Source of the DNA: Pontibacter qinzhouensis
GTDB taxonomy: Bacteria > Bacteroidota > Bacteroidia > Cytophagales > Hymenobacteraceae
Length of the DNA: 64,000 nucleotides
Assembly (NCBI RefSeq): GCF_008017455.1
Contig: NZ_VRTY01000019.1
Location: 1-64,000 of the forward strand
Direction of reading: 5' to 3'
Within the stretch, counting starts at the first letter, position 1. Each line of letters starts with the position of its first letter. This document shows positions 1 through 64,000 of this stretch, one piece after another. The position numbers were made by a program, and so were the translations under genes. A model generated the notes under the pieces. That model was not told where the DNA came from, did not search any database, and worked only from the letters and a program-made list of their open reading frames with translations.

Positions 1-1881
1 TCTTACATGCTGCTACCGGGTGGCACCGGAGAGGCCACGCTTTCGGGCACCAACAACCAGCTGCTGAAAACGGTAAAGCAAGGTACGGTGCTGCTACGGG
101 CAACAATAGCCGAAGACTTCCGGTTTCGGCAAGCCTACCGCGACATCATCGTCACGATCGTGAAAGGAACCCAAACAATTTCTTTTGCTGCCATTCCGGA
201 TAAAACCTTTGGCGTGGCTCCTTTCGATGTTGCTGCTACAGGAGGCGGATCTGGCAATGCAGTGGTTTTAGAGGTGAAATCTGGTCCGGCAACTATGGTT
301 GGTAATAAGGTAACGGTAACGGGTGCTGGTACTGTTACTATTCGGGCTACCCAGGCAGGTAATACCAATTTCGAGGCAGCACCTGCTGTAGAGCAGAGCT
401 TCCTAGTTAAAAAGATAGTGCCGGTTATAACTTTCGGCAACATGTTAAAAACCTATGGCGACAATGCCTTTAACCTGGCTGCAACAGCAGATGTAGCCGG
501 AACCATTACCTACAGTGTTGTAGCAGGAGGTACCGGTGAGGTTGCCTTGTCGGGGAGTGGGAGCAGGACTGTTACGATAAAAAAAGCGGGTACAGTGAAG
601 CTACGCGCCACTATGGCCGAACAGGCGAATTTCGGTGCAGCCACCAAAGAGGCGGAGCTTGTAATCAGCAAGGCCTCTGCTACTATTACCCTGGGCAACC
701 TGAGTCAAACCTATACAGGCCAAGCCCGACCGGTTACAGCTACTACCACACCAGCGAACCTGAGCACAAGCATCACCTACAATAGGAACGCCGCAGCACC
801 CGTAAATGCCGGCACTTATACGGTAGCGGCCACCATTTCTGACCCGAACTATACGGGAGAGGCGATCGGAGAACTTTTGGTGAGCCAAGCATCGCAACAG
901 ATAACTTTTCCGGCTCTGGCAGACAAAACCTACGGCGATGCTGCTCTTGATCTGAATGCCACCAGCACCGGATCCGACTTGCCTATAAACTATGCCGTTG
1001 TGTCTGGGCCAGCCACTGTGGCAGGAAGTAAGCTAACTCTAACAGGAGCCGGAGAAGTAAGAGTGCGCGCCACTAAACCCGGAAATGTTAACTACACGGC
1101 AGCTCCGGCAGTAGAACGTAGCTTCCGAGTGGCCAAAAAAGAACTTACTGTGAAGGCGGCAGATAAGCAGCGTGTATACGGCGAAACTAATCCCGGCTTA
1201 ACACTTACTTACAGCGGTTTTATAAACGGTGACTCTGAGGCAGCACTGGCTAAGGCTCCTGTGGCTACCACCACTGCCACCACCACAAGTGCTGTGGGTA
1301 CTTACCCGATTGTAGTAGCAGGAGGGGAAGACGAAAACTACACATTCAGGTATGAGGCAGGTACCTTTACCATTGGCAAGGCCACCGCTGTTATTGCACT
1401 CTCGGAGTTGGAGCAGCTGTATAACGGTGAAGCGAAGCAGGTACTTTACGCCACCACGCCATCAGGTTTGCCTGTGGCCGTAACCTATAATGGCTCCACG
1501 GCGGCACCTATGGCAGTTGGCGAGTATACAGTGCGTGCCGTTATAGAAAACGAAAACTACACAGGCGAAGTAACAGCTACTCTCCGGATATTGGGCCCAA
1601 CAGCAGCAGGCACCGCAGTTGCCTCTAACTCCGAAATAAGGCTGTATCCGAACCCGACCAGTATTGGCCACATCAGGATAACCGGGGTGGAGCAGCAGCA
1701 AACTATACAGGTGCAGGTGCTAGATGTTACCGGCCGAAATGTGTGGCAAGGGCAACTACGAGCTGATGTTTCCGGTGAGCTGGAACTACACCTGAATCCT
1801 GACCTGAAGCCGGGGCAGTACACTTTACAACTTACGACTACCCGCAACTTCAGAAAAGTCCTGAAGCTGGTGAAGCAGTAG
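1..1881 (+). CDS. MBG-repeat cell-surface/secreted protein with T9SS sorting domain (5' partial)
   Basis: The reading frame is open from base 1, so the true start lies outside the window; the ATG at 7 is internal. What is visible is a chain of beta-sandwich repeats of the MBG/Ig-like type, marked by recurring 'KTYGD', 'YTGQA', 'VYGETNPG' and 'NYTGE' motifs, about six modules over 530 residues. The last ~85 residues have the form of a type A C-terminal sorting domain for type IX secretion ('LYPNPTS', then 'VQVLDVTGRNVWQG', ending in 'KVLKLVKQ'). The protein is therefore expected to be exported across the outer membrane and released or anchored at the surface. Such repeats are usually stalk-like or adhesive; a catalytic or binding domain would lie in the missing N-terminal part. 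The threonine/alanine-rich composition fits this. Family assignment is secure, function is not. Confidence 0.85.
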   Translation, partial: SYMLLPGGTGEATLSGTNNQLLKTVKQGTVLLRATIAEDFRFRQAYRDIIVTIVKGTQTISFAAIPDKTFGVAPFDVAATGGGSGNAVVLEVKSGPATMVGNKVTVTGAGTVTIRATQAGNTNFEAAPAVEQSFLVKKIVPVITFGNMLKTYGDNAFNLAATADVAGTITYSVVAGGTGEVALSGSGSRTVTIKKAGTVKLRATMAEQANFGAATKEAELVISKASATITLGNLSQTYTGQARPVTATTTPANLSTSITYNRNAAAPVNAGTYTVAATISDPNYTGEAIGELLVSQASQQITFPALADKTYGDAALDLNATSTGSDLPINYAVVSGPATVAGSKLTLTGAGEVRVRATKPGNVNYTAAPAVERSFRVAKKELTVKAADKQRVYGETNPGLTLTYSGFINGDSEAALAKAPVATTTATTTSAVGTYPIVVAGGEDENYTFRYEAGTFTIGKATAVIALSELEQLYNGEAKQVLYATTPSGLPVAVTYNGSTAAPMAVGEYTVRAVIENENYTGEVTATLRILGPTAAGTAVASNSEIRLYPNPTSIGHIRITGVEQQQTIQVQVLDVTGRNVWQGQLRADVSGELELHLNPDLKPGQYTLQLTTTRNFRKVLKLVKQ

Positions 1882-1911
1882 GAGCGGGCTTTATTTGGCA
1901 TAATAAAAACC

Positions 1912-1941
1912 AATTATTCAAATGAAAATGGCCTTCCGGAA
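1912..1941 (-). repeat. 57-bp intergenic repeat, half copy
   Basis: Only the 30 bases of the conserved right half (AATTATTCAAATGAAAATGG then CCTTCCGGAA on the plus strand) are present. The left box expected 27 bases further on is absent. It begins 30 bases after the MBG protein stop. Confidence 0.7.
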
Positions 1942-2130
1942 ACTCTAAAAAGATGTTAGATACTAGATGTTAGATTAGAGACTTTTAATCAGTTAAAAGG
2001 TATGGGATACAAGTTTTCATACACTCATTCATTCACTCAAAATTTCTTCATCTTCAAATTTCCAAATTTCCTAATCTTCAAATCAGTAATCTAACCAATC
2101 AACCAACCAACAACCAACAATCAACAATCA

Positions 2131-2187
2131 AATTATTCGAATAAAAATAGCCTTCCAAAGCCAATTTAGCCAAAATGTGCCAAGGGT
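2131..2187 (-). repeat. 57-bp intergenic repeat, full copy
   Basis: Minus-strand reading starts ACCCTTGGC and ends TATTCGAATAATT with CTTTGGAAGGC in the centre. On the plus strand it is immediately preceded by a CAACCAACAATCAACAATC tract, as is the copy at 10126. Confidence 0.85.
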
Positions 2188-2293
2188 ATTAAGTGAAGAT
2201 AAAATGATCTCAGGCATGGAATATCCAAATCTGATGATTCCGGAAAGATAGTCCGCTTTGAATTGATTAACTTAGGGGCTAATTTTTTTGCTG

Positions 2294-3562
2294 ATGATTC
2301 AACCAAACACACCACTGGCCGAGCGCATGCGCCCACACTCATTAGACCAATATGCTGGGCAGCAGCACCTGGTGGGGCCAAACGGTATTTTAAGGCGATA
2401 CATAGAAGGTGGCGTTATTCCTTCCATGATTTTGTGGGGACCTCCGGGCGTAGGCAAAACCACACTGGCCAACATAATTGCGAACCAGATGAAATTGCCT
2501 TTCGTGGCTCTCAGCGCCATTAACTCCGGCGTAAAAGACATCCGGGAGGTAATTGAACAGGCCCGCAAACGGCACGGTACCGTATTGTTTATAGACGAGA
2601 TTCACCGGTTTAATAAATCGCAGCAGGATGCCTTGCTGGGTGCTGTAGAAAAAGGAACCGTAACGCTGGTAGGAGCCACCACCGAAAATCCTTCGTTCGA
2701 GGTAATTTCAGCGCTTTTGTCGCGCTGCCAGGTGTACATACTCAAGCACCTGACGAAAGACGAACTGATAGCGCTCGTAAACAAAGCCCTAACTGAAGAC
2801 GAATGGCTCCGGAACCTGAACGTAACCGTGCAGGACTATGAGGCGCTACTTACCATTTCAGGAGGCGATGCCCGCAAACTGCTCAACCTGCTGGAGATTG
2901 TGGCCGAAGGTGTAAAAGGCGAGCAGGTAATCGTAACGAACGACATGGTGCAGCAGGTGGCCCAGCAGAACATCGTGATGTACGACAAGTCTGGTGAGAT
3001 GCATTACGACCTGGTATCTGCTTTTATAAAATCCATCAGAGGCAGCGACCCCAATGCAGCCATTTACTGGCTGGCCCGCATGATAGAGGGTGGCGAAGAT
3101 CCTAAGTTTATAGCTCGCAGGCTGCTTATTTCTTCATCAGAAGACATTGGGCTGGCTAACCCGAATGCGCTGCTCATGGCAACTTCCTGCTTTCAGGCCG
3201 TGCAGATGATCGGGTACCCTGAAGCAGAAATTATACTATCGCAGGCAACTGTTTACCTGGCAACATCGCCTAAGAGCAATGCCTCTTACAAAGCCATAAA
3301 ACAGGCAAAGCAGCTGGTGCAGCAAACCGGCAACCTGCCCGTGCCCTTGCACCTGCGCAATGCACCTACCAAGCTTATGCAGGAAATAGGCTATGGCAGC
3401 AACTACAAATATGCCCACGACTACAGCGGCAATTTTGTGGCGCAGGAATTTATGCCCGATGGCGTTGCCAACAGAATATTGTACGACCCTGGTCAGAATG
3501 CCCGCGAGAATGACATGCGGAAACAACTTAAAACACAGTGGGGGAGTAAATACCGGTATTAA
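2294..3562 (+). CDS. rarA: Replication-associated recombination protein A (AAA+ ATPase)
   Basis: This is a 422-residue RarA/MgsA (WRNIP1-like) clamp-loader-type ATPase that acts at stalled replication forks. The N-terminus 'NTPLAERMRP' is family-typical. Walker A GPPGVGKTT is at about residues 49-57 and Walker B with 'FIDEIHRFNKSQQD' at about 97-112. The C-terminal half carries the family's helical tetramerisation region ('RRLLISSSEDIGLANP'). The frame also opens at a TTG at 2288; I choose the ATG at 2294 because it puts the conserved N-terminus in its usual place. It stands alone, with sppA 190 bases downstream on the same strand. Length is normal for the family. Confidence 0.95.
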   Translation: MIQPNTPLAERMRPHSLDQYAGQQHLVGPNGILRRYIEGGVIPSMILWGPPGVGKTTLANIIANQMKLPFVALSAINSGVKDIREVIEQARKRHGTVLFIDEIHRFNKSQQDALLGAVEKGTVTLVGATTENPSFEVISALLSRCQVYILKHLTKDELIALVNKALTEDEWLRNLNVTVQDYEALLTISGGDARKLLNLLEIVAEGVKGEQVIVTNDMVQQVAQQNIVMYDKSGEMHYDLVSAFIKSIRGSDPNAAIYWLARMIEGGEDPKFIARRLLISSSEDIGLANPNALLMATSCFQAVQMIGYPEAEIILSQATVYLATSPKSNASYKAIKQAKQLVQQTGNLPVPLHLRNAPTKLMQEIGYGSNYKYAHDYSGNFVAQEFMPDGVANRILYDPGQNARENDMRKQLKTQWGSKYRY

Positions 3563-3754
3563 ACTCCGGCCAGGTGCCTGTGCCTCTGCTCAAAATAGAC
3601 CGCCAATGTAAAGGTTCGTCTATAAAAAGAGCTTGTTGGTATAATAGTAAAAAAGGTAGCTACATGAGTTGAACTATTAGGTGTAAATTTGCTTATTGTA
3701 ATAAAAGAGCCCCGGTTGGCTTTTCTTAATGCTTACTAAAACCCGCTATAACAA

Positions 3755-5518
3755 ATGTTAAATTTTCTGAAATATGTGCTGGCCACCATCCTGGGCCTGT
3801 TCATATTCTTTTTTGTAGGAATGCTGATCATGTTCGGCATAGTAGCCGCCACTGCTTCTAAAGGTGATGTGGAAATTGCTGCTAACTCGGTACTGGAACT
3901 GAAGCTCGACAGGCAGATATCGGAAAGAGACCCGAACAACCCGCTGCAGGAACTTGGCTTTTCGTTTGGCGCTTTCTCCAGCACCGATGGCCTCGACCAG
4001 ATTAAGGCCGCCATTCGCAGAGCCAGCACCGACGACAACATCAATGGTATTTTCCTGAACATGGGCTTTGTAGATGCCGGCATGGGCAAGCTGGAGGAAA
4101 TCCGGAACGAACTGATTGAGTTTAAGAAGTCGGGCAAGTACATTGTGTCTTATGGCGATGTAACCTCCGAAAAAGCTTTTTACCTGGCCTCAGTTGCCGA
4201 CAAAATTTACCTGAACCCGATGGGCACGCTGGAGTTCAATGGCATCAGCTCCGAGGTGTTTTTCTTTAAAGGCACCCTGGAGAAACTCGATATTCAGGCG
4301 CAGATCTTCAAGGTTGGCGATTTTAAGAGTGCTGTAGAGCCCTTTTTCCTTGATAAAATGAGCGAGGCCAACCGCACCCAGATGAACTCATTCCTGAACT
4401 CCATAAACGATTACCAACTGCAGAACATTGCCAAAGCCAGAGGCAAAACATACGAGGAACTCAAAAACATTTCGGACAACATGCTGGTGCGCGACGCCCA
4501 GGATGCAAAACGACTTGGCCTTATTACCGATATAGGGTACTACGACGAAGCCATTACCTTTATGAAGGAGCAGGCCGGCCTGAAAGAGGATGAAAAACTG
4601 CACCTGGTAGAGCTTAAAAAGTACAAAAATGTTGAAGGTGATAAAGAGTCATCTTCTTCTAAAAACCGGATTACCGTTATTTATGCCGAAGGCGACATTG
4701 TAGACGGCAAAGGCGATGAGAATGAAATCGGTAGCCACCGTTTTGCCGATGCCATTCGCACCGCCCGCCTCGACGACCGGACCAAAGCCGTAGTGTTGCG
4801 CATCAGTTCACCGGGCGGCAGTGCCCTGGCCTCTGACGTTATATGGCGCGAGATACAGCTTACCAGAAAAGTGAAGCCTGTTATAGCCTCTATGTCTGAT
4901 GTGGCTGCATCAGGAGGATATTACCTGGCCATGGGCTGCGATACAATTGTGGCCCACCCGAACACCATTACGGGCAGCATTGGGGTGTTTGGTATTGTGC
5001 CGAACATGGAAGGTTTCTTCAAAAATAAACTGGGTATAACCACCGACAGAGTAAGCACCGGCCAATACTCTGATGTGCCAACCGTTAGCCGCCCCATGAC
5101 CAATTTCGAGAAAGAAGTGGTACAACGGGAGGTAAACAATATTTACGAAGTGTTTACGAGCAAAGCCGCAGAGGGCCGGAACATGACGCAGGATCAGCTC
5201 AAGCAGTTTGCCTCGGGCCGGGTTTGGTCTGGTATAGAAGCTAAGGAACGCAAGCTGGTAGATGTGCATGGTGGCCTTGAAACAGCCATTGAAATTGCCG
5301 CAGCAAAAGCAGGTATTTCCGATGATTATCGCCTACGGGAGCTGCCACGTGCTAAATCGTTGTTCGAAGGTTTGCTGGGCGATATGGGTTCGCAGGTAAA
5401 AGAACGTGCCGTTAAAGCAGAACTTGGCGAAATGTACCCCATGTATAAGCTTTATAAAAAAGTGGAAAACATGCAGGGTATGCAGGCCCGGATGCCGTTC
5501 GAACTGTCAATACAGTAA
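3755..5518 (+). CDS. sppA: Signal peptide peptidase SppA, 67-kDa type
   Basis: A membrane-bound S49 serine protease that degrades cleaved signal peptides. One N-terminal membrane segment (about residues 8-32) anchors two tandem S49 domains. The general-base lysine lies in 'GDFKSAVEPFF' (K191) in the first domain and the nucleophile in 'SDVAASGGYY' (S386) in the second, matching the Lys/Ser dyad split of the long bacterial SppA. At 587 residues it is full length. A strong terminator follows 21 bases after the stop. Confidence 0.95.
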   Translation: MLNFLKYVLATILGLFIFFFVGMLIMFGIVAATASKGDVEIAANSVLELKLDRQISERDPNNPLQELGFSFGAFSSTDGLDQIKAAIRRASTDDNINGIFLNMGFVDAGMGKLEEIRNELIEFKKSGKYIVSYGDVTSEKAFYLASVADKIYLNPMGTLEFNGISSEVFFFKGTLEKLDIQAQIFKVGDFKSAVEPFFLDKMSEANRTQMNSFLNSINDYQLQNIAKARGKTYEELKNISDNMLVRDAQDAKRLGLITDIGYYDEAITFMKEQAGLKEDEKLHLVELKKYKNVEGDKESSSSKNRITVIYAEGDIVDGKGDENEIGSHRFADAIRTARLDDRTKAVVLRISSPGGSALASDVIWREIQLTRKVKPVIASMSDVAASGGYYLAMGCDTIVAHPNTITGSIGVFGIVPNMEGFFKNKLGITTDRVSTGQYSDVPTVSRPMTNFEKEVVQREVNNIYEVFTSKAAEGRNMTQDQLKQFASGRVWSGIEAKERKLVDVHGGLETAIEIAAAKAGISDDYRLRELPRAKSLFEGLLGDMGSQVKERAVKAELGEMYPMYKLYKKVENMQGMQARMPFELSIQ

Positions 5519-5539
5519 CGAGCTTTCCCTTAAAAGCAG

Positions 5540-5582
5540 AAGCCGCTTTCAGGATCATGATTCTGAAAGCGGCTTTTTTATT
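5540..5582 (+). terminator. Rho-independent terminator of sppA
   Basis: Perfect 13-bp arms AAGCCGCTTTCAG / CTGAAAGCGGCTT around a 10-base loop, followed by TTTTTATTTT. Confidence 0.93.
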
Positions 5583-5677
5583 TTGTATTTTGAATGAGTG
5601 ACAAATAGTTTTGAATGAGTGATTAAGTGAATTTATTAATTTTGGTCTAGAAAGAAGCTCTTACAGGCACACTTTAG

Positions 5678-5734
5678 ACCCTTCTCCGAAAACTGATGGA
5701 ATACCTTTTGAAGGCTGTTTTCATTAGAATAATC
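5678..5734 (+). repeat. 57-bp intergenic repeat, full copy
   Basis: Reads ACCCTTCTC at the left, ACCTTTTGAAGGC in the centre (a CCTT/AAGG hairpin) and TTTTCATTAGAATAATC at the right. It lies between the sppA terminator and the next gene. Confidence 0.85.
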
Positions 5735-5956
5735 TGTTTAAAGAGGGTAGCTGCTACAGCCAGCGCACGATAATTCTATTTAATTACAATGACTGATTGA
5801 ATGATTGAGTTAAAAATAATACTTTGATAACCAGTGAGTAGTAAATTGATTTATTTCAAAATAATTATGTCAGCTTACTTGTCTATTATTCACTCATCCA
5901 TTCAATCAAAATTTTAAAATCTACTCATCCACTTATTCAAAATTCAAAACTACAAC

Positions 5957-6769
5957 ATGCAGCAACTACAGCAAACCGCCTCATTTATAAACCAGCAGAC
6001 CAACAGTTTTTCTCCTGAATTCGGTATCATACTGGGCACCGGGCTTGGCGCACTGGTAAAGGAGATAGAGGTGCAATTCAGCTTATCGTACGCCGACATT
6101 CCTAACTTCCCGGTTTCGACGGTGGAAAGCCACTCGGGCAGACTGATCTTCGGCTTGCTGGCAGGCAGGAAGGTAGTGGTAATGCAGGGCCGTTTTCATT
6201 ACTACGAAGGGTATACCATGAACCAGGTAGTGTTTCCGGTGCGTGTCATGAAGCTGCTGGGGGTGCAGAGGCTGTTTGTGTCTAATGCCGCTGGTGGTTT
6301 AAACCCCCAGTTCGAAACCAGCGACCTGATGGTGATTACCGACCACATAAACCTGCAGCCAAGCAACCCGCTGGTAGGCAAAAACCTGGATGAACTTGGG
6401 GTGCGCTTCCCGGATATGAGCGAAGTGTACGATGAGAAAATGATCAGACAGGCGATGGTAATCGCCGAAGACGCTGATTTTGATCTGCAGGAAGGTGTGT
6501 ATGTGAGCGTGCCTGGCCCGATGCTGGAAACAAAAGCAGAATACCGTTACCTATCGTTAATAGGCGCAGATGCTGTGGGTATGTCTACTGTGCCGGAAGT
6601 AATTGCTGCCCGCCACATGAACATGCCTGTTTTTGCGGTATCTGTTATAACGGATATGTGTACCCCCGACAGGCTTAAAAAAGTAGTGCTGGCCGATATT
6701 CTCGAAGCCGCCGCCAAAGCAGAACCACACATGACTATGCTGATCCGGGAACTAATCAGGCTGCAGTAG
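5957..6769 (+). CDS. Purine-nucleoside phosphorylase, class I (PNP/MTAP family)
   Basis: This cytoplasmic enzyme phosphorolyses purine nucleosides to base and ribose-1-phosphate in purine salvage. The phosphate-binding start '[12 protein letters not shown]' (about residues 23-34), the '[11 protein letters not shown]' segment, '[11 protein letters not shown]' and the late '[20 protein letters not shown]' are all characteristic of trimeric PNPs of the inosine/guanosine type. Length (270) is normal. It ends 15 bases from the convergent DUF4249 gene with no obvious terminator between. The exact base preference cannot be read from the sequence. Arsenosugar genes lie 6 kb away, but there is no operon link. 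Confidence 0.93.
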
Positions 6770-6784
6770 TACCAGTTGCCGTTG

Positions 6785-7591
6785 CTATTTAATTATAACC
6801 ATTTTCCGGTCGTAAACCAGGTTGGTAAATATGCCTATTCCACCCTCTACTGTAGATTTAATGCGCGAAGGCTGAGCAAAAGGGTTGCCATTGGCATTTT
6901 TGGCATCGGAGGTGGAGGTGAGAAAGTCGTAATACTTTTGCTCGATGTGGTAGAGTGAGATGATGAGCGTATCGTTTTTTCTGTAGTTATAGCCACTCCC
7001 AATGCTGACACGCTGGCCATTTGTCAGGTTATCGTTTACAAAAAAATCGCGGGCAGAGGCTTTTTCTACACTGTCGCGGTGCACTACGTAGCGGTAAAAG
7101 TTTGCTTTGTCAGGATCATCCTGAAAAGAGGTCAGTAGCAGGGCTTCTTCCTTTTCGTTGAAGCGCCACTCAATCGTATCGATGGGTACGCGAGGCAGGA
7201 TGGTGGTGGTGGCCGTAACTTTACGGCCCTGGTTATCGCTTACATCGAGGGTATACATATCGCCGGGTTGCCCGGTCATTATCTCATCGGAACGGTGCGT
7301 GTAATATTTGTTGTACACCGGGTCGGCATGTGGCTGGTAACGTAAGGCAATACGGCGGCCTTTGTAGGTAATAAACGCTTTAGCATCAGGCACAAGCGGC
7401 ACCTCTGGCTCATCGAAATAGCTGGAACTCTCGAGCACCGTAATGCGGAGTGGCCTGCCATACTCCAGGTACCCTTCTACCACCAGCACAGGCTTATGTG
7501 GTGGCAACACCACATCAATGTCTTTCTGCAGGTTACAGCCAGCAAGTAGCGGCAGAAGCAGGAGGAGGTACAGGGTGTTTGGCAGCTTCAT
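6785..7591 (-). CDS. DUF4249 family lipoprotein
   Basis: A 268-residue exported protein with signal peptide and lipobox ('LLLPLLAGC', Cys19), of the DUF4249 family that is habitually encoded next to TonB receptors in Bacteroidota. The N-terminal part has the typical 'PVLVVEGYLEYGRPLRITVLESS' type of beta-rich sequence; I keep to short motifs here ('VVEGYLEYG', 'YTLDVSDNQGRKVTA'). Its ATG overlaps the TGA of the upstream receptor (TGATG), so the two are translationally coupled. It is probably a surface-exposed accessory subunit of the receptor. The ligand is unknown. Confidence 0.85.
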   Translation of the reverse strand: MKLPNTLYLLLLLPLLAGCNLQKDIDVVLPPHKPVLVVEGYLEYGRPLRITVLESSSYFDEPEVPLVPDAKAFITYKGRRIALRYQPHADPVYNKYYTHRSDEIMTGQPGDMYTLDVSDNQGRKVTATTTILPRVPIDTIEWRFNEKEEALLLTSFQDDPDKANFYRYVVHRDSVEKASARDFFVNDNLTNGQRVSIGSGYNYRKNDTLIISLYHIEQKYYDFLTSTSDAKNANGNPFAQPSRIKSTVEGGIGIFTNLVYDRKMVIIK

Positions 7592-9912
7592 CAGAATTTA
7601 AAGTTATAGGTAACAGATGGAATAACCGGAAACAGCGATACTTGCTTGGCCTTAAAAGCGATGGGCGTTTTTTCTGTTTCATGGTTAATCTGGTCGAAAT
7701 ACACAAAATAGGGGTTGCGCCTGTTGTAAGCGTTATAGATGCTGAAGGTTAGATCAGACTCACCGCGTTTTGGTTTCATCTTAAGTACCAGGCCTAGGTC
7801 GAGGCGGTGGTAAGCCGCCAACCTGAAACTGTTACGATCGGAATAGATAGGTACAATGGAGGCTGTGCGGCCTTCTATGTCTTGCATGGCAAAGCGGGCA
7901 ACCGGAAGCGAGTAGGCATTGCCGGTGCCGTATACAAAGGCCCCGGTCAGGCTAATGCGTTTGTTGAGCTTGTGCAGCAACACCACACTTATATCGTGGC
8001 GGCGGTCGTAGCGGTTTGGGAACCGGCGACCATCGTTTATATCTGCAAACTGGCGGTAGGTCCAGGAGAGGGTATACCCGATCCAGCCGGTGGTTCTACC
8101 TTGTATCTTCTCCAGGTAGAGTTCGTTGCCGTAACTTTCGCCTTTGCCGAACAGAAACTCATTTTCCAGGCTATCGTTTACGAACAGGTTGGCGCCGTCG
8201 CGGAAGTCGATCTGGTTGTGCATCCATTTGTAATACACTTCGTTGGTGAGCAGGTATTTACCTTTGCCGAGTAGTTTGCTTGCCCCAAATGCCACCTGCT
8301 GCGAGCGCTGCGGCTTTACGTTCGGCGACGAAGGATACCAGACATCCGTTGGCAACGAGGCACCTGAGTTAGCCACCAGGTGGATGTACTGCATCATGCT
8401 GGCAAAGCTTCCTTTCAGCACCAGTGTTTCGGTGAGGTTATATTTGGCGGAGGCACGTGGCTCTACTCCGAAATAATTTTTGCCGCTGTTGCTGAAGCCC
8501 GAGAAACGCAAGCCATAGTTCAGTGTCAGGAGCGGGTTTACCTCATAATCATCTGAGACATAAGCGCCAAATTCTATTGCCCCGAAACTGTTGCCTGTCG
8601 CCACCGAAAACCTATCGTCGTCACCGTCGAAGTTCAGGCGGCCAATCGTGAAGCTGTGGTTAGTAGCCACGGCACCAATTTTTAGATGATGCTTTTCATT
8701 CAGGATCAGGTTGAAATCGGTTTTGAGCGTAAAGTCCTGAATATCTGATCGGAGCCTGAGCGAGAAAACATCTATCTGGTTGGCAATGGTATATTGGTAG
8801 CTGCTGGTAGAAACGGTAGTATTTACAAAAGCTCTGGCATTAAAGCTGTGGCGCCAGCCCAGCGAAGCCATGGTGTTGCCCCAATCAAAGCCAACCTTAA
8901 AACTTGCATCGCTGAATTTAAAGAAATCTCTGCCATAGTAACTGCTGAAGGTTAGCTCATCTTTACGGGAGAGTTTGTAGTTAAACTTGCCGTTTAGGTC
9001 GTAAAAATAATAATCGGGGATGGGGCTATAGTCGGCGCTGCCTTCGTTGGCTTTGTTGAGCATGCGCGTAAACACATCGGAGTAGGTGCGGCGGCCAGAA
9101 ATTATAAACGAAGCCTTGTCTTTTACCAGCGGCCCCTCCAGCGTCAGGCGGGAGGAGATAACACCTAACCCACCTGTTACCCTATAGTTATCGGGGTTTC
9201 CTTTATTCAGTTCCACATCTACCACCGACGACAGCCTGCCTCCGAACTGGGCCGGAAATCCGCCTTTATAGAGCTCCACACTTCGCACCGCATCCGGGTT
9301 AAACACACTGAAAAAGCCGAAAAGGTGCGAAGGGTTATAAATAACCGCATCGTCGAGGAGCACCAGGTTCTGGTCGGGGCCGCCGCCGCGCACATACAAG
9401 CCGGAGGCACCCTCGCCACCCGACTGCACCCCCGGTTTCAGTTGCAGCGTTTTCAGGAGGTCTACTTCCCCGAAAAGCGCCGGCAGCAGCTTGGCTTCTG
9501 TGGAGGTGAGTTGCTCAACACTCATTTGGTTTGTGTTGAGTTTCTGGCGCAGCGTGTTAGCCTCCACTACCACCTCCTGCAACATATTGCCGCCATCTTC
9601 GAGCCTGAAATCAAGCTCTTGGTTTGTTCTACCGACAGTGAGCGGTTGCGTGATGGTTTCGTAACCGATAAATGAGACCTGCAGGGTGTAAGTTCCGGCT
9701 GGTAACTCCAGCCGGTACATGCCTTTTGCATCAGTAATGGTGCCGATACCCAGTTGGGGCACACCCACTGTTGCGCCTGGCAATGGCTGCCTATCTGTGG
9801 CAGAGCGTACCTGTCCGGTAATTGTTGCATTCACCACCTGTGCCTGCGCCAAAGGAGCCTTAACGAGTAGCAGCAGCAGAAAGAGAGAAAGCAGGTAAGA
9901 CGGCAGGTGCAT
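7591..9912 (-). CDS. TonB-dependent receptor with carboxypeptidase-like N-terminal domain
   Basis: An outer-membrane transporter of 773 residues: signal peptide (1-24), a CarboxypepD_reg-like beta domain ('ITGQVRSATDRQPLPGATV', about 30-105), a plug domain ('LYVRGGGPDQNLVLLDDA', 'GFPAQFGGRLSSVVDV', about 120-240) and a C-terminal 22-strand barrel ending in an aromatic residue ('VTYNFKF'). It forms a two-gene operon with the DUF4249 lipoprotein. The small size compared with SusC proteins and the DUF4249 partner suggest a substrate other than a large glycan, possibly a metal chelate or peptide. That is inference only. Confidence 0.92.
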   Translation of the reverse strand: MHLPSYLLSLFLLLLLVKAPLAQAQVVNATITGQVRSATDRQPLPGATVGVPQLGIGTITDAKGMYRLELPAGTYTLQVSFIGYETITQPLTVGRTNQELDFRLEDGGNMLQEVVVEANTLRQKLNTNQMSVEQLTSTEAKLLPALFGEVDLLKTLQLKPGVQSGGEGASGLYVRGGGPDQNLVLLDDAVIYNPSHLFGFFSVFNPDAVRSVELYKGGFPAQFGGRLSSVVDVELNKGNPDNYRVTGGLGVISSRLTLEGPLVKDKASFIISGRRTYSDVFTRMLNKANEGSADYSPIPDYYFYDLNGKFNYKLSRKDELTFSSYYGRDFFKFSDASFKVGFDWGNTMASLGWRHSFNARAFVNTTVSTSSYQYTIANQIDVFSLRLRSDIQDFTLKTDFNLILNEKHHLKIGAVATNHSFTIGRLNFDGDDDRFSVATGNSFGAIEFGAYVSDDYEVNPLLTLNYGLRFSGFSNSGKNYFGVEPRASAKYNLTETLVLKGSFASMMQYIHLVANSGASLPTDVWYPSSPNVKPQRSQQVAFGASKLLGKGKYLLTNEVYYKWMHNQIDFRDGANLFVNDSLENEFLFGKGESYGNELYLEKIQGRTTGWIGYTLSWTYRQFADINDGRRFPNRYDRRHDISVVLLHKLNKRISLTGAFVYGTGNAYSLPVARFAMQDIEGRTASIVPIYSDRNSFRLAAYHRLDLGLVLKMKPKRGESDLTFSIYNAYNRRNPYFVYFDQINHETEKTPIAFKAKQVSLFPVIPSVTYNFKF

Positions 9913-10125
9913 GTGGCGTGTATGGTAGTCGGAGTGTAAAGGATAAACTAAAAGAAAAGGTTTCTGAGAGGTTAATTGGGCCCAACTGAAATGGCATTTC
10001 CCATTTCCTTTATGCTATATCCGTTAATGGAAAAAATTGAGAAAGCTTTCTTCATTCAAAATTTTATTATCTCTAAGTTGAAATCAACAAAAAGCAACTA
10101 ACAACCAACAATTAAATCAACCAGC

Positions 10126-10182
10126 AATTATTCAAATAAAAATTGCCTTCAGAAGCATTTTCGTGTTTTTGATGCCAAGGGT
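10126..10182 (-). repeat. 57-bp intergenic repeat, full copy
   Basis: Minus-strand reading begins ACCCTTGGC, with GCTTCTGAAGGC in the centre and TATTTGAATAATT at the end. It is flanked on one side by a CAACCAACAATT tract. Confidence 0.87.
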
Positions 10183-10280
10183 CACTAAATCAAGTCTTAT
10201 AAAGTTAATAATTATTGACGAAGTAACACTTTGAACAAGCCTTTGTTTGTAAGCTCCAGTTAATTTTAAGCCTGATAATC

Positions 10281-10323
10281 AGTAAAAAAGCCACACTGTT
10301 TGTAGATGTGGCTTTTTTACTGA
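10281..10323 (-). terminator. Bidirectional terminator downstream of the M61 peptidase gene
   Basis: Arms CAGTAAAAAAGCCACA / TGTGGCTTTTTTACTG are perfectly complementary over 16 bp with an 11-base loop. They give a U-run on either strand. It lies 34 bases beyond the peptidase stop. Confidence 0.92.
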
Positions 10324-10356
10324 TTTTGCGGATAAGCTAATGCTTGTAAGTTTTTT

Positions 10357-12213
10357 TTACAGGTTCAGCCACGCTCGCAGCAACTCAAGTTGTTCGGCAG
10401 TAGGGGCAGCCGAAGGTTCGAGGCGGTGCATCACGGAGCTGTTAACGGCGGTTACTTTTCCTTTCAGCTTCTTCTTTTTAAGTTTGCCGGCTTTGTTGGG
10501 GCGAGCCACTGTAAACTCAATTTTGCTACCGGGTGCTGCATTTTGCAGTTCGTAACCTATGAGGTCGCGTATGGTTTCTGGCGTAATTTCTTTGCCATTC
10601 ATGGCGAGTAGCTGGTCTCCGGGTTTAAAGCCGATTTTCTTTCCAAAAGCATCCATCTCGCCTGTTTCTGCTACTATAATGCGGCCGGTCTCCTGGTCTA
10701 GGCCAGGCACGAAGCCACCGTAGGAGTTCACTGTTTGGGTGCCATCGGGGTCGTAGGTTACACCTACTTTGGCAAATGTCTCCTGCAGTGGCAGTGGCTC
10801 CGGGCCTTCTACATAGCGCGCAAAAAACTCCCTGATCTCCGGAAACGTCAGCTCTGTGATTTTATCGAACAGCTCCTCATCCTGAAAAGGCTTGTCTTTG
10901 CCGTAGGTTTTGGCCAGGTCGAGCATGAGGTTGCGCAGCCCGTACTGCCCCTCCGACAGCTCCCGCAGCCGCACATCCAGCACCAACCCGATAAGGGCAC
11001 CTTTCTGGTACACGTTCGGGTACTGGTTTTCATGCTCCTCCAGCACGCGTGCGCTCATTTCAGTAAAGGGCAGAGTGTCGTTGTAGTAGTTGCGGGCCGT
11101 AAAAATGTATTCGCGCACTTTGTCCATGTATTCTTCAACAGAAATAAGTTTCTCATACACCTGCACATGTGAGGCAAAATACTCCGTTACCCCCTCATAC
11201 AGCCACAAGTGCTTCGACATTTTAGGTTCTATATAATCGAAGTTCCCGATTTCTTCGGAGTGGATGGAGAGCGGCGTCACGATATGGAAAAACTCATGTG
11301 CCGCCACATCGCGTACCGTGGAACTGAATTGGGCCTCGGGCATTTCGGGCAGAAAATATACCGAAGAGTAAGAATGCTCGAGCGCACCATAAGAGCCAGA
11401 TTTACCTACTTTCTCCGGCACATAAATTAGAAAGGCGTATTTGTCAACGGGCAGGGTGCCGCCAAGGTAGCTTCGCTGAGCCTCCAGAATATCCTGCACA
11501 TTGGCTGCCACCGGTCCCGAGGTTACTTTACCCGACGGGCTGTAAACCGATACCAGCACTTCAGTTTTGCCGAGGCGCAGTACCGTAGTGTCAGGTACGT
11601 TGTACATCAGGGGGTTATCGGCCAGGTCCATGTAGTTGTCCAGCTGAAACTTGTCGGAAGTGGCGGTGGTAGACACAGCTTGAAGTGGAGTGGAGCCGTA
11701 GAAGCCGGCTGGTTTTGTTATGTTCAGCTCATAAGGCACCTGCTTCATGTTATCGAAGTAGCCGATAAAGCCGAAGGTGTTGAGCAGGAAGTTCTTGTTC
11801 TCTTCTATGTTTGTGCCGGCCGGTTCAAAAATGATGTCTTCCTTTTTTGGCGTATCAAAGGTGTCGTCTACCCAATAAGTTACTTTATGCAGGGCGGTGG
11901 CATTGTTGATTTTCCAGCGGTTGTTGTCCAGCTTTTCCGTTTTCAGCTGGTTTCCGCTTTTATCATACGCCTTAAACTCGTTAATAAACTTTCCGAAGTC
12001 AGAAATAGAGTATGTGCCCGGCACTATCTTCGGCATATTATACACAATTTCCTGTTGCTTAATGGCAGGCGCCAGCATCGTAACCATAACGCGGTCGTTC
12101 TGTACCTTGGTCAGGTCGAGGGTAAAGGTATAGCGGTCAGGTTGTTGAGCAAAGGCAGCCAGTTGCAGGCACAGGCTCAGCCCCAGGAGTAAAAATGTTC
12201 TGCGAAGCGTCAT
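10357..12213 (-). CDS. M61 family metallopeptidase with PDZ domain
   Basis: An exported glycyl-aminopeptidase-like protein of 618 residues. A signal peptide ('RRTFLLLGLSLCLQLAAFAQ') follows the chosen ATG at 12213; the frame stays open to 12300, but that 29-residue extension precedes the signal and has no family character. An N-terminal M61 beta domain is followed by the catalytic 'HEFFH' zinc site (about residues 306-310) with the third ligand in 'YEGVTEYF' (Glu340). A PDZ-like domain occupies the last ~100 residues ('FKPGDQLLAMNGKEI'). It most likely degrades peptides in the periplasm. It is a single-gene unit with its own terminator. Confidence 0.92.
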   Translation of the reverse strand: MTLRRTFLLLGLSLCLQLAAFAQQPDRYTFTLDLTKVQNDRVMVTMLAPAIKQQEIVYNMPKIVPGTYSISDFGKFINEFKAYDKSGNQLKTEKLDNNRWKINNATALHKVTYWVDDTFDTPKKEDIIFEPAGTNIEENKNFLLNTFGFIGYFDNMKQVPYELNITKPAGFYGSTPLQAVSTTATSDKFQLDNYMDLADNPLMYNVPDTTVLRLGKTEVLVSVYSPSGKVTSGPVAANVQDILEAQRSYLGGTLPVDKYAFLIYVPEKVGKSGSYGALEHSYSSVYFLPEMPEAQFSSTVRDVAAHEFFHIVTPLSIHSEEIGNFDYIEPKMSKHLWLYEGVTEYFASHVQVYEKLISVEEYMDKVREYIFTARNYYNDTLPFTEMSARVLEEHENQYPNVYQKGALIGLVLDVRLRELSEGQYGLRNLMLDLAKTYGKDKPFQDEELFDKITELTFPEIREFFARYVEGPEPLPLQETFAKVGVTYDPDGTQTVNSYGGFVPGLDQETGRIIVAETGEMDAFGKKIGFKPGDQLLAMNGKEITPETIRDLIGYELQNAAPGSKIEFTVARPNKAGKLKKKKLKGKVTAVNSSVMHRLEPSAAPTAEQLELLRAWLNL

Positions 12214-12300
12214 GCGTAGGTTTTTTGGTTTCAGATATTTAGCTAACGGAAAGGCGGGCTTTTTGGGTATGTTTTGGTGAAGAGGTGGTGATAGCGCCAA

Positions 12301-12715
12301 TTTTGGGTTGTGGCTTCTAAGGTGCTGAGATTAATTTTTCAGCCTTCTTGTTCTTTGTAAATTTTGGGTTAACCCTTGACATGAAAATGACTTTTTTGCT
12401 TTGGAAGGGCTTTTTTATTTGAATAATTGATGTTTAGTACAGTCAATAAAGGAGGCTATTTATAGATTTGTTTTGCTTGTCTCACCAGTACATATAAACT
12501 GCGATACAACTTATCGGAATCTGTAACAACTTTTATACAAATCATGAAAATTCGTGTGTCATGAATCGTGTTATTTGTGTCGTATTTTTCGAGGCGATGC
12601 AATTTCGGACTCCGATACATGAAGACGCAGGCTATAACTTGCGCAAATAATTCGGAAGTGATGTGTTATTTGTTCTTTCCTGAGGCTACGGCCGTACAAT
12701 AATTTTTTGCAAATT
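12301..12715. other. Divergent intergenic region
   Basis: It separates the minus-strand peptidase from the plus-strand glycosyltransferase and must hold both promoters. A TAnnTTTG-type -7 box (tagatttg, 12463-12470) is a weak candidate for the plus strand. One 57-bp repeat copy is present. No gene is seen. Confidence 0.6.
12372..12428 (+). repeat. 57-bp intergenic repeat, full copy
   Basis: ACCCTTGAC at the left, GCTTTGGAAGGGC in the centre, TATTTGAATAATT at the right. In this copy the left CCCTT could also pair with the central AAGGG. Confidence 0.85.
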
Positions 12716-13414
12716 ATGGCCGAGAGCATCAGCATTCTAATACCAACTTACAACGAAGCGGGGGGCATTGTGAGGCTCCTCCAGTACCTGCAGCAGCATG
12801 CGCCTGCCGCCGAGTTTCTGGTGGTTGATGGTGGCAGCACCGACAATACCCAGGCTCTGGCCAAAGCTGCCGGCGCAAAGGTGCTGACATCGCCTAAAAA
12901 AGGCAGAGCGGCTCAGATGAATGCAGGAGCAAGAGCCGCTGCCGGAGAACTGCTCTATTTTCTGCACGCCGACACATTTCCGCCAGCCCATTTCGTGAGC
13001 CTTATCTCTGAGAGTCTGGCTGCTGGTTACGGAGCAGGTTGCTTCAGGCTTCGGTTCGACATGGACCATTGGTTTCTGAAGGCCAATGCTTTTTTTACAC
13101 GCTTTAATGTAGATCGGTTTCGGTTTGGCGACCAGAGCCTGTTTATCCGTAAAGAGCTGTTTGAGCAGGCAGGCGGTTTCCGCGAAGATCTGATGGTGAT
13201 GGAAGACCAGGAAATTATTGGCCGCATCAGGCAGGTAAGCCGGTTTAAGTTGTTGCCTGCTGCCGTTACTACCTCTGCCCAGAAGTACCGGGAAAATGGC
13301 GTTTACAGGTTGCAGAGCATCTTCTTTGTAATTTACACGCTCTACTACCTGAAGGTGCCACAGCAAAAGCTACGCAGCATCTATAACCGCCTCATCAGAA
13401 AATCGAAACTTTAG
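12716..13414 (+). CDS. TIGR04283-type arsenosugar biosynthesis glycosyltransferase
   Basis: A 232-residue GT2-fold enzyme: nucleotide-binding start 'SILIPTYNEAGGI', the 'VVDGGSTDNT' metal/nucleotide motif at about residues 41-50, and 'LLYFLHADTFPP' with its aspartate further on. 'FRFGDQSLFIRKELF' and 'MEDQEIIGRIR' are typical of the TIGR04283 subfamily found beside ArsS in arsenosugar loci. The ATG at 12716 is preferred to the in-frame TTG at 12707. It converges with the TIGR04282 gene, the stops being 2 bases apart. A sugar donor cannot be named from the sequence. Confidence 0.88.
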   Translation: MAESISILIPTYNEAGGIVRLLQYLQQHAPAAEFLVVDGGSTDNTQALAKAAGAKVLTSPKKGRAAQMNAGARAAAGELLYFLHADTFPPAHFVSLISESLAAGYGAGCFRLRFDMDHWFLKANAFFTRFNVDRFRFGDQSLFIRKELFEQAGGFREDLMVMEDQEIIGRIRQVSRFKLLPAAVTTSAQKYRENGVYRLQSIFFVIYTLYYLKVPQQKLRSIYNRLIRKSKL

Positions 13415-13416
13415 GT

Positions 13417-14019
13417 TTAGACCTTAAACTGTGGGAACTTTGCCAGGTCGCTGGCTATGTCGATGTCGGAGAGGGTGGGGAGGAGGAAGGCTGTTTTGCC
13501 AAGCGCTTGCAAGGTTTGCTGTGTCTGCTGCAGTACCTGGTCGGTGCTCCAGGTTCGGTTCAGGAAAAGTTCCGATAATGGCTCGGAAGTGCCAATCAGG
13601 TAGTAGCCTCCGTCTGTGGCAGGACCAATTACCACAGGGTGCTGTCTTAGCTGCTCAAAGGCCGTGTGCAGGTGCGCTGGCGCCAGTTCCGGGCAGTCGG
13701 AGCCAATGAGCACTACCTGTTTATACCCGGCTTCAAAAGCAGCTACAAAGGCGGCGTGCATGCGCTCGCCGAGGTCCTGGCCTTTTTGAGTAAAGGTGTG
13801 GTATGGCTGTTTGGTATGGTTGGCTGCAGGTTTTGGTAGTTCGGCATAATAAACGGCTTTGTCGGCTGTGGGCACCTGCTCCGCTACCTGCAAGGTGTGT
13901 AGCAGCAGTTGCTTGTAAACTGCCAGTGCCTTTTCATCGCCCAGATCTTTAGCAAGTCGCGTTTTGACCTTCCCTTTCTCAGGATTTCTGGCAAAAATAA
14001 TCAAAAGGTTTTCGTTCAT
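13417..14019 (-). CDS. TIGR04282-type (DUF2064) arsenosugar biosynthesis glycosyltransferase
   Basis: A 200-residue nucleotidyl/glycosyl-transferase-like protein of the DUF2064 family: 'LLIIFARNPEKGKVKTRLA' at the start (a phosphate-binding loop-like motif), 'VVLIGSDCPELAP' near residue 105 and 'VIGPATDGGYYLIG' near 135. I set the start at the ATG at 14019. The frame runs on to 14148, but that extension is translated from a 57-bp repeat copy, so it is spurious. ArsS lies 236 bases upstream on the same strand. The pair with TIGR04283 points to late steps of arsenosugar formation. Confidence 0.88.
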   Translation of the reverse strand: MNENLLIIFARNPEKGKVKTRLAKDLGDEKALAVYKQLLLHTLQVAEQVPTADKAVYYAELPKPAANHTKQPYHTFTQKGQDLGERMHAAFVAAFEAGYKQVVLIGSDCPELAPAHLHTAFEQLRQHPVVIGPATDGGYYLIGTSEPLSELFLNRTWSTDQVLQQTQQTLQALGKTAFLLPTLSDIDIASDLAKFPQFKV

Positions 14020-14040
14020 ATAAACAACATAAAAGGCCGG

Positions 14041-14097
14041 ACCCTTGGCAAAAAACAGCTTACAATTCTTCTGAAGGCCATTTTGATTTGAATAATT
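14041..14097 (+). repeat. 57-bp intergenic repeat, full copy in a 5' leader
   Basis: ACCCTTGGC left, TTCTTCTGAAGGCC centre, GATTTGAATAATT right. It starts 21 bases before the ATG of the minus-strand TIGR04282 gene, so it would be transcribed in antisense orientation in that gene's leader. Confidence 0.87.
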
Positions 14098-14255
14098 GGA
14101 TAACTCAATAGTGTTTGCTAACCTTTGATTAGTGGAAGGAGACGGCAACTACTGTTTTCAACTCCAGATGACACCTTATATTTTCTCAGAACACATGGCT
14201 TTAACCAATACACACAGCACTAGATAACTTGGAAATGGATTGTTTTTTCAAAAAA

Positions 14256-15299
14256 CTAAACAAGCGCACCCTGGCAACTCGACCCTGCACCGGCCGTGCA
14301 GCCGTAGCAGTGCTGGCCGAGCACGATGTCGCGGTTACGGAGCAGTTCGGCGTTATAATCCTGAATGTGCTGAGGCAGGTGCATTTTCAGGGGGAGCTGG
14401 AGCATCTGGTTAAAGTCGCAGTCGTAGAGCCTGCCATCCCAGCCTACCGATAAGGTGTTGCGGCACATTACGTGGCGGGCAGCAGCCGGATTAAAAGCAT
14501 TGGCCAGCTTGTGCATGTATTCTTCGTATTTCTCGCTTAGCAGCAGGTAGTCCAGAAACCGGCTTATCGGGAGGTTGGTGATCGTGAACAGTTTATTGAA
14601 CTCCAGGCCGAAATGCTCCCACAGCTGCTGTTTATAGTCCTGCTCCAGCTTCTGCTGGTCGGGTGCTATGGCTGCTCCCCCTGGGTTGTAGACCAGGTTT
14701 AGCTGCAGCCCGGTTCCGTCTTTGCCATAGCCAATTGCGTTCAGACGCTTAATGGCTTCTATCGAGGCCGAAAAAACGCCGTTACCGCGTTGTTTATCGG
14801 TGTTGGCCATGGTGTAGCAAGGTAACGATGCGATTACCTGTACCCGGTGCTCCTTAAAAAAGGTGGGGTAGCTGTCGTATTTTTTATTTGCAACCAGTAT
14901 GGTCAGGTTACTACGAACAATAATCTCGACCTGCAGCTTTGCCAGCTCCTCTACAAACCACACAAAATCAGGGTTCATTTCTGGTGCACCGCCTGTAATG
15001 TCTACGGTTTTTATCTCCAGCGCTTTTACAGCCTCAAGGCAAGCTGCCATAGTCTGGCGCGTCATGATCTCTTTGCGGTCGGGGCCGGCATCTACGTGGC
15101 AGTGGGTGCAGGTCTGGTTGCACATGTACCCCACATTTACCTGCAGAATATCGAGGGTAACAGCCTGTAGCGGGTAAAGGCCTAATGCTTTTAGCTTAGC
15201 ATCAAATTTTTCGATCTGAGAGTTACCCGATTCCAGAAACTGAACCTGCTCGGTAGCTTTTGCAAGGTAGCTTCCTCGAGCTTGAAGTGTTTTGATCAT
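14256..15299 (-). CDS. arsS: Arsenosugar biosynthesis radical SAM protein ArsS
   Basis: A radical SAM enzyme of 347 residues with the cluster motif C60-x3-C64-x2-C67 in 'GYMCNQTCTHCHVDAGP'. It shows the ArsS family traits 'VDITGGAPEMNP' and a cysteine-rich C-terminus ('HCYGCTAGAGSSCQGA') that resembles a SPASM-like extension. ArsS is known to make 5'-deoxy-5'-dimethylarsinoyl-adenosine from dimethylarsenite and SAM, the first arsenosugar intermediate. The start is the ATG at 15299; the upstream open frame to 15374 lacks family sequence. TIGR04282 lies downstream on the same strand and TIGR04283 beyond it on the other strand. ArsM, which supplies the methylated arsenic, is not in the window. 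Confidence 0.92.
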   Translation of the reverse strand: MIKTLQARGSYLAKATEQVQFLESGNSQIEKFDAKLKALGLYPLQAVTLDILQVNVGYMCNQTCTHCHVDAGPDRKEIMTRQTMAACLEAVKALEIKTVDITGGAPEMNPDFVWFVEELAKLQVEIIVRSNLTILVANKKYDSYPTFFKEHRVQVIASLPCYTMANTDKQRGNGVFSASIEAIKRLNAIGYGKDGTGLQLNLVYNPGGAAIAPDQQKLEQDYKQQLWEHFGLEFNKLFTITNLPISRFLDYLLLSEKYEEYMHKLANAFNPAAARHVMCRNTLSVGWDGRLYDCDFNQMLQLPLKMHLPQHIQDYNAELLRNRDIVLGQHCYGCTAGAGSSCQGALV

Positions 15300-15699
15300 A
15301 AATAGTAAATGCTTGGTGCTGCAGATGTACCTACATGCCTGTACGTTTGTTTCCGGAAAGAGGTGCCGCAGCATCAGGAGCCTGTCCGGTAGCCTTAACC
15401 CTTGGCGAAAAATAACCGCAGAACCTTTGGAAGGCTGTTTTTATTTGAATAATTGGTAGCTGGTTACGCATTGGTTCTGTATAGAATTGTAAATTGGGAG
15501 GATTCGGGAACTTGAAGTTGAAGGAATGTTAGTTTTAAATGGGCAACTGAAATTTTAACTCGTCACTAATCACAATTTTTAACATGCAGCCTACCCTGGC
15601 AATCTGGTGGTGTAGGTTATTTCGTATATTTTTAAACAGCAACCTGTCTGTTGTTGTTTAACTGTTTGTAGCTCCTCTTATTTATTTAACCCCGACTAT
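15300..15699. other. Divergent intergenic region between arsS and msrB
   Basis: Contains one 57-bp repeat copy at 15398-15454 and otherwise AT-rich DNA. No ArsR-type operator palindrome stands out and no gene is seen. Confidence 0.6.
15398..15454 (+). repeat. 57-bp intergenic repeat, full copy
   Basis: ACCCTTGGC left, ACCTTTGGAAGGC centre with CCTT/AAGG arms, TTTTTATTTGAATAATT right. It lies about 100 bases upstream of the arsS start. Confidence 0.87.
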
Positions 15700-16257
15700 A
15701 TGAACCAATGTATAAGCCTGATGCTGCTGTCTGTTTTAGCCTTGCTCTGTTGCCAGTCGCCCACTGCTGATGTGCAGCAGGTGCAGACCAAAGAGCCGGA
15801 AGCGCGGCTGACGTCAGTTTCGAATCAGCAGCAGAAAAACCCCTACTACTCCCGCACCGATACCACCAAACTGGTGTTGCCCGACTCTACCTGGCGACGT
15901 GTGCTCCCGGCAGATGTGTACCAGATAGCCCGGAAAAAAGGAACAGAGCGTGCTTTTACAGGCAAGTACTGGAACCACACCGGCCTTGGCACTTATTATT
16001 GCGGCGCTTGCGGCAACGCCTTGTTCCGCTCCGATGCCAAGTTTGCCAGCGATTGTGGCTGGCCCAGTTTTTTTGAAGTACTCCGTAAAAACGGTGTTAC
16101 CTACCAGGAAGACCGTTCGCATGGTATGATTAGGGTGGAGGTGCTTTGCGGCCGCTGCGATGGGCATTTGGGGCACTTGTTCGATGATGGACCGCCGCCA
16201 ACCGGCAAACGCTACTGCATGAACTCTGTTGTACTCGACTTCGAGCAGGGGCTGTAG
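15700..16257 (+). CDS. msrB: Exported peptide-methionine (R)-S-oxide reductase
   Basis: MsrB reduces the R epimer of methionine sulfoxide in proteins. The N-terminus is a hydrophobic signal with Cys17/Cys18 ('LALLCCQS'), so the protein is exported and possibly lipid-anchored; the lipobox is not canonical. The catalytic domain (about 55-185) has the four zinc cysteines C101/C104 ('CGACGN') and C150/C153 ('CGRCDGHLGHLF'). The nucleophile is C173 in 'GKRYCMNSVVL'. It is a free-standing gene that would repair oxidised envelope proteins. Confidence 0.93.
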   Translation: MNQCISLMLLSVLALLCCQSPTADVQQVQTKEPEARLTSVSNQQQKNPYYSRTDTTKLVLPDSTWRRVLPADVYQIARKKGTERAFTGKYWNHTGLGTYYCGACGNALFRSDAKFASDCGWPSFFEVLRKNGVTYQEDRSHGMIRVEVLCGRCDGHLGHLFDDGPPPTGKRYCMNSVVLDFEQGL

Positions 16258-17242
16258 CATCAGAAAAGATGCAGAAACAGCTACAAATCGGAGAGGCTGT
16301 TCAATGGTCATCATCTCTGAACAGCCTCTCTGGCAAAGCAGCTGAGGCAAATATAAGTGGTAACTGCGCTTTTGCATGTAAGACAGAAAGTTGCTGCAGA
16401 AGGTAAGCCTTAATAGTGCCAAAACTGCTTTTAAAAATTGCTTAATCGTATCTTTTATTTATTGGCAGGTTGTTGCAAATCAGCAGGAAATTTTATAGAA
16501 TTGAGCAAATCACTTCAGTGCTGTGCACGATAAAATTGGAATTTCAACGAATGTTAGTTATAATTGTCAAAATTACATTAAATTATTGTTAATATGATTA
16601 TTTTAAAAGCTGTCTGTTGTATTTAAAATACTGCTGCTAACTTTTTTTCTCTTGATACGGCAATAGTTTCAGAATTTACGTACTATACTTGTTATTTAAG
16701 TATCAGCTTTTAGTGCAATTATTACCTGAATTAGTATACAAACAACTTGTTTTTGCAAAAAATGATTTCACTAACTAAAATAAAGTAGGTTTAATGATCT
16801 AAAAAAATTTGCCAGAAATAATATATGTCAAAAATACACTTAGTTTATTGGTGTAATAACAGCTAATTGCTACTTCTGTTGAAATATTTAAAAAATGAAA
16901 AGGTAAAGCTATTTTTTAAGTTGAAAAACAAACAAAAGTTAGTTCTCTACGCTTTTGAAAGGAAAGAAGTTAGTTGAGTAAAAACTACATCTCAAATGGT
17001 AAACAGTAGCCTTTTAACAGATTTAAAAAAAACAAACCGTCATTCAAATCAACTAGGGTTATTACACGTACTTAACACCAGCATAAACAGAATACGGATG
17101 CATATTCAAATACCAATTCCCTCGTTTTTCTTTCCACTGAGGCAGCATACTCCAGGTGCCAGTTTACCTGGGTTTAACAGCTTATGCCTCCATCCAAAAT
17201 TTCTAAACATTTAACTTTATTTACCTACATGCCGAAAATTGT
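16258..17242. other. Long AT-rich region upstream of the first SusC gene
   Basis: A 985-base gap, strongly AT-rich from about 16430 to 17000, carrying the hairpin at 16291 and presumably the promoter and leader of the SusC/D operon. A 72-codon frame at 16996-17214 has no recognisable features and I do not call it. No copy of the 57-bp repeat is present here. Confidence 0.6.
16291..16330. terminator. Perfect hairpin downstream of msrB
   Basis: Arms GAGAGGCTGTTCA / TGAACAGCCTCTC (13 bp, perfect) around a 14-base loop, 33 bases after the stop. There is no T-run on either side, so it may be a processing or protective 3' hairpin rather than a classical terminator. Confidence 0.6.
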
Positions 17243-20200
17243 ATGAACAAAACTTTATCAAATCTCTTATCAGGTGTGGCAAGTACTACTGCAACCATTA
17301 TGCTGGTGCAGTTTTCGTTGCATAACACCGCTGTTGCTGCCGATAATGACTATTTGCGTTCCCGGCATGTCATCAGCAATAACCTGAAAGTTGCCATAAC
17401 GGTAACCGGAAAGGTAACAGACGAGAATGGCGGCGGTTTGCCGGGCGTATCGGTATCAGTAAAAGGAACATCTATTGGTACTGTTACTGACATTGACGGA
17501 AATTTCTCGCTGAACGTACCTGATGGCCAGGAAAGCGGCACCCTTGTTTTTACATACGTGGGTTATACGGCGCAGGAGGTTCCAATTAACAACCGGTCTA
17601 ACATCAGCATTCAGCTGGCGCCAGATTCCAGAACACTAGGTGAAGTCGTAGTAATCGGTTACCAGACCATTCGTAAGGAAGACCTGACAGGCGCTGCCTC
17701 GGTTATTGCCCCTGAGGCTGCCAGACAGGTAACAGCGGCTACCGTGGCAGAATCTATTCAAGGCCTGGCACCAGGTGTTACGGTGCGAAACTCAGGCCGG
17801 CCAGGAGCAGGTGCTGCCATCGATATTCGTGGTGTGGCCAGCTTTACCAACACCAGCCCCTTGTATGTAATAGACGGTATGATTGCAGATGCCAGCCCAA
17901 CCATTAACCCTAATGATATTGAGTCTATCCAGATTCTGAAAGATGCGTCGGCAGCTGCCATTTATGGTTCCAGGGCTGGTAACGGTGTAATTATTATCAC
18001 GACTAAAAGAGGAGCACAAGGACCAGCCAAAATAGGTGTTTCTATTAAGCAAGGGGTGCAGCAGATACCTAAACTCTGGAATGTGATGAACTCCGAAGAG
18101 TTTGCCGCTACACAGCGTCAGCAGTTCGCAAACTCAGGCGATACCCCTCCGGGTAGCGTTTCGCTAACTCCTCCGCCAGCCACAGGCCCTAACAGCGTAA
18201 GGCACTGGACTGTAACAGATACCGACTGGCAGGACGAAACCACTCAACTCGGTACACTGTCAGACTATAATGTTACCTTATCAGGCGGAGGAGAGGCTGG
18301 TAATTATCTTATCTCGGGTTCTTATTTCACCAATGATGGTGTTGTAAAAGGGAATACTTTTGATAGGGCCAGCTTACGTATAAACACGCAAGGCAAAAAA
18401 GGCCGGTTTACCTTTGGTGAGAACCTGGTGCTGACCCACTCCTGGGAAGAGCGTCCGCTTTTGGTAAACCCGTTTTACGACATGCCGCAACTACTGCCGG
18501 TTATTCCGGTTCGGCACCCAAACATGATTACAGCCGATAACCCTGGTGGTTGGGGATTGGGCGACCAGACTTTTGCTCCTATTTATGGCTGGAACTACCT
18601 GGCCATGCGCGAACTGTTTGAGTCTACACACAAATACTCGAGAGTTGTAGGTAACGCTTACGCCGACTTCGAGATTTTTGACTGGTTGAAATACCGCTTT
18701 AACGCAGGTTTGGATGCCGGCTTCGATTTTCACCAGAACGTGCGCAGGCAGGGTAACTGGGTGTTAGCGCAGGCCTTCGAGCCAACCCACGTGTATCAGG
18801 ACAGGCAGAACTTCAATACCGTACTTCTCGAACATACCCTGAACTTTGGTAAAACATTCGATCGCCATAATATTAATGGTGTTGTTGGTTATACCCAACA
18901 GTATAACAGAAGAGATAGAATGGAAGCCAGACGTAATGAATTGGTTAACTTTGGCGGCGAGTACCTGACAACCATTGGCTCCGCCATCGGCGACCAGACC
19001 TCAGAAGGTGGTATTATGGAGAACTATCGCATCTTCGGTACCTTGGGTCGATTGAACTATACTTTTGATGATAAATATTTGGTTACCCTTACCGGCCGTT
19101 ATGACCAGGATTCTCGTTTTGGTACCGATAACCGTAGTAAGTTCTTCCCATCTATTGCACTGGGCTGGAGAATAAGCGAAGAAAACTTCCTGAATGCGCC
19201 ATGGTTATCTGACTTAAAACTTCGTGCATCTTACGGCCAGTTAGGTATAGCTACAGTAGGATCATGGGACTACATCGGGGTAATCAATAATAACCCAAGA
19301 GTTGTATTTGGACCTAACAACGATTTTATAGGAGTAGGTGCTTACCAGGCAAGCTTGGTTAACCCTGACCTACGTTGGGAAACCAGAACATCGCAGAACA
19401 TTGGTTTTGATGCTGCTTTGTTTAATAACAGAGTCATTTTAACAGCTGAGTACTACCATTCTTTATCGAAAGATGTGTTAACGCGTCTGCCAATACCATT
19501 CTATACTGGTAACTTAGAGGGAGATCCTTTTGTGAATGCTGCCTCTATCAGTAACCGGGGGGTTGAATTTTCTGCCACTTACCGTAGCCAGGAGAATCCA
19601 TTTAAATGGGACGTAACAGCAAACTTTACTACCATTAAAAACAGGGTAGAAGATGTTGGTAACCTGGGTGAAGGCATAGACTACTTAATTGCAGGTAATA
19701 CCCGTTCGCAGATTGGCAGAGGCATTGGTGAGTGGTACGTGCTGCAAACAGATGGTATTTTCCAGAGCGAAGAAGAAGTTCGTAACCACGTAAGTTCTGA
19801 TGGTACCATCATTCAGCCTTTCTCTAAACCTGGCGATATCCGTTTTAAAGATTTAAATGATGATGGACAGGTAAACGACGGCGACCGTACATTTTCCGGC
19901 TCTCCCTGGCCTACCTTGCAAACAGGGGCTCAGTTCAATGCTTCTTACAGAGGCTTTACTTTTAACATGCAACTAATTGGCGTGTTCGGGCACACTGTTT
20001 ACAACGATGTGAGAAGAATCCTCGATTCTTATGTAAACACCAACTTCCGTCGCGACATCAGCCCCTGGACACCAGAGAACACCAACACTTCTGACCCACG
20101 ATTAGCCCGTAATACAGAAGAAGGTATCATATTCAATAACCAAGGGCAATCGGACCGTTGGCTTGAGAATGCTTCTTATGTTCGGATTAGAAACATTGAG

Positions 20201-20410
20201 TTTGGCTACAACCTGCCTGCTTCTTTCCTGAGCAGAATCCACACCAACAATGCCCGTGTATTCATCAGTGGACAAAACCTCTTGACTTTTACCAAGTACA
20301 GCGGCCTAGATCCTGATATAACTGGCGTTGGTATTCTGGAAAGAGGCTTGGATGCAGGTAGCTGGCCAGCCAGCCGAGTATATTCTGTAGGCTTAAATTT
20401 TGAGTTTTAA
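17243..20410 (+). CDS. SusC/RagA-family TonB-linked outer-membrane transporter
   Basis: A 1055-residue glycan importer. It has an N-terminal signal region, a carboxypeptidase-like beta domain ('VTGKVTDENGGGLPGVSVSV', about 54-130), the SusC plug signature ('DIRGVASFTNTSPLYVIDG') with 'IESIQILKDASAAAIYGSRA' (about 215-255), and a long barrel ending in aromatic 'YSVGLNFEF'. It pairs with the SusD gene 26 bases downstream and heads a glycoside hydrolase cluster with GH43 and GH2 enzymes. Import of an arabinose- or xylose-containing oligosaccharide is therefore likely. The signal peptide is longer than usual. Confidence 0.95.
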   Translation: MNKTLSNLLSGVASTTATIMLVQFSLHNTAVAADNDYLRSRHVISNNLKVAITVTGKVTDENGGGLPGVSVSVKGTSIGTVTDIDGNFSLNVPDGQESGTLVFTYVGYTAQEVPINNRSNISIQLAPDSRTLGEVVVIGYQTIRKEDLTGAASVIAPEAARQVTAATVAESIQGLAPGVTVRNSGRPGAGAAIDIRGVASFTNTSPLYVIDGMIADASPTINPNDIESIQILKDASAAAIYGSRAGNGVIIITTKRGAQGPAKIGVSIKQGVQQIPKLWNVMNSEEFAATQRQQFANSGDTPPGSVSLTPPPATGPNSVRHWTVTDTDWQDETTQLGTLSDYNVTLSGGGEAGNYLISGSYFTNDGVVKGNTFDRASLRINTQGKKGRFTFGENLVLTHSWEERPLLVNPFYDMPQLLPVIPVRHPNMITADNPGGWGLGDQTFAPIYGWNYLAMRELFESTHKYSRVVGNAYADFEIFDWLKYRFNAGLDAGFDFHQNVRRQGNWVLAQAFEPTHVYQDRQNFNTVLLEHTLNFGKTFDRHNINGVVGYTQQYNRRDRMEARRNELVNFGGEYLTTIGSAIGDQTSEGGIMENYRIFGTLGRLNYTFDDKYLVTLTGRYDQDSRFGTDNRSKFFPSIALGWRISEENFLNAPWLSDLKLRASYGQLGIATVGSWDYIGVINNNPRVVFGPNNDFIGVGAYQASLVNPDLRWETRTSQNIGFDAALFNNRVILTAEYYHSLSKDVLTRLPIPFYTGNLEGDPFVNAASISNRGVEFSATYRSQENPFKWDVTANFTTIKNRVEDVGNLGEGIDYLIAGNTRSQIGRGIGEWYVLQTDGIFQSEEEVRNHVSSDGTIIQPFSKPGDIRFKDLNDDGQVNDGDRTFSGSPWPTLQTGAQFNASYRGFTFNMQLIGVFGHTVYNDVRRILDSYVNTNFRRDISPWTPENTNTSDPRLARNTEEGIIFNNQGQSDRWLENASYVRIRNIEFGYNLPASFLSRIHTNNARVFISGQNLLTFTKYSGLDPDITGVGILERGLDAGSWPASRVYSVGLNFEF

Positions 20411-20436
20411 TTATTAGTCTAAAGACGAACTTCTTT

Positions 20437-21984
20437 ATGAAAAAGATAATAAGCTATTTTTTAGTGTTCGGAGCAATTTTATCCAGCTGTAATACTGACC
20501 TGGATATTCCGAACCCTAATCGTCCTACAACAGGACAGTTCTGGCAGACTGCAACTGATGCGCAGCAGGGCGTGAATGCTGTCTACAGTACACTACACCG
20601 TGGGCCTATTGTATTGTGGCAGTGGTTCTACTATACCGTTCGCTCCGATGAAGCGTTTAGCCGAAGCCCGGATGTTGCGATTCCCAATAACATGGACCGG
20701 TTCTTAATTACAGATTTTAACTTCGGCAGAACGAACGATGTATACGGCAATAATTACATTGGTATATTTCGTGCGAACCAGGTGCTGGCCAATGTGCCTG
20801 ACATAGAAATGGACGAGACACTGAAGGCGCGCATTTTAGCAGAAGCTAAGTTCTTCAGAGGGTTCTTCTATTACAATCTGGCAAGCTTGTTCGGCAATGT
20901 TCCACTTATTGTAGAGCCATCACTTCCTACTGACCTGCCGCCCAATGCCACTAGAGCGGAAATATGGGCGCAGGCAGCCAGAGACCTGACAGAGGCAGCT
21001 GAGGCACTACCCCTCCGCTATAGTGGCAACGATGTGGGCCGGGTAACAAAAGGCGCAGCTTATGCACTATTAGCTAAGGTTTATATGCAGCAGCGCAACT
21101 GGGATGCCGCCCGTGTTCCGTTAGAATGGTTAGTAACCGGCGAAGGAAATGGTGTATATGACCTGGTACCTGACTACCGTCATAACTTTTTGGCTACTAC
21201 TGAGAACAACATAGAGTCTGTGTTCGAGTGGCAGTTTGCTACGAACGAGTCTGAGTTTACCGATAACGATGTGCAGACGCCAAATCATAACTATGGTTCT
21301 CCGCTTGCCCAGTTTATTGCGCCGGCAAACGTAGGTTTCTCCGATGCCGAAATGCACCGCTGGGTAGTAGAGGAGTTTAACGAACAAACTGCGAACGGTC
21401 AAAGAGATCCGCGTGTGGCTGCATCTTTCTTCTTCGATTTTATGGATGAGAGAGGCCCTGCAAACACGATGATTTACGGAGTAACATTTACAGAGCGTTA
21501 TGGTGCAAACGATAACCGGGTTTGGCTTAGAAAATTCTCAAACGATGCAGAGCCGGGTCGTGGAGCCGAAGGGTTCCGTTCTGCTAATAATTATCGCTTT
21601 ATCCGATATGCCGATGTGCTGCTGATGTATGCTGAAGTGCTAAACGAACTTGGCAGAACAGCAGAAGCGTATCCGCATGTGGACCGTGTTAGACAAAGAG
21701 TTGGCTTACGTTCCTTAACGCAGGCAAGACCCGGGCTCAACCAGGCAGCATTCCGCCAGCAGATCGAGCATGAGCGTGTAACAGAACTGGCCGGCGAAGG
21801 CCACCGTTGGAATGATCTTGACCGTTGGGGTTATTTCGAATCGCAGGATAAGCTGAATATACTTATCCAAAGAGATCCGGCTTTTAACACCTTCCGGTTA
21901 GATCGTCATAGACTGCTGCCTCTGCCGCAACGCGATGTTGATATCAACCCTAATCTGGTTCAAAACCCGAATTATTCATCTTAG
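20437..21984 (+). CDS. RagB/SusD-family surface glycan-binding lipoprotein
   Basis: A 515-residue SusD-like lid protein: lipoprotein signal with Cys18 in 'GAILSSCNTDLD', N-terminal TPR-type helices ('AEAKFFRGFFYYNLASLFG', a hallmark), and the C-terminal 'FRQQIEHERVTELAGEGHRW' and 'LLPLPQRDVDINPNLVQNP' typical of the family. It forms the extracellular lid on the SusC barrel. A strong terminator 14 bases after the stop ends the operon, so the glycoside hydrolase genes downstream are transcribed separately or by read-through. Confidence 0.95.
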   Translation: MKKIISYFLVFGAILSSCNTDLDIPNPNRPTTGQFWQTATDAQQGVNAVYSTLHRGPIVLWQWFYYTVRSDEAFSRSPDVAIPNNMDRFLITDFNFGRTNDVYGNNYIGIFRANQVLANVPDIEMDETLKARILAEAKFFRGFFYYNLASLFGNVPLIVEPSLPTDLPPNATRAEIWAQAARDLTEAAEALPLRYSGNDVGRVTKGAAYALLAKVYMQQRNWDAARVPLEWLVTGEGNGVYDLVPDYRHNFLATTENNIESVFEWQFATNESEFTDNDVQTPNHNYGSPLAQFIAPANVGFSDAEMHRWVVEEFNEQTANGQRDPRVAASFFFDFMDERGPANTMIYGVTFTERYGANDNRVWLRKFSNDAEPGRGAEGFRSANNYRFIRYADVLLMYAEVLNELGRTAEAYPHVDRVRQRVGLRSLTQARPGLNQAAFRQQIEHERVTELAGEGHRWNDLDRWGYFESQDKLNILIQRDPAFNTFRLDRHRLLPLPQRDVDINPNLVQNPNYSS

Positions 21985-21997
21985 GTTATTACCACTA

Positions 21998-22046
21998 ACA
22001 GGGCCCTGCATTTGTCTGAGAAGGCGAAGCAGGGCTCTGTTTTTTA
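21998..22046 (+). terminator. Terminator of the first susC-susD operon
   Basis: Arms AACAGGGCCCTGC / GCAGGGCTCTGTT (one G-T mismatch) with a 16-base loop and a TTTTTT run. Confidence 0.9.
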
Positions 22047-22215
22047 TGCCTAGACGGAAACGCAAATATTTAAGTGCTTAATGACTGTAACTACCAAATG
22101 TTCGTGTATTTTAGTGCTACTTTCAGTCCCGATTTCTAATGCTGCGTAAGCTCTTTTAGGCGGTGCTTTTGCCCCACCTCATAGCCATATCGCTGCTAAA
22201 ACGACATTATAAACT

Positions 22216-23289
22216 ATGAAACATACCCATACCTTCTTGCTGGCTTTCTGCTGTTTTCTGTTGTGTAGCAGTGCAGGTTGCAAAAAAGAAACAGATCCGG
22301 GCCAAACGACAACCACACCGCCTCCCTCAGGTCCCGAAACTACTTTTTCAAACCCTTTGCTGCCAAGCGGCCCCGACCCTTGGGTGGCTCAAAAAGACAG
22401 CTTTTACTACTACACCCATACCTTAGGCAACCGCATCGGGCTGGCCAAAACAAAGCACATGTCGCAACTGAAGGAGGCTCCGTTGCAAACCGTCTGGACA
22501 CCTCCTGCACTTGGTCTTTATTCCCGCAACCTGTGGGCACCGGAGCTACACAGGTTAGATGGCAAATGGTATGTGTACTTCGCGGCAGACGGCGGGCAGG
22601 ATGTTGACCACCGCATGTACGTTATCGAAAATGCTTCTGATGATCCCACCACCGGCACCTGGGAGTTTAAAGGCAAAATTTCTGATACCTCAGATAAATG
22701 GGCCATAGACGGCACGGTGCTGGAGTACAACGGTGAGCGCTACTTTCTTTGGTCAGGTTGGAGGGGCGATAACGATCCGGGCATTCAGCAACTCTACATT
22801 GCCCGCATGAGCAACCCCTGGACGCTGGTAGGAGAACGCGTGATGCTTTCAGAACCTGTTTACCCCTGGGAGCGAAATGGCTTTGTAAACGAAGGCCCTC
22901 AAATACTTAAAAATAAGGATGGGCGCGTATTTATGATCTACTCCGCCAGCGGCTGCTGGACAGATGATTATACACTGGGTATGATGACTCTGAAAGAAGG
23001 AGGAAACCCGCTGTTGCCATCTGACTGGAGTAAACACCCTAACCCGGTTTTCTCTAAAAGACCGGCCAGCAATGCTTATGGTCCTGGTCACAACGGCTTC
23101 TTTACATCGCCAGACGGCACCGAAGACTGGATTATTTACCATGCTAACCCTTCGCCCGGGCAAGGTTGCAGCGGATCGCGAAGCCCCAGAATTCAGAAAT
23201 TTACCTGGAATGCAGACGGAACTCCGAATTTTGGCGAACCTGTTCCGCTTAGCGCACAACAAACTAGACCTTCCGGCGAGGTGAAATAA
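22216..23289 (+). CDS. GH43-family glycoside hydrolase lipoprotein
   Basis: A 357-residue five-blade beta-propeller hydrolase. The lipoprotein signal ends at Cys22 ('CSSAGC'). The three GH43 acidic residues are visible: catalytic base Asp54 in 'SGPDPWVAQ', pKa-modulating Asp165 in 'KWAIDGTVLE' and acid Glu226 in 'VNEGPQILK'. The family comprises alpha-L-arabinofuranosidases, arabinanases and beta-xylosidases; the subfamily cannot be fixed by eye. There is no accessory module. It is the first enzyme gene of the polysaccharide locus, 170 bases after the susC-susD terminator. Confidence 0.92.
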   Translation: MKHTHTFLLAFCCFLLCSSAGCKKETDPGQTTTTPPPSGPETTFSNPLLPSGPDPWVAQKDSFYYYTHTLGNRIGLAKTKHMSQLKEAPLQTVWTPPALGLYSRNLWAPELHRLDGKWYVYFAADGGQDVDHRMYVIENASDDPTTGTWEFKGKISDTSDKWAIDGTVLEYNGERYFLWSGWRGDNDPGIQQLYIARMSNPWTLVGERVMLSEPVYPWERNGFVNEGPQILKNKDGRVFMIYSASGCWTDDYTLGMMTLKEGGNPLLPSDWSKHPNPVFSKRPASNAYGPGHNGFFTSPDGTEDWIIYHANPSPGQGCSGSRSPRIQKFTWNADGTPNFGEPVPLSAQQTRPSGEVK

Positions 23290-23494
23290 TAACCTGTGAA
23301 GTTTATTCTAGAAGAAGTTGTAAAGATTCTGCCACTTGTACCTTCCACTCCTGAAGTAAACAGGCATATTAGCTTGCTGAGAATACTGGTAGTATGAATA
23401 TTTATTTTTGCCAAGTAGTAAATGCTTATAGATCAGGTACTCGCAGGGTTAGAGACAAGTTGTTTCCGGAGAAGAGCCAAGTTGCTGTTTGGCA

Positions 23495-23551
23495 GATTAT
23501 TTAAATGAAATTAGCCTCCAGAAGCTTTTTCGCTCTTTTTATGCCAAGGGT
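23495..23551 (-). repeat. 57-bp intergenic repeat, full copy (left member of inverted pair)
   Basis: Minus-strand reading: ACCCTTGGC, GCTTCTGGAGGC, CATTTAAATAATC. Its left box faces that of the next copy. Confidence 0.83.
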
Positions 23552-23611
23552 AGAAGGCTGCTTTTTCACTTTTAAATTTATTAGTAGATAAGGAAGAGAA
23601 AGCAAATTTAC

Positions 23612-23668
23612 ACCCTTGACAATTTTTCGTCACAAAAGCTTCTGAAGGCTGTTTTCATTCTAATAATT
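23612..23668 (+). repeat. 57-bp intergenic repeat, full copy (right member of inverted pair)
   Basis: ACCCTTGAC, GCTTCTGAAGGC, CATTCTAATAATT. Together with the copy at 23495 it makes a 174-base imperfect inverted repeat. Confidence 0.87.
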
Positions 23669-23850
23669 TGATTTCGCCAATGAACATAGCAGCTGAAGTT
23701 AACTGCATGTAAGGATGTATAATTTGTCTTGCCTAGCCTGACTAATACGGTAACGTATAGCCTACCCAATATTCAGAGTTTCCAAATTGAGTCACTAGTT
23801 GAGTGCCCATTCCTTTAAACTAACCACGATACATTACTCCGACATAGACC

Positions 23851-25710
23851 ATGAGAAAGAACCGTATACTTTTGCTGCTCATCTTCCTGTTGCAGGCAGG
23901 CTTATTAACTGCTCAAAATTCAAAATGGCAGCCCGTAGTAGGCAAAATTATGAGCCCCTGGGCAGACAAGGTGAATCCTGAAAGCCCCTTGCCGGAATAC
24001 CCGCGCCCGCAGCTGGTGCGCGAAAACAACTGGCAAAACCTGAACGGCCTCTGGGATTATGCCATCGTGCCGAAGGCGCAGCAAAGCACCAAACCAACGG
24101 CTTTCGAGGGACGCATTCTGGTGCCTTTTGCTGTAGAGTCGGCGCTCTCGGGGGTAGGTAAAACAGTGGGAGCGGAGCAGGTGCTGTGGTACCGAAAGCA
24201 GGTGCAGGTGCCTGCCAAACTGCGTCGCCAGCAGGTGCTGCTCCATTTCGGGGCCGTAGACTGGCAATGCGACGTGTACGTGAATGGCAAAAAAGCAGGA
24301 AGTCATGCAGGAGGTTACGATCCGTTTTCAATAGATATTACCTCTTTCCTCACCAACTCAAGCCAACAGGAAATAGCTGTAAGCGTTTGGGACCCGAGCA
24401 ACGATGGGCCGCAGCCACGCGGCAAACAAGTTAAGAAACCGGAGTCGATTTGGTACACGCCTGTAACCGGTATTTGGCAAACAGTCTGGCTCGAAGCAGT
24501 TCCTGCCACCTACATTGCCGCCACCCGCCAGACACCTTCTGTAGATGCAGGCACCGTTACCGTTACAGCCAATGTGGAGCAGGCGCAGGCAAACGACAGA
24601 ATAAGAGTATCGGCCTGGCAGGGCAAAAAGAAGTTGGTGGAGCAGGAAGTTGCCGCTAATGCAGAGGCTGTTTTAAAGTTGGCAAACCCAATGCTCTGGA
24701 CACCGGAGAACCCGCACCTGTACGACTTGCAGGTGGCGGTGGTGCGCAACAACAAAGTGGTAGACCAGGTGAAAAGCTATTTCGCCATGCGCAAAATCAG
24801 TATGGAGCCCGATGCAAACGGCATACAACGCATGCTGCTCAACAACGAATTTGTTTTTCAGTTCGGGCCTCTGGACCAGGGTTGGTGGCCCGATGGTTTA
24901 TACACTGCCCCAACAGAAGAAGCCCTGAAATTCGACATAGAAAAGACAAAAGAGATGGGCTTTAACATGATCAGGAAGCACGTGAAGGTTGAGCCTGCCC
25001 GCTGGTACTACCACTGCGACCGCATGGGCATGCTGGTGTGGCAGGATATGCCGAACGGCGACTGGGGCCAGTTCTGGGAAAACAACCCGGGCATAGAAGG
25101 CCGTGGCGGTGACATGACCCGAACTCCTGAATCTGAGAAAATATTCCGCACCGAATGGGCTGCCATCATGAGCGCCCTGCACAATTTCCCGAGTATTGTG
25201 GTGTGGGTGCCGTTTAACGAAGCCTGGGGCCAGTTTAAGACCGTAGAAATTACCGAATGGACTATGCAACAGGACCCTTCGCGGCTAGTGAACAGCGCCA
25301 GTGGCGGCAACTTTCATCCGGTAGGGCATATCATAGACCTGCATAACTATCCAGACCCTGCTATGCCTCGGGCAGACCTTTTCGGGCAGAAGCAGATACT
25401 GGTGCTCGGAGAGTACGGTGGCCTCGGTTTGCCGGTAGAGGGCCACACCTGGCAGGACAAAGACAACTGGGGCTACCAAAGCTTCAAAAGTACCGATGAA
25501 CTATTTAAACGCTACAGCTCCTTTATCGACAGGCTCGAAGAACTGATTCCAAGAGGCTTATCGGCGGCTGTTTATACCCAGACCACCGATGTAGAGATAG
25601 AAACCAACGGCCTCATTACCTACGACCGGAAAGTGGTAAAATTACCTGCCCAGAAGCTAAAGCAGGTGCACAGCAAACTGTATAAACCCAACCAGGTGAA
25701 GCTGAAGTAA
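23851..25710 (+). CDS. GH2-family glycoside hydrolase
   Basis: A 619-residue exported enzyme (signal peptide 'LLLLIFLLQAGLLTAQ') with the GH2 order: jelly-roll sugar-binding domain ('WQNLNGLWDYAI' to 'YDPFSIDITSFL'), Ig-like domain (about 220-310) and a TIM barrel. The acid/base is Glu457 in 'VPFNEAWGQ' and the nucleophile Glu521 in 'LVLGEYGGLG'. Family members act on beta-galactosides, beta-glucuronides, beta-mannosides or alpha-L-arabinosides; the GH43 neighbours favour trimming of side chains on an arabinose/xylose-rich glycan. No C-terminal extra modules are present, so it is shorter than LacZ-type enzymes. Confidence 0.9.
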   Translation: MRKNRILLLLIFLLQAGLLTAQNSKWQPVVGKIMSPWADKVNPESPLPEYPRPQLVRENNWQNLNGLWDYAIVPKAQQSTKPTAFEGRILVPFAVESALSGVGKTVGAEQVLWYRKQVQVPAKLRRQQVLLHFGAVDWQCDVYVNGKKAGSHAGGYDPFSIDITSFLTNSSQQEIAVSVWDPSNDGPQPRGKQVKKPESIWYTPVTGIWQTVWLEAVPATYIAATRQTPSVDAGTVTVTANVEQAQANDRIRVSAWQGKKKLVEQEVAANAEAVLKLANPMLWTPENPHLYDLQVAVVRNNKVVDQVKSYFAMRKISMEPDANGIQRMLLNNEFVFQFGPLDQGWWPDGLYTAPTEEALKFDIEKTKEMGFNMIRKHVKVEPARWYYHCDRMGMLVWQDMPNGDWGQFWENNPGIEGRGGDMTRTPESEKIFRTEWAAIMSALHNFPSIVVWVPFNEAWGQFKTVEITEWTMQQDPSRLVNSASGGNFHPVGHIIDLHNYPDPAMPRADLFGQKQILVLGEYGGLGLPVEGHTWQDKDNWGYQSFKSTDELFKRYSSFIDRLEELIPRGLSAAVYTQTTDVEIETNGLITYDRKVVKLPAQKLKQVHSKLYKPNQVKLK

Positions 25711-25783
25711 TAATCTGCCATAGCGCTTGCAGGTCCACATGCGGTGAAGTGAGCGCTATGGCGATACAGCAAAACCATTGTCA

Positions 25784-25841
25784 ACCCTTGACCTGAAAAC
25801 CGACCTAATGGCTTTTGAAGGCATTTTTCCTTTAAATAATT
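25784..25841 (+). repeat. 57-bp intergenic repeat, full copy (58 bp)
   Basis: ACCCTTGAC left, GGCTTTTGAAGGC centre, TTTAAATAATT right, with one extra base. It sits in the 300-base gap between the GH2 gene and the next GH43 gene, which otherwise shows nothing. Confidence 0.83.
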
Positions 25842-26010
25842 CTGGCCTTATGTAACCGAAGATTAAATTGAAGCCCTCAGAACGTTTTACAGATTTTTTA
25901 AATTTAAAACAGGCAAAAATTCTTATATCTTGATACTTGTGTCCTGGTTACAGAAGTGGAACAACTTCGGATGGCAGGAAGCCGATACATATTCTATAAA
26001 GCTATACCCC

Positions 26011-27399
26011 ATGATGAAACTAGCACCAACGCAACTCTTGCTGCTGCTGGCTCTCGCCTTTACAGCCTGCAGTCCTGCTTCTGATAAAGCCGCAGAGGAA
26101 CAACAGGCTACTGCCGGCGAACAAGCCTATACCGGCAACCCGATTCTGCCTGGCAATTTCGCAGATCCGCACATCATACAGCACCAGGACACTTTCTACA
26201 TATATGCTACTACCGGTGCCGAGGCTACCGTGTGGCGCTCTGCCGACTTTGTGAACTGGCGCCTTACCAAATTAAACTGGCCCACCAGCATGCAGAAGCC
26301 TGATATCTGGGCACCGGGCATTACGCAGGGCAAAGACGGAAAATTCTACCTCTACACCTCCACCGACCATAACATTTATGCAGGAGTAGCCGAACATCCG
26401 CTTGGCCCATTCACGAACCTGCTCGGAGGCGATAGCATCTTTATTGAAAACAGGCAGTGGTGGAGCAAAATGCACAGCATAGATGCCGACCCATTTGTTG
26501 ATGATGATGGCCAGGCATACCTCTACTGGGGCTCCGGTTTCGACTTTAAAGATGGCATTTGTGCCGTAGGGTTGCTCAACGACGATATGGCTTCGTTTAA
26601 GAAGCAACCAGAGTTGGTTACGCCCAAAGGTTATTTTGAAGGTCCGCACATGATGAAGCGCAACGACATCTACTACCTCATGTACTCCGACGGCCTCTAC
26701 TACGACTCCACCTACAAAGTACGCTACGCCATGTCCGATAAGCCGACAGGTCCGTTCTTGCAAGGCAAGAACAGCCCGATTTTAACCGCTACTCCCGATG
26801 GTAAAATCAGCGGCCCCGGCCACCACTCCACCATAAAGCTCCAAAACGATTATTATATGGTGTACCATCGCCACGTATACCCGTTCTACAAAGGCATCCG
26901 GCAGGTCTGCATCGATAAGATGGAGTTCGAAGAAGATGGCGCTATTAAACGCATGGTTGCTACGCAGGAGGGCATTCCGTTAGGTTTTGCCAAGGCAACG
27001 GCTACACGTAAGCAACTTCAGCCTGTCGAAGTTAAGACCTCTGGTGTGGTAAGCTCCGATTACGAAGCGGACAAGGCATTCGACCATAACAACGGTACCC
27101 TCTGGGCAGCACCCAAAACCACAGCTGCCTCCTGGTTGCAAGCCGATTTAGGAGAAGAGACAACCGTTAAAGCAGTAGCGCCTGTCTTTGATGAGGTAAT
27201 GGGGAATTACGATTATAAAATTGAAAGCTCCTCTGATGGGCAAACCTGGAGCCCTTATGCAGCAGGCAACAACGCTGCCGCAAAAGAGTGGCCGGTAGAG
27301 CACCAGAAAGAGGTGAAAGCCAGGTTCATCCGGATAAATATTACCAATAACATATCCAATTCAGAAAGAACCGGCCTGTGGGAGCTGAAGCTGTTTTAG
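26011..27399 (+). CDS. GH43-family glycoside hydrolase with C-terminal F5/8 type C (discoidin-like) module
   Basis: The protein is a 462-residue lipoprotein (lipobox Cys20 in 'ALAFTACSP'). The start is the tandem ATG at 26011/26014; the open frame from a TTG at 25930 precedes the signal peptide and is discarded. The GH43 propeller spans about 40-340: base Asp52 ('NFADPHII'), the 'SIDADPFVDDDGQAYLYW' segment with Asp158/Asp160, and acid Glu210 in 'GYFEGPHMM'. A C-terminal ~120-residue beta domain ('ASWLQADLGEETTV', 'VKARFIRINITNN') has the form of a galactose-binding-like carbohydrate module. Likely an exo-acting arabinofuranosidase or xylosidase. Confidence 0.92.
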   Translation: MMKLAPTQLLLLLALAFTACSPASDKAAEEQQATAGEQAYTGNPILPGNFADPHIIQHQDTFYIYATTGAEATVWRSADFVNWRLTKLNWPTSMQKPDIWAPGITQGKDGKFYLYTSTDHNIYAGVAEHPLGPFTNLLGGDSIFIENRQWWSKMHSIDADPFVDDDGQAYLYWGSGFDFKDGICAVGLLNDDMASFKKQPELVTPKGYFEGPHMMKRNDIYYLMYSDGLYYDSTYKVRYAMSDKPTGPFLQGKNSPILTATPDGKISGPGHHSTIKLQNDYYMVYHRHVYPFYKGIRQVCIDKMEFEEDGAIKRMVATQEGIPLGFAKATATRKQLQPVEVKTSGVVSSDYEADKAFDHNNGTLWAAPKTTAASWLQADLGEETTVKAVAPVFDEVMGNYDYKIESSSDGQTWSPYAAGNNAAAKEWPVEHQKEVKARFIRINITNNISNSERTGLWELKLF

Positions 27400-27416
27400 T
27401 TTAAGAGCTGGCGGCA

Positions 27417-27473
27417 AATTATTTAAACGAAAATGCCCTTCCGAAGCATTTTTAGAGCACAAGCCACACAGGG
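27417..27473 (-). repeat. 57-bp intergenic repeat, diverged copy
   Basis: The right half and centre (GCTTCGGAAGGGC, CGTTTAAATAATT on the minus strand) are good. The left box is degraded (ACCCTGTGTGG with one extra base). It begins 17 bases after the GH43 stop. Confidence 0.75.
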
Positions 27474-27511
27474 TTAAAAACAAGTATCATAAAGCAACAA
27501 CAATCTACACC

Positions 27512-29119
27512 ATGAAGAAACACTTTCTCTTAATTTTTCTCAGTTATTGGCTTTTTTCGTGCAGCAGCAATACCTCCGACGTTGCGACCGAAGATACAGC
27601 TACTGCCGGCAAGGTAGGTGGCAGTTACTCCAATCCAGTGCTCCCGGGCGATTATGCCGATCCGTCGGTGGTGCGGGTCGGGGAGGACTACTGGGCAACT
27701 GCTACCTCCTCAGAATGGGCACCGCTGTTTCCGTTGTTGCACTCCAAAGACCTCGTGAACTGGGCAACAGTAGGCCATGTGTTTCCGGAGAGTTTGCCTG
27801 AATGGGCCGAAGCGCATTTCTGGGCTCCCGAAATTGCACACGAAAACGGCAAGTACTACATCTACTACACTGCCAAAAAGAAAGGTGGTAACCTGTGTGT
27901 GGGAGTGGCCAGTGCCAGCAGTCCCACCGGCCCTTATACCGACCACGGCCCCCTCATTTGTCAGGAAGTTGGCTCTATTGATGGGTTCGAAATCAGAGAT
28001 GAAAACGGAGATCTTTATTTGGTCTGGAAGGAAGACGGCAACAGCAGAGGCCTGCCAACTCCTATATGGGCACAGCGCCTGAACGAAGACCGGACAGCCT
28101 TAACCGGCGAAATGTTCGAGATGTTCCGCAACGACCCCAACACCTGGGAGGGTGGCCTGGTAGAAGGTTCTGCTTTGGTGAAACGAGGCGAGTACTTTTA
28201 TCATTTCTATGCCGGCGATGCCTGCTGTGGCCGCGATTGCACCTATGGCATAGGCGTAGCCAGAGCTAAAACCTTGCGTGGCCCCTGGGAGAAGCACCCT
28301 GATAACCCTATTATGCAGAAAAACGACGACTGGAAATGCCCCGGCCATGGCACGGTAGTTACAGACCCAGGTGGGCAAGATTATATGCTGTACCACGCCT
28401 ACAGCACCAGCGCCTCCGTTTACGCAGGCCGCCAAGGTATGCTCGATAAAGTGACCTACGAAGAAAGCGGCTGGCCAAGCTTCGAAACCGGTTCGCCTGC
28501 TATTACGGCACAACTTGCGCACAACACTGGCGGAGCCCCAGCAAAAGCCACGGAGGTGCAGGAGGAGTTTACCGAAACTGCCTTGTCGCAGAGGTGGCAG
28601 TGGCCGGTGGGGCAGAAGCCACCGTTTACGCTTAGTGCAGCCTCGGAAGGAACTCTGGCGCTGCAAGCCTCGCCTGCCAACATTGGCGCTACGCTGGCGC
28701 AACGCACGCTGCAAGCCAACTACACCGCCACTACCGCCATCCGGAAAAGTGATTTGCCTGCAGGTACCATGGCAGGCCTCACCGCCATAGGCGATCAGGA
28801 AAACGCAGTTGGAGTGGCTGTTAGCCGCCAGGAGATTCTGCTTTGGTCTGTTAAGGGTGGCAGGCAGGAAACCATTGCGAAAGCTGCCGCGCCTAACGCA
28901 GACGCCATACAACTGCGGCTCACTGCTCAAAATGGGGAGCAACTAACTTTTGCGTGGAGCACCGATGGCAACGAGTGGCAAGAGCTTAATGGTGGCAAAG
29001 CAGTAGACGCTGCCTACCTTCCACCCTGGGACAGAGGAGTGCGTGTAGGGTTAACCGCCAAAGGACCAGCCTCTGCCACAGCCACTTTTAACTGGTTCCG
29101 GATGGTTAATAACAAGTAA
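27512..29119 (+). CDS. GH43-family beta-xylosidase-like lipoprotein with C-terminal beta-sandwich
   Basis: A 535-residue lipoprotein (Cys17 in 'YWLFSCSS'). The GH43 propeller has base Asp50 ('GDYADPSVV'), Asp157 in 'GSIDGFEI' and acid Glu218 in 'LVEGSALVK'. A C-terminal ~190-residue domain ('AGTMAGLTAIGDQENAVGV', 'RGVRVGLTAKG') resembles the concanavalin-like domain of GH43 xylosidases, which usually lends a lid to the active site. Cysteines in 'DACCGRDCTYG' may form disulfides. A 14-bp terminator stem follows, closing the locus. The combination supports action on xylan or arabinoxylan, though other GH43 activities are possible. Confidence 0.92.
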   Translation: MKKHFLLIFLSYWLFSCSSNTSDVATEDTATAGKVGGSYSNPVLPGDYADPSVVRVGEDYWATATSSEWAPLFPLLHSKDLVNWATVGHVFPESLPEWAEAHFWAPEIAHENGKYYIYYTAKKKGGNLCVGVASASSPTGPYTDHGPLICQEVGSIDGFEIRDENGDLYLVWKEDGNSRGLPTPIWAQRLNEDRTALTGEMFEMFRNDPNTWEGGLVEGSALVKRGEYFYHFYAGDACCGRDCTYGIGVARAKTLRGPWEKHPDNPIMQKNDDWKCPGHGTVVTDPGGQDYMLYHAYSTSASVYAGRQGMLDKVTYEESGWPSFETGSPAITAQLAHNTGGAPAKATEVQEEFTETALSQRWQWPVGQKPPFTLSAASEGTLALQASPANIGATLAQRTLQANYTATTAIRKSDLPAGTMAGLTAIGDQENAVGVAVSRQEILLWSVKGGRQETIAKAAAPNADAIQLRLTAQNGEQLTFAWSTDGNEWQELNGGKAVDAAYLPPWDRGVRVGLTAKGPASATATFNWFRMVNNK

Positions 29120-29135
29120 GGGAGACCATGGAAAA

Positions 29136-29179
29136 CACTGGCCGCTGTGGGTTGAACTTCACAGCGGCCAGTGCTTTTT
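29136..29179 (+). terminator. Terminator at the end of the glycoside hydrolase cluster
   Basis: Perfect 14-bp arms CACTGGCCGCTGTG / CACAGCGGCCAGTG with a 10-base loop and CTTTTT. It touches the end of the convergent nucleoside hydrolase gene. Confidence 0.92.
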
Positions 29180-30143
29180 AAGACCGAAGTGTAGAAGTCA
29201 GCTTCTCGAAAAGAAAGTTGTAAAAAAAGTCTTTATCTACATCCGTAGCTACCTGTACCCACTGCCCGGAGCCCGGAGCACGCACGGTTTTACCAGCCGA
29301 TGGCCCTTTTGGCACAACATCAAGCTCGATCTGCTCCAGCGTAAAAGCCTCCGGAATGGCAAGGTAACTGGTCGTGAGCACATCCCACATAAAATAAGTA
29401 TAATCGTAGGCCGGAATAGTGTCGATGGTGGTGGCCCAGAACTGACCGGCGAGATGCGCAAAAAAGGCAGATGACTGTGCCGCAAGCGTTTTCAGGAACT
29501 GGAAAGTAACTGGCACATGGTTAGTAGTATCCAGTGGCACAATTGTTAGAGGTAGGCCGAGTTTAAAAAGTTCGCTCGCAGCCACTGGATCCCAGAAAAC
29601 ATTCCATTCGGCGGAGCCATCGTGGTTGTAAGTGCGTACATTTCCCGTTACATCAATAGCGCCTCCCATCCAGACTACTTCTGTAATCCTGGCTTTTATG
29701 CTGGGTTGCTTTTGCAGGGCGAGCACCAGGTTAGAGCAGGGGCCAGTCAGGAGTACCGTAACAGGTGCTTCAGCTGCAGAAAGCTTCCTGATCATAAAAT
29801 CCACGCTGTCTTCAGCAGCAGGAGGTGTGCTGTGGCTTTCAACGTTAATCATGTCGGGGAGCGCGTTCAGCATTTTAGGTTTGGCGCGCCAGTCGGCCGG
29901 GAAGGCATTAATGCCATGGAAATTGCCGGCACGCACCTCTATGTGCAGCTTATTGGTGAGCGCGAGCAGTTTATGAGTTGTATCCAGGGCATTTTCGGCG
30001 TAACAGTCGGCCGGAGTTACCGAAACGCCCAGTAGCTCCACTTCATCCAGAAGTAACAACAACAGCAGCGATAAAAAATCATCTACCCCGCCATCGTGGT
30101 CGAACAGAACAGGCTTGGCAGGTTGTGAAGTAGCGTGGTTCAT
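29178..30143 (-). CDS. Nucleoside hydrolase (inosine-uridine preferring family)
   Basis: A 321-residue enzyme that hydrolyses ribonucleosides to base and ribose. The calcium-binding signature 'LFDHDGGVDDFLSLLL' at the N-terminus is the family's DxDxxxDD motif, with Gly-Gly in place of the more usual Pro-Gly. 'VTVLLTGPCSNLVLALQ' and 'VVWMGGAIDVTGNV' follow in order, and 'AEWNVFWDPVAASELF' supplies the second half of the site. The start is the ATG at 30143; four further in-frame codons upstream look like leader. There is no signal peptide, so it is cytoplasmic. Its link to the glycan cluster is positional only. Confidence 0.92.
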   Translation of the reverse strand: MNHATSQPAKPVLFDHDGGVDDFLSLLLLLLLDEVELLGVSVTPADCYAENALDTTHKLLALTNKLHIEVRAGNFHGINAFPADWRAKPKMLNALPDMINVESHSTPPAAEDSVDFMIRKLSAAEAPVTVLLTGPCSNLVLALQKQPSIKARITEVVWMGGAIDVTGNVRTYNHDGSAEWNVFWDPVAASELFKLGLPLTIVPLDTTNHVPVTFQFLKTLAAQSSAFFAHLAGQFWATTIDTIPAYDYTYFMWDVLTTSYLAIPEAFTLEQIELDVVPKGPSAGKTVRAPGSGQWVQVATDVDKDFFYNFLFEKLTSTLRS

Positions 30144-30197
30144 TCGGCAATATAGCACAGGATCTGCTGAGGCTCAAAATGCAGCCTTGCCTGCCGC

Positions 30198-30254
30198 AAT
30201 TATTCAGATGAAAAAGCCCTTCCAAAGGCCTTATGCTATTTTTTTGTCAAGGGT
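30198..30254 (-). repeat. 57-bp intergenic repeat, full copy
   Basis: Minus-strand reading ACCCTTGAC, GCCTTTGGAAGGGC, TTTTTCATCTGAATAATT. It fills nearly the whole gap between the trx stop and the nucleoside hydrolase start, both minus strand. Confidence 0.86.
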
Positions 30255-30268
30255 ACGGTTGTCTTCTT

Positions 30269-30583
30269 TTATTCTTTGGCTATGGCCTGCTTTATTACCT
30301 GGCTAAGCTGGTGGCCGGGCACAGCGCCAGCCTGTTTCCAGACAATCTGCCCTTTATGGAAAAGAATAAACGTAGGCACACCCTGCACACGATACTGACT
30401 GGCTGCAGCCTGGTTGTGGTCTACGTTTACTTTCAGCACCTTCAGTTTACCCGAAAACTCCTTCGCCACTTGCTCCACAATAGGGTTCATGGTTTTACAG
30501 GGGCCACACCAATCGGCATAAAAGTCAACTAAAACGGGCATGCCCGGGCTATTAATCAGGTCGTTAAAAGATTTCTTTGCCAT
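30269..30583 (-). CDS. trxA: Thioredoxin
   Basis: A 104-residue cytoplasmic thioredoxin with the redox motif W-C26-G-P-C29 in 'FYADWCGPCKTMNP' and the cis-proline in 'VQGVPTFILF'. It has no signal peptide and no extra domain. It reduces disulfides of ribonucleotide reductase, MsrA/B and similar partners. It precedes the nucleoside hydrolase on the same strand, separated by a repeat copy. Several thioredoxins are usual in this group, so the symbol is by family only. Confidence 0.93.
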   Translation of the reverse strand: MAKKSFNDLINSPGMPVLVDFYADWCGPCKTMNPIVEQVAKEFSGKLKVLKVNVDHNQAAASQYRVQGVPTFILFHKGQIVWKQAGAVPGHQLSQVIKQAIAKE

Positions 30584-30630
30584 GTTGCCTACAATCTAAA
30601 TGGTTTACCCTAGCTAATACGCAATTCAGG

Positions 30631-30660
30631 TCCAGAATGATTATTAGTTTAAATTCTGGA
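30631..30660. promoter_or_regulatory. Inverted repeat between trxA and the divergent sensor operon
   Basis: Arms TCCAGAAT / ATTCTGGA (8 bp, perfect) are separated by 14 bases, in the 257-base divergent gap. It could be an operator or a weak terminator (TTTTG follows). No promoter is clear. Confidence 0.35.
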
Positions 30661-30840
30661 TTTTGAGAAAATAATCAGGTAAAAGTACAATTTTTGCAAT
30701 ACAATGAAACGGCTTCAGTAAAATAAAACAAAATTGGTAAGCCTTGATTTACAGGAGTTTTAAAAAAAATAGAACCCGTTTCTGCTATTACATATAATAT
30801 TTGCTATTTTTAGGCTTCCATAAATATAAATCATACTTAT

Positions 30841-31161
30841 ATGGCAGTATTCAACGGGAGCGAAGGCGGCGAAATAGATCTGGCAACCGCTAAAGCCCTG
30901 ACCCAAAATTACCGGGATAAGCAGAATGACCCGGATGTTGTAAAAGCTCATTTCTTTGGAAGAGAAGTGCTGGAAAGGCTGCTCGCCCAAAAAGATTGCG
31001 TAGGAGCCAGAATGTACTATGGCCTTGACGAAGAAGGCAAAAAGCAATTGATACTGGTGGGAGTGGATGCCAACGGAACCGACCTGGAAGATGGCATTAT
31101 CTTGGATAAATCGAGCCCTTGCCCTCCTAACTGTTCGGTTGGTTCCTCTTTGGCTGGTTAA
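30841..31161 (+). CDS. Small conserved hypothetical protein
   Basis: A 106-residue soluble protein that I cannot assign. It begins 'MAVFNGSEGGEIDLATAKAL', is rich in charged residues, has 'VGARMYYGLDEEGKKQLILV' in the middle (a beta-hairpin-like stretch) and ends 'SSPCPPNCSVGSSLAG' with two closely spaced cysteines (C-P-P-N-C) next to a flexible end. It lies 6 bases upstream of the membrane-protein gene, so it belongs to the same operon as the two-component pair. A cysteine tail of this kind could bind a metal or form a disulfide, which is speculation. Confidence 0.7.
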   Translation: MAVFNGSEGGEIDLATAKALTQNYRDKQNDPDVVKAHFFGREVLERLLAQKDCVGARMYYGLDEEGKKQLILVGVDANGTDLEDGIILDKSSPCPPNCSVGSSLAG

Positions 31162-31167
31162 TATTGA

Positions 31168-31815
31168 ATGGAAGTATACAATATTATACAGTACCTTTCC
31201 ATCTTCAGTATTTTACCACCGCTTATCTATAGCCTGGTGCTGCTATGGCAGCGCCAGGCTGGCAGACTCACTTGGCAGATCTTCGGTTTTTCGGTTTTTA
31301 TAGCAGTGGTGGAGGCAGCAGGTTGGATTAGCTCTTATAAAGGCCTTAACAACCTCTGGATGTCGCATGTTTACATTCCCTTAGAGTATGCGATTTTGGC
31401 TTATATGTATTTGTGCATCTTTAACAATAAGATAATCAAGAGATTAATTATTGGTTCGGTCGTGCTTTTCTTCTTGTTTTGCGCCCTCGATATAGTATAT
31501 TTGGAAAGTCTTACCATTTATAACTCTTACCCAAGGGTAATTGAGAGTGTGTTGATGGTTTTACTGAGCCTGCTTTACTTTTACAAGGTTTTTAAAGATA
31601 TTGATAAAGCTGATTTACTGACCGACCCCTATTTTTTATTGAGTGTAGGAGTTATTGTTAACTTTGCGGGTTCTTCGGTCATCAATTCGCTTTTTAATGT
31701 AATGTTGCAATACCCTGCTGAAATAATGCTGATGTGCCTGGCTGTGTTAAACTTTTTAAATGTGCTTTTTAATACCACTTTAGTACTGGTGCTTCGGAGA
31801 GCCCCCAGAGTTTGA
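31168..31815 (+). CDS. Integral membrane protein of a two-component operon
   Basis: A 215-residue protein with about six or seven hydrophobic segments (for example 'LSIFSILPPLIYSLVLL', 'LIIGSVVLFFLFCALDIVYL', 'VLMVLLSLLYFY') and a positively charged end ('LVLRRAPRV'). It has no enzyme motif. Its stop overlaps the TTG start of the histidine kinase (ttga), which argues for translational coupling and for a role as the membrane sensor or partner of that kinase. The kinase itself has only one membrane segment and almost no extracytoplasmic part, so it needs a signal input from elsewhere. Unnamed family. Confidence 0.72.
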   Translation: MEVYNIIQYLSIFSILPPLIYSLVLLWQRQAGRLTWQIFGFSVFIAVVEAAGWISSYKGLNNLWMSHVYIPLEYAILAYMYLCIFNNKIIKRLIIGSVVLFFLFCALDIVYLESLTIYNSYPRVIESVLMVLLSLLYFYKVFKDIDKADLLTDPYFLLSVGVIVNFAGSSVINSLFNVMLQYPAEIMLMCLAVLNFLNVLFNTTLVLVLRRAPRV

Positions 31816-32612
31816 GTCCGTTTATTCCGTTTATAATTGCCACCTCTATTATACTACTGCTCGCGCTGGGTGTGGTGGTTTTTGTGGTTATGTACCAGAA
31901 GCGCCTCATGAAACACCAGGAGTATTTGCGGCAGCTGCAGGAAACCAGGCAACGGCAACTACTGGAGGCGGCACTCGAGGCGCAGGAGGCCGAGCGTCGC
32001 CGTGTTGCCCGCGACCTGCACGATGAAGTAGGAACCATGCTGGCCCTGGTAAAGCTGCAGGCCGGGCAGTGGAGCAATGGCTTTGGCAAAGGTGAAATTG
32101 CAGAAGGGCAGCAACCGGTTACAAACCTGAAACTGAAACTCGACGAGGTGATGAATAGTGTGCGGCGCATTACCCATGATCTGATGCCTATTGTGCTTAC
32201 CAAATTCGGGCTGGTGCAGGCCATCGAAAGTTTAAAGCGCAGCATGCCCGTAGATAGTAATATTGGTATAAAATTTGAGTGCAATGAGCCTGACCGGCGC
32301 GTGGGGCAGAAGCTGGAGCTGGCCTTATACAGAATAGTGCAGGAGTTACTCGGCAATACCCTGAAGCATGCGCAGGCATCCGAAGTTTATATAAAGCTTA
32401 CATTCAACACCTATAAACTGGAACTAGTGTACACCGACAACGGCAAAGGTTTCAGTTCTGCAGATTTAACAGAAAACACCACCACCACGGGGCTTGGACT
32501 CACAAACCTCCAGAGCAGAATTGCTCTTTTGAATGGAACAATTTCAATTAACTCAGAACTTGGTGCCGGCATTTCGGTGGTAGCCAATGTTCCGTTACTG
32601 ACTGAATTTTAA
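31812..32612 (+). CDS. Sensor histidine kinase, NarX/DesK (HisKA_3) type
   Basis: A 266-residue membrane kinase. One N-terminal membrane helix (about 7-27) is followed directly by a coiled coil and the dimerisation/phosphoacceptor box 'ERRRVARDLHDEVG' with His70. The ATP-binding domain shows the N box ('ELLGNTLKHAQ'), G1 ('DNGKGF') and G2 ('GLGLTNLQSRI'). The start is a TTG that overlaps the previous stop codon; no ATG precedes the membrane helix. There is no periplasmic sensor domain. It is followed 11 bases later by its likely response regulator. Confidence 0.92.
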   Translation: MSPFIPFIIATSIILLLALGVVVFVVMYQKRLMKHQEYLRQLQETRQRQLLEAALEAQEAERRRVARDLHDEVGTMLALVKLQAGQWSNGFGKGEIAEGQQPVTNLKLKLDEVMNSVRRITHDLMPIVLTKFGLVQAIESLKRSMPVDSNIGIKFECNEPDRRVGQKLELALYRIVQELLGNTLKHAQASEVYIKLTFNTYKLELVYTDNGKGFSSADLTENTTTTGLGLTNLQSRIALLNGTISINSELGAGISVVANVPLLTEF

Positions 32613-32623
32613 AGTAAAGTATT

Positions 32624-33043
32624 ATGAACCGAATGCCTATAACGTTAGCCGTAGCCGATGATCATACCCTTTTCAGAAAAGGACTATTGGAAATCATGAA
32701 GAGCTTTGAAGAGGTAACCTTACTCTACGATGCAGGCACTGGCTTTGAATTGCTTGAAAAAATTGAATACGCGATGCCAGATGTGGTGCTCCTGGACCTG
32801 GAGATGCCTGACATCGACGGAATAGCAACGGCCCGTTATATTATCAGTAAGTATCCGCAGGTTAAAATTCTGCTGCTCTCTATGTACGGCGAAGAGCAAC
32901 TGGTGGAGAACCTGCTGGAAGAAGGGGTGCATGGTTACCTGACCAAAGCCTCTGAGCCAGACGAACTGCGAAATGCCCTGCAGGTTGTGTACCAGGGCGG
33001 TAAATACGTTCAGAAGCAGCAAAATCATCCGTTTGCCATTTAG
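32624..33043 (+). CDS. Stand-alone response-regulator receiver protein
   Basis: A 139-residue protein made of a NarL-type receiver domain: acidic pair Asp12/Asp13 ('VADDHTLFRKG'), phosphoacceptor Asp58 ('VVLLDLEMPDIDG') and Lys108 ('GYLTKASEPDE'). All key residues are present, but the LuxR-type HTH that normally follows is missing: the protein stops about 25 residues after the receiver. No HTH is found in other frames of the next 400 bases. It may pass phosphate onward or act by protein contact, or be a gene that lost its output domain. Confidence 0.88.
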   Translation: MNRMPITLAVADDHTLFRKGLLEIMKSFEEVTLLYDAGTGFELLEKIEYAMPDVVLLDLEMPDIDGIATARYIISKYPQVKILLLSMYGEEQLVENLLEEGVHGYLTKASEPDELRNALQVVYQGGKYVQKQQNHPFAI

Positions 33044-33084
33044 CAGTAGCTTCAATGTGCTCTTGCGGCTAACCATGGCTATGT

Positions 33085-33141
33085 AATTTTTCTAATGAAT
33101 TTGCCCTTCCGAAGCATTTTAGCCCTGGTACTCGCCAAGGC
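33085..33141 (-). repeat. 57-bp intergenic repeat, diverged copy
   Basis: Minus-strand reading GCCTTGGCG, GCTTCGGAAGGGC, TTCATTAGAAAAATT. The length is still exactly 57, and it starts 41 bases after the receiver gene stop. Confidence 0.75.
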
Positions 33142-33340
33142 CTGAAACCTTATTTCCCCCTCCGAACCTTCCTGGCAAGCACTATCATTTTTATCTGTCC
33201 TGATTTTATCTTATCAGCCATTAAGTTTTCTTCTTCGTAAGGGCGAATTGCAGGTAGCTTGCTACTGCCGTATTAGCTAAATTGTGTCTCAGCTTTGCGC
33301 AGAAGCAGAAAAAAGAAAACTATATCTGTTATAAAATTGT

Positions 33341-33424
33341 TAAAAGGAGCACAGGCAGCTGCCTATTACCAGCAAATGCCGGTTGCATGGGTAACAAGCA
33401 TCTGGCTGGCTACCTCCTTTTTTA
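33341..33424 (+). ncRNA. Candidate structured RNA or attenuator upstream of the HNH gene
   Basis: An outer stem TAAAAGGAG / CTCCTTTTTTA encloses a perfect palindrome AGGCAGCTGCCT (33353-33364) and a stem-loop TTACC-GCAA / TTGC-GGTAA (33366-33394). The outer right arm merges into a T6 run as in an intrinsic terminator, 24 bases before the HNH start codon. I cannot match it to a known riboswitch. Confidence 0.4.
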
Positions 33425-33447
33425 GTAAGTAACGTATTGCGTCCGGA

Positions 33448-33747
33448 ATGGCCAGAAAGCACGAGACACTAATTTGTGAACTATGTGAGCGGGAAGTACA
33501 GGACCTGTCGCGGCACCACCTGGTTCCGCGCGAAGAAGGTGGTCGCTATGGACCGACCGCCGAGCTTTGCCAACCCTGCCACAGCACCTTGCACCTCACT
33601 TTCAGTAACCAGGAACTGGCAACTCTTTATAACAGCATTGGTGCTCTTAAAGCGGCAGAAGGTCTGCAGAAATACCTGAAATGGGTAAAAAACAAACCCA
33701 TAGAGCGAATAGCTAACCGCAGAAGCCGCGACAGACGCAAACGGTAA
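33448..33747 (+). CDS. Small HNH-nuclease-like zinc protein
   Basis: A 99-residue protein with an HNH-type layout: C10-x2-C13 ('LICELCERE'), 'SRHHLVPRE' with His23/His24, and a second pair C41-x2-C44 ('ELCQPCHSTLHLTFSN') with His45 and His49. A basic C-terminus ('NRRSRDRRKR') suits nucleic acid binding. Proteins of this size and pattern are widespread and mostly uncharacterised; many are not toxic nucleases. It faces pncB, the two stops being 8 bases apart. The structured element just upstream may control it. Confidence 0.8.
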   Translation: MARKHETLICELCEREVQDLSRHHLVPREEGGRYGPTAELCQPCHSTLHLTFSNQELATLYNSIGALKAAEGLQKYLKWVKNKPIERIANRRSRDRRKR

Positions 33748-33755
33748 GGTGCCTT

Positions 33756-35249
33756 CTACAGCAGCTCCTCGCCATTCTCACTATTTCCTTTTTCCTTTAG
33801 CTTCAGTACCAGGTCTATTTTAAAATGATGCAGGCTTTCTTCCAGCCCGGCCGGGTAACTGTGTGGGTTCAGGTAGCGCCTGATACTCTCATGCAACGAA
33901 CTTAGCTCCTGCTGCGCCTTTGCTTTTATTTCGGGCAGGGTAGGAGGTGTGTACTGTAATTTTCCTTTTACGAAAACAGGCTCCAGCAAGTCTTTAGAGG
34001 CAGAGCCTGCGGCAATGGTTTTGCGTCGCGTACTGTCTACCGGGTCCACGATTACTATACGTTCGGGTAGCGTTTCGGCTTCGTTAAATATCATGTCGGC
34101 AAGGTAGCCGCTTTCGGTGTAGAATCGCCGCACCTGCAAAATGCCGGGGGTAGAGGTTTTAGCCAGCTGCTCCGATAGCTTTATTTTATAGGTCCAGTCG
34201 CCGTTTTTCTGTTGCAGCGCCGCCAGTTTATACACACCACCCAGCGCTGGCTGGTCGCAGGCAGTTACCATTTGCGTGCCTACACCCCAGATATTCACTT
34301 TGGAGCCTTCCTGCCGTAAGCTGGTAATGATGTGTTCGTCGAGATCGTTGCTGGCTACAATGTTGGTGTCGGTGTAGCCGGCTTCGTCGAGTAGCTTCCG
34401 GGCTTCTACGCTCAAGTAGGTCAGGTCGCCGGAGTCGAGGCGGATGGCATTGAATTTAAAGCCCTGCTGCTTAAGCTCGTTGGCCGTGGCAATGGCATTT
34501 TTTACGCCTTCCAGGGTATTATAAGTATCTACCAGAAAAACAGAGTCGAACGGGAAAGCCTCACCGTAGGCCCTGAAAGCTTCTTGTTCTGTCGTAAAGG
34601 CTTGTACCCAGCTGTGGGCGTGGGTGCCACTAAGCGGAATGCCGAACAGTTTGCCCGCCAATACATTTGAAGTAGTAGCGGCACCGCCAATATACGCGGC
34701 ACGGCTGGCAGCCAGCGCACCGTCTATGCCTTGCGCACGGCGCATACCGAATTCTGATACCTTGTGTCCTTTTGCCGCATCAGCTACTCGTGCCGCCTTG
34801 GTCGCGATCAGGGTTTGGAAGTTGATGATGGTTAGAAGCGGTGTTTCGATGAGCTGTGCCTGCAGCAGCGGTCCGCGCACCCGCACAAGTGGCTCATTGG
34901 GGAACACGACCGTGCCTTCGGGAATGGCATCTACATCGCAGGTAAAACGCATCTCGCGCAGGTAATCCAGAAAAGCAGGTTCGAAAAGCGGCTGCTGCTG
35001 GCTTCCTTTCAGGCTGGCCAGGTACACCAGGTCCTCCTCCTGAAAACGCAGTTGCTCCAGGTAATCGATGGCATAGGCCAGGCCGGCTGCCACTGTGTAG
35101 CCGCCTTTAAAAGGGTTTTTTCGGAAATATAAATGAAAAACAGCTTCCTGCTCCGCCATGCCCTGCTTCCAATAGCCATACGCCATGGTGAGCTGGTATA
35201 GGTCGGTGAGTAGTGAGAGGGAGGTGGCGTAAATGTCTTTCAGTTTCAT
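33756..35249 (-). CDS. pncB: Nicotinate phosphoribosyltransferase
   Basis: A 497-residue enzyme of NAD salvage that joins nicotinate to PRPP. Family landmarks appear in order: 'LLTDLYQLTMAYGYW' at the start, 'FRKNPFKGGYTVAAGLAYA', 'EFGMRRAQGIDGALAASRAAY' around residue 170, 'GTHAHSWVQAF' with its conserved histidines, 'VDTYNTLEGVKNAI' and 'RLDSGDL'. The C-terminal extension is that of the longer bacterial form. It is transcribed alone; the gap upstream contains a copy of the second repeat family. Confidence 0.94.
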   Translation of the reverse strand: MKLKDIYATSLSLLTDLYQLTMAYGYWKQGMAEQEAVFHLYFRKNPFKGGYTVAAGLAYAIDYLEQLRFQEEDLVYLASLKGSQQQPLFEPAFLDYLREMRFTCDVDAIPEGTVVFPNEPLVRVRGPLLQAQLIETPLLTIINFQTLIATKAARVADAAKGHKVSEFGMRRAQGIDGALAASRAAYIGGAATTSNVLAGKLFGIPLSGTHAHSWVQAFTTEQEAFRAYGEAFPFDSVFLVDTYNTLEGVKNAIATANELKQQGFKFNAIRLDSGDLTYLSVEARKLLDEAGYTDTNIVASNDLDEHIITSLRQEGSKVNIWGVGTQMVTACDQPALGGVYKLAALQQKNGDWTYKIKLSEQLAKTSTPGILQVRRFYTESGYLADMIFNEAETLPERIVIVDPVDSTRRKTIAAGSASKDLLEPVFVKGKLQYTPPTLPEIKAKAQQELSSLHESIRRYLNPHSYPAGLEESLHHFKIDLVLKLKEKGNSENGEELL

Positions 35250-35411
35250 GGCAAGTGGTGTAGCTTTAAATATCCCGAAATAGCTTTTTACTTCGGGTAC
35301 AGGCTGCTTTGCAAAATTAGTTCAGCAAAGCTGTCATAGCAAATCAGCAACTCCCAACTAAAAAACCGGAGAAAATGTTTCTAAACAGGCAGTTGCAGTA
35401 CCTTGTTCAAC

Positions 35412-35457
35412 ATTTCTAATTTTGAATTTCTGATTTTTAATTTGGCGAAGCTCCTTA
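35412..35457 (-). repeat. Second intergenic repeat family (CTAAGGRGCTTCGCCAAATT)
   Basis: The minus strand reads CTAAGGAGCTTCGCCAAATT followed by an A/T-rich AAATCAGAAATTCAAAATT tail. The copy at 43719 matches with one change over the first 20 bases. A partial relative without the left part is at about 39464-39490. Confidence 0.7.
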
Positions 35458-35527
35458 GCTGGTTTCAAGTAAGTATTTATCGTTGGATGAGGCAACAATT
35501 CACCGTCACAATTTTTAACTTTACCCC

Positions 35528-36595
35528 ATGACAAAGCGCCGATTTATTCCTTTCTCTGAGCTGAAGCACCGCAAAGCCATTGTGGTGGATAGTATGCACC
35601 CCAACGGTCTGGTTTTATCGCATTGGCGGGGAGCACCTACGCCTGCCGAAGTCCGCGATAATACGAGTGCGGCCATGGTGCTGCATGCACTACGGTTTAA
35701 CCTTCCTGGCCTGGACCTGCCATACGTTACCGCCAATCATTTCGATATCGATGGTTTTGTAGGAGTATGGAGTTTGCTAAACCTGGAGCTGGCGCTGGAG
35801 AACGAGGAACTGTTGAGGCAAATGGCCCTGATTGGCGATTTCAGGGAACTCGACCTGAACCACCCGCTGGCGGGGGAGGCCCTGAAGTTGGTATGCTGGA
35901 TAAATGCCCGCGAAAAGCAACTGTTTTACCCGCCTTTTGGTGCCGAGCAACTGCCGGAGCCGGAAGTAACGCTCTGCCCTAAAAAGTTCGCTTACTTTTT
36001 GCGGGAATTTGGACGAGTGCTGCAAGACCCTAACTGGGAAAAAGCTGCCTGGGAAGAAGAAGTAGGAGAGGTGTTGCTGGGTTACCGCGATATGTACAAA
36101 CCCACCACAAAACTTAGCCGCCACCCCGACATTGGCCTGGTTGTGCTGCAGCTTCCGGAGCCACTGCATTACTATGCGCTCTTTAGCCGTACCCAGGGCT
36201 TCGATATAGTGCTTTCGTGCTACAGCGGTAACCGCTATGAGCTGGAATACAAGTACACCACCTGGGTCGATCTTGGCTCCAGGCCCACCTTGCCGCGCAT
36301 CAACCTGGCTCCTCTGGCGGCACGTTTAAATGCCTTGGAGACCTCCGGCCACACCTGGACCTACGATGCCATTACAGAGACAGGCCCCCTGCTGCGGCTC
36401 AACGGAGATAAACTGACGCAGGTTGAAACTTACGATAACCCGACGGCACGAATTATACATGCTTCTTCTATTTCTGTGGAGGAGCTACAGGAGGTCGTGG
36501 TCAATTATTTTAGAACAGCCTACCAGGGCATTGAGCCGCGTACTTTCTGGACCTGGAAAGAAATAAAGGAGCTGCAACTGGCGCTGCCTCTGTAG
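35528..36595 (+). CDS. Conserved hypothetical protein with HFDIDG motif (DUF6687-like)
   Basis: A 355-residue soluble protein without signal peptide. It may belong to the Bacteroidota family catalogued as DUF6687; that name is from memory and unverified. The most striking site is 'TANHFDIDGFVGVW' at about residues 68-81, an HxDxD pattern near the N-terminus that recalls the metal-binding motif of DHH-type phosphoesterases. An earlier 'VVDSMHPNGLVLSHWRG' and a later 'SRHPDIGLVVLQLPEP' have similar acidic/histidine character. The rest is not recognisable. It stands alone between pncB and the nuclease gene. A hydrolase is a guess. Confidence 0.75.
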   Translation: MTKRRFIPFSELKHRKAIVVDSMHPNGLVLSHWRGAPTPAEVRDNTSAAMVLHALRFNLPGLDLPYVTANHFDIDGFVGVWSLLNLELALENEELLRQMALIGDFRELDLNHPLAGEALKLVCWINAREKQLFYPPFGAEQLPEPEVTLCPKKFAYFLREFGRVLQDPNWEKAAWEEEVGEVLLGYRDMYKPTTKLSRHPDIGLVVLQLPEPLHYYALFSRTQGFDIVLSCYSGNRYELEYKYTTWVDLGSRPTLPRINLAPLAARLNALETSGHTWTYDAITETGPLLRLNGDKLTQVETYDNPTARIIHASSISVEELQEVVVNYFRTAYQGIEPRTFWTWKEIKELQLALPL

Positions 36596-36724
36596 CCCGA
36601 AGGAGTACAGAAGCCGCAGACAAAATTACAACTGAACCAAATAAACCGTACGTATTGGCGTATAAATATACAAGCTTTATTTTGAAGCTTCGTGCATGCC
36701 AACTACTACTAAACCAGCATCATC

Positions 36725-37528
36725 TTGAAACTGCTTTCTTTTAAAAATTGGCTACTTTACCTGCTGTTGCTCGTTTCGGGTTGCCAGCAGGACCCTGGCA
36801 ATACCCATGAGACCCGCCACCGGCAGGAGCAACCAGCCGATGCCACCATGGCCAAAACAGAAGAACTGTCGCAATCCGAAAGCCGGAAGCCTGAAAACAC
36901 TGCCGGCGACAAGGTAATAGCTGTAAAAGATGGCGACACCATGGATTTGCTACGAAACGGGCAGGTAATCAAAGTACGCCTCTACGGCATAGACAGTCCC
37001 GAAAAGAACCAGGATTTCGGGCAACGGGCAAAGCAGTTTGCCTCCGACCTGGCTTTCGGTAAATATGTGCAGCTCATAGCGCACAACACCGACCGCTACG
37101 GCCGCACCGTAGGTACCATAATTTTGCCAGACGGGCGAAACCTGAACGAGGAGATGGTACGCAGTGGGTTTGCATGGCACTACAAAGCATATTCTAAAGA
37201 CCTGAGCCTGGCTAACCTCGAAACCGATGCCCGCCGTTTTAAGCGAGGCCTCTGGCAAGACCCAAACCCCACGCCACCCTGGGACTTCCGCAAGAACAAA
37301 AGCAGCAACACCGCCGAAACTGCCGCCGCGGAGCAAGCAAAATCTCCGATACCGGCAGGAGCAACTAAACGAATTGTTTACCTTTGCGATAGCTCCGGAT
37401 CTGCTGTTTACCATGTTTCTGCCACCTGCTCCGTATTAAAGCGTTGCAAAGCCGAGGTACTGAAAATAACCGAGGCAGAGGCAATACGAGAGCATGGCCG
37501 CCGGCTCGATAAAACGTGTGGCTCCTGA
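36725..37528 (+). CDS. Thermonuclease-family (SNase-like) lipoprotein with cysteine-rich tail
   Basis: A 267-residue surface or periplasmic nuclease. The start is a TTG: only this start includes the lipoprotein signal ('LLLLVSGC', Cys20), and the next ATG (M42) would remove it. The staphylococcal-nuclease fold spans about 62-190, with 'KDGDTMDL', 'VRLYGIDSPEKNQDFG' (Arg85, Asp90, Glu93) and 'NTDRYGRTVGTI' (Arg124/Arg127), which match the usual catalytic Arg/Asp/Glu/Arg set. After a spacer comes a separate tail (about 217-267) with C221, H230, C235, C241 and C265, closely related to that of the next gene. The tail's second-to-last cysteine is replaced by Asp262. Confidence 0.9.
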   Translation: MKLLSFKNWLLYLLLLVSGCQQDPGNTHETRHRQEQPADATMAKTEELSQSESRKPENTAGDKVIAVKDGDTMDLLRNGQVIKVRLYGIDSPEKNQDFGQRAKQFASDLAFGKYVQLIAHNTDRYGRTVGTIILPDGRNLNEEMVRSGFAWHYKAYSKDLSLANLETDARRFKRGLWQDPNPTPPWDFRKNKSSNTAETAAAEQAKSPIPAGATKRIVYLCDSSGSAVYHVSATCSVLKRCKAEVLKITEAEAIREHGRRLDKTCGS

Positions 37529-37566
37529 GCGTCGCTTAGGCTTTATGTTAAAACTGTACATTTTTC

Positions 37567-38001
37567 ATGATAACAACGCCCAAAAAACTCAACTTTAAAA
37601 TTGCCTTTTTAAAAGAAATGCAGGTGTCGGTGCTGGTATTTCTGCTGAGCTTTACTGCCTGCCAAAGCCCGGAGCAAAATCAGGCAGATACCGTGGCTGC
37701 TGAACAAACGCCAACTACCTCGCTGGCCGATTCGCTTGCGCAGAAGGAACGCCGGCCTGCACCCGAGTTCCACCGGATACCAACTGATATGGCGCAGGAA
37801 AGGGTATATGTCTGCGACGATGCCAATGCCGATGTCTTTCACACCCAATACGACTGCGAGCTACTGGCCGCTTGCAAAACCGTTAAGAAGAATGTAACCA
37901 TTATTCGTGCCGTAGAAGACTACGGTCGTTACAACTGCGACATCTGCAGCAAAGACCTGGCTGTTATTTTTGATGACCAGCAAGTTATTCAGAAACGCTA
38001 A
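37567..38001 (+). CDS. Small lipoprotein with the same cysteine/histidine tail domain
   Basis: A 144-residue lipoprotein (signal with Cys32 in 'LLSFTACQS'); an internal ATG at 37618 is an alternative start. After a low-complexity linker, residues 79-130 hold C83, H92, C97, C103, 'DYGR' and C124-x2-C127. The spacing C-8-H-4-C-5-C-16-GR is identical to that in the nuclease 38 bases upstream, which suggests duplication of a domain. It lacks any catalytic domain. The Cys/His set could bind zinc or another metal. The function is unknown; co-transcription with the nuclease is likely. Confidence 0.8.
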   Translation: MITTPKKLNFKIAFLKEMQVSVLVFLLSFTACQSPEQNQADTVAAEQTPTTSLADSLAQKERRPAPEFHRIPTDMAQERVYVCDDANADVFHTQYDCELLAACKTVKKNVTIIRAVEDYGRYNCDICSKDLAVIFDDQQVIQKR

Positions 38002-38021
38002 ACAAGTCTCCTCCCACTTAT

Positions 38022-38069
38022 CAGCCTTGTGAAGGTCTACAAATATTTGTAAACCTTCACAAGGCTGTT
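38022..38069 (+). terminator. Terminator of the nuclease/lipoprotein operon
   Basis: Long arms CAGCCTTGTGAAGGT / ACCTTCACAAGGCTG with additional TACAAA/TTTGTA pairing inside, ending in TTTGC. The U-run is short but the stem exceeds 20 bp. Confidence 0.82.
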
Positions 38070-38216
38070 TGCATTAAAGTACCTCACGTTGTGCAGTAGC
38101 AAATAGTTAATTGTCTCTACTTCCACCGCCACACTTTTTGTTATCCAGAAGGGATCTTGTGGGCAAGATCCGTTAGCTTTGGCTATGGAAAGTATGGTTT
38201 AAGTTTACATTGTAGC

Positions 38217-38232
38217 TGTTACAGCTGTAACA
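38217..38232. promoter_or_regulatory. 16-bp perfect palindrome, possible operator
   Basis: TGTTACAGCTGTAACA is a perfect inverted repeat with no spacer, about 375 bases upstream of the universal stress protein gene. Such uninterrupted palindromes suit a dimeric repressor, but no regulator is encoded nearby. Confidence 0.4.
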
Positions 38233-38420
38233 ATAGCAAGAAAATAAAAATCGAGGGCCCCTTCCCCCACTCGCTGAACGCTCAGACAGTTTATTTTCGA
38301 TCTGTGCACCTGGCAAAGGTGTTCGCCCTGTTGTTTCCTGTCGTAATACACATAAAAGACTACTACAACCCGTAACTTAGGTGAGAATCTTTAGTCCGGC
38401 TGCTCCTCAACCAATCAGCA

Positions 38421-38477
38421 GCCCTCGACAATTTTCATCAATAAATCCTTTAGAAGGGCTATTTCATTAGAAAAATT
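38421..38477 (+). repeat. 57-bp intergenic repeat, diverged copy
   Basis: GCCCTCGAC left, TCCTTTAGAAGGGC centre, TTTCATTAGAAAAATT right. The total length is kept at 57. Confidence 0.78.
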
Positions 38478-38608
38478 TGGTGAAGAAACTCTTGAAAGTA
38501 AATAATGCCTAGTTCTATATAGACAAAAAAGCTGATCACTTTTCTGTTTGCTCGTATACATAGGCAAACCAGGATATTAACGCTCTGGCACACCCAAACC
38601 AGTTTACT

Positions 38609-39460
38609 ATGAAAAAGATTCTTTGCCCAACCGACTTCTCAAAAACAGCCAGCAAGGCTGTGGAATATGCTGCAGCTATTGCCGGACGCGCAGGCGCACA
38701 TCTTACGCTTATGCATGTGGTGCACCTGCCTGTAGTCGATACTTCCGAAACCGCACTTATTGCCAGCGAGCTGCTGCAGGATCAGATACGCGATGCCAGT
38801 GAAAAAATGCAGGCGCTGCTGTACGACATAGAGCAGCAATACGAGGCAAACAGGGGAGCCTTCACCTGCGACTTCATCGTTAAAGAATCGCTCTTAACAG
38901 ATATTGCAGAACACCTGACCAGCCGCGAAGGCTACGACCTGGTGGTGATGGGAACAACCGGTGGAGGTAGCGCCCTGGAGGAACTCCTGATTGGGAGCAA
39001 CGCCGAAGCCGTGATCAATCAGGTACGATGCCCGGTTCTTACCATTCCTGCATCTGCTACCCAACCCGACATCAGCAAAATTGTGTATGCCTCCGATTAT
39101 GTAGAAGATGACAAATTTGCTTTGCAACAGGTGCTGGAACTGGCGCGACTGTTTAACGCTACCGTAGATGTGATTCATGTGGTAAAAGAAGCAACCCCGG
39201 AAAGCAAAACCAAGTCACAACGGTTCTGGGAAGAACTTCAGCAGGCGTATCCGCAAAGTCCGTTGCAGTTCCAGGAGGTAGTTAGCAGGCACCGCCAGGA
39301 TGGCATAAAGGCCTATTATAACGAATCCGGAGCAAGCCTGGTCGCTATTCTGCGCAAAGACAAAGGCTTTTTCGAAGAGCTTTTCTCCAGAAGCCTTGCC
39401 GAAAAAATGACATACAAAGCCGATGTTCCCCTGCTCGTGCTGCACACCCTGAAACATTAG
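38609..39460 (+). CDS. Tandem universal stress protein (UspA family)
   Basis: A 283-residue cytoplasmic protein with two UspA-type domains. The first (1-148) begins 'KKILCPTDFSKTASKAVEYA' and has the ATP-binding signature G-2x-G-9x-G(S) in 'GTTGGGSALEELLIGSNAEAV' split over its end (about 131-145), followed by 'CPVLTIP'. The second (from about 156) has 'IVYASDYVEDDKFALQQVL' but its loop is degenerate ('RSLAEKMTYKADVPLLVLH'), so only one nucleotide site is likely. Two-domain Usps are common in Bacteroidota and are associated with stress survival. Confidence 0.92.
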   Translation: MKKILCPTDFSKTASKAVEYAAAIAGRAGAHLTLMHVVHLPVVDTSETALIASELLQDQIRDASEKMQALLYDIEQQYEANRGAFTCDFIVKESLLTDIAEHLTSREGYDLVVMGTTGGGSALEELLIGSNAEAVINQVRCPVLTIPASATQPDISKIVYASDYVEDDKFALQQVLELARLFNATVDVIHVVKEATPESKTKSQRFWEELQQAYPQSPLQFQEVVSRHRQDGIKAYYNESGASLVAILRKDKGFFEELFSRSLAEKMTYKADVPLLVLHTLKH

Positions 39461-39572
39461 GGATTGGCCAAATTAGAAATTAGAAATTATTATGGCGCGA
39501 GCGTCTTCGTTCGTGTCTACTATTCCACGGCCTCTGGCCGATCTGATACCTACATTAACAAATTTTCATTCA

Positions 39573-39629
39573 GATTATTGTAATGAATTTGGCCTTCCAA
39601 AGAGAAAAGGGCTTTTAGAAGCCAAGGGT
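39573..39629 (-). repeat. 57-bp intergenic repeat, full copy
   Basis: Minus-strand reading ACCCTTGGC, TCTTTGGAAGGC, ATTCATTACAATAATC. It lies between the usp gene and the dnaK terminator. Confidence 0.82.
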
Positions 39630-39656
39630 AAATTTAGGTACGGTACTGCTAAAAGC

Positions 39657-39691
39657 AAAAAATCCCCCGCTGAACGAGCGGGGGATTTTTC
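39657..39691 (-). terminator. Terminator of dnaK
   Basis: Arms CCCCCGC / GCGGGGG with a 7-base loop, flanked by AAAAAAT on one side and ATTTTT on the other. It can act in both directions, and lies 18 bases beyond the dnaK stop. Confidence 0.92.
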
Positions 39692-39709
39692 TATATACTT
39701 ATTGGGAAA

Positions 39710-41644
39710 TTACTTGTTACCGTCTACTTCTTCGTAGTCAACGTCGGTCACACCGCCGTCGGCAGTGGCTCCCTGGGCACCTGCATCAGGTCCGCCTGGT
39801 TGGCCGTTGCCGCCTGGTGCACCACCTGGCTGACCTTGCGTAGCTGCATACATTTCCTGAGAGGCTGCGCTCCAGGCGTTGTTCAGGCCTTCTAAAGCGG
39901 CATCTATACCGGCTACATCTTTCGCGCCGTGTGCAGTTCGCAGTTGAGCAAGTGCTCCTTCAATGGCAGTTTTATTGCCTTCAGAAAGTTTGTCGCCATA
40001 CTCTTTCAGCTGCTTCTCGGTCTGGAAGATCATAGAGTCGGCTGCGTTCAGCTTTTCGATCTCTTCTTTCGCTTTTTTATCAGATTCAGCGTTGGCTTCA
40101 GCTTCCTGCCGCATGCGCTCAATTTCCTGCTCGCTCAGACCAGAAGATGCCTCGATACGGATTTTCTGCTCTTTGCCAGTGGCTTTATCCTTGGCAGTTA
40201 CGTGCAGGATACCGTTCGCATCGATGTCGAAAATTACTTCGATTTGCGGAACACCACGAGGTGCTGGCGGAATACCATCTAAGTGGAAGCGGCCGATGGT
40301 GCGGTTGTCGCGGGCCATTGGGCGCTCACCCTGAAGCACATGAATCTCTACAGATGGCTGGTTATCAGAAGCAGTAGAGAAAGTCTCAGACTTCTTCGTA
40401 GGAATGGTTGTGTTCGACTCGATCAGTTTGGTCATAACACCGCCCATTGTCTCGATACCCAGCGAAAGTGGCGTTACGTCCAGCAGGAGCACGTCTTTTA
40501 CTTCACCTGTTAACACACCGCCTTGTATGGCAGCGCCGATGGCAACAACCTCATCCGGGTTAACACCTTTAGATGGTTTCTTGCCGAAGAACTTCTCTAC
40601 TTCTTCCTGTACTCTCGGAATGCGGGTAGAACCACCTACCAGAATCACTTCGTCGATATCAGAAGTAGATAAACCGGCGTCTTTCAGGGCCTTGCGGCAA
40701 GGCTCCATCGAGCGGCGGATCAGGTCATCAGAAAGCTGCTCGAATTTAGCGCGGGTCAGCTTACGTACCAAGTGCTTCGGAATACCGTTTACCGGCATAA
40801 TGTAAGGCAGGTTGATCTCTGTCTCGTTAGAGCTTGAAAGTTCAATCTTGGCCTTTTCAGCAGCTTCTTTTAAACGCTGCAGCGCCATTGGGTCTTTGCG
40901 CAGGTCAATGTTTTCGTCGTTGATGAACTCCTGCGCCAGCCAGTTAATAATTACCTGGTCAAAGTCGTCGCCACCAAGGTGCGTGTCGCCATTGGTAGAA
41001 AGTACTTCAAAAACGCCATCGCCAAGCTCCAGTATCGAGATATCGAATGTACCGCCACCTAAGTCGAAAACGGCAATTTTCTGATCTTTATGTTTTTTGT
41101 CGAGGCCATAAGCCAGCGCTGCCGCTGTAGGCTCGTTTATAATACGTTTTACTTCGAGGCCTGCAATCTGACCGGCTTCTTTTGTAGCCTGGCGCTGTGC
41201 ATCGTTAAAGTAGGCCGGTACGGTAATAACAGCTTCCGTTACAGTTGTTCCCAGGTAATCTTCGGCAGTGGCTTTCATTTTCTGAAGCACCATCGCTGAA
41301 ATCTCCTGTGGCGTATACTGTCTGTCGCCGATCTCTACACGTAGCGTGTTGTTGCTGCCCTGTATCACTTTGTACGATACCTGCTTTGCTTCTTCGCTTA
41401 CTTCGTTGTAGCTGTGGCCCATAAAACGCTTGATAGAAGCAATCGTGTTCTGTGGGTTCGTGATTGCCTGACGTTTTGCAGGGTCACCTACTTTGCGCTC
41501 ACCATTACCGTTGTCCAGAAAGGCAACGATAGATGGAGTAGTTCTGCGGCCTTCGCTATTAGGTATAACAACGGGCTCATTACCTTCCATTACAGAAACG
41601 CATGAGTTCGTAGTACCTAAGTCAATACCAATTATCTTTCCCAT
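39710..41644 (-). CDS. dnaK: Molecular chaperone DnaK (Hsp70)
   Basis: A 644-residue Hsp70. It has the start '[20 protein letters not shown]', phosphate loop '[19 protein letters not shown]' (about 195), '[13 protein letters not shown]' (about 335), substrate-binding domain after '[19 protein letters not shown]' and a C-terminal Gly/Pro-rich tail ending '[13 protein letters not shown]', the EEVD-like end typical of bacterial DnaK. It folds nascent and stress-damaged proteins with DnaJ and GrpE, whose genes are not adjacent here. Monocistronic, with its own terminator. Confidence 0.98.
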
Positions 41645-41700
41645 TCTATAGTTTTATTAATATAATTTCTTAATCAAATTTCTTCTGATGTCAGGTTTAT

Positions 41701-41739
41701 AACAAGGCTTGTGCCAAGCGGGGAATCAGGCCAAATTTA
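41701..41739 (-). promoter_or_regulatory. Possible dnaK promoter elements
   Basis: On the minus strand there is a Bacteroidota-type -7 box TAAATTTG (41732-41739) and, nearer the gene, a sigma54-like TGGCAC-N5-TTGTT (41701-41716, one base off the -12 consensus). No CIRCE element is seen. Both are weak sequence matches. Confidence 0.3.
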
Positions 41740-41857
41740 TGTCAATATGTCACAACAGCTGCTTCTCCTTGGCGCTTGTCTGCCTAAATAATCGTTAAGT
41801 CAGACTGATACGACAGTTTTTCAGAGAGCTAATTTTAAGTTTGGCGCAGCACCAGAG

Positions 41858-41914
41858 ACCCTTGACAAGAATTCGATCAAATTCCTTTTGAAGGCTCTTT
41901 TCATTCGAATAATC
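41858..41914 (+). repeat. 57-bp intergenic repeat, full copy
   Basis: ACCCTTGAC, TTCCTTTTGAAGGC with CCTT/AAGG arms, TTTTCATTCGAATAATC. Confidence 0.86.
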
Positions 41915-42088
41915 CGGAAACATCTTAGCGACCTTCCTTCAGTAGCTATGAGAAACCAGATATGCTAAACACACTTTACAGTAAGAAACAGGTTTGAAGG
42001 TAGAAATATCAGGAATGCTTGTGCTGTTAAGGCAGCTCCTGCGTATGATAGGTTTAGAAAACGATAAGCTAACCATAACCCATTTTTT

Positions 42089-42742
42089 ATGGCAGAAGAA
42101 AAAGCCTGTAATGCCTCCTCGCCCGATGCAGAAGCTAACAGGCAGCACAACGAAGCCCGCCGCGATTTTCTTAAACAATCTTCTATTTTAACCGCACTGG
42201 CACTGGCTCCCGCCACTGTTCTGAAAGCAGCCGACTCGAAATGGGATGAAAAGGTGGCGGAAAAATTTGAGAAGGTGCCCCTAACGCTGGAGATAAACGG
42301 CAAAAAAGTACAGCTGTCGGTAGAGCCACGGGTAACGCTGCTGGACCTGCTTCGCGAGCAACTCGACTTAACCGGTACCAAAAAAGGATGCGACTACGGC
42401 CAGTGCGGTGCCTGTACCGTCCACTCCGATGGCGAACGCATTAACGCCTGTCTCACCTTTGCCGTGATGCAGGAAGGCAAGAAAATAACGACCATAGAAG
42501 GCCTGGCCGATGGAGAAAAGCTACACCCCATGCAGGAGGCTTTTGTAAAGCACGACGGTTTCCAGTGCGGCTACTGCACGCCCGGCCAGATTATGTCGGC
42601 GGTGGCTTGTATTCGCGAAGGACATGCCAACTCCGAAGACGAGATAAGGGAGTACATGAGCGGGAACATCTGCCGCTGCGGTGCTTACTCCAATATTGTA
42701 AATGCCATTACGGAAGTTAAAAACGGAGGGCAGAAAGTATGA
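42089..42742 (+). CDS. Xanthine dehydrogenase-family [2Fe-2S] subunit with Tat signal (PaoA-like)
   Basis: A 217-residue iron-sulfur subunit of a molybdenum hydroxylase. The twin-arginine signal 'RRDFLKQSS' (Arg24-Arg25) directs the folded complex to the periplasm. The plant-type cluster is bound by C101, C106, C109 and C121, the second by C160, C163, C195 and C197. Its stop overlaps the ATG of the FAD subunit (ATGA). Layout and the Tat signal on the small subunit match the E. coli aldehyde oxidoreductase PaoABC (YagTSR), so an aldehyde is a more likely substrate than xanthine; the substrate itself is not readable. Confidence 0.93.
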   Translation: MAEEKACNASSPDAEANRQHNEARRDFLKQSSILTALALAPATVLKAADSKWDEKVAEKFEKVPLTLEINGKKVQLSVEPRVTLLDLLREQLDLTGTKKGCDYGQCGACTVHSDGERINACLTFAVMQEGKKITTIEGLADGEKLHPMQEAFVKHDGFQCGYCTPGQIMSAVACIREGHANSEDEIREYMSGNICRCGAYSNIVNAITEVKNGGQKV

Positions 42743-43722
42743 ACCAGTTTCAGTATGTACGCGCTGCCAAACCGAAAGCTGCCATAGAGGCACTGGCAAA
42801 AGACCCGGCAGCCATGTTTATAGCCGGTGGCACCAACATGATAGACCTGATGAAGCGGGGCGTTATGGCACCTGAAAAGCTGGTGGACATAAACAAGCTG
42901 CCACTCCGGAAGATCGGGAAAGAAAGGAAAAGCATCAGTATAGGAGCCCTTGCCCTGAACAGTGCCGTGGCCGAAGACAAACTGGTGCAGGAAAAGCTGC
43001 CGCTACTGGCGCAGGCCCTAAATGCGGGAGCTTCAGCCCAACTCCGGAACATGGCGACTGTAGGAGGCAACCTGATGCAACGCACCCGCTGCCCCTACTT
43101 CTACGACACAGCCATGCCCTGCAACAAACGTGAGCCAGGCACGGGTTGCGGCGCATTGGAAGGGCACAACCGCATGCATGCCATTTTCGGGCATAGCGAA
43201 AAATGCATCGCCACGAACCCCAGCGACATGAGTGTAGCGTTGGCAGCTCTCGAAGCAACCGTACGCGTGTCGGGGCCGAAAGGTGAACGCACCATCCGCT
43301 TCGATGATTTCCACCGCTTGCCTGGCAACAACCCGGAGGTAGACACCAATCTGCAACGCGGCGAACTCATACTAAGTGTGGAGGTGCCAGACAACCCTTA
43401 CCACAAGCACCTGCACTACCTCAAAATAAGAGAACGCGCTTCCTATGCCTTTGCCCTTGTTTCGGTTGCTGCAGCACTCGACCTTGATGGGAACACTATA
43501 AAAAGTGCCCGCCTGGCAATGGGTGGCGTGGCACATAAACCCTGGCGATTGTTTGAGGCAGAGAAAATGCTGGCTGGCAAACCTGCTACCGAAGCCACGT
43601 TCCGGCAGGCAGTTGAGGCGGCTTTTCAGGGAGCGAAAGCTTTTGAGCATAATGCCTTCAAACTAAAAATGGGACCAAATGTTGTTGTGCAGGCGCTAAA
43701 AACAGCAGCTGGCATAGCCTAA
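42739..43722 (+). CDS. Xanthine dehydrogenase-family FAD-binding subunit (PaoB-like)
   Basis: A 327-residue FAD subunit with 'FIAGGTNMIDLMKRG' and 'NMATVGGNLMQRTRCPYF' (FAD-binding loops of the CO dehydrogenase flavoprotein family). A cysteine-containing insertion with C118, C128, C137 and C156 corresponds to the extra [4Fe-4S] cluster known in PaoB and 4-hydroxybenzoyl-CoA reductase. It overlaps the [2Fe-2S] gene by 4 bases and precedes the first molybdopterin subunit by 136 bases, in which part of the second repeat family lies. Confidence 0.93.
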   Translation: MNQFQYVRAAKPKAAIEALAKDPAAMFIAGGTNMIDLMKRGVMAPEKLVDINKLPLRKIGKERKSISIGALALNSAVAEDKLVQEKLPLLAQALNAGASAQLRNMATVGGNLMQRTRCPYFYDTAMPCNKREPGTGCGALEGHNRMHAIFGHSEKCIATNPSDMSVALAALEATVRVSGPKGERTIRFDDFHRLPGNNPEVDTNLQRGELILSVEVPDNPYHKHLHYLKIRERASYAFALVSVAAALDLDGNTIKSARLAMGGVAHKPWRLFEAEKMLAGKPATEATFRQAVEAAFQGAKAFEHNAFKLKMGPNVVVQALKTAAGIA

Positions 43723-43766
43723 GGGGCTTCGCCAAATTAGAAATTCAAAATAAGAATTGTTAGAAA
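43719..43766 (+). repeat. Second intergenic repeat family, copy 2
   Basis: Reads CTAAGGGGCTTCGCCAAATT then AGAAATTCAAAATAAGAATT. The TAA stop of the FAD subunit gene lies inside its first bases. Confidence 0.7.
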
Positions 43767-43858
43767 GTCTGCTTTGCTGTTTAATAAAGTGGCATTTTTA
43801 TCTGTTCGTAATTTTTGAATTGCTGAATTTTTTCTAACACTTTCACTAAGCAGCAGCA

Positions 43859-46081
43859 ATGACTTATTTCTTTGGAAATAAAACGCAAATCGGAGACTCC
43901 CTCGACCGGGTAGAAAGCCGGCAGAAGGTAACCGGAAGCGCCAGGTATGCAGCAGAGTATAATTTGCCCGGTGTTACCTTTGGTGTGCTGGTTACGAGCA
44001 CCATCGCCAAAGGCCGCATCCGCCACCTCGATACCAAAGCAGCCGAAGCAGCACCAGGCGTGTTAGCCATTGTGTCGCATCTGAACGCTCCTAAAGTGCC
44101 CGGTTTCCAGGATCCTGTCGATAATGAAGGGTCGCGGGTACATGGGCAGGAATTCAGGTTGTTTCATGATGAGCGTATTTACCACAACTTTCAGCCGGTA
44201 GCACTAGCCATTGCCGATACATTTGAGCGAGCTACTTATGCCGCCTCTTTGGTGAAGGTAGAATATGAGCAGGAGCAACACCAAACCAACATCCATCAAA
44301 ACAAAGGTAAGGCCATAAAACCGGCACGCGGCAATGACTATGCACGGGGCAAGGCAGATACATATAAAACAGCCGCTGTAAAAATAGAGCAGGAGTACCA
44401 AACGCCGATTCAGGTGCACGTGCCTATGGAGATGCATGCTGCCACGGCCGTTTGGGAAGGTGCAACTAAACTGACTGTTTACAACAAAACGCAGGCAACC
44501 AAAATATCGCAGCAGGAAATATGCAAAGCTTTTCAGCTTAAGCCGGAGGATGTGGAGGTGCATTCGCCTTTTGTAGGTGGCGCTTTCGGAAGCTCTTCGC
44601 GGGTGTGGCCGCAGGAGATGGCTGCCATACTAGGTTCTAAAGTGGTTGGCCGACCAGTTAAGGTCATGTTGAAGCGCGACCAGGTCTTTAACATGGTAGG
44701 GTACAGGCCGAAATCCCTGCAGAAGGTGGGTCTGGGAGCCACGGCAGATGGTACACTTACCGGCATCACACACGAGGCGATTAGTTTTACTTCTACCTAC
44801 GAACAGTTTACGGAGCGACTGATAGACCCTACCAAATCGTTGTACCGGTGCCCCAACCTGAACACGCTCTACCGGCTGGTGCCGCTCGACTACAGTACCC
44901 CTTGCTGGACCCGTGGACCCGGCGAAACCAGCGGCTCCTTTGCGCTGGAATCTGCAATGGATGAACTGGCTTACGCTTTAAACATGGACCCGCTGGCCCT
45001 GCGCCTGAAAAATTTTGCCGAAAAAGATCCTTTTAACGACAAGCCCTGGTCGAGTAACTTTTTGCGGGAGTGCTACCAACTGGGTGCCGAGCGCTTCGGT
45101 TGGAGCAAACGCAATCCAAAGCCAGGTGCTATGCAGAAGAACGGCATGCTGGTAGGTATGGGTATGGCAGCAGGTATCTATAAATCGGAGCGCAGCAAAG
45201 CCGATGCCCGCGCCACCTTGCAGCCCGATGGCAAAGTGCTGGTGCAAAGTGCCGTGGCTGATGTAGGTCCCGGTTCTGCCACCATCTTTACCCAGATTGC
45301 TGCCGATACGCTTGGTGTAGATGCCAGCCAGATACAGTTTGAATGGGGAAACTCCACCTTGCCAGATGCTCCCGGGCAGTTTGGGTCGCATACCACAGCC
45401 TCTGTTGGTTCTGCTGTGTACGATGTATGTGTGGCACTGAAGCAGAAGGTAGCTGACATGGCCGTTAGCCAAAAAGGAACAACTTTATACCAGGCTGCAG
45501 CCCATGACCTGGTGTGGGAAGCAGATGCCATCTCTTTAAAAGGATCGGAAAAGAAAGTGCTTTATACGGACTTATTGAAGAACCAACAGCTACAGGCAGT
45601 GCAGGTAAACGTAGAGTCGAAGGGAGGGGAGGAGCAGGAAAAGCATTCGGGGAAATCGTTTTGCGCCAACTTTGTGGAGGTGGAGGTGCACCCGGTAACC
45701 GGCCAGGTGCGGGTAAGCAGGGTGGTGTCGGTAGTAGATGCAGGAACCATTATCAATCACAAAACAGCCGAAAGCCAGGTGTACGGGTCAGTGGTGTGGG
45801 GAATAGGTATTGCCCTGATGGAAGATGCCATTGTGGACCACCGGTACGGCCGGCACCTGAACAACGACCTCGCCGATTACCGCGTGCCCGTGAATGCCGA
45901 TATACCGAATATAGATGTCATTTTTATCAACAAGAAAGATACCGTAATAGACCCAATGGGTGCCAAAGGTATAGGAGAAATTCCTTTAGTCGGATTTACG
46001 GCAGCCGTAGCCAATGCAGTGTTTCATGCCACTGGCAAACGCATCAGAGAACTTCCGATAGTACCTGATAAGCTGGTGTAG
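43859..46081 (+). CDS. Xanthine dehydrogenase-family molybdopterin-binding subunit 1 (PaoC-like)
   Basis: A 740-residue catalytic subunit: N-terminal domain starting 'DSLDRVESRQKVTGSARYAAEY', molybdenum-cofactor loops 'FVGGAFGSSSRVWPQE' and 'RGPGETSGSFALESAMDELAY', and the conserved glutamate of the active site in 'GAKGIGEIPLVGF' near the C-terminus. It carries no signal of its own and presumably rides out with the Tat-bearing small subunit. It forms an operon with the two preceding genes and is followed by a paralogue. Confidence 0.94.
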   Translation: MTYFFGNKTQIGDSLDRVESRQKVTGSARYAAEYNLPGVTFGVLVTSTIAKGRIRHLDTKAAEAAPGVLAIVSHLNAPKVPGFQDPVDNEGSRVHGQEFRLFHDERIYHNFQPVALAIADTFERATYAASLVKVEYEQEQHQTNIHQNKGKAIKPARGNDYARGKADTYKTAAVKIEQEYQTPIQVHVPMEMHAATAVWEGATKLTVYNKTQATKISQQEICKAFQLKPEDVEVHSPFVGGAFGSSSRVWPQEMAAILGSKVVGRPVKVMLKRDQVFNMVGYRPKSLQKVGLGATADGTLTGITHEAISFTSTYEQFTERLIDPTKSLYRCPNLNTLYRLVPLDYSTPCWTRGPGETSGSFALESAMDELAYALNMDPLALRLKNFAEKDPFNDKPWSSNFLRECYQLGAERFGWSKRNPKPGAMQKNGMLVGMGMAAGIYKSERSKADARATLQPDGKVLVQSAVADVGPGSATIFTQIAADTLGVDASQIQFEWGNSTLPDAPGQFGSHTTASVGSAVYDVCVALKQKVADMAVSQKGTTLYQAAAHDLVWEADAISLKGSEKKVLYTDLLKNQQLQAVQVNVESKGGEEQEKHSGKSFCANFVEVEVHPVTGQVRVSRVVSVVDAGTIINHKTAESQVYGSVVWGIGIALMEDAIVDHRYGRHLNNDLADYRVPVNADIPNIDVIFINKKDTVIDPMGAKGIGEIPLVGFTAAVANAVFHATGKRIRELPIVPDKLV

Positions 46082-46133
46082 CAGCATAAATGGCAGGTGT
46101 TACTGTTGGCTTAAGGCTAACCTCTCGTGACAG

Positions 46134-46190
46134 ACCCTTGACTGGTTTTGCTGGTTTCTTCTTCGGAAGGCCATTTTCATTAGAAGAATT
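46134..46190 (+). repeat. 57-bp intergenic repeat, full copy
   Basis: ACCCTTGAC, TTCTTCGGAAGGCC, TTTTCATTAGAAGAATT. It sits between the two molybdopterin subunit genes and is followed by a CATTCAATCACTCAATC tract. Confidence 0.87.
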
Positions 46191-46301
46191 AAGGAGAGCC
46201 CCAACAGCTATATGTTTGGTGCCCTAGCCTGTCAAGTGCCAGGATTAAAGTATAAAACAAATGGATCATTTCATCATCCATTCAATCACTCAATCAAAAG
46301 T

Positions 46302-48518
46302 ATGAAGCAAGTAGGAGAGCCAATGAGCCGTGTAGACGGCCGATTAAAGGTAACCGGGGCAGCCAAATATTCTGCTGAAATTCAATTGCCGGACCTGGTG
46401 CATGCCGTGTTGGTGGAGAGTACTATTGCGAAAGGCCGCATAAAACATATCGATAGCAAACTGGCAGAACGTGCTCCAGGTGTGCTGGCGGTTCTCTCGC
46501 ATGTAAACGCACCCAAAGTGCCCGGCTATGCCCAACGCGACCACCCCACGGAGCCATCAACACGTGGGCAGCCGCTGCGCGTGTTTTACGATGACAAAGT
46601 GTATTCTAACGGGCAACCAATTGCTATGGTCGTGGCCGACACCCTGGAACGCGCGCGGTATGCGGCAAAACTGGTGAAAGTGGAGTACACCAAAGAAGAG
46701 CACCAGACAAATTTCCATGCTAACGTGGAGAAGGCGGTGCTGCCTTCACAAGCGAAGAAAAACCCGAAATCGCCACTCGCTGATTATGTTCGGGGTACAG
46801 AAGATGCTTACAAAACAGCCGCCATCAAGCTCGAATCAGAATATGTAATGCCTAGCGAAACGCACAACCCCATGGAGTTGCAAGCCATTACGGCCCATTG
46901 GGAAGCAACCGATAAGCTGACGGTTTATGATAAAACGCAGGCGGTAAAAGGGACTCAGCGTGCTTTCGCGAACGAATGGAAGATTCCGGCAGAGAACGTG
47001 AAGGTGATCGCCAAGTTTGTAGGTGGCGCTTTCGGCAATGGGCTGCACACCTGGCCGCACGAAACAGCTGCCATTATTGCCGCCAAAAAAGTGAACAGGC
47101 CGGTAAAGCTGATGCTGACGCGGGAGCAGATGTTTACTATGGTAGGATATCGCCCTTACACCTGGCAAAAAGTAGGCATGAGCGCCACCCCCGACGGTAA
47201 ATTAACAGCTATTACCCACGAAGCCATTGGGCAGACATCTTCTTACGAAGAATTTACCGAATCTACGTTGCAGCAGACCAAGATGATGTATGCCTGCCCC
47301 AACATTACCACCCGCTACCGCATTCTGCCGCTCGACGTGAGTACCCCGATCTGGATGCGCGGACCTGGCGAGGCAACCGGTGCCTTTGCGCTGGAGTCGG
47401 CGATGGACGAAATGGCGCACCAACTGAACCTCGACCCGATTGAGTTCAGGATGCGCAACCACACCGACACAGACCCGGATAAAAAGCTGCCCTGGTCAAC
47501 CAAATACCTGAAAGAATGCATGCAACTGGGGGCCGAGCGAATCGGCTGGAAAAACAGAAGTCTGACACCGGGTGCTGTACGTGCCGGTGAATGGCAGGTG
47601 GGGTATGGCATGGGTGTAGGAACATTCGGAGCCAACCAGGGAGGTGCCGGAGCCAGAGCCAGGTTATTGCCAGACGGTACCATCATCATCCAAAGTGCCA
47701 CCACCGACATCGGACCCGGAACAGGTACAGCCATGGTGCAGATTGCAGCCGATGCGCTTGGAATAACGCCCAACAGAATCAAATTTGAGCTTGGCGATTC
47801 TGCTTTTCCGAACTCGCCTTCGCAGGGAGGTTCTTCTACCATATCGAGTGTGGGATCTGCGGTAAAAGAAGTGTGCTTTACGCTAAAGCAAGAGCTGCAG
47901 AAGTTAGGTGGCGCTGCCTTTAGCGGTGCAAAAACTGAAAATGTGATGATAGGAGAGGAGGGGATTTCCCTACCGGGTAATGCTGCTGCTGTCTCTTTTG
48001 CAGACCTGCTGCAACAGCATCAACTGGAAAGCCTGGTTGTAACCGCAGAGGCAGAGCCTGGGAAAGAGCGCCGCCATTATTCGCTGTACTCTTTTTCGGT
48101 GCATTTTGTGGAGGTACAGGTGCACCCGGTAACTGGTGTAATACGCATCACCAAAATTGTGTCGTGTGCCGATGCCGGTACTATTATAAATGAGAAAACA
48201 GCCGCCAACCAGATGATAGGGGGAGCAGTAGGCGGCATCGGCATGGCTCTGATGGAAGCCGCTGTGATAGACCACCGCTATGGCCGCTACGTTACTAAAG
48301 ACCTGGCAGAATACCATGTTCCGGTGCACGGCGACATTCCGAAAGCAGAAGTTATTTTTATAAACAAGCCAGATTTGATATCGAACCCACTGGGAACGAA
48401 GGGTATAGGAGAAATTGCGCTAATCGGTATGGCTCCGGCAGTAGCCAATGCCGTGTTTAACGCCACCGGCAAACGCATTCGGAACTTGCCTATTACACCA
48501 GATAAGCTGCTGATTTAG
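46302..48518 (+). CDS. Xanthine dehydrogenase-family molybdopterin-binding subunit 2 (paralogue)
   Basis: A 738-residue paralogue of the preceding gene with the same landmarks: 'EPMSRVDGRLKVTGAAKYSAE', 'FVGGAFGNGLHTWPHE', 'RGPGEATGAFALESAMDEMAH' and 'GTKGIGEIALIGM'. The frame is open from 46212, but the first 30 codons read through low-complexity DNA, so I use the ATG at 46302. It has no partner FAD or iron-sulfur genes of its own, so it probably uses those at 42089-43722 and gives the enzyme a second substrate range. All catalytic features are intact. Confidence 0.93.
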   Translation: MKQVGEPMSRVDGRLKVTGAAKYSAEIQLPDLVHAVLVESTIAKGRIKHIDSKLAERAPGVLAVLSHVNAPKVPGYAQRDHPTEPSTRGQPLRVFYDDKVYSNGQPIAMVVADTLERARYAAKLVKVEYTKEEHQTNFHANVEKAVLPSQAKKNPKSPLADYVRGTEDAYKTAAIKLESEYVMPSETHNPMELQAITAHWEATDKLTVYDKTQAVKGTQRAFANEWKIPAENVKVIAKFVGGAFGNGLHTWPHETAAIIAAKKVNRPVKLMLTREQMFTMVGYRPYTWQKVGMSATPDGKLTAITHEAIGQTSSYEEFTESTLQQTKMMYACPNITTRYRILPLDVSTPIWMRGPGEATGAFALESAMDEMAHQLNLDPIEFRMRNHTDTDPDKKLPWSTKYLKECMQLGAERIGWKNRSLTPGAVRAGEWQVGYGMGVGTFGANQGGAGARARLLPDGTIIIQSATTDIGPGTGTAMVQIAADALGITPNRIKFELGDSAFPNSPSQGGSSTISSVGSAVKEVCFTLKQELQKLGGAAFSGAKTENVMIGEEGISLPGNAAAVSFADLLQQHQLESLVVTAEAEPGKERRHYSLYSFSVHFVEVQVHPVTGVIRITKIVSCADAGTIINEKTAANQMIGGAVGGIGMALMEAAVIDHRYGRYVTKDLAEYHVPVHGDIPKAEVIFINKPDLISNPLGTKGIGEIALIGMAPAVANAVFNATGKRIRNLPITPDKLLI

Positions 48519-48566
48519 AGGTGAAAATGATTGTGAGTGAGTGAATGAATGAGAAAATAAGGTGTA

Positions 48567-48623
48567 GCCCTTGACTGATAATGGTCAGAAAACCTTTGGA
48601 AGGCCGTTTTCATTAGAAAAATT
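48567..48623 (+). repeat. 57-bp intergenic repeat, full copy
   Basis: GCCCTTGAC, ACCTTTGGAAGGCC, TTTTCATTAGAAAAATT. It lies 48 bases after the stop of the second molybdopterin gene. Confidence 0.84.
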
Positions 48624-48659
48624 TATTCGTATTTCTTGGTTAGTGCTGTACCTGACCTG

Positions 48660-48684
48660 CCGCGAGCTTTCAGCTCGTGGTTTT
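48660..48684 (+). terminator. Probable terminator of the molybdenum hydroxylase operon
   Basis: Arms CCGCGAGC / GCTCGTGG (one G-T pair) with a 5-base loop and TTTT. Confidence 0.7.
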
Positions 48685-49002
48685 AAATGAGGAGAGTTTT
48701 CATTTCGCGAGTGGCACACTTCAATTAAAACTGCAATCTTTTCTCCCTGCACTCTCCCCTGACAGTGCACTTTAGTATTGTCCGAAATAGACGTACAAGC
48801 TAGGGTTCTGTCGGGGGCCAGAACCGGGGAATGAGACTTCTAAATGCTCGCAAAAATTGAAACAGAGTGAGGCTTCCAACTCGCGGGAGTGAATTTGTTA
48901 AAGGGTACTACCGGTTCAACTATATTGTTTTCAATCAGGAAGAGTAGACACCGCTAAAAAAGTGAATACGCTTCCTGAATGAAAACCAAATATTTTGCTA
49001 AC

Positions 49003-50370
49003 CTACGACAGCTTCACAAATTCACGCTTCGCTTGTGGTTTAATGCTGGTGAGGTCGCCTATTTTTACGGGTTTGCCGGTTTCACAGCTGTTGCGTGCTG
49101 CAATACCTACCAGAATAGACAGGGCACCGTCTCGAACACCTGCAGCCTGGTGCATGGGGTCTGATTTTACTCCCAGAAAAATGGCATCTGTCAGCAGTTT
49201 GTCGCCACCACCGTGGCCACCTTCGGCATGAGGCACTTTTATTATTTCTCTGCCTCCGAAGTTTCGTGTTAGCACAATCTCCTCATAATCTTTCTCCACT
49301 ATCGGGTTACTTTCTTCTACCCAGCAGTCTATGCGGCCTTTGGTGCCGTTAAAGGCAATACGGTAGCCTTCGTATGGGGAGTAGGTGGTAAGGGAGTAGC
49401 TTACATCTACACCATTTTTATACTTAATGGTGGCCGCCATTTTATCATAAATATCGATGTCCTCTTTCCAGACACAGCCATCGCGCAGGTAGCCATCATG
49501 CTTTTCGTGGTCTACGTAGAGCTCCACCAACTGCTGCCGCTTAGTTATATCGAAATAGAAATCGCATTTGTCTTTGTGCGGGCAAGGGCGGCAGTTGGTA
49601 TGCCGGAACGGATTGTTTTTACCGTAAAACTCCAGCGCGCCTGTGGCATACACTTCTTCCGGATCCGACTCGATCCACCAGTTCAGCAGGTCGAAATGGT
49701 GCGTGGCTTTGTGCACCCATAGGGTGCCGCCCTTCTCTTTGAGCCTGTGCCAGCGCCTGAAATAATCGGAGCCGTGGCGGGTGTCGAGGTACCAGTGGAA
49801 ATCAACAGAAGTCAGGTCGCCTATTTCGCCGCTGTGCACCAGTTCGTATAATTTAGCGCGGTGCGGGGAGTAGCGGTAGTTAAAGGTAACGGTAACTTTT
49901 TTGCCGGTTTTCTTCTCCGTGTCCAGAATGGCCTGACATTTCTTTTCGTCGGTGGTCATGGGCTTTTCTGTAATAATGTTGGCACCCATTTCCATGCCTT
50001 TAATAATGAACTCGTGGTGCGTGTTGTCTACTGTCATCACCATCAGCGTGTCGGGCTTCACCTTTTTCATCATCTGCTCAAAATCGGTGAAGGTGGGGCA
50101 CTTAAAGCCGGTTTTCTTTTTAAAGTACTCCAGGCGGCCAGGGTTTATATCGCAAAGGCCCACATACTCTACTCTTTCGCCATATTTTTCTTTTATCGAT
50201 TTAGACCACATGCCCAGCGCCCTGCCACTGGTGCCTACAATGGCGATTCTCATTTTTTTGTCTGCCGCTGCGGCCACAGCCGAAAACGGATTAAGCATGA
50301 CGGAGCCTGCAATAGCCGCTGTGGCCGACAGAAAGTTTCTTCTGGAAACGGCATGATCACTGTTATTCAT
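49003..50370 (-). CDS. Gfo/Idh/MocA-family oxidoreductase with Tat signal
   Basis: A 455-residue NAD(P)-dependent sugar oxidoreductase-type protein. The twin-arginine signal 'VSRRNFLSATAAIAGSVM' at the N-terminus predicts export; the start is the ATG at 50370, since the 20-codon extension to 50430 precedes the signal. The Rossmann fold follows ('RIAIVGTSGRALGMW'), then 'ITEKPMTTDEKKCQAIL' with the family lysine, and a C-terminal alpha/beta domain with 'GDLTSVDFHWYLDTRHG'. A cysteine cluster 'RHTNCRPCPHKDKCDFYF' suggests a metal site, seen in some exported members. The substrate is unknown. Confidence 0.9.
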   Translation of the reverse strand: MNNSDHAVSRRNFLSATAAIAGSVMLNPFSAVAAAADKKMRIAIVGTSGRALGMWSKSIKEKYGERVEYVGLCDINPGRLEYFKKKTGFKCPTFTDFEQMMKKVKPDTLMVMTVDNTHHEFIIKGMEMGANIITEKPMTTDEKKCQAILDTEKKTGKKVTVTFNYRYSPHRAKLYELVHSGEIGDLTSVDFHWYLDTRHGSDYFRRWHRLKEKGGTLWVHKATHHFDLLNWWIESDPEEVYATGALEFYGKNNPFRHTNCRPCPHKDKCDFYFDITKRQQLVELYVDHEKHDGYLRDGCVWKEDIDIYDKMAATIKYKNGVDVSYSLTTYSPYEGYRIAFNGTKGRIDCWVEESNPIVEKDYEEIVLTRNFGGREIIKVPHAEGGHGGGDKLLTDAIFLGVKSDPMHQAAGVRDGALSILVGIAARNSCETGKPVKIGDLTSIKPQAKREFVKLS

Positions 50371-50571
50371 AGGTCTTGTAAAGTTGAATGATGTATTCGA
50401 TTTGTTAAACTGTTGTCCGGTTTTTTTCACCAGGCTTTGCGGTTGTAAACTAATAGCCTGTTTTATCCGCTAATTCAAGAATATGAACTAACGGTAGTTA
50501 AAATAGGGAATCCTGTTTAATAAACCATCCTGTACTTACCTGAATTTTTTGTTTATGGAGAAATTTATGGG

Positions 50572-50623
50572 TAAGAAAGAAGCAGGCTACAGTTGTTCGA
50601 GCTACAGCAGTAGTAGCCCTGCT
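50572..50623 (-). terminator. Terminator of the second Gfo/Idh/MocA gene
   Basis: Minus-strand stem AGCAGGGCTAC / GTAGCCTGCT with one bulge, then TTCTTTCTT, 16 bases beyond the stop at 50639. Confidence 0.7.
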
Positions 50624-50638
50624 TGTGCCGGTAATAAG

Positions 50639-51649
50639 CTATTCGTTTATTTCTTTTAGATTTACCCACCTATGCTCGCGCGCCGATCTGAAAATGGCTT
50701 CTATTACCAGCGTGTTCGCAAGCGAATCTTCTAGCGATACGGGTACCGGTTTGTTATCCCGAACAGCTTCTGTAAAGGCTGCTGCCATTAACCTGTATTG
50801 GTCGCACACATCAAATGTTATGGTCTTTACCTGTTTCTGAAGAATATCTCCTGCGTTAAGTTTTATTTCACAAGCTGTATCTTTTGGCGCATTAAACGGA
50901 ATCAGGACTTCCAGTTGCTGGTTCTCTCCGAAAAAATGCATACGCTGGTAAGGCACCAGTTGGGTACTAACCGAAAAAGATACCTGCACCGATGGGAACT
51001 GCATGAGCACGCTGCTCAGTTTGTCGGTACCGAAGCCCGGGTCTGTCTCCAGGAGCGAAATAATTCTGAGAGGTTCTTCGCCGAGTACATAGCGGCAAAT
51101 GGTAATAGGGTAGCAGCCTATATCCCAGATGGCGCCGCCTCCGTAGGCCGCTATGTTCCGGATATTGTCTGGTGTGATGTTAAAATAGCTAAAGCTCCCT
51201 TGAATTAACTTTATTTTGCCGAGCGTGCCCCGTTGCACCAGATCCCTGGTTTTTTGCCATTGCGGGTGCGACCTCACCATAAAGGCTTCGCCAACTTTTA
51301 CCTGATGCTGGTCCCGGGCTGCTATAAGCGATTTTACCTCGTCGCTACTCAGGGCTATCGGTTTTTCGCAGAGTACATGTTTTCCGGCCTGTATACATTT
51401 TAAGGTGTATTGGGCGTGCAGGTGGTTCGGTAGCGGGTTGTAAATAATCTGGATCTCAGGGTCCGCAATCAGTTCTTCGTAAGAGCCATAAGCTTTCGGA
51501 ATTCCAAACCGTTCTGCTACTACTTTGGCTTTGTCTAAGTTGCGGGAGGCTATGCCATGCACCTGGAAATCAGGATGGCCGGCCATGGCAGGTATTACTT
51601 TTTCGAGCGCAATTTTGGCTGCGCCTAATATGCCCCAATTCATTTTCAT
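50639..51649 (-). CDS. Gfo/Idh/MocA-family oxidoreductase, cytoplasmic
   Basis: A 336-residue Rossmann-fold dehydrogenase without signal peptide: 'NWGILGAAKIALEKVIPAM' at the N-terminus, 'IIYNPLPNHLHAQYTLKCI' and 'HVLCEKPIALSSDEVKSLI' with the catalytic-region lysine (EKP motif, about residue 95), and 'GGGAIWDIGCYPITICRYV' in the second domain. This pattern is close to D-xylose/dihydrodiol dehydrogenase-like members. ATG at 51649 or 51643 are both possible. It lies between the other oxidoreductase and the transporter gene on the same strand, within the sugar-acid block. Confidence 0.9.
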   Translation of the reverse strand: MKMNWGILGAAKIALEKVIPAMAGHPDFQVHGIASRNLDKAKVVAERFGIPKAYGSYEELIADPEIQIIYNPLPNHLHAQYTLKCIQAGKHVLCEKPIALSSDEVKSLIAARDQHQVKVGEAFMVRSHPQWQKTRDLVQRGTLGKIKLIQGSFSYFNITPDNIRNIAAYGGGAIWDIGCYPITICRYVLGEEPLRIISLLETDPGFGTDKLSSVLMQFPSVQVSFSVSTQLVPYQRMHFFGENQQLEVLIPFNAPKDTACEIKLNAGDILQKQVKTITFDVCDQYRLMAAAFTEAVRDNKPVPVSLEDSLANTLVIEAIFRSAREHRWVNLKEINE

Positions 51650-51749
51650 AGGTTAGCGGGATAGGGTTGTTGATTTAATTGAGAAGTTAAGTTAGTAATT
51701 TTTAGCCAGGGCAGCAGTTTTTCCTTTACTATGTGGCTACAGGAAGGTG

Positions 51750-51806
51750 ACCCTTGGCAAAAAAATGATGGATTAGCTTCTGAAGGCAGTTTTCATTAGA
51801 AGAATT
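51750..51806 (+). repeat. 57-bp intergenic repeat, full copy
   Basis: ACCCTTGGC, GCTTCTGAAGGC, TTTTCATTAGAAGAATT: one of the best-preserved copies. It lies between the oxidoreductase start and the MFS terminator. Confidence 0.88.
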
Positions 51807-51826
51807 CAGTTGAGACAGGCTCATGC

Positions 51827-51872
51827 AAAAAAGAAGCGCTGCCGAAAATTAAGTCGGCAGCGCTTCTTTTTT
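51827..51872 (-). terminator. Bidirectional terminator after the MFS transporter gene
   Basis: Perfect 19-bp arms AAAAAAGAAGCGCTGCCGA / TCGGCAGCGCTTCTTTTTT with an 8-base loop. Confidence 0.95.
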
Positions 51873-51886
51873 GGCTTTTGAATGAA

Positions 51887-53239
51887 TTACATTTTAAGCG
51901 GAGTCATTTTCGGAACAAGCGATTTCATGACAGACCAGGCAATAAGGTAGGCCACTGCACAAATGCAGAACACAATGGTATAGCCGGGCTCTTTGCTTCC
52001 CCAGGTAGTTTCGCTATAGTCGAACAGCATGCCGCTGCCTTTGTTGATCAGGAACGAGCCGATACCACCCGCCATACCACCGATACCCACAATGGTAGCT
52101 GTTGCTTTTTTAGGGAACATATCGCTTACAGTAGTGAAAATGTTGGCAGACCAGGCCTGGTGAGCAGAACCACCGATACCGATCAGCAACATAGCCCACC
52201 AGTAGCTGTACTGCCCTAAATACTGCGCGCCGATAATAACGAGCGGAAACAGCGCAATAATGAACATAGCTTTCATACGGCCGGCATAAGGCTCCATTCC
52301 TTTGTTGATGAAGTAGGTTGGGAAGGCACCACCACCAACCGAACCAATTACGGTAATAGTGTAAAGCAAGGCAATAGGCCACTGAATGTCAATGCCTTCC
52401 ATGCCATACTGTGCTTTCAGGTAGGCAGGAGTCCAGAACAGGAAGAACCACCAAACACCGTCGGTCATAAACTTACCGAAGGCAAAAGACCAGGTTTGAC
52501 GATATTTCAGGCATTGTATAAAAGAGAATTTTTGGCCGTCGTCTTCACTTTCCTGCTCAATGGGTTGCTCATTGGCAATATCATCGCTGTGAATGTACAT
52601 GTACTCAGCAGCACTCAGGTTCTTGTTTTTAGAAGGAATTTCGTACATGATTAACCAGGCGATTAACCATACAAAACCAACGGCACCGATAATAATAAAG
52701 GCCCATTGCCAGCCCATGTGGTAGGCGATCCAGGGAACTACGATGGGAGCCAGAATAGCGCCTACGTTGGCACCTGAGTTAAAAATACCGGTTGCAAAAG
52801 CGCGTTCCTTTTTAGGGAAATACTCTGCTGTTGCCTTAATAGCAGCCGGAAAGTTACCTGCTTCCCCTATGGCCAATACGGTACGGCCAAGGGTAAAGCC
52901 AAAAATGCGGCCTGGTATAAAGGTGGCGAACGCATGCAGAATGGCTCCTATAGACCAAACGATAATGGACCAGGCGTATCCTTTTTTCGTTCCTAACCAA
53001 TCTATAAAGCGACCAGCAAACAGCATGGAGGCAGCATACACAATAGAGAAAACACCAACAATGGTTCCGTAGTCACTATCAGTCCATCCGAATTCTTCTG
53101 CAAGCATAGGCTGCAGCAAGCTTAGTACCTGCCGGTCTAAGTAATTGATGGTGGTGGCAAAGAAGAGCAACGCGCAGATGGTCCACCGGTAATTGCCGAC
53201 TTTTTGCGTGACGCTACTCGAAAGGGTAGGTTTTGTCAT
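51887..53239 (-). CDS. MFS transporter, hexuronate-type (anion:cation symporter family)
   Basis: A 450-residue inner-membrane protein with twelve predicted hydrophobic helices. The start 'RWTICALLFFATTINYLDRQ' and 'GEAGNFPAAIKATAEYFPKKERAFA' are signatures of the ACS family that includes ExuT and GudP; the second is quoted only in part as 'GEAGNFPAAIKATAEYFP'. A cytoplasmic loop in the middle is acidic ('NEQPIEQESEDDGQ'). Its place beside uxaC, uxaE and uxaB supports uptake of glucuronate or galacturonate by proton symport. Confidence 0.92.
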   Translation of the reverse strand: MTKPTLSSSVTQKVGNYRWTICALLFFATTINYLDRQVLSLLQPMLAEEFGWTDSDYGTIVGVFSIVYAASMLFAGRFIDWLGTKKGYAWSIIVWSIGAILHAFATFIPGRIFGFTLGRTVLAIGEAGNFPAAIKATAEYFPKKERAFATGIFNSGANVGAILAPIVVPWIAYHMGWQWAFIIIGAVGFVWLIAWLIMYEIPSKNKNLSAAEYMYIHSDDIANEQPIEQESEDDGQKFSFIQCLKYRQTWSFAFGKFMTDGVWWFFLFWTPAYLKAQYGMEGIDIQWPIALLYTITVIGSVGGGAFPTYFINKGMEPYAGRMKAMFIIALFPLVIIGAQYLGQYSYWWAMLLIGIGGSAHQAWSANIFTTVSDMFPKKATATIVGIGGMAGGIGSFLINKGSGMLFDYSETTWGSKEPGYTIVFCICAVAYLIAWSVMKSLVPKMTPLKM

Positions 53240-53433
53240 AAGGATAATGCGTTAAAATTTAAGTACTTTTAGTTAATGGGCTGCCCCTTTTGTTGGTTAC
53301 TTACCGCTGTCGGCAAGGGTGTTTTATGACTAAAGTTGAGCTTACGTTCGTTCAAGTTAGGTAAAGGTTCACCAGTTTTGCAAGTGTCGTAAGAAAATTT
53401 GGTACTGGCCACCTGCTCTTTTGGCAGTAAGTA

Positions 53434-53473
53434 GCTCCTCCTGCCTAAGCACGGGTGCCGCAACAGGAGGAGC
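53434..53473 (-). terminator. Inverted repeat after uxaC
   Basis: Arms GCTCCTCCTG / CAGGAGGAGC (10 bp, perfect) with a 20-base loop, 11 bases beyond the uxaC stop. No long T-run follows on the minus strand, so termination is plausible but not certain. Confidence 0.55.
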
Positions 53474-53483
53474 AGTGTAGAGT

Positions 53484-54881
53484 CTAGAATTTAAAGAAAT
53501 TGTTGGCGTTGTTGTAGCAGATATCTTCCACCATCTGGCCCAGCCATTCCAGTTCGCTTTCAGGCAGTTCCCCGTTCTCTACATCGTTGCCGATCAGGTT
53601 ACAAAGAATTCTTCTGAAATAGTCGTGGCGTGGGTAGGAGAGGAAGCTTCTGGAGTCGGTGAGCATACCTACAAAGCGGCTCAGGAGGCCCATGTTAGAG
53701 AGGGCGTTCATCTGCTTCTCCATACCGTCTTTCTGGTCGAGGAACCACCAGCCGGAGCCAAACTGAATTTTACCCGGTGTAGATCCATCGTTAAAGTTAC
53801 CGATCATGGTCGCAAAAACTTCGTTCTGGGTTGGGTTCAGGTTGTAAAGTATGGTTTTAGCCAGTTGGTTGTTGTTATCCAGCTTGCCTAAAAACTTCGA
53901 CAGTGGCTGCGCAATGTCGAAATCTCCGATAGAGTCGAAGCCAGTGTCGGGGCCAAGCTCGCGCATCATGCGTTTGTTGTTGTTACGCAGCGCGCCAAGG
54001 TGGAACTGTTGGGTCCAGCCTTTTTCGTGATCCATCAGGGCCAGGAACACCAGCATAGCCGATTTGAATTTCAGAAGTTCTTCGCCCGAAATTTCCTGCT
54101 TGCTCAGTATTTTGTCGAAGATGCTGTTTATTTCTTCGTCGGTGTAGTCAGCGGCATAGATTGTTTCCAGGCCATGATCCGATAAACGGCCACCTTGTTC
54201 ATGGAAGAAATCATGCCGTTGTTTCAAGGCATCTTTCAGACCCTGGAAGTTGTTGATAGCAACACCGGATGCTTTCTCCAGTTTTTGCAGGTACTCTGCG
54301 TAACCGTCTGCTTCCGGAGCCATGGCTTTGTCGGCGCGGTAGGTAGGCAGCACTTTAATACCAAAGTCATCAGCCTTTATTTTTTGGTGGTGCTCCAGGC
54401 TGTCGGCAGGATCGTCGGTGGTGCAGATCACCTTTACGTTCATCTTTTTCAGGATGCCGCGAACGCTGAACTCGTCTGTCTGGAGCATGGCGGTGCAGGA
54501 ATCGTAAATTTCGCGCGCTGTTTCAGGCTTCAGAATCTTCTCAACTCCGAAAGGTCTTTTCAGCTCCATGTGCGTCCAGTGGTAGAGTGGGTTGCGCATA
54601 GTGTAAGGCACTGTTTCGGCCCACTTCTCAAACTTGGCATAGTCATCGGCATCGCCGGTGCAGTACTTTTCATCAATGCCGTTGGTGCGCATGGCTCTCC
54701 ACTTGTAGTGGTCGCCGTAAAGCCAAATCTCCGTCAGGTTTTTAAACTTGCGGTCGGAGGCGATATCTTCCGGGGGAAGGTGGCAGTGGTAATCGATGAT
54801 CGGCATGTGTTTGGCATGCTCATGATATAGTTTTTGTGCCGTTTTGGTCTTGAGGATAAAATTCTCGTCTAAAAATGACAT
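53484..54881 (-). CDS. uxaC: Glucuronate isomerase
   Basis: A 465-residue member of the uronate isomerase family, which interconverts D-glucuronate with D-fructuronate and D-galacturonate with D-tagaturonate. Family sequence is clear: 'HAKHMPIIDYHCHLPPEDIA' near residue 25 with the metal-binding HCH, 'YHWTHMELKRPFG', 'TTDDPADSLEHH' and 'SWWFLDQKDGMEKQMNALSN'-like sequence toward the end ('GSGWWFLDQKDGM'), then 'DSRSFLSYPRHDYFRRILC'. Length is standard. It lies 75 bases downstream of uxaE, probably in one transcript. Confidence 0.96.
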   Translation of the reverse strand: MSFLDENFILKTKTAQKLYHEHAKHMPIIDYHCHLPPEDIASDRKFKNLTEIWLYGDHYKWRAMRTNGIDEKYCTGDADDYAKFEKWAETVPYTMRNPLYHWTHMELKRPFGVEKILKPETAREIYDSCTAMLQTDEFSVRGILKKMNVKVICTTDDPADSLEHHQKIKADDFGIKVLPTYRADKAMAPEADGYAEYLQKLEKASGVAINNFQGLKDALKQRHDFFHEQGGRLSDHGLETIYAADYTDEEINSIFDKILSKQEISGEELLKFKSAMLVFLALMDHEKGWTQQFHLGALRNNNKRMMRELGPDTGFDSIGDFDIAQPLSKFLGKLDNNNQLAKTILYNLNPTQNEVFATMIGNFNDGSTPGKIQFGSGWWFLDQKDGMEKQMNALSNMGLLSRFVGMLTDSRSFLSYPRHDYFRRILCNLIGNDVENGELPESELEWLGQMVEDICYNNANNFFKF

Positions 54882-54956
54882 GGTGTTTTATAATAATGTA
54901 TAACTAAATATAATACTTTAAATGAAGTGCTGGCCATGTTTTGGCAGCTACCCTGC

Positions 54957-56204
54957 TTACAGGAAAAGTGGCTTAATGTGGCGGTCAAAAATGTTTTCCG
55001 TTACGTGCTTGCCTACTTCCTCTTTGTTTGCCTTAAGGGCATCGGTAAAGGCTGCTCCTTTTTTACCTGCCAGTTTGTAAGAGCAATGGATAAGCTGCCT
55101 GAAATTGGGGTTATAGGCAGCGTTTTGCTGATCGTGGCGTACTGCCGCGGCATACTGTTCGCCAGACCAACCGGCTACTTCGGTTGCAGACGGCAATTCC
55201 TCTTTGTTAATAGAAAGCACCGTGGCATAAGGCTCTGTCAGTTCCTGGTAGTGCTCCAGGGCATCGGCGTAAATGCTTTTTGCCATTTGGAGGCCTTCTT
55301 CACTTGCGGTTGCCAGTGCTGCCAGTTCTTCGAGCCAGGTGGTACCGGCTGTTTTAACATGTATGCCCACGTCGTGTTTCTGAATAAGCTCCCTGATGGG
55401 CTTGTAAATCGAGAACTTGTCGGAGCCGCTGTGCACGCTCAGCTTAAGCGATTTCGGCAGCCCGAATTTTTCGATGGCATAGTTAATAACGAGTATGTCT
55501 TCTTCAAACTCCTTGGCAAACTGATTTACATCGCCTTCGTAATCTACGCCTTTGTAGAACTGGCCTGTAAATTTAGGAGCTATGGTTTGAACCGGTACGC
55601 CTTGCTTGGCCAGCATTTTAAGAATAAAGTAAAGTTCCACAGGGCTCTGCGGCTGGCTTACCTCATCCATAGACACCTCTGTAATAAAGGTATCGCCTCC
55701 TTTTTTGCTGGCGATGTACTCATAAATGTTTTTAGCCTCCCTGGTAGCATACAGGAACTGCGCTGCAACATTGCGCAGCAGGTTTTCATCTATAGAAAAC
55801 GGTTGTGAGATACCCGGAATTGAGAATTCGCCCAGGTGATCTTTGTTTTCTTCCAGAAATGCCTCTGTTTCTTCGGCACTGGCCGGCTTGCCGATAAACT
55901 CTGCTACGTCTATGGTGAAAAAGTCGGAAACACTCAGAAACGGATCTACATTTTTCAGGTTAATGTGGTCGGCATCAACCAGGTAATCGCCTTGCCAGCC
56001 TAAGGCTTTGGTGGCGGCATCAGCTTCGGCACGTACATCGGCTGGTGACGAATTTACGGTAAGGTGCTCCCGGTTCGATTTGTTCCAGGTAGGTGTAATT
56101 TCAACGCCTGCTTCTTTTGCCTTAATAAAAGCCTGTAACTGGGCCTCGCCCTGGTGTGCAAAGCGATCGCCGATACCGAAGGAGTACTTTCCGATTGTTT
56201 TCAT
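54957..56204 (-). CDS. uxaE: Tagaturonate/fructuronate epimerase family protein
   Basis: A 415-residue protein of the UxaE family, described in Thermotoga as the epimerase linking D-fructuronate and D-tagaturonate. The start 'KYSFGIGDRFAHQGEAQLQA' and the later 'LVDADHINLKNVDPF', 'DTFITEVSMDEVSQPQSPVE' and 'LKLSVHSGSDKFSIYKPI' are family-like, with acidic and histidine residues suited to a metal site. It sits between uxaB and uxaC and supplies the link that lets glucuronate enter the altronate branch. No uxuA or uxuB is present in the window. The family assignment is by recall and by context, so slightly less certain than its neighbours. Confidence 0.85.
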   Translation of the reverse strand: MKTIGKYSFGIGDRFAHQGEAQLQAFIKAKEAGVEITPTWNKSNREHLTVNSSPADVRAEADAATKALGWQGDYLVDADHINLKNVDPFLSVSDFFTIDVAEFIGKPASAEETEAFLEENKDHLGEFSIPGISQPFSIDENLLRNVAAQFLYATREAKNIYEYIASKKGGDTFITEVSMDEVSQPQSPVELYFILKMLAKQGVPVQTIAPKFTGQFYKGVDYEGDVNQFAKEFEEDILVINYAIEKFGLPKSLKLSVHSGSDKFSIYKPIRELIQKHDVGIHVKTAGTTWLEELAALATASEEGLQMAKSIYADALEHYQELTEPYATVLSINKEELPSATEVAGWSGEQYAAAVRHDQQNAAYNPNFRQLIHCSYKLAGKKGAAFTDALKANKEEVGKHVTENIFDRHIKPLFL

Positions 56205-56469
56205 GGAGTTTTCTTGTTAAAGTTAAACGCGTAGTAGATGTGTGCTGTTAGTTGTAGATGATGTGGCTTTTATTATGGTATGCACCGAACTTAGCTGTTA
56301 AAATATAAGCTAAAGGCCACTAGTATGCATGAAAGTACTAAGTAACTATTTAATTCAGATTTCACAAACTTGCTGCATAGGCTTTTTCCTGCCATCAACC
56401 ACAGGACAATTCGGTTTGCCTTCATTAAACTAATAACCGCTTTTGTATTGTGCCAGGAGTGCAACCTTC

Positions 56470-56526
56470 AATTATTCTAATGAAAATGGCCTTCCGACAG
56501 AATTTCCTGGAAAAATATCCAAGGGT
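56470..56526 (-). repeat. 57-bp intergenic repeat, full copy
   Basis: Minus-strand reading ACCCTTGGA, TGTCGGAAGGCC, TTTTCATTAGAATAATT, the last part being an exact match to the consensus. Confidence 0.86.
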
Positions 56527-56561
56527 GCTAAGCCCTATTGGAAGTGTATAGGCCGCTTAAA

Positions 56562-56620
56562 AAGCTAAAAGGTACCTGCCCCGTTTTAGGGTAGGTAAGT
56601 GCCGCAGGCAGGGCAGGTAC
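56562..56620 (-). terminator. Terminator of uxaB
   Basis: Arms GTACCTGCCC / GGGCAGGTAC (10 bp, perfect) around a 29-base loop, then CTTTTAGCTTTTT on the minus strand. Confidence 0.75.
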
Positions 56621-56631
56621 ATCTTTTCTAT

Positions 56632-58065
56632 TTAAACTGATCCTAATTTTTCTGTTTGGGCAGTTTGCTGCAGTTGCTTCACTTCGGCTGCTACAGTTGC
56701 TGTTAGGCCTGCTACCTGGGTCAGGTCGGTTCCCCAGAAAGAGGTGTTAGCCAGTACGGCTTCAACAGTCTCTTCTGCAGATTCTTTTTCCCAGGCGCTC
56801 TTAAAGAAGTTCAGCACTTCTGGTGTGTCGTTTAGAGGCACTTGCTCGCCGTTCCACTCGCCTTTGTAGAACAAGATAAGGGCCGCAAGGGAGTGCAGGA
56901 GGCGCTGCGGCAGTTTACCGGTGCGATGGTGGAACTCCAGCACCGATGGCAGTACACGCACTTTGTATTTAGAAACAGAGTTAAGCGCAATAGAAAGCAA
57001 CTCATGGCGGATAAACGGATTCTGGAAACGCTCAATCACATCGTTTGCGAACTGCTCCAGCTCTTCGGCAGGCAAATCTAAGGTAGGGACAATCTCCTCG
57101 AAAATGGCTTCTCTGATGAATTTTCCGGCTGTGGCATCTTCTACAGACTCTCGCACCGTACGCAAGCCTTGCAGGTAAGCAGCAGGCACTAGCACCGTGT
57201 GGGCACCGTTCAGGATTCTTACTTTGCGGGTGCGGTAAGGCGTCAGGTCAGATACGAACTTCACCTGCAGGCCTGCTTGCTCCGTCGGGAAGGCAGCTTC
57301 TACGGCGGCCGGAGCCTCTATTACCCACAGGTGGAAAGGCTCTGCTTTTACAACCAGGTTGTCTTCGTAGCCAATCTCCTCCTGAATTTCTTTGATGGTA
57401 TCTCTTGGGAAACCTGGCACAATGCGGTCTACCAAGGTGTTGCAGAAAATGTTGCTTTCGTTAATCCAGGCTACAAATGTTTCTGGCAGGTTCCAGTGGC
57501 TGGCAAATTGCAGCACAGTCGTTTTAAGGTTCTCACCGTTTTTCTCGATCAGCTCGCAGGGTATCAGGTACAGGCCTTTGTCGGCGGCACCGTTAAAGTG
57601 CTGAAAGCGGTGGTAAAGCAGGGCCGTCAGTTTGCCAGGGAAGCTGCTTGGCAGAGTTTCCATGTCTTTGTCGGCTGCTTCAAAAGCAATACCGGCTTCG
57701 GTTGTGTTCGAAATCACGAACTGCAGCTCAGGGTTCTCGGCTCTTTGCAGGTAAGCCTGGTAATCGTCGTATGGGTTAATAGAATCAGCCACACAGGTAA
57801 TCAGCCTGGTTTCCTGTGTCGGCTCGCCATTCTGAATACCTTCCAGCAGCAAATGGTAAAGTCCGTCTTGTTTGTTGAGCAGGTGCACAATGCCCTGTCC
57901 CAACGGCTGCACAATTTCAACAGCACCGTTAAAGTCTGTTTTCTCGTTCAGGATATCGATCATCCAGTCTACAAATCCGCGAAGGAAGTTGCCTTCACCA
58001 AATTGCAATACTTTAACTGGCCGTTGCTGCGGCTGGTTGGCTGATTCTCTGTTTAGTGGTTTCAT
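56632..58065 (-). CDS. uxaB: Tagaturonate reductase
   Basis: A 477-residue long-chain mannitol-dehydrogenase-type oxidoreductase. The N-terminus 'VKVLQFGEGNFLRGFVDWM' is the NAD-binding loop of UxaB, and 'FVISNTTEAGIAF' and 'RKVRILNGAHTVLVPAAYL' with the catalytic-region Lys/Asn/His are characteristic of tagaturonate reductases rather than fructuronate reductases (UxuB). It reduces D-tagaturonate to D-altronate. Altronate dehydratase (UxaA) is not in the window. The LacI gene lies 104 bases upstream on the same strand, so the two may share a transcript. Confidence 0.94.
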   Translation of the reverse strand: MKPLNRESANQPQQRPVKVLQFGEGNFLRGFVDWMIDILNEKTDFNGAVEIVQPLGQGIVHLLNKQDGLYHLLLEGIQNGEPTQETRLITCVADSINPYDDYQAYLQRAENPELQFVISNTTEAGIAFEAADKDMETLPSSFPGKLTALLYHRFQHFNGAADKGLYLIPCELIEKNGENLKTTVLQFASHWNLPETFVAWINESNIFCNTLVDRIVPGFPRDTIKEIQEEIGYEDNLVVKAEPFHLWVIEAPAAVEAAFPTEQAGLQVKFVSDLTPYRTRKVRILNGAHTVLVPAAYLQGLRTVRESVEDATAGKFIREAIFEEIVPTLDLPAEELEQFANDVIERFQNPFIRHELLSIALNSVSKYKVRVLPSVLEFHHRTGKLPQRLLHSLAALILFYKGEWNGEQVPLNDTPEVLNFFKSAWEKESAEETVEAVLANTSFWGTDLTQVAGLTATVAAEVKQLQQTAQTEKLGSV

Positions 58066-58169
58066 AAAAGTAATCTGATTTCTGAAAGGTTGTGTTACTG
58101 TTGTTTGTTGATTTATAAACTAATTAAAGGGTGCTATATAAAAGAGCATCGGCAGCCCTGCACTAGTGT

Positions 58170-59261
58170 TTAGGCCGGCTCCTGGTTTGCTAATTTTACG
58201 TGCTCCGCCTGTCGTGCAGCCGGTGTGTCTGGCATTGGCTTGCGCATCGTCGATTTACGGATGATGAGTTCCGGCTTCAGAATTATTTTCTGCGACATAT
58301 TGCGTTTCTCCTGTGTGCTGATCTGCTCAAAAAAGATCTCGGCTGTTATCTTGCCCATGGTTATGCTCAGCTGATCTACGGTAGTAAGCGGCGGGTCGGT
58401 AAAGGAAGTAAAAGGGTCGTTACTGAATCCTGCCAGCGCCACATCCTGGGGTATTCTGAAATTGTTCTCCTTCAGCACCTGCATGGCTCCCATGGCACCG
58501 TAATCGCTCGCCGAGAAAACGGCGTCGGGTAACTTGTCTAGTTTAAGGAGTTGCTCCATGCTATCACGCCCGTCTTCGAGTTGCAGGTTGCTTTTTATAA
58601 CCAGTTCGTCAGCATACGGAATGCCATAGTCGCTCAACGCATCGAGGTAGCCCCGTAGGCGCTCTTTAAACACACTCACTTTTTTAGGGCTGGTGAAATG
58701 GGCAATGCGGGTACAGCCTTGCTGAATCAGGTGCTCTACTGCCTTATAAGCGCCCAGATAGTCGTCTATCACGATCTGGCTCACTTCCAGGGCATCAGTG
58801 GTACGGTCGAATAATACGAGCGGTACGCCCTTCTCCATTGCTTTTTTAAAGTGATCGAAGTTCTCGGTGTTCTTACCGATAGAGGCGATGATGCCATCCA
58901 CCCTGGCGTTCAGTAAGGCATCTACCGTCTGCACCTCTTTCTCATAGTTGTCATAAGACTGGCAAATAATAACCTTGTAGTTGATTTTGTTGGCAATCTC
59001 TTCTATTCCTCTTACAACAGAGGAGAAGAATGCTCTATCTGCCGTAGGCACTATTATACCTATAATATGACTTTTGCCGTTCCGTAGAGCCGCCGCGATG
59101 TTGTTCGGCTGGTAATTCAGCTGTTTTGCAATCTTTAGCACAGCCTTTTTAGTAGCGTCAGAAATACGCGGGTTGTCGTTCAGTGCACGCGAGACGGTAG
59201 AGGCTGTTACATTCAGCTTTTCAGCGATATCATGAATAGTAACTTTTGGTTTGATTGTCAT
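58170..59261 (-). CDS. LacI-family transcriptional regulator
   Basis: A 363-residue regulator. The helix-turn-helix and hinge occupy the first ~60 residues ('VTIHDIAEKLNVTASTVSRA' and 'LNYQPNNIAAAL', with the minor-groove hinge helix). A periplasmic-binding-protein-like effector domain follows ('IGIIVPTADRAFFSSVVRGI', 'GYLDALSDYGIPYADELV', 'VALAGFSNDPFTSFTDPPLT'). It is divergent from the second susC gene and upstream of the uxa genes, so a uronate or uronate-derived oligosaccharide is the likely inducer. It probably binds the two boxes at 59561 and 59987. Confidence 0.94.
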   Translation of the reverse strand: MTIKPKVTIHDIAEKLNVTASTVSRALNDNPRISDATKKAVLKIAKQLNYQPNNIAAALRNGKSHIIGIIVPTADRAFFSSVVRGIEEIANKINYKVIICQSYDNYEKEVQTVDALLNARVDGIIASIGKNTENFDHFKKAMEKGVPLVLFDRTTDALEVSQIVIDDYLGAYKAVEHLIQQGCTRIAHFTSPKKVSVFKERLRGYLDALSDYGIPYADELVIKSNLQLEDGRDSMEQLLKLDKLPDAVFSASDYGAMGAMQVLKENNFRIPQDVALAGFSNDPFTSFTDPPLTTVDQLSITMGKITAEIFFEQISTQEKRNMSQKIILKPELIIRKSTMRKPMPDTPAARQAEHVKLANQEPA

Positions 59262-59560
59262 GTGAGGTAGAATAAGGAGCCTATGTAATTAATTCCAGAA
59301 CAAACGGTTGTTTTTTAGATTTTTAAAATGTATATCTAAAGATAAGAACTGCAGCACAATAAATTATCCTGCGGGGTCCTGCTCTAGGAATTAATTCATA
59401 CAGTTAAACTTTTGCCCACGAACACTCAAATCTTGCTTCCTGAGAAGAAACCTATTATCAGATTTCATGAAAAAGTAATTGCAGAAAGCAAGTTGCTTTC
59501 AGGCTTCGCTACCAGTTGGCTGGCGTAATGCCAATTCTGCAGTTACCCGTTATGCAACTC

Positions 59561-59580
59561 TTGCGTAATCGTTTGCGCAA
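59561..59580. promoter_or_regulatory. Putative LacI-type operator 1
   Basis: TTGCGTAATCGTTTGCGCAA is centred on CG, with 8 of 10 positions symmetrical (outer arms TTGCG/CGCAA perfect). It lies 300 bases upstream of the lacI start. Confidence 0.6.
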
Positions 59581-59986
59581 AGTACAAAACTTTTTATTAA
59601 AATTAAATAGCATTTGTTAGGATACATGAAAATTATCTTCCGAAGTCCCATGATAGTTGCACTACCAACGCTCCTCTGTTGGCAATATTTAAATTATCAT
59701 CTGCCCTTATAGATGCAAACATGTAGGCATTCGCTTGTAATTATCTGATGCTTCAGGAGTTGCAGGTCAGGACTCTGCCTAAGGATATAGGGTATTAATG
59801 TAATCTTAGTCTCAAATTTGCTCTCTCTTTACACTATAATAAGTGCTGTAAAGGAGGGGAAATTTAACGTGGGTTTATTTATATATCAAACTCATTTTCA
59901 TGTATAAATAACATGAAATAGAAGAAAAAAAATGTTCAGCAATCGCTAACGAATGTTTGTGCAAAATAAAAAAAATGAGTAATTAT

Positions 59987-59998
59987 GCAATCGGTTGC
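59987..59998. promoter_or_regulatory. Putative LacI-type operator 2
   Basis: GCAATCGGTTGC is a CG-centred palindrome with one asymmetry. It shares AATCGKTTGCGC with operator 1 over 12 bases. It lies 340 bases upstream of the second susC gene. Confidence 0.55.
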
Positions 59999-60338
59999 GC
60001 GTCGTTGTTATGATGTGTGTAGGAGACAGTGCTAAAACTCGGGAATAACAACTGCTATCTACTGCACCTGTGTTGCATCAGGTTTAGTTTGAAAACTTAA
60101 CTTAATAACAGTGCCTTAGGCTGCTCTTTAAACCAGGTAATTTGTGCAATAGAATTTAATAGAAAGATATTATTAGTGGCCATATACCATAATAGGAAGA
60201 AAAGTCGGATGTTGAAGCTGATAACTGCTGCACTTCCCATAATAAGATGAAATAAATGTATGCTGCCTGCGCAAGTGTAGGAGTGTCCGGAAGAGGATAT
60301 TTTATAAGTTAATTTTTTGCTAACCACAATTATATTTT

Positions 60339-63300
60339 ATGCAATACACTTTACCTAATAAGATGAGGTATTTGTTCATGCTTCTCTTTGTATTTGCCGC
60401 CATTGGAGCGGCGCACGCTCAAAGCTTTTCCGTGAGCGGAAAGGTGATTGATGAAAGAGGGGATGGTTTGCCTGGTGTGACCGTTCTTTTAAAAGGTACT
60501 TCAACGGCGGTTCCTACAGACATTGATGGTAACTATTCCGTCTCTATTCCTAGCGGTACGGGTACCCTGGTTTTCTCTTTTGTGGGTTATGTGATGCAGG
60601 AGGTGGCCGTTAATAACCGCTCTACTATTAATGTAACGATGGGTTCTGATGCAAAAGCCCTTGAAGAAGTAGTGGTAGTAGGTTACCAGACGGTAACCAG
60701 AAGAGAATTAACCAGTTCCGTGTCATCAGTAGGTTCTAAGCAACTGCAGGATATTCCGGTAAGTACTGCCGGTGAAGCACTTGCCGGTCGCCTGGCCGGT
60801 GTGCAGGTAACAACAGCTGAAGGGCAGCCTGGTGCTGAGATCTCGATTCGGGTGCGTGGTGGTACCTCCATTTCAGGAGATAACTCTCCTTTATATATAG
60901 TAGATGGTATACAGGTAGAAAATGCGCTGTCGTTTCTTTCGCCACAGGAGATCCAATCGATCGACGTGTTAAAAGATGCTGCCTCAACTGCTATTTATGG
61001 TGCCCGAGGTGCCAATGGTGTTGTGGTAATTACCACCAAGGGCGGTAAGGAAATGCCAACCCAGATTACTTATAACGGATTTACCGGTGTAAGAAGCATT
61101 GTGAACAAGCTGGATGTTATGCGGCCTTATGATTTCGTTAACTACCAGTACCAAGTGTACAACCTGAACCAGAACCAGGAATCAAGTAATGGTTTCAGAG
61201 ATCGCTATGGCCGTTGGGAAGACCTTGATATTTACCGCAACATGCCTTTCACTGACTGGCAGGAGGATGTGTTTGGTCGCGATGCCCGAAGTCAGACACA
61301 TATTATAAGCCTTAGTGGTGGTTCCAAAGCCACCTCGTTTAACTTCAACCTGAATCATGTGGATGAAGAAGGTATCATGCTCAATTCAGGATTTGTACGT
61401 ACACTTGCATCGTTTAAATTCGACCATAAGGTAAACGATAGAATGAGAACCGGCCTGACTACGCGTTACAGCCGCCAGAGAGTAGACGGTGTGGGTACAT
61501 CCAGCTCAGGATCTCAAGGTACTAACCGCCTGCGCAACTCTGTTCGGTTCAGGCCATTTATGGCTCCGGGTATGGAGAACCAGGTAGATGAGTTTGATCC
61601 TGACTATTTCGCCCTTACGAACCTGACCAGCCCTGTATTGCTGGCAAACCAGGAACTACGGGAAGATAACCGTAACGACATAATCGTGAACGGCTGGTTT
61701 AGCTACGACCTTATTAAAAATCTGACCTTTAAAAGTGTATTTGGTATATCGGCTACAGACAGGGAGCAAAATACCTTTAATGGACCAGTAACTGCCATTG
61801 CCAGACAAAACAACGCACAGCCAGTAGTGCAGTTGAATGCAGGACAGCAGTTGTCGATCACAAACTCCAATGTGCTTACTTATAAGACAACTTTGGGCGA
61901 TAATCATGGTATTAATTTTATGATAGGCGAGGAGACATGGCAACGAAGAACCAGTTCAAAAAACATCCAGACCAGATGGTTGCCTGTTGATATAACCGCC
62001 GAACAGGCATATGCAGGCATTCAAAGAGCAACTCCTCCCCCAGGTCTCATCCAGTCATCTCCTACCACCAACGAATATGAGGAAACACTGTTTTCTTTGT
62101 TTACAAGCCTTGGGTATAACTTCAAAGAAAAATACAGAGCTACATTTACAGTAAGAAGAGACGCTTCGTCCTTATTTGCCCCAGAAAACAGAGTAGGTGT
62201 GTTCCCTTCCGCCGCTTTTGCATGGCATATCGGCGATGAGAACTTTCTGTCCGGTACAAGAGACTGGCTGTCTGACCTGAAAGTTAGAGCAAGTATTGGT
62301 GCCGTAGGTAACAACAGAATTGGTAACGACCTCTGGAAGACGATGTTTATAGCCTCAACAAACGATGGCTATGCTTATACCGAGGCGATTGATCCGGGAT
62401 TTGTTGCTGATTACCTGGCTAACCGAAATCTAAAATGGGAAACAACCTTGTCCAGAAACGTAGCCCTCGATTTCTCTATCTTCAATAACAAAATTAACGG
62501 TTCCGTAGACTTTTATCAAAATACCACAAGCGACCTACTTTTACTAGCTACTATTCCGCAGACCAGTGGCTACACCAGGCAACAGCAGAACGTTGGTAAA
62601 ACAGAAAATAAAGGTATAGAAATTCAGTTAGATGGTATGGTGATAGATACAAAAGACTTTACCTGGAACGCTAACTTCAATATTGCCTTTAATAGAAATA
62701 AAGTAGTGAGCCTTGGCCTCGATAATAATGGTCAGCCACTGAACTCTTACTTAGTGGAGTCTGGCTGGATAAATGCCACTTATCAGGACTTTATGGTATC
62801 AGTAGGGCAGCCTGTAGGCTTGTTCTATGGTTACGAAACAGCTGGCTTCTATACTGTGGATGACTTTGTTTTGGACACCAACGGTCAATTTGTACGGTTA
62901 GCTAATGGCAACTTTGTATTAAAAGATGGTGTGCCAAACAGCCAGAACATTGCATTAGGTAACAGAGCACCAATGCCTGGCGACCTGAAACTTGCAAAAT
63001 TATCTGATTCTGAAACGATGCTGATCGGGCCGGAAGACAGAAGAATATTAGGAAATGCGCAACCTAAATTTATAGGTGGTTTAAACCAGCAATTTGCCTA
63101 TAAAAACTTCGACATGAGCTTGTTCATGAACTTCTCTTACGGCAACAAAGTGTATAATGCGAACAAAATTGAGTTTACAACACTCTACGAGCAACGCGAT
63201 AATAACATGCTCTCCGTTATGAACAACAGATGGCAGTGGTATGATGGCAATGGCATGATGGTAACCGATCCGCAGCAGTTAGCCGCTATGAACGAGAACA

Positions 63301-63608
63301 CGGAATACTGGACACCCGCCAGAGGCCACTACTTCCTGCATTCTTATGCTATAGAAGATGGTTCTTTCCTGCGTATCAGCAACCTGACACTTGGTTATTC
63401 TATTCCAGAGAGCCTGCTCAAGAGAGCAAAAGTGTTCTCAAAATTCAGAATATATGGTACAGTTAACAACTTGCTTACCTTAACCGGGTACTCTGGTTAC
63501 GATCCGGAAGCAAGCACCCGTCGTAGCAACCCGCTTACGCCAGCTGTTGATTATGCAGCTTATCCGCGTAGCCGATACATACTTGGTGGTGTTAACGTGA
63601 CATTCTAA
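60339..63608 (+). CDS. SusC/RagA-family TonB-linked outer-membrane transporter, second copy
   Basis: A 1089-residue glycan importer: signal peptide ('LFMLLFVFAAIGAAHAQ'), carboxypeptidase-like domain ('VSGKVIDERGDGLPGVTVLL'), SusC plug signature 'IRVRGGTSISGDNSPLYIVD' with 'IQSIDVLKDAASTAIYGARG', and a barrel ending 'YILGGVNVTF'. The ATG at 60339 is used; M9 is an alternative that gives a shorter signal. It is clearly different from the 17243 protein within the barrel. With its SusD it should import the glycan whose uronates are used by the uxa genes. Confidence 0.95.
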   Translation: MQYTLPNKMRYLFMLLFVFAAIGAAHAQSFSVSGKVIDERGDGLPGVTVLLKGTSTAVPTDIDGNYSVSIPSGTGTLVFSFVGYVMQEVAVNNRSTINVTMGSDAKALEEVVVVGYQTVTRRELTSSVSSVGSKQLQDIPVSTAGEALAGRLAGVQVTTAEGQPGAEISIRVRGGTSISGDNSPLYIVDGIQVENALSFLSPQEIQSIDVLKDAASTAIYGARGANGVVVITTKGGKEMPTQITYNGFTGVRSIVNKLDVMRPYDFVNYQYQVYNLNQNQESSNGFRDRYGRWEDLDIYRNMPFTDWQEDVFGRDARSQTHIISLSGGSKATSFNFNLNHVDEEGIMLNSGFVRTLASFKFDHKVNDRMRTGLTTRYSRQRVDGVGTSSSGSQGTNRLRNSVRFRPFMAPGMENQVDEFDPDYFALTNLTSPVLLANQELREDNRNDIIVNGWFSYDLIKNLTFKSVFGISATDREQNTFNGPVTAIARQNNAQPVVQLNAGQQLSITNSNVLTYKTTLGDNHGINFMIGEETWQRRTSSKNIQTRWLPVDITAEQAYAGIQRATPPPGLIQSSPTTNEYEETLFSLFTSLGYNFKEKYRATFTVRRDASSLFAPENRVGVFPSAAFAWHIGDENFLSGTRDWLSDLKVRASIGAVGNNRIGNDLWKTMFIASTNDGYAYTEAIDPGFVADYLANRNLKWETTLSRNVALDFSIFNNKINGSVDFYQNTTSDLLLLATIPQTSGYTRQQQNVGKTENKGIEIQLDGMVIDTKDFTWNANFNIAFNRNKVVSLGLDNNGQPLNSYLVESGWINATYQDFMVSVGQPVGLFYGYETAGFYTVDDFVLDTNGQFVRLANGNFVLKDGVPNSQNIALGNRAPMPGDLKLAKLSDSETMLIGPEDRRILGNAQPKFIGGLNQQFAYKNFDMSLFMNFSYGNKVYNANKIEFTTLYEQRDNNMLSVMNNRWQWYDGNGMMVTDPQQLAAMNENTEYWTPARGHYFLHSYAIEDGSFLRISNLTLGYSIPESLLKRAKVFSKFRIYGTVNNLLTLTGYSGYDPEASTRRSNPLTPAVDYAAYPRSRYILGGVNVTF

Positions 63609-63626
63609 TTTCAAAATCAACAAGTA

Positions 63627-64000
63627 ATGAAAAATAAGTATATAAAAACACTGCTTTTTTCTGCAGCTATCGGATCAGTTTTTGCTCTTTCTTCCTGCGA
63701 GGATTACCTGGATGTTGAGAACCCTTCTACATTGTCTCAGGATGTGGTTTTTTCTAGCATCTCTTATACAAGTTCCGCATTAACTGGTGTTTATAACCAG
63801 CTTCCTGGCGACAATGGCTATGGTAGCCGTGTTTCTACTCTATACCCTAATGCTGCTGACGACTTCAGGGTTGGCGGCGACCATAACCCCCAGACAAGAA
63901 CCGGTATTGCACACTATGGGGCCAGCGCGAACAACACCGAGTTGAATCTGCCTTTTTTGCAGATGTACACTGGTATTGAAAGAGCCAATATCTGTATTAA
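63627..64000 (+). CDS. RagB/SusD-family lipoprotein, 3' truncated by window end
   Basis: Starts with ATG at 63627, 18 bases after the susC stop, and is open to the end of the window (124 complete codons). The translation begins 'MKNKYIKTLLFSAAIGSVFA' and has the lipobox Cys24 in 'ALSSCEDYLDVENPS', the classic SusD start. 'TSSALTGVYNQLPGD' follows as the first helical element. It is the extracellular lid partner of the preceding SusC. The rest of the gene lies outside the window. Confidence 0.9.
   Translation, partial: MKNKYIKTLLFSAAIGSVFALSSCEDYLDVENPSTLSQDVVFSSISYTSSALTGVYNQLPGDNGYGSRVSTLYPNAADDFRVGGDHNPQTRTGIAHYGASANNTELNLPFLQMYTGIERANICI

Follow-up and report, generated by a model that had tools for sequence, protein, structure and literature searches.

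A probable Ada-like metal-binding module shared by an exported nuclease and an adjacent lipoprotein in Pontibacter qinzhouensis

Two adjacent genes of Pontibacter qinzhouensis encode proteins that end in the same pattern of Cys and His residues, one behind a staphylococcal-type nuclease (SNase) domain and the other in a small lipoprotein that contains little else. This raises the question of what the shared C-terminal module of ~50 residues is, and of what it may do in two such different settings. The genes lie in a 64,000-nucleotide stretch of DNA, which is referred to below as the window. The relevant features are as follows.

36725..37528, + strand: nuclease gene, 267 aa, TTG start, encoding a predicted lipoprotein with an SNase domain, a linker and an Ada-like tail (PF00565, translation, 28-row alignment)
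36725..36784, + strand: nuclease signal peptide and lipobox (LLLLVSG-C, Cys20), read in the sequence and seen in the alignment
36905..37258, + strand: SNase catalytic domain, residues 61-178 (structure match to 3t13; alignment)
37373..37525, + strand: Ada-like tail of the nuclease, residues 217-267 (profile comparison; structure model)
37567..38001, + strand: lipoprotein gene, 144 aa, encoding a lipobox, a low-complexity linker and an Ada-like domain (translation; present in all 50 sampled genomes of the genus)
37567..37662, + strand: lipoprotein signal peptide and lipobox (SFTA-C, Cys32), from inspection of the sequence; translation could also begin at an internal ATG, residue 18
37801..37956, + strand: Ada-like domain of the lipoprotein, residues 79-130 (structure model; 1u8b alignment; viral-library matches)
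38022..38067, + strand: long hairpin past the gene pair (energy -31.4 kcal/mol, z -7.2; 0 of 200 shuffles equally stable)

An earlier sequence-only reading of this locus had described an exported nuclease beside a stand-alone lipoprotein, with identical spacing C-8-H-4-C-5-C-16-GR in both C-termini. Translation confirmed the coordinates it gave for the two open reading frames, and the spacing is borne out, occurring in only these two proteins among 364 six-frame stop-to-stop segments of at least 60 aa in the window. The formula is correct but incomplete, as a final CxxC of the lipoprotein (Cys124, Cys127) also belongs to the motif, which comprises Cys83, His92, Cys97, Cys103, Gly120-Arg121, Cys124 and Cys127 in the lipoprotein and Cys221, His230, Cys235, Cys241, Gly258-Arg259, Asp262 and Cys265 in the nuclease. 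Asp262, rightly singled out before as replacing a Cys, stands at the first Cys of this final CxxC. Chance similarity of the two tails can be rejected, as their ungapped local score of 85 beats all of 1000 shuffles (best 51), and a genome search with the lipoprotein as query matches the nuclease tail at E 3.6e-5.

The pair itself is real, but the earlier reading overlooked that the nuclease, with its LVSG-Cys20 lipobox, is itself a predicted lipoprotein, as is its small neighbour; Cys20 is invariant in all 28 aligned rows. The SNase domain scores 91 bits against PF00565 (cut-off 21), and its model superimposes on staphylococcal nuclease 3t13 with Z 18.4 and rmsd 1.6 over 117 residues. Residues D71, R85, D90, E93 and R127, which align with the staphylococcal catalytic set, are invariant in 28/28 rows, and the domain appears active by sequence. 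The protein thus shares its catalytic domain with staphylococcal-type nucleases (PF00565) and differs from them in adding a lipid anchor and an Ada-like tail. Excalibur-tailed exported nucleases, which also end in a tiny metal-type module, resemble it in layout, but their motif differs and the window tail gives no Pfam Excalibur match. After the lipobox Cys, nucleases are mostly K/Q-rich with scattered Asp/Glu and lipoproteins are Q-rich, although the pattern used here misread or missed several rows; the Bacteroidota surface-export signal C-X-K-(D/E)2-X was defined in other genera (PMC5080379).

To place the module among known folds we rely on structure models and on sequence profiles. The lipoprotein model, built from an alignment of 40 sequences, is confident over residues 61-130 (pLDDT 92-98, and 96-98 over 71-130), while the rest of the chain is disordered, giving a pTM of 0.58. 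The nuclease tail is modelled at pLDDT 90-94 over residues 211-260 and has the same order of secondary-structure elements. A Foldseek search of the PDB with the lipoprotein model gave eight matches, all with E 6.5 or worse. When 49 of the top 50 chains were re-aligned, the only one reaching Z>=2 was the N-terminal domain of Ada (N-Ada) on DNA, 1u8b, with Z 3.7 and rmsd 2.6 over 49 residues (model 77-132 on Ada 25-76), a Z that a common structural arrangement could also produce. The viral structure library BFVD gave 17 matches, and five of the first nine carry Ada names, the annotation being 'Metal binding domain of Ada' in four cases and 'Ada-like Zn-binding domain protein' in the fifth; the names of the remaining four are uninformative. 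These proteins of phages and archaeal viruses (e.g. A0A410N6S7 and A0A8S5RIM2) are alike in fold, with A0A8S5RIM2 reaching rmsd 1.5 over 51 columns, but the best E value is just 5e-3 and none was seen linked to a nuclease here.

The sequence-only reading had proposed a profile search with the two tails. A profile of 20 diverse tails matched seven Ada-like sequences with E 1.3e-7, probability 94% and score 34.9 over 44 columns, where 300 column shuffles reached at most 15.7 and 300 shuffles that kept the Cys/His columns at most 19.5. Two of the seven Ada-like sequences, from Ilyobacter and Monoglobus, serve as intermediates, and a match to six Ada-type sequences alone was weaker (score 28.1, E 1.8e-5, 17 columns); an earlier tail alignment had matched the Ada-type sequences at E 1.9e-4 and probability 48%. 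In shuffles against the Ada-type sequences, 299 of 300 stayed at 15.4 or below; the remaining one reached 131.3 across 12 columns although its summed probability was zero, which we take to be a numerical fault of the kind also met in a first run of 60 shuffles. A PDB search with the tail profile returned only CD3-gamma matches (E >=0.74); with the Ada-like alignment as query N-Ada comes up at 4e-14, but that alignment contains Ada and the result is uninformative on the tails. Membership of the Ada-like superfamily is well supported at the level of sequence profiles, and the module very probably belongs to the Ada-like (N-Ada10) metal-binding fold.

In this register the module shares with N-Ada (PF02805 Ada_Zn_binding; 1u8b, 1adn, 1zgw) three of the four ligand Cys and an A...G-R-P-C-x-x-C end. 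The His lies at the place of Cys38, the second Cys at that of Cys42, and the fifth and sixth positions of the motif at those of Cys69 and Cys72. It differs in having His for Cys38, an extra Cys pair, export signals, one ligand changed to Asp or Glu in many rows, no attached DNA-repair domain, and in going undetected by Pfam. At E up to 10, Pfam (PF02805 and Excalibur included) gave no match to the module in the two window proteins or in seven other tails, and NCBIfam matches all fell far under cut-off. The earlier reading had counted a match to an already characterised domain as evidence against it, and one was found in the Ada-like fold, but the methyl-acceptor Cys is missing and the branch is unknown to the Pfam and NCBIfam models. 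The fold itself is known; its setting outside the cell is unusual, and the models searched do not recognise it there. The open literature (PMC5080379, PMC11377751, PMC5031224, PMC4437013, PMC10957082; subscription journals lie mostly outside it) yielded no account of an Ada-like module on exported nucleases.

Homology to N-Ada would fit a function as methyl acceptor or alkylation sensor, and a few stand-alone copies of the module do have umuDC-type or SRAP genes nearby. Export signals are present on the proteins, however, and the place of Ada Cys38, the methyl-accepting residue (PMC4437013), is occupied by His in 142 of 144 rows and by Tyr in the other two. We reject this function, whose probability is close to nil. 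The same paper describes contacts of Ada Arg45 and Arg71 with DNA bases; these residues have no clear counterparts in the tails examined, so sequence-specific DNA binding would not be expected.

The 144 rows are distinct Bacteroidota sequences, those with identical last 120 residues being counted once and loci L001-L035 and L126-L142 being left out; the nuclease of genome G051 (L247), which has a shorter spacing, stands outside every ligand count, and the broken nuclease fragment L077 was taken as a nuclease here and as a stand-alone protein in the charge, tree and related counts. All six Cys/His residues (C,H,C,C,C,C) are present in 47/47 lipoproteins, in 15/15 nuclease tails of sister genera and in 3/3 fusions to an SH3b-like region. 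The set is complete in 15 of 34 stand-alone proteins, 18 of which end in C-x-x-Glu and one of which is truncated. In nuclease tails of the same genus the fifth place is Asp in 45/45 rows (0/15 in sister genera), and two of these 45 also have Tyr for the His. As Asp and Glu are possible metal ligands but incapable of disulfide bonding, this pattern favours a metal held at the His, the second Cys and the final two places, and a metal site in the module may be inferred from it. All 144 rows have both the first and the third Cys (partly by selection, as the profile and the pattern demand both), and neither is present in the Ilyobacter and Monoglobus relatives or in the Ada-type rows, which suggests that these two form a disulfide.

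The Cys/His pattern could instead be a disulfide knot with no metal. This would suit exported proteins, the joint presence or absence of the first and third Cys, and the loss of His in two nucleases. Against it, the His is otherwise kept throughout, the corresponding positions bind metal in Ada, and Asp (45 rows) or Glu (18 rows) takes the place of one Cys in the final pair with the rest of the pattern retained, a change that a disulfide would not tolerate. We regard a metal-free knot as very unlikely. A small metal- or disulfide-based domain, as the earlier reading had it, is in this respect best described as a metal-type domain of the Ada-like kind.

We then consider where the module is found. 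The lipoprotein (E 2.9e-25 or better) is present in 50/50 sampled genomes of the same genus, including the window's own, and in 0/100 others of the family, 24 of which give weaker matches to the lipoprotein query (E 5.9e-7 to 0.0042). The tail profile matches at least 99/150 family genomes and, with up to 17 candidates scored per genome, at least 26/395 phylum genomes including the window's own, probably a lower bound; the expectation of similar tails in other Bacteroidota was thus right. Beyond the window's genome, the phylum sample gave 28 matches. Every one lies in a short open frame (63-104 aa), and all except L120 have a signal-like N-terminus as judged by eye. SNase domains were found in at least 97/150 family genomes, 72 of which each contain a single strong match, at E 3.5e-25 or better, and among the matches listed the tail lies behind 72/72 of these, 71 in a single frame and one behind a frameshift. 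Two divergent SNases (L250, L251), whose full sequences were examined, are without the tail. A phage source of the module is unsupported: two scans of viral contigs found no relative of it, PHROG gave no match for the window nuclease tail and only weak matches for the lipoprotein in its signal/linker region (E 0.019, 0.029), and, for the 135 phage records matched by the nuclease query, the best 25 of 135 end by residue 214, before the tail. A plasmid search with the lipoprotein query gave no match.

The phylogeny of the tails bears on how the pair arose. The lipoprotein tails fall into a single clade (100/100) with a long stem, and in the unrooted tree they group with the nuclease tails of the genus and with 6 of 14 from sister genera, apart from the stand-alone tails (92/96), which makes a nuclease tail the likely source of the lipoprotein. 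A common origin of the lipoprotein and the nuclease tail is supported by these sequence comparisons. Duplication 'in place', as previously proposed, is neither shown nor rejected: AU testing gave p 0.36 for the genus nuclease tails and lipoproteins as one clade and p 0.235 for the other grouping, rejecting neither on so few columns (53).

The two copies differ in charge. Lipoprotein domains are the sole negative class, with a mean of -1.3 (range -4 to 2, 47 rows), and mean charge is +3.2 in nucleases of the genus (42 rows, excluding L080 and L082, which lack the His), +6.8 in sister nucleases (15 rows), +3.3 in the SH3b type (3 rows) and +4.3 in stand-alone proteins (35 rows). The stretch from the second to the third Cys holds 0-1 Lys/Arg in 44/47 lipoprotein rows and three in 42/44 nuclease rows. 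Among the rows examined, a nuclease tail that loses a ligand is seen only in the lineage with a separate lipoprotein copy.

A survey of gene neighbourhoods, which the earlier reading had also suggested, found the nuclease and lipoprotein genes adjacent on the same strand in 32/39 loci, with a median gap of about 44 bp (measured from the first in-frame ATG, L077 and L095 being left out). In the other 7/39 they lie on opposite strands about 10-12 kb apart, so co-transcription of the pair is not obligatory. In 39/40 relatives' loci a universal stress protein gene is found close to the lipoprotein gene, even where the nuclease gene has moved away. In the window this stress protein gene (38609-39460) runs in the same direction as the pair, and in 39 relatives' loci it points toward the pair, making a local inversion in the window likely. 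Just upstream of the pair is a DUF6687 gene (35528-36595) that is kept nearby in many relatives.

In 90 proteins encoded near stand-alone tails, chosen from 171 listed ORFs, raw counts gave Endonuclease_NS 4, SRAP 3, HNH_4 3 and Y-family polymerase 2 as the most frequent families related to DNA. The endonuclease ORFs of L214 and L204 were added by hand (DRGH pattern), the automatic choice having taken overlapping frames there, and as these two loci are one plasmid the four Endonuclease_NS matches represent three records. Two Hymenobacter plasmids have a stand-alone tail gene followed by a gene for a signal-peptide DNA/RNA non-specific endonuclease, and in the third record (L215) an endonuclease gene with a lipobox-like start precedes the tail gene. 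In two plasmids a stand-alone tail gene lies beside umuDC-type genes. The Hymenobacter plasmids and contigs with an exported stand-alone tail and a DNA/RNA non-specific endonuclease and/or umuD and a Y-family polymerase are listed here.

L204, 2405-4326
L246, 1931-5783
L245, 3890-6463
L215, 3440-4651

As raw counts, these neighbourhoods are suggestive of an association with nucleases.

The module might nevertheless be a structural cap or a cell-surface binder (of peptidoglycan or polysaccharide) with no part in DNA handling, the lipoprotein then being an independent surface protein and a neighbour merely by descent. Three Hymenobacteraceae proteins (L048 8424-9065, L052 8024-8650, L054 5794-6441) join the module to a weak SH3b-like region (25.7 bits against a cut-off of 27 in the one scanned), and these fusions point to the cell surface and not to DNA. 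The acidic lipoprotein and the persistence of its gene beside the stress protein gene when the nuclease is gone also fit such a role. It accounts poorly for the presence of the module on every strong family SNase among the matches listed, for stand-alone copies that adjoin exported endonucleases in three distinct records, and for the basic charge of every class except the lipoprotein. We consider this alternative unlikely, if still a serious competitor.

The explanation that we favour, although tentatively and with a confidence somewhat short of even, is that the pair forms a DNA-degrading unit at the outer membrane, and that a copy of its Ada-like tail became a separate accessory subunit. Both genes would make one such membrane-anchored unit, in which the nuclease tail would be an exported Ada-like module with a metal held by the His, the second Cys and the last two positions (the places of Ada Cys38, Cys42, Cys69 and Cys72), and the first and third Cys, a pair that Ada lacks, would be joined by an extracellular disulfide. 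Being basic, the tail of the nuclease likely handles nucleic acid, and may help to hold it for the catalytic domain. The lipoprotein would be a copy of the tail without a catalytic domain that kept a complete metal site and turned acidic, and is most likely an accessory or regulatory subunit beside the nuclease, and not a DNA binder. The computed evidence supports the fold and homology, the export and lipid signals, conservation, linkage and common origin. From this we infer the metal, the disulfide, the holding of DNA and the joint working of the two proteins, and our hypothesis of a partner or regulator draws on linkage, common origin, charge reversal and the complementary ligand states.

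A stronger version, which we think distinctly unlikely as it stands, is that an outer-membrane nuclease in an ancestor of the Pontibacter group copied its own tail into a lipoprotein that is now a metal-dependent partner, binding and controlling the nuclease at the surface. The copies would then have specialised, with equally low confidence on our part: the nuclease tail would have lost a ligand (Cys to Asp, and in two species also His to Tyr) and stayed basic, and the lipoprotein would have kept its site and turned acidic. The analysis places an exported version of the Ada fold, with an extra Cys pair, on secreted nucleases across the family and in tiny stand-alone exported proteins across the phylum. 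Ligand loss in the nuclease tail, in the rows examined confined to the lineage with a separate copy, offers a natural experiment on the role of such extracellular modules and on whether a copied tail turned into a regulator.

Several single loci depart from the general pattern. Genome G127 has a second lipoprotein gene (L095 8095-8532) with neither the nuclease nor the stress protein gene within 18 kb. In L222 (4502-5500) and L223 (3758-4666) the module is fused to an exported region of ~250 aa, for which the one scanned gave no Pfam match. In genome G008 of the same genus (L252 68-966), a frameshift in the linker splits the SNase domain from an otherwise conserved tail, and this is either a recent mutation or a sequencing error. 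Past the gene pair in the window, the hairpin at 38022-38067 is a nearly perfect and very stable palindrome; it has no clear T run and is absent from the output of the terminator scan, and it possibly marks the end of the transcription unit of the nuclease and lipoprotein pair.
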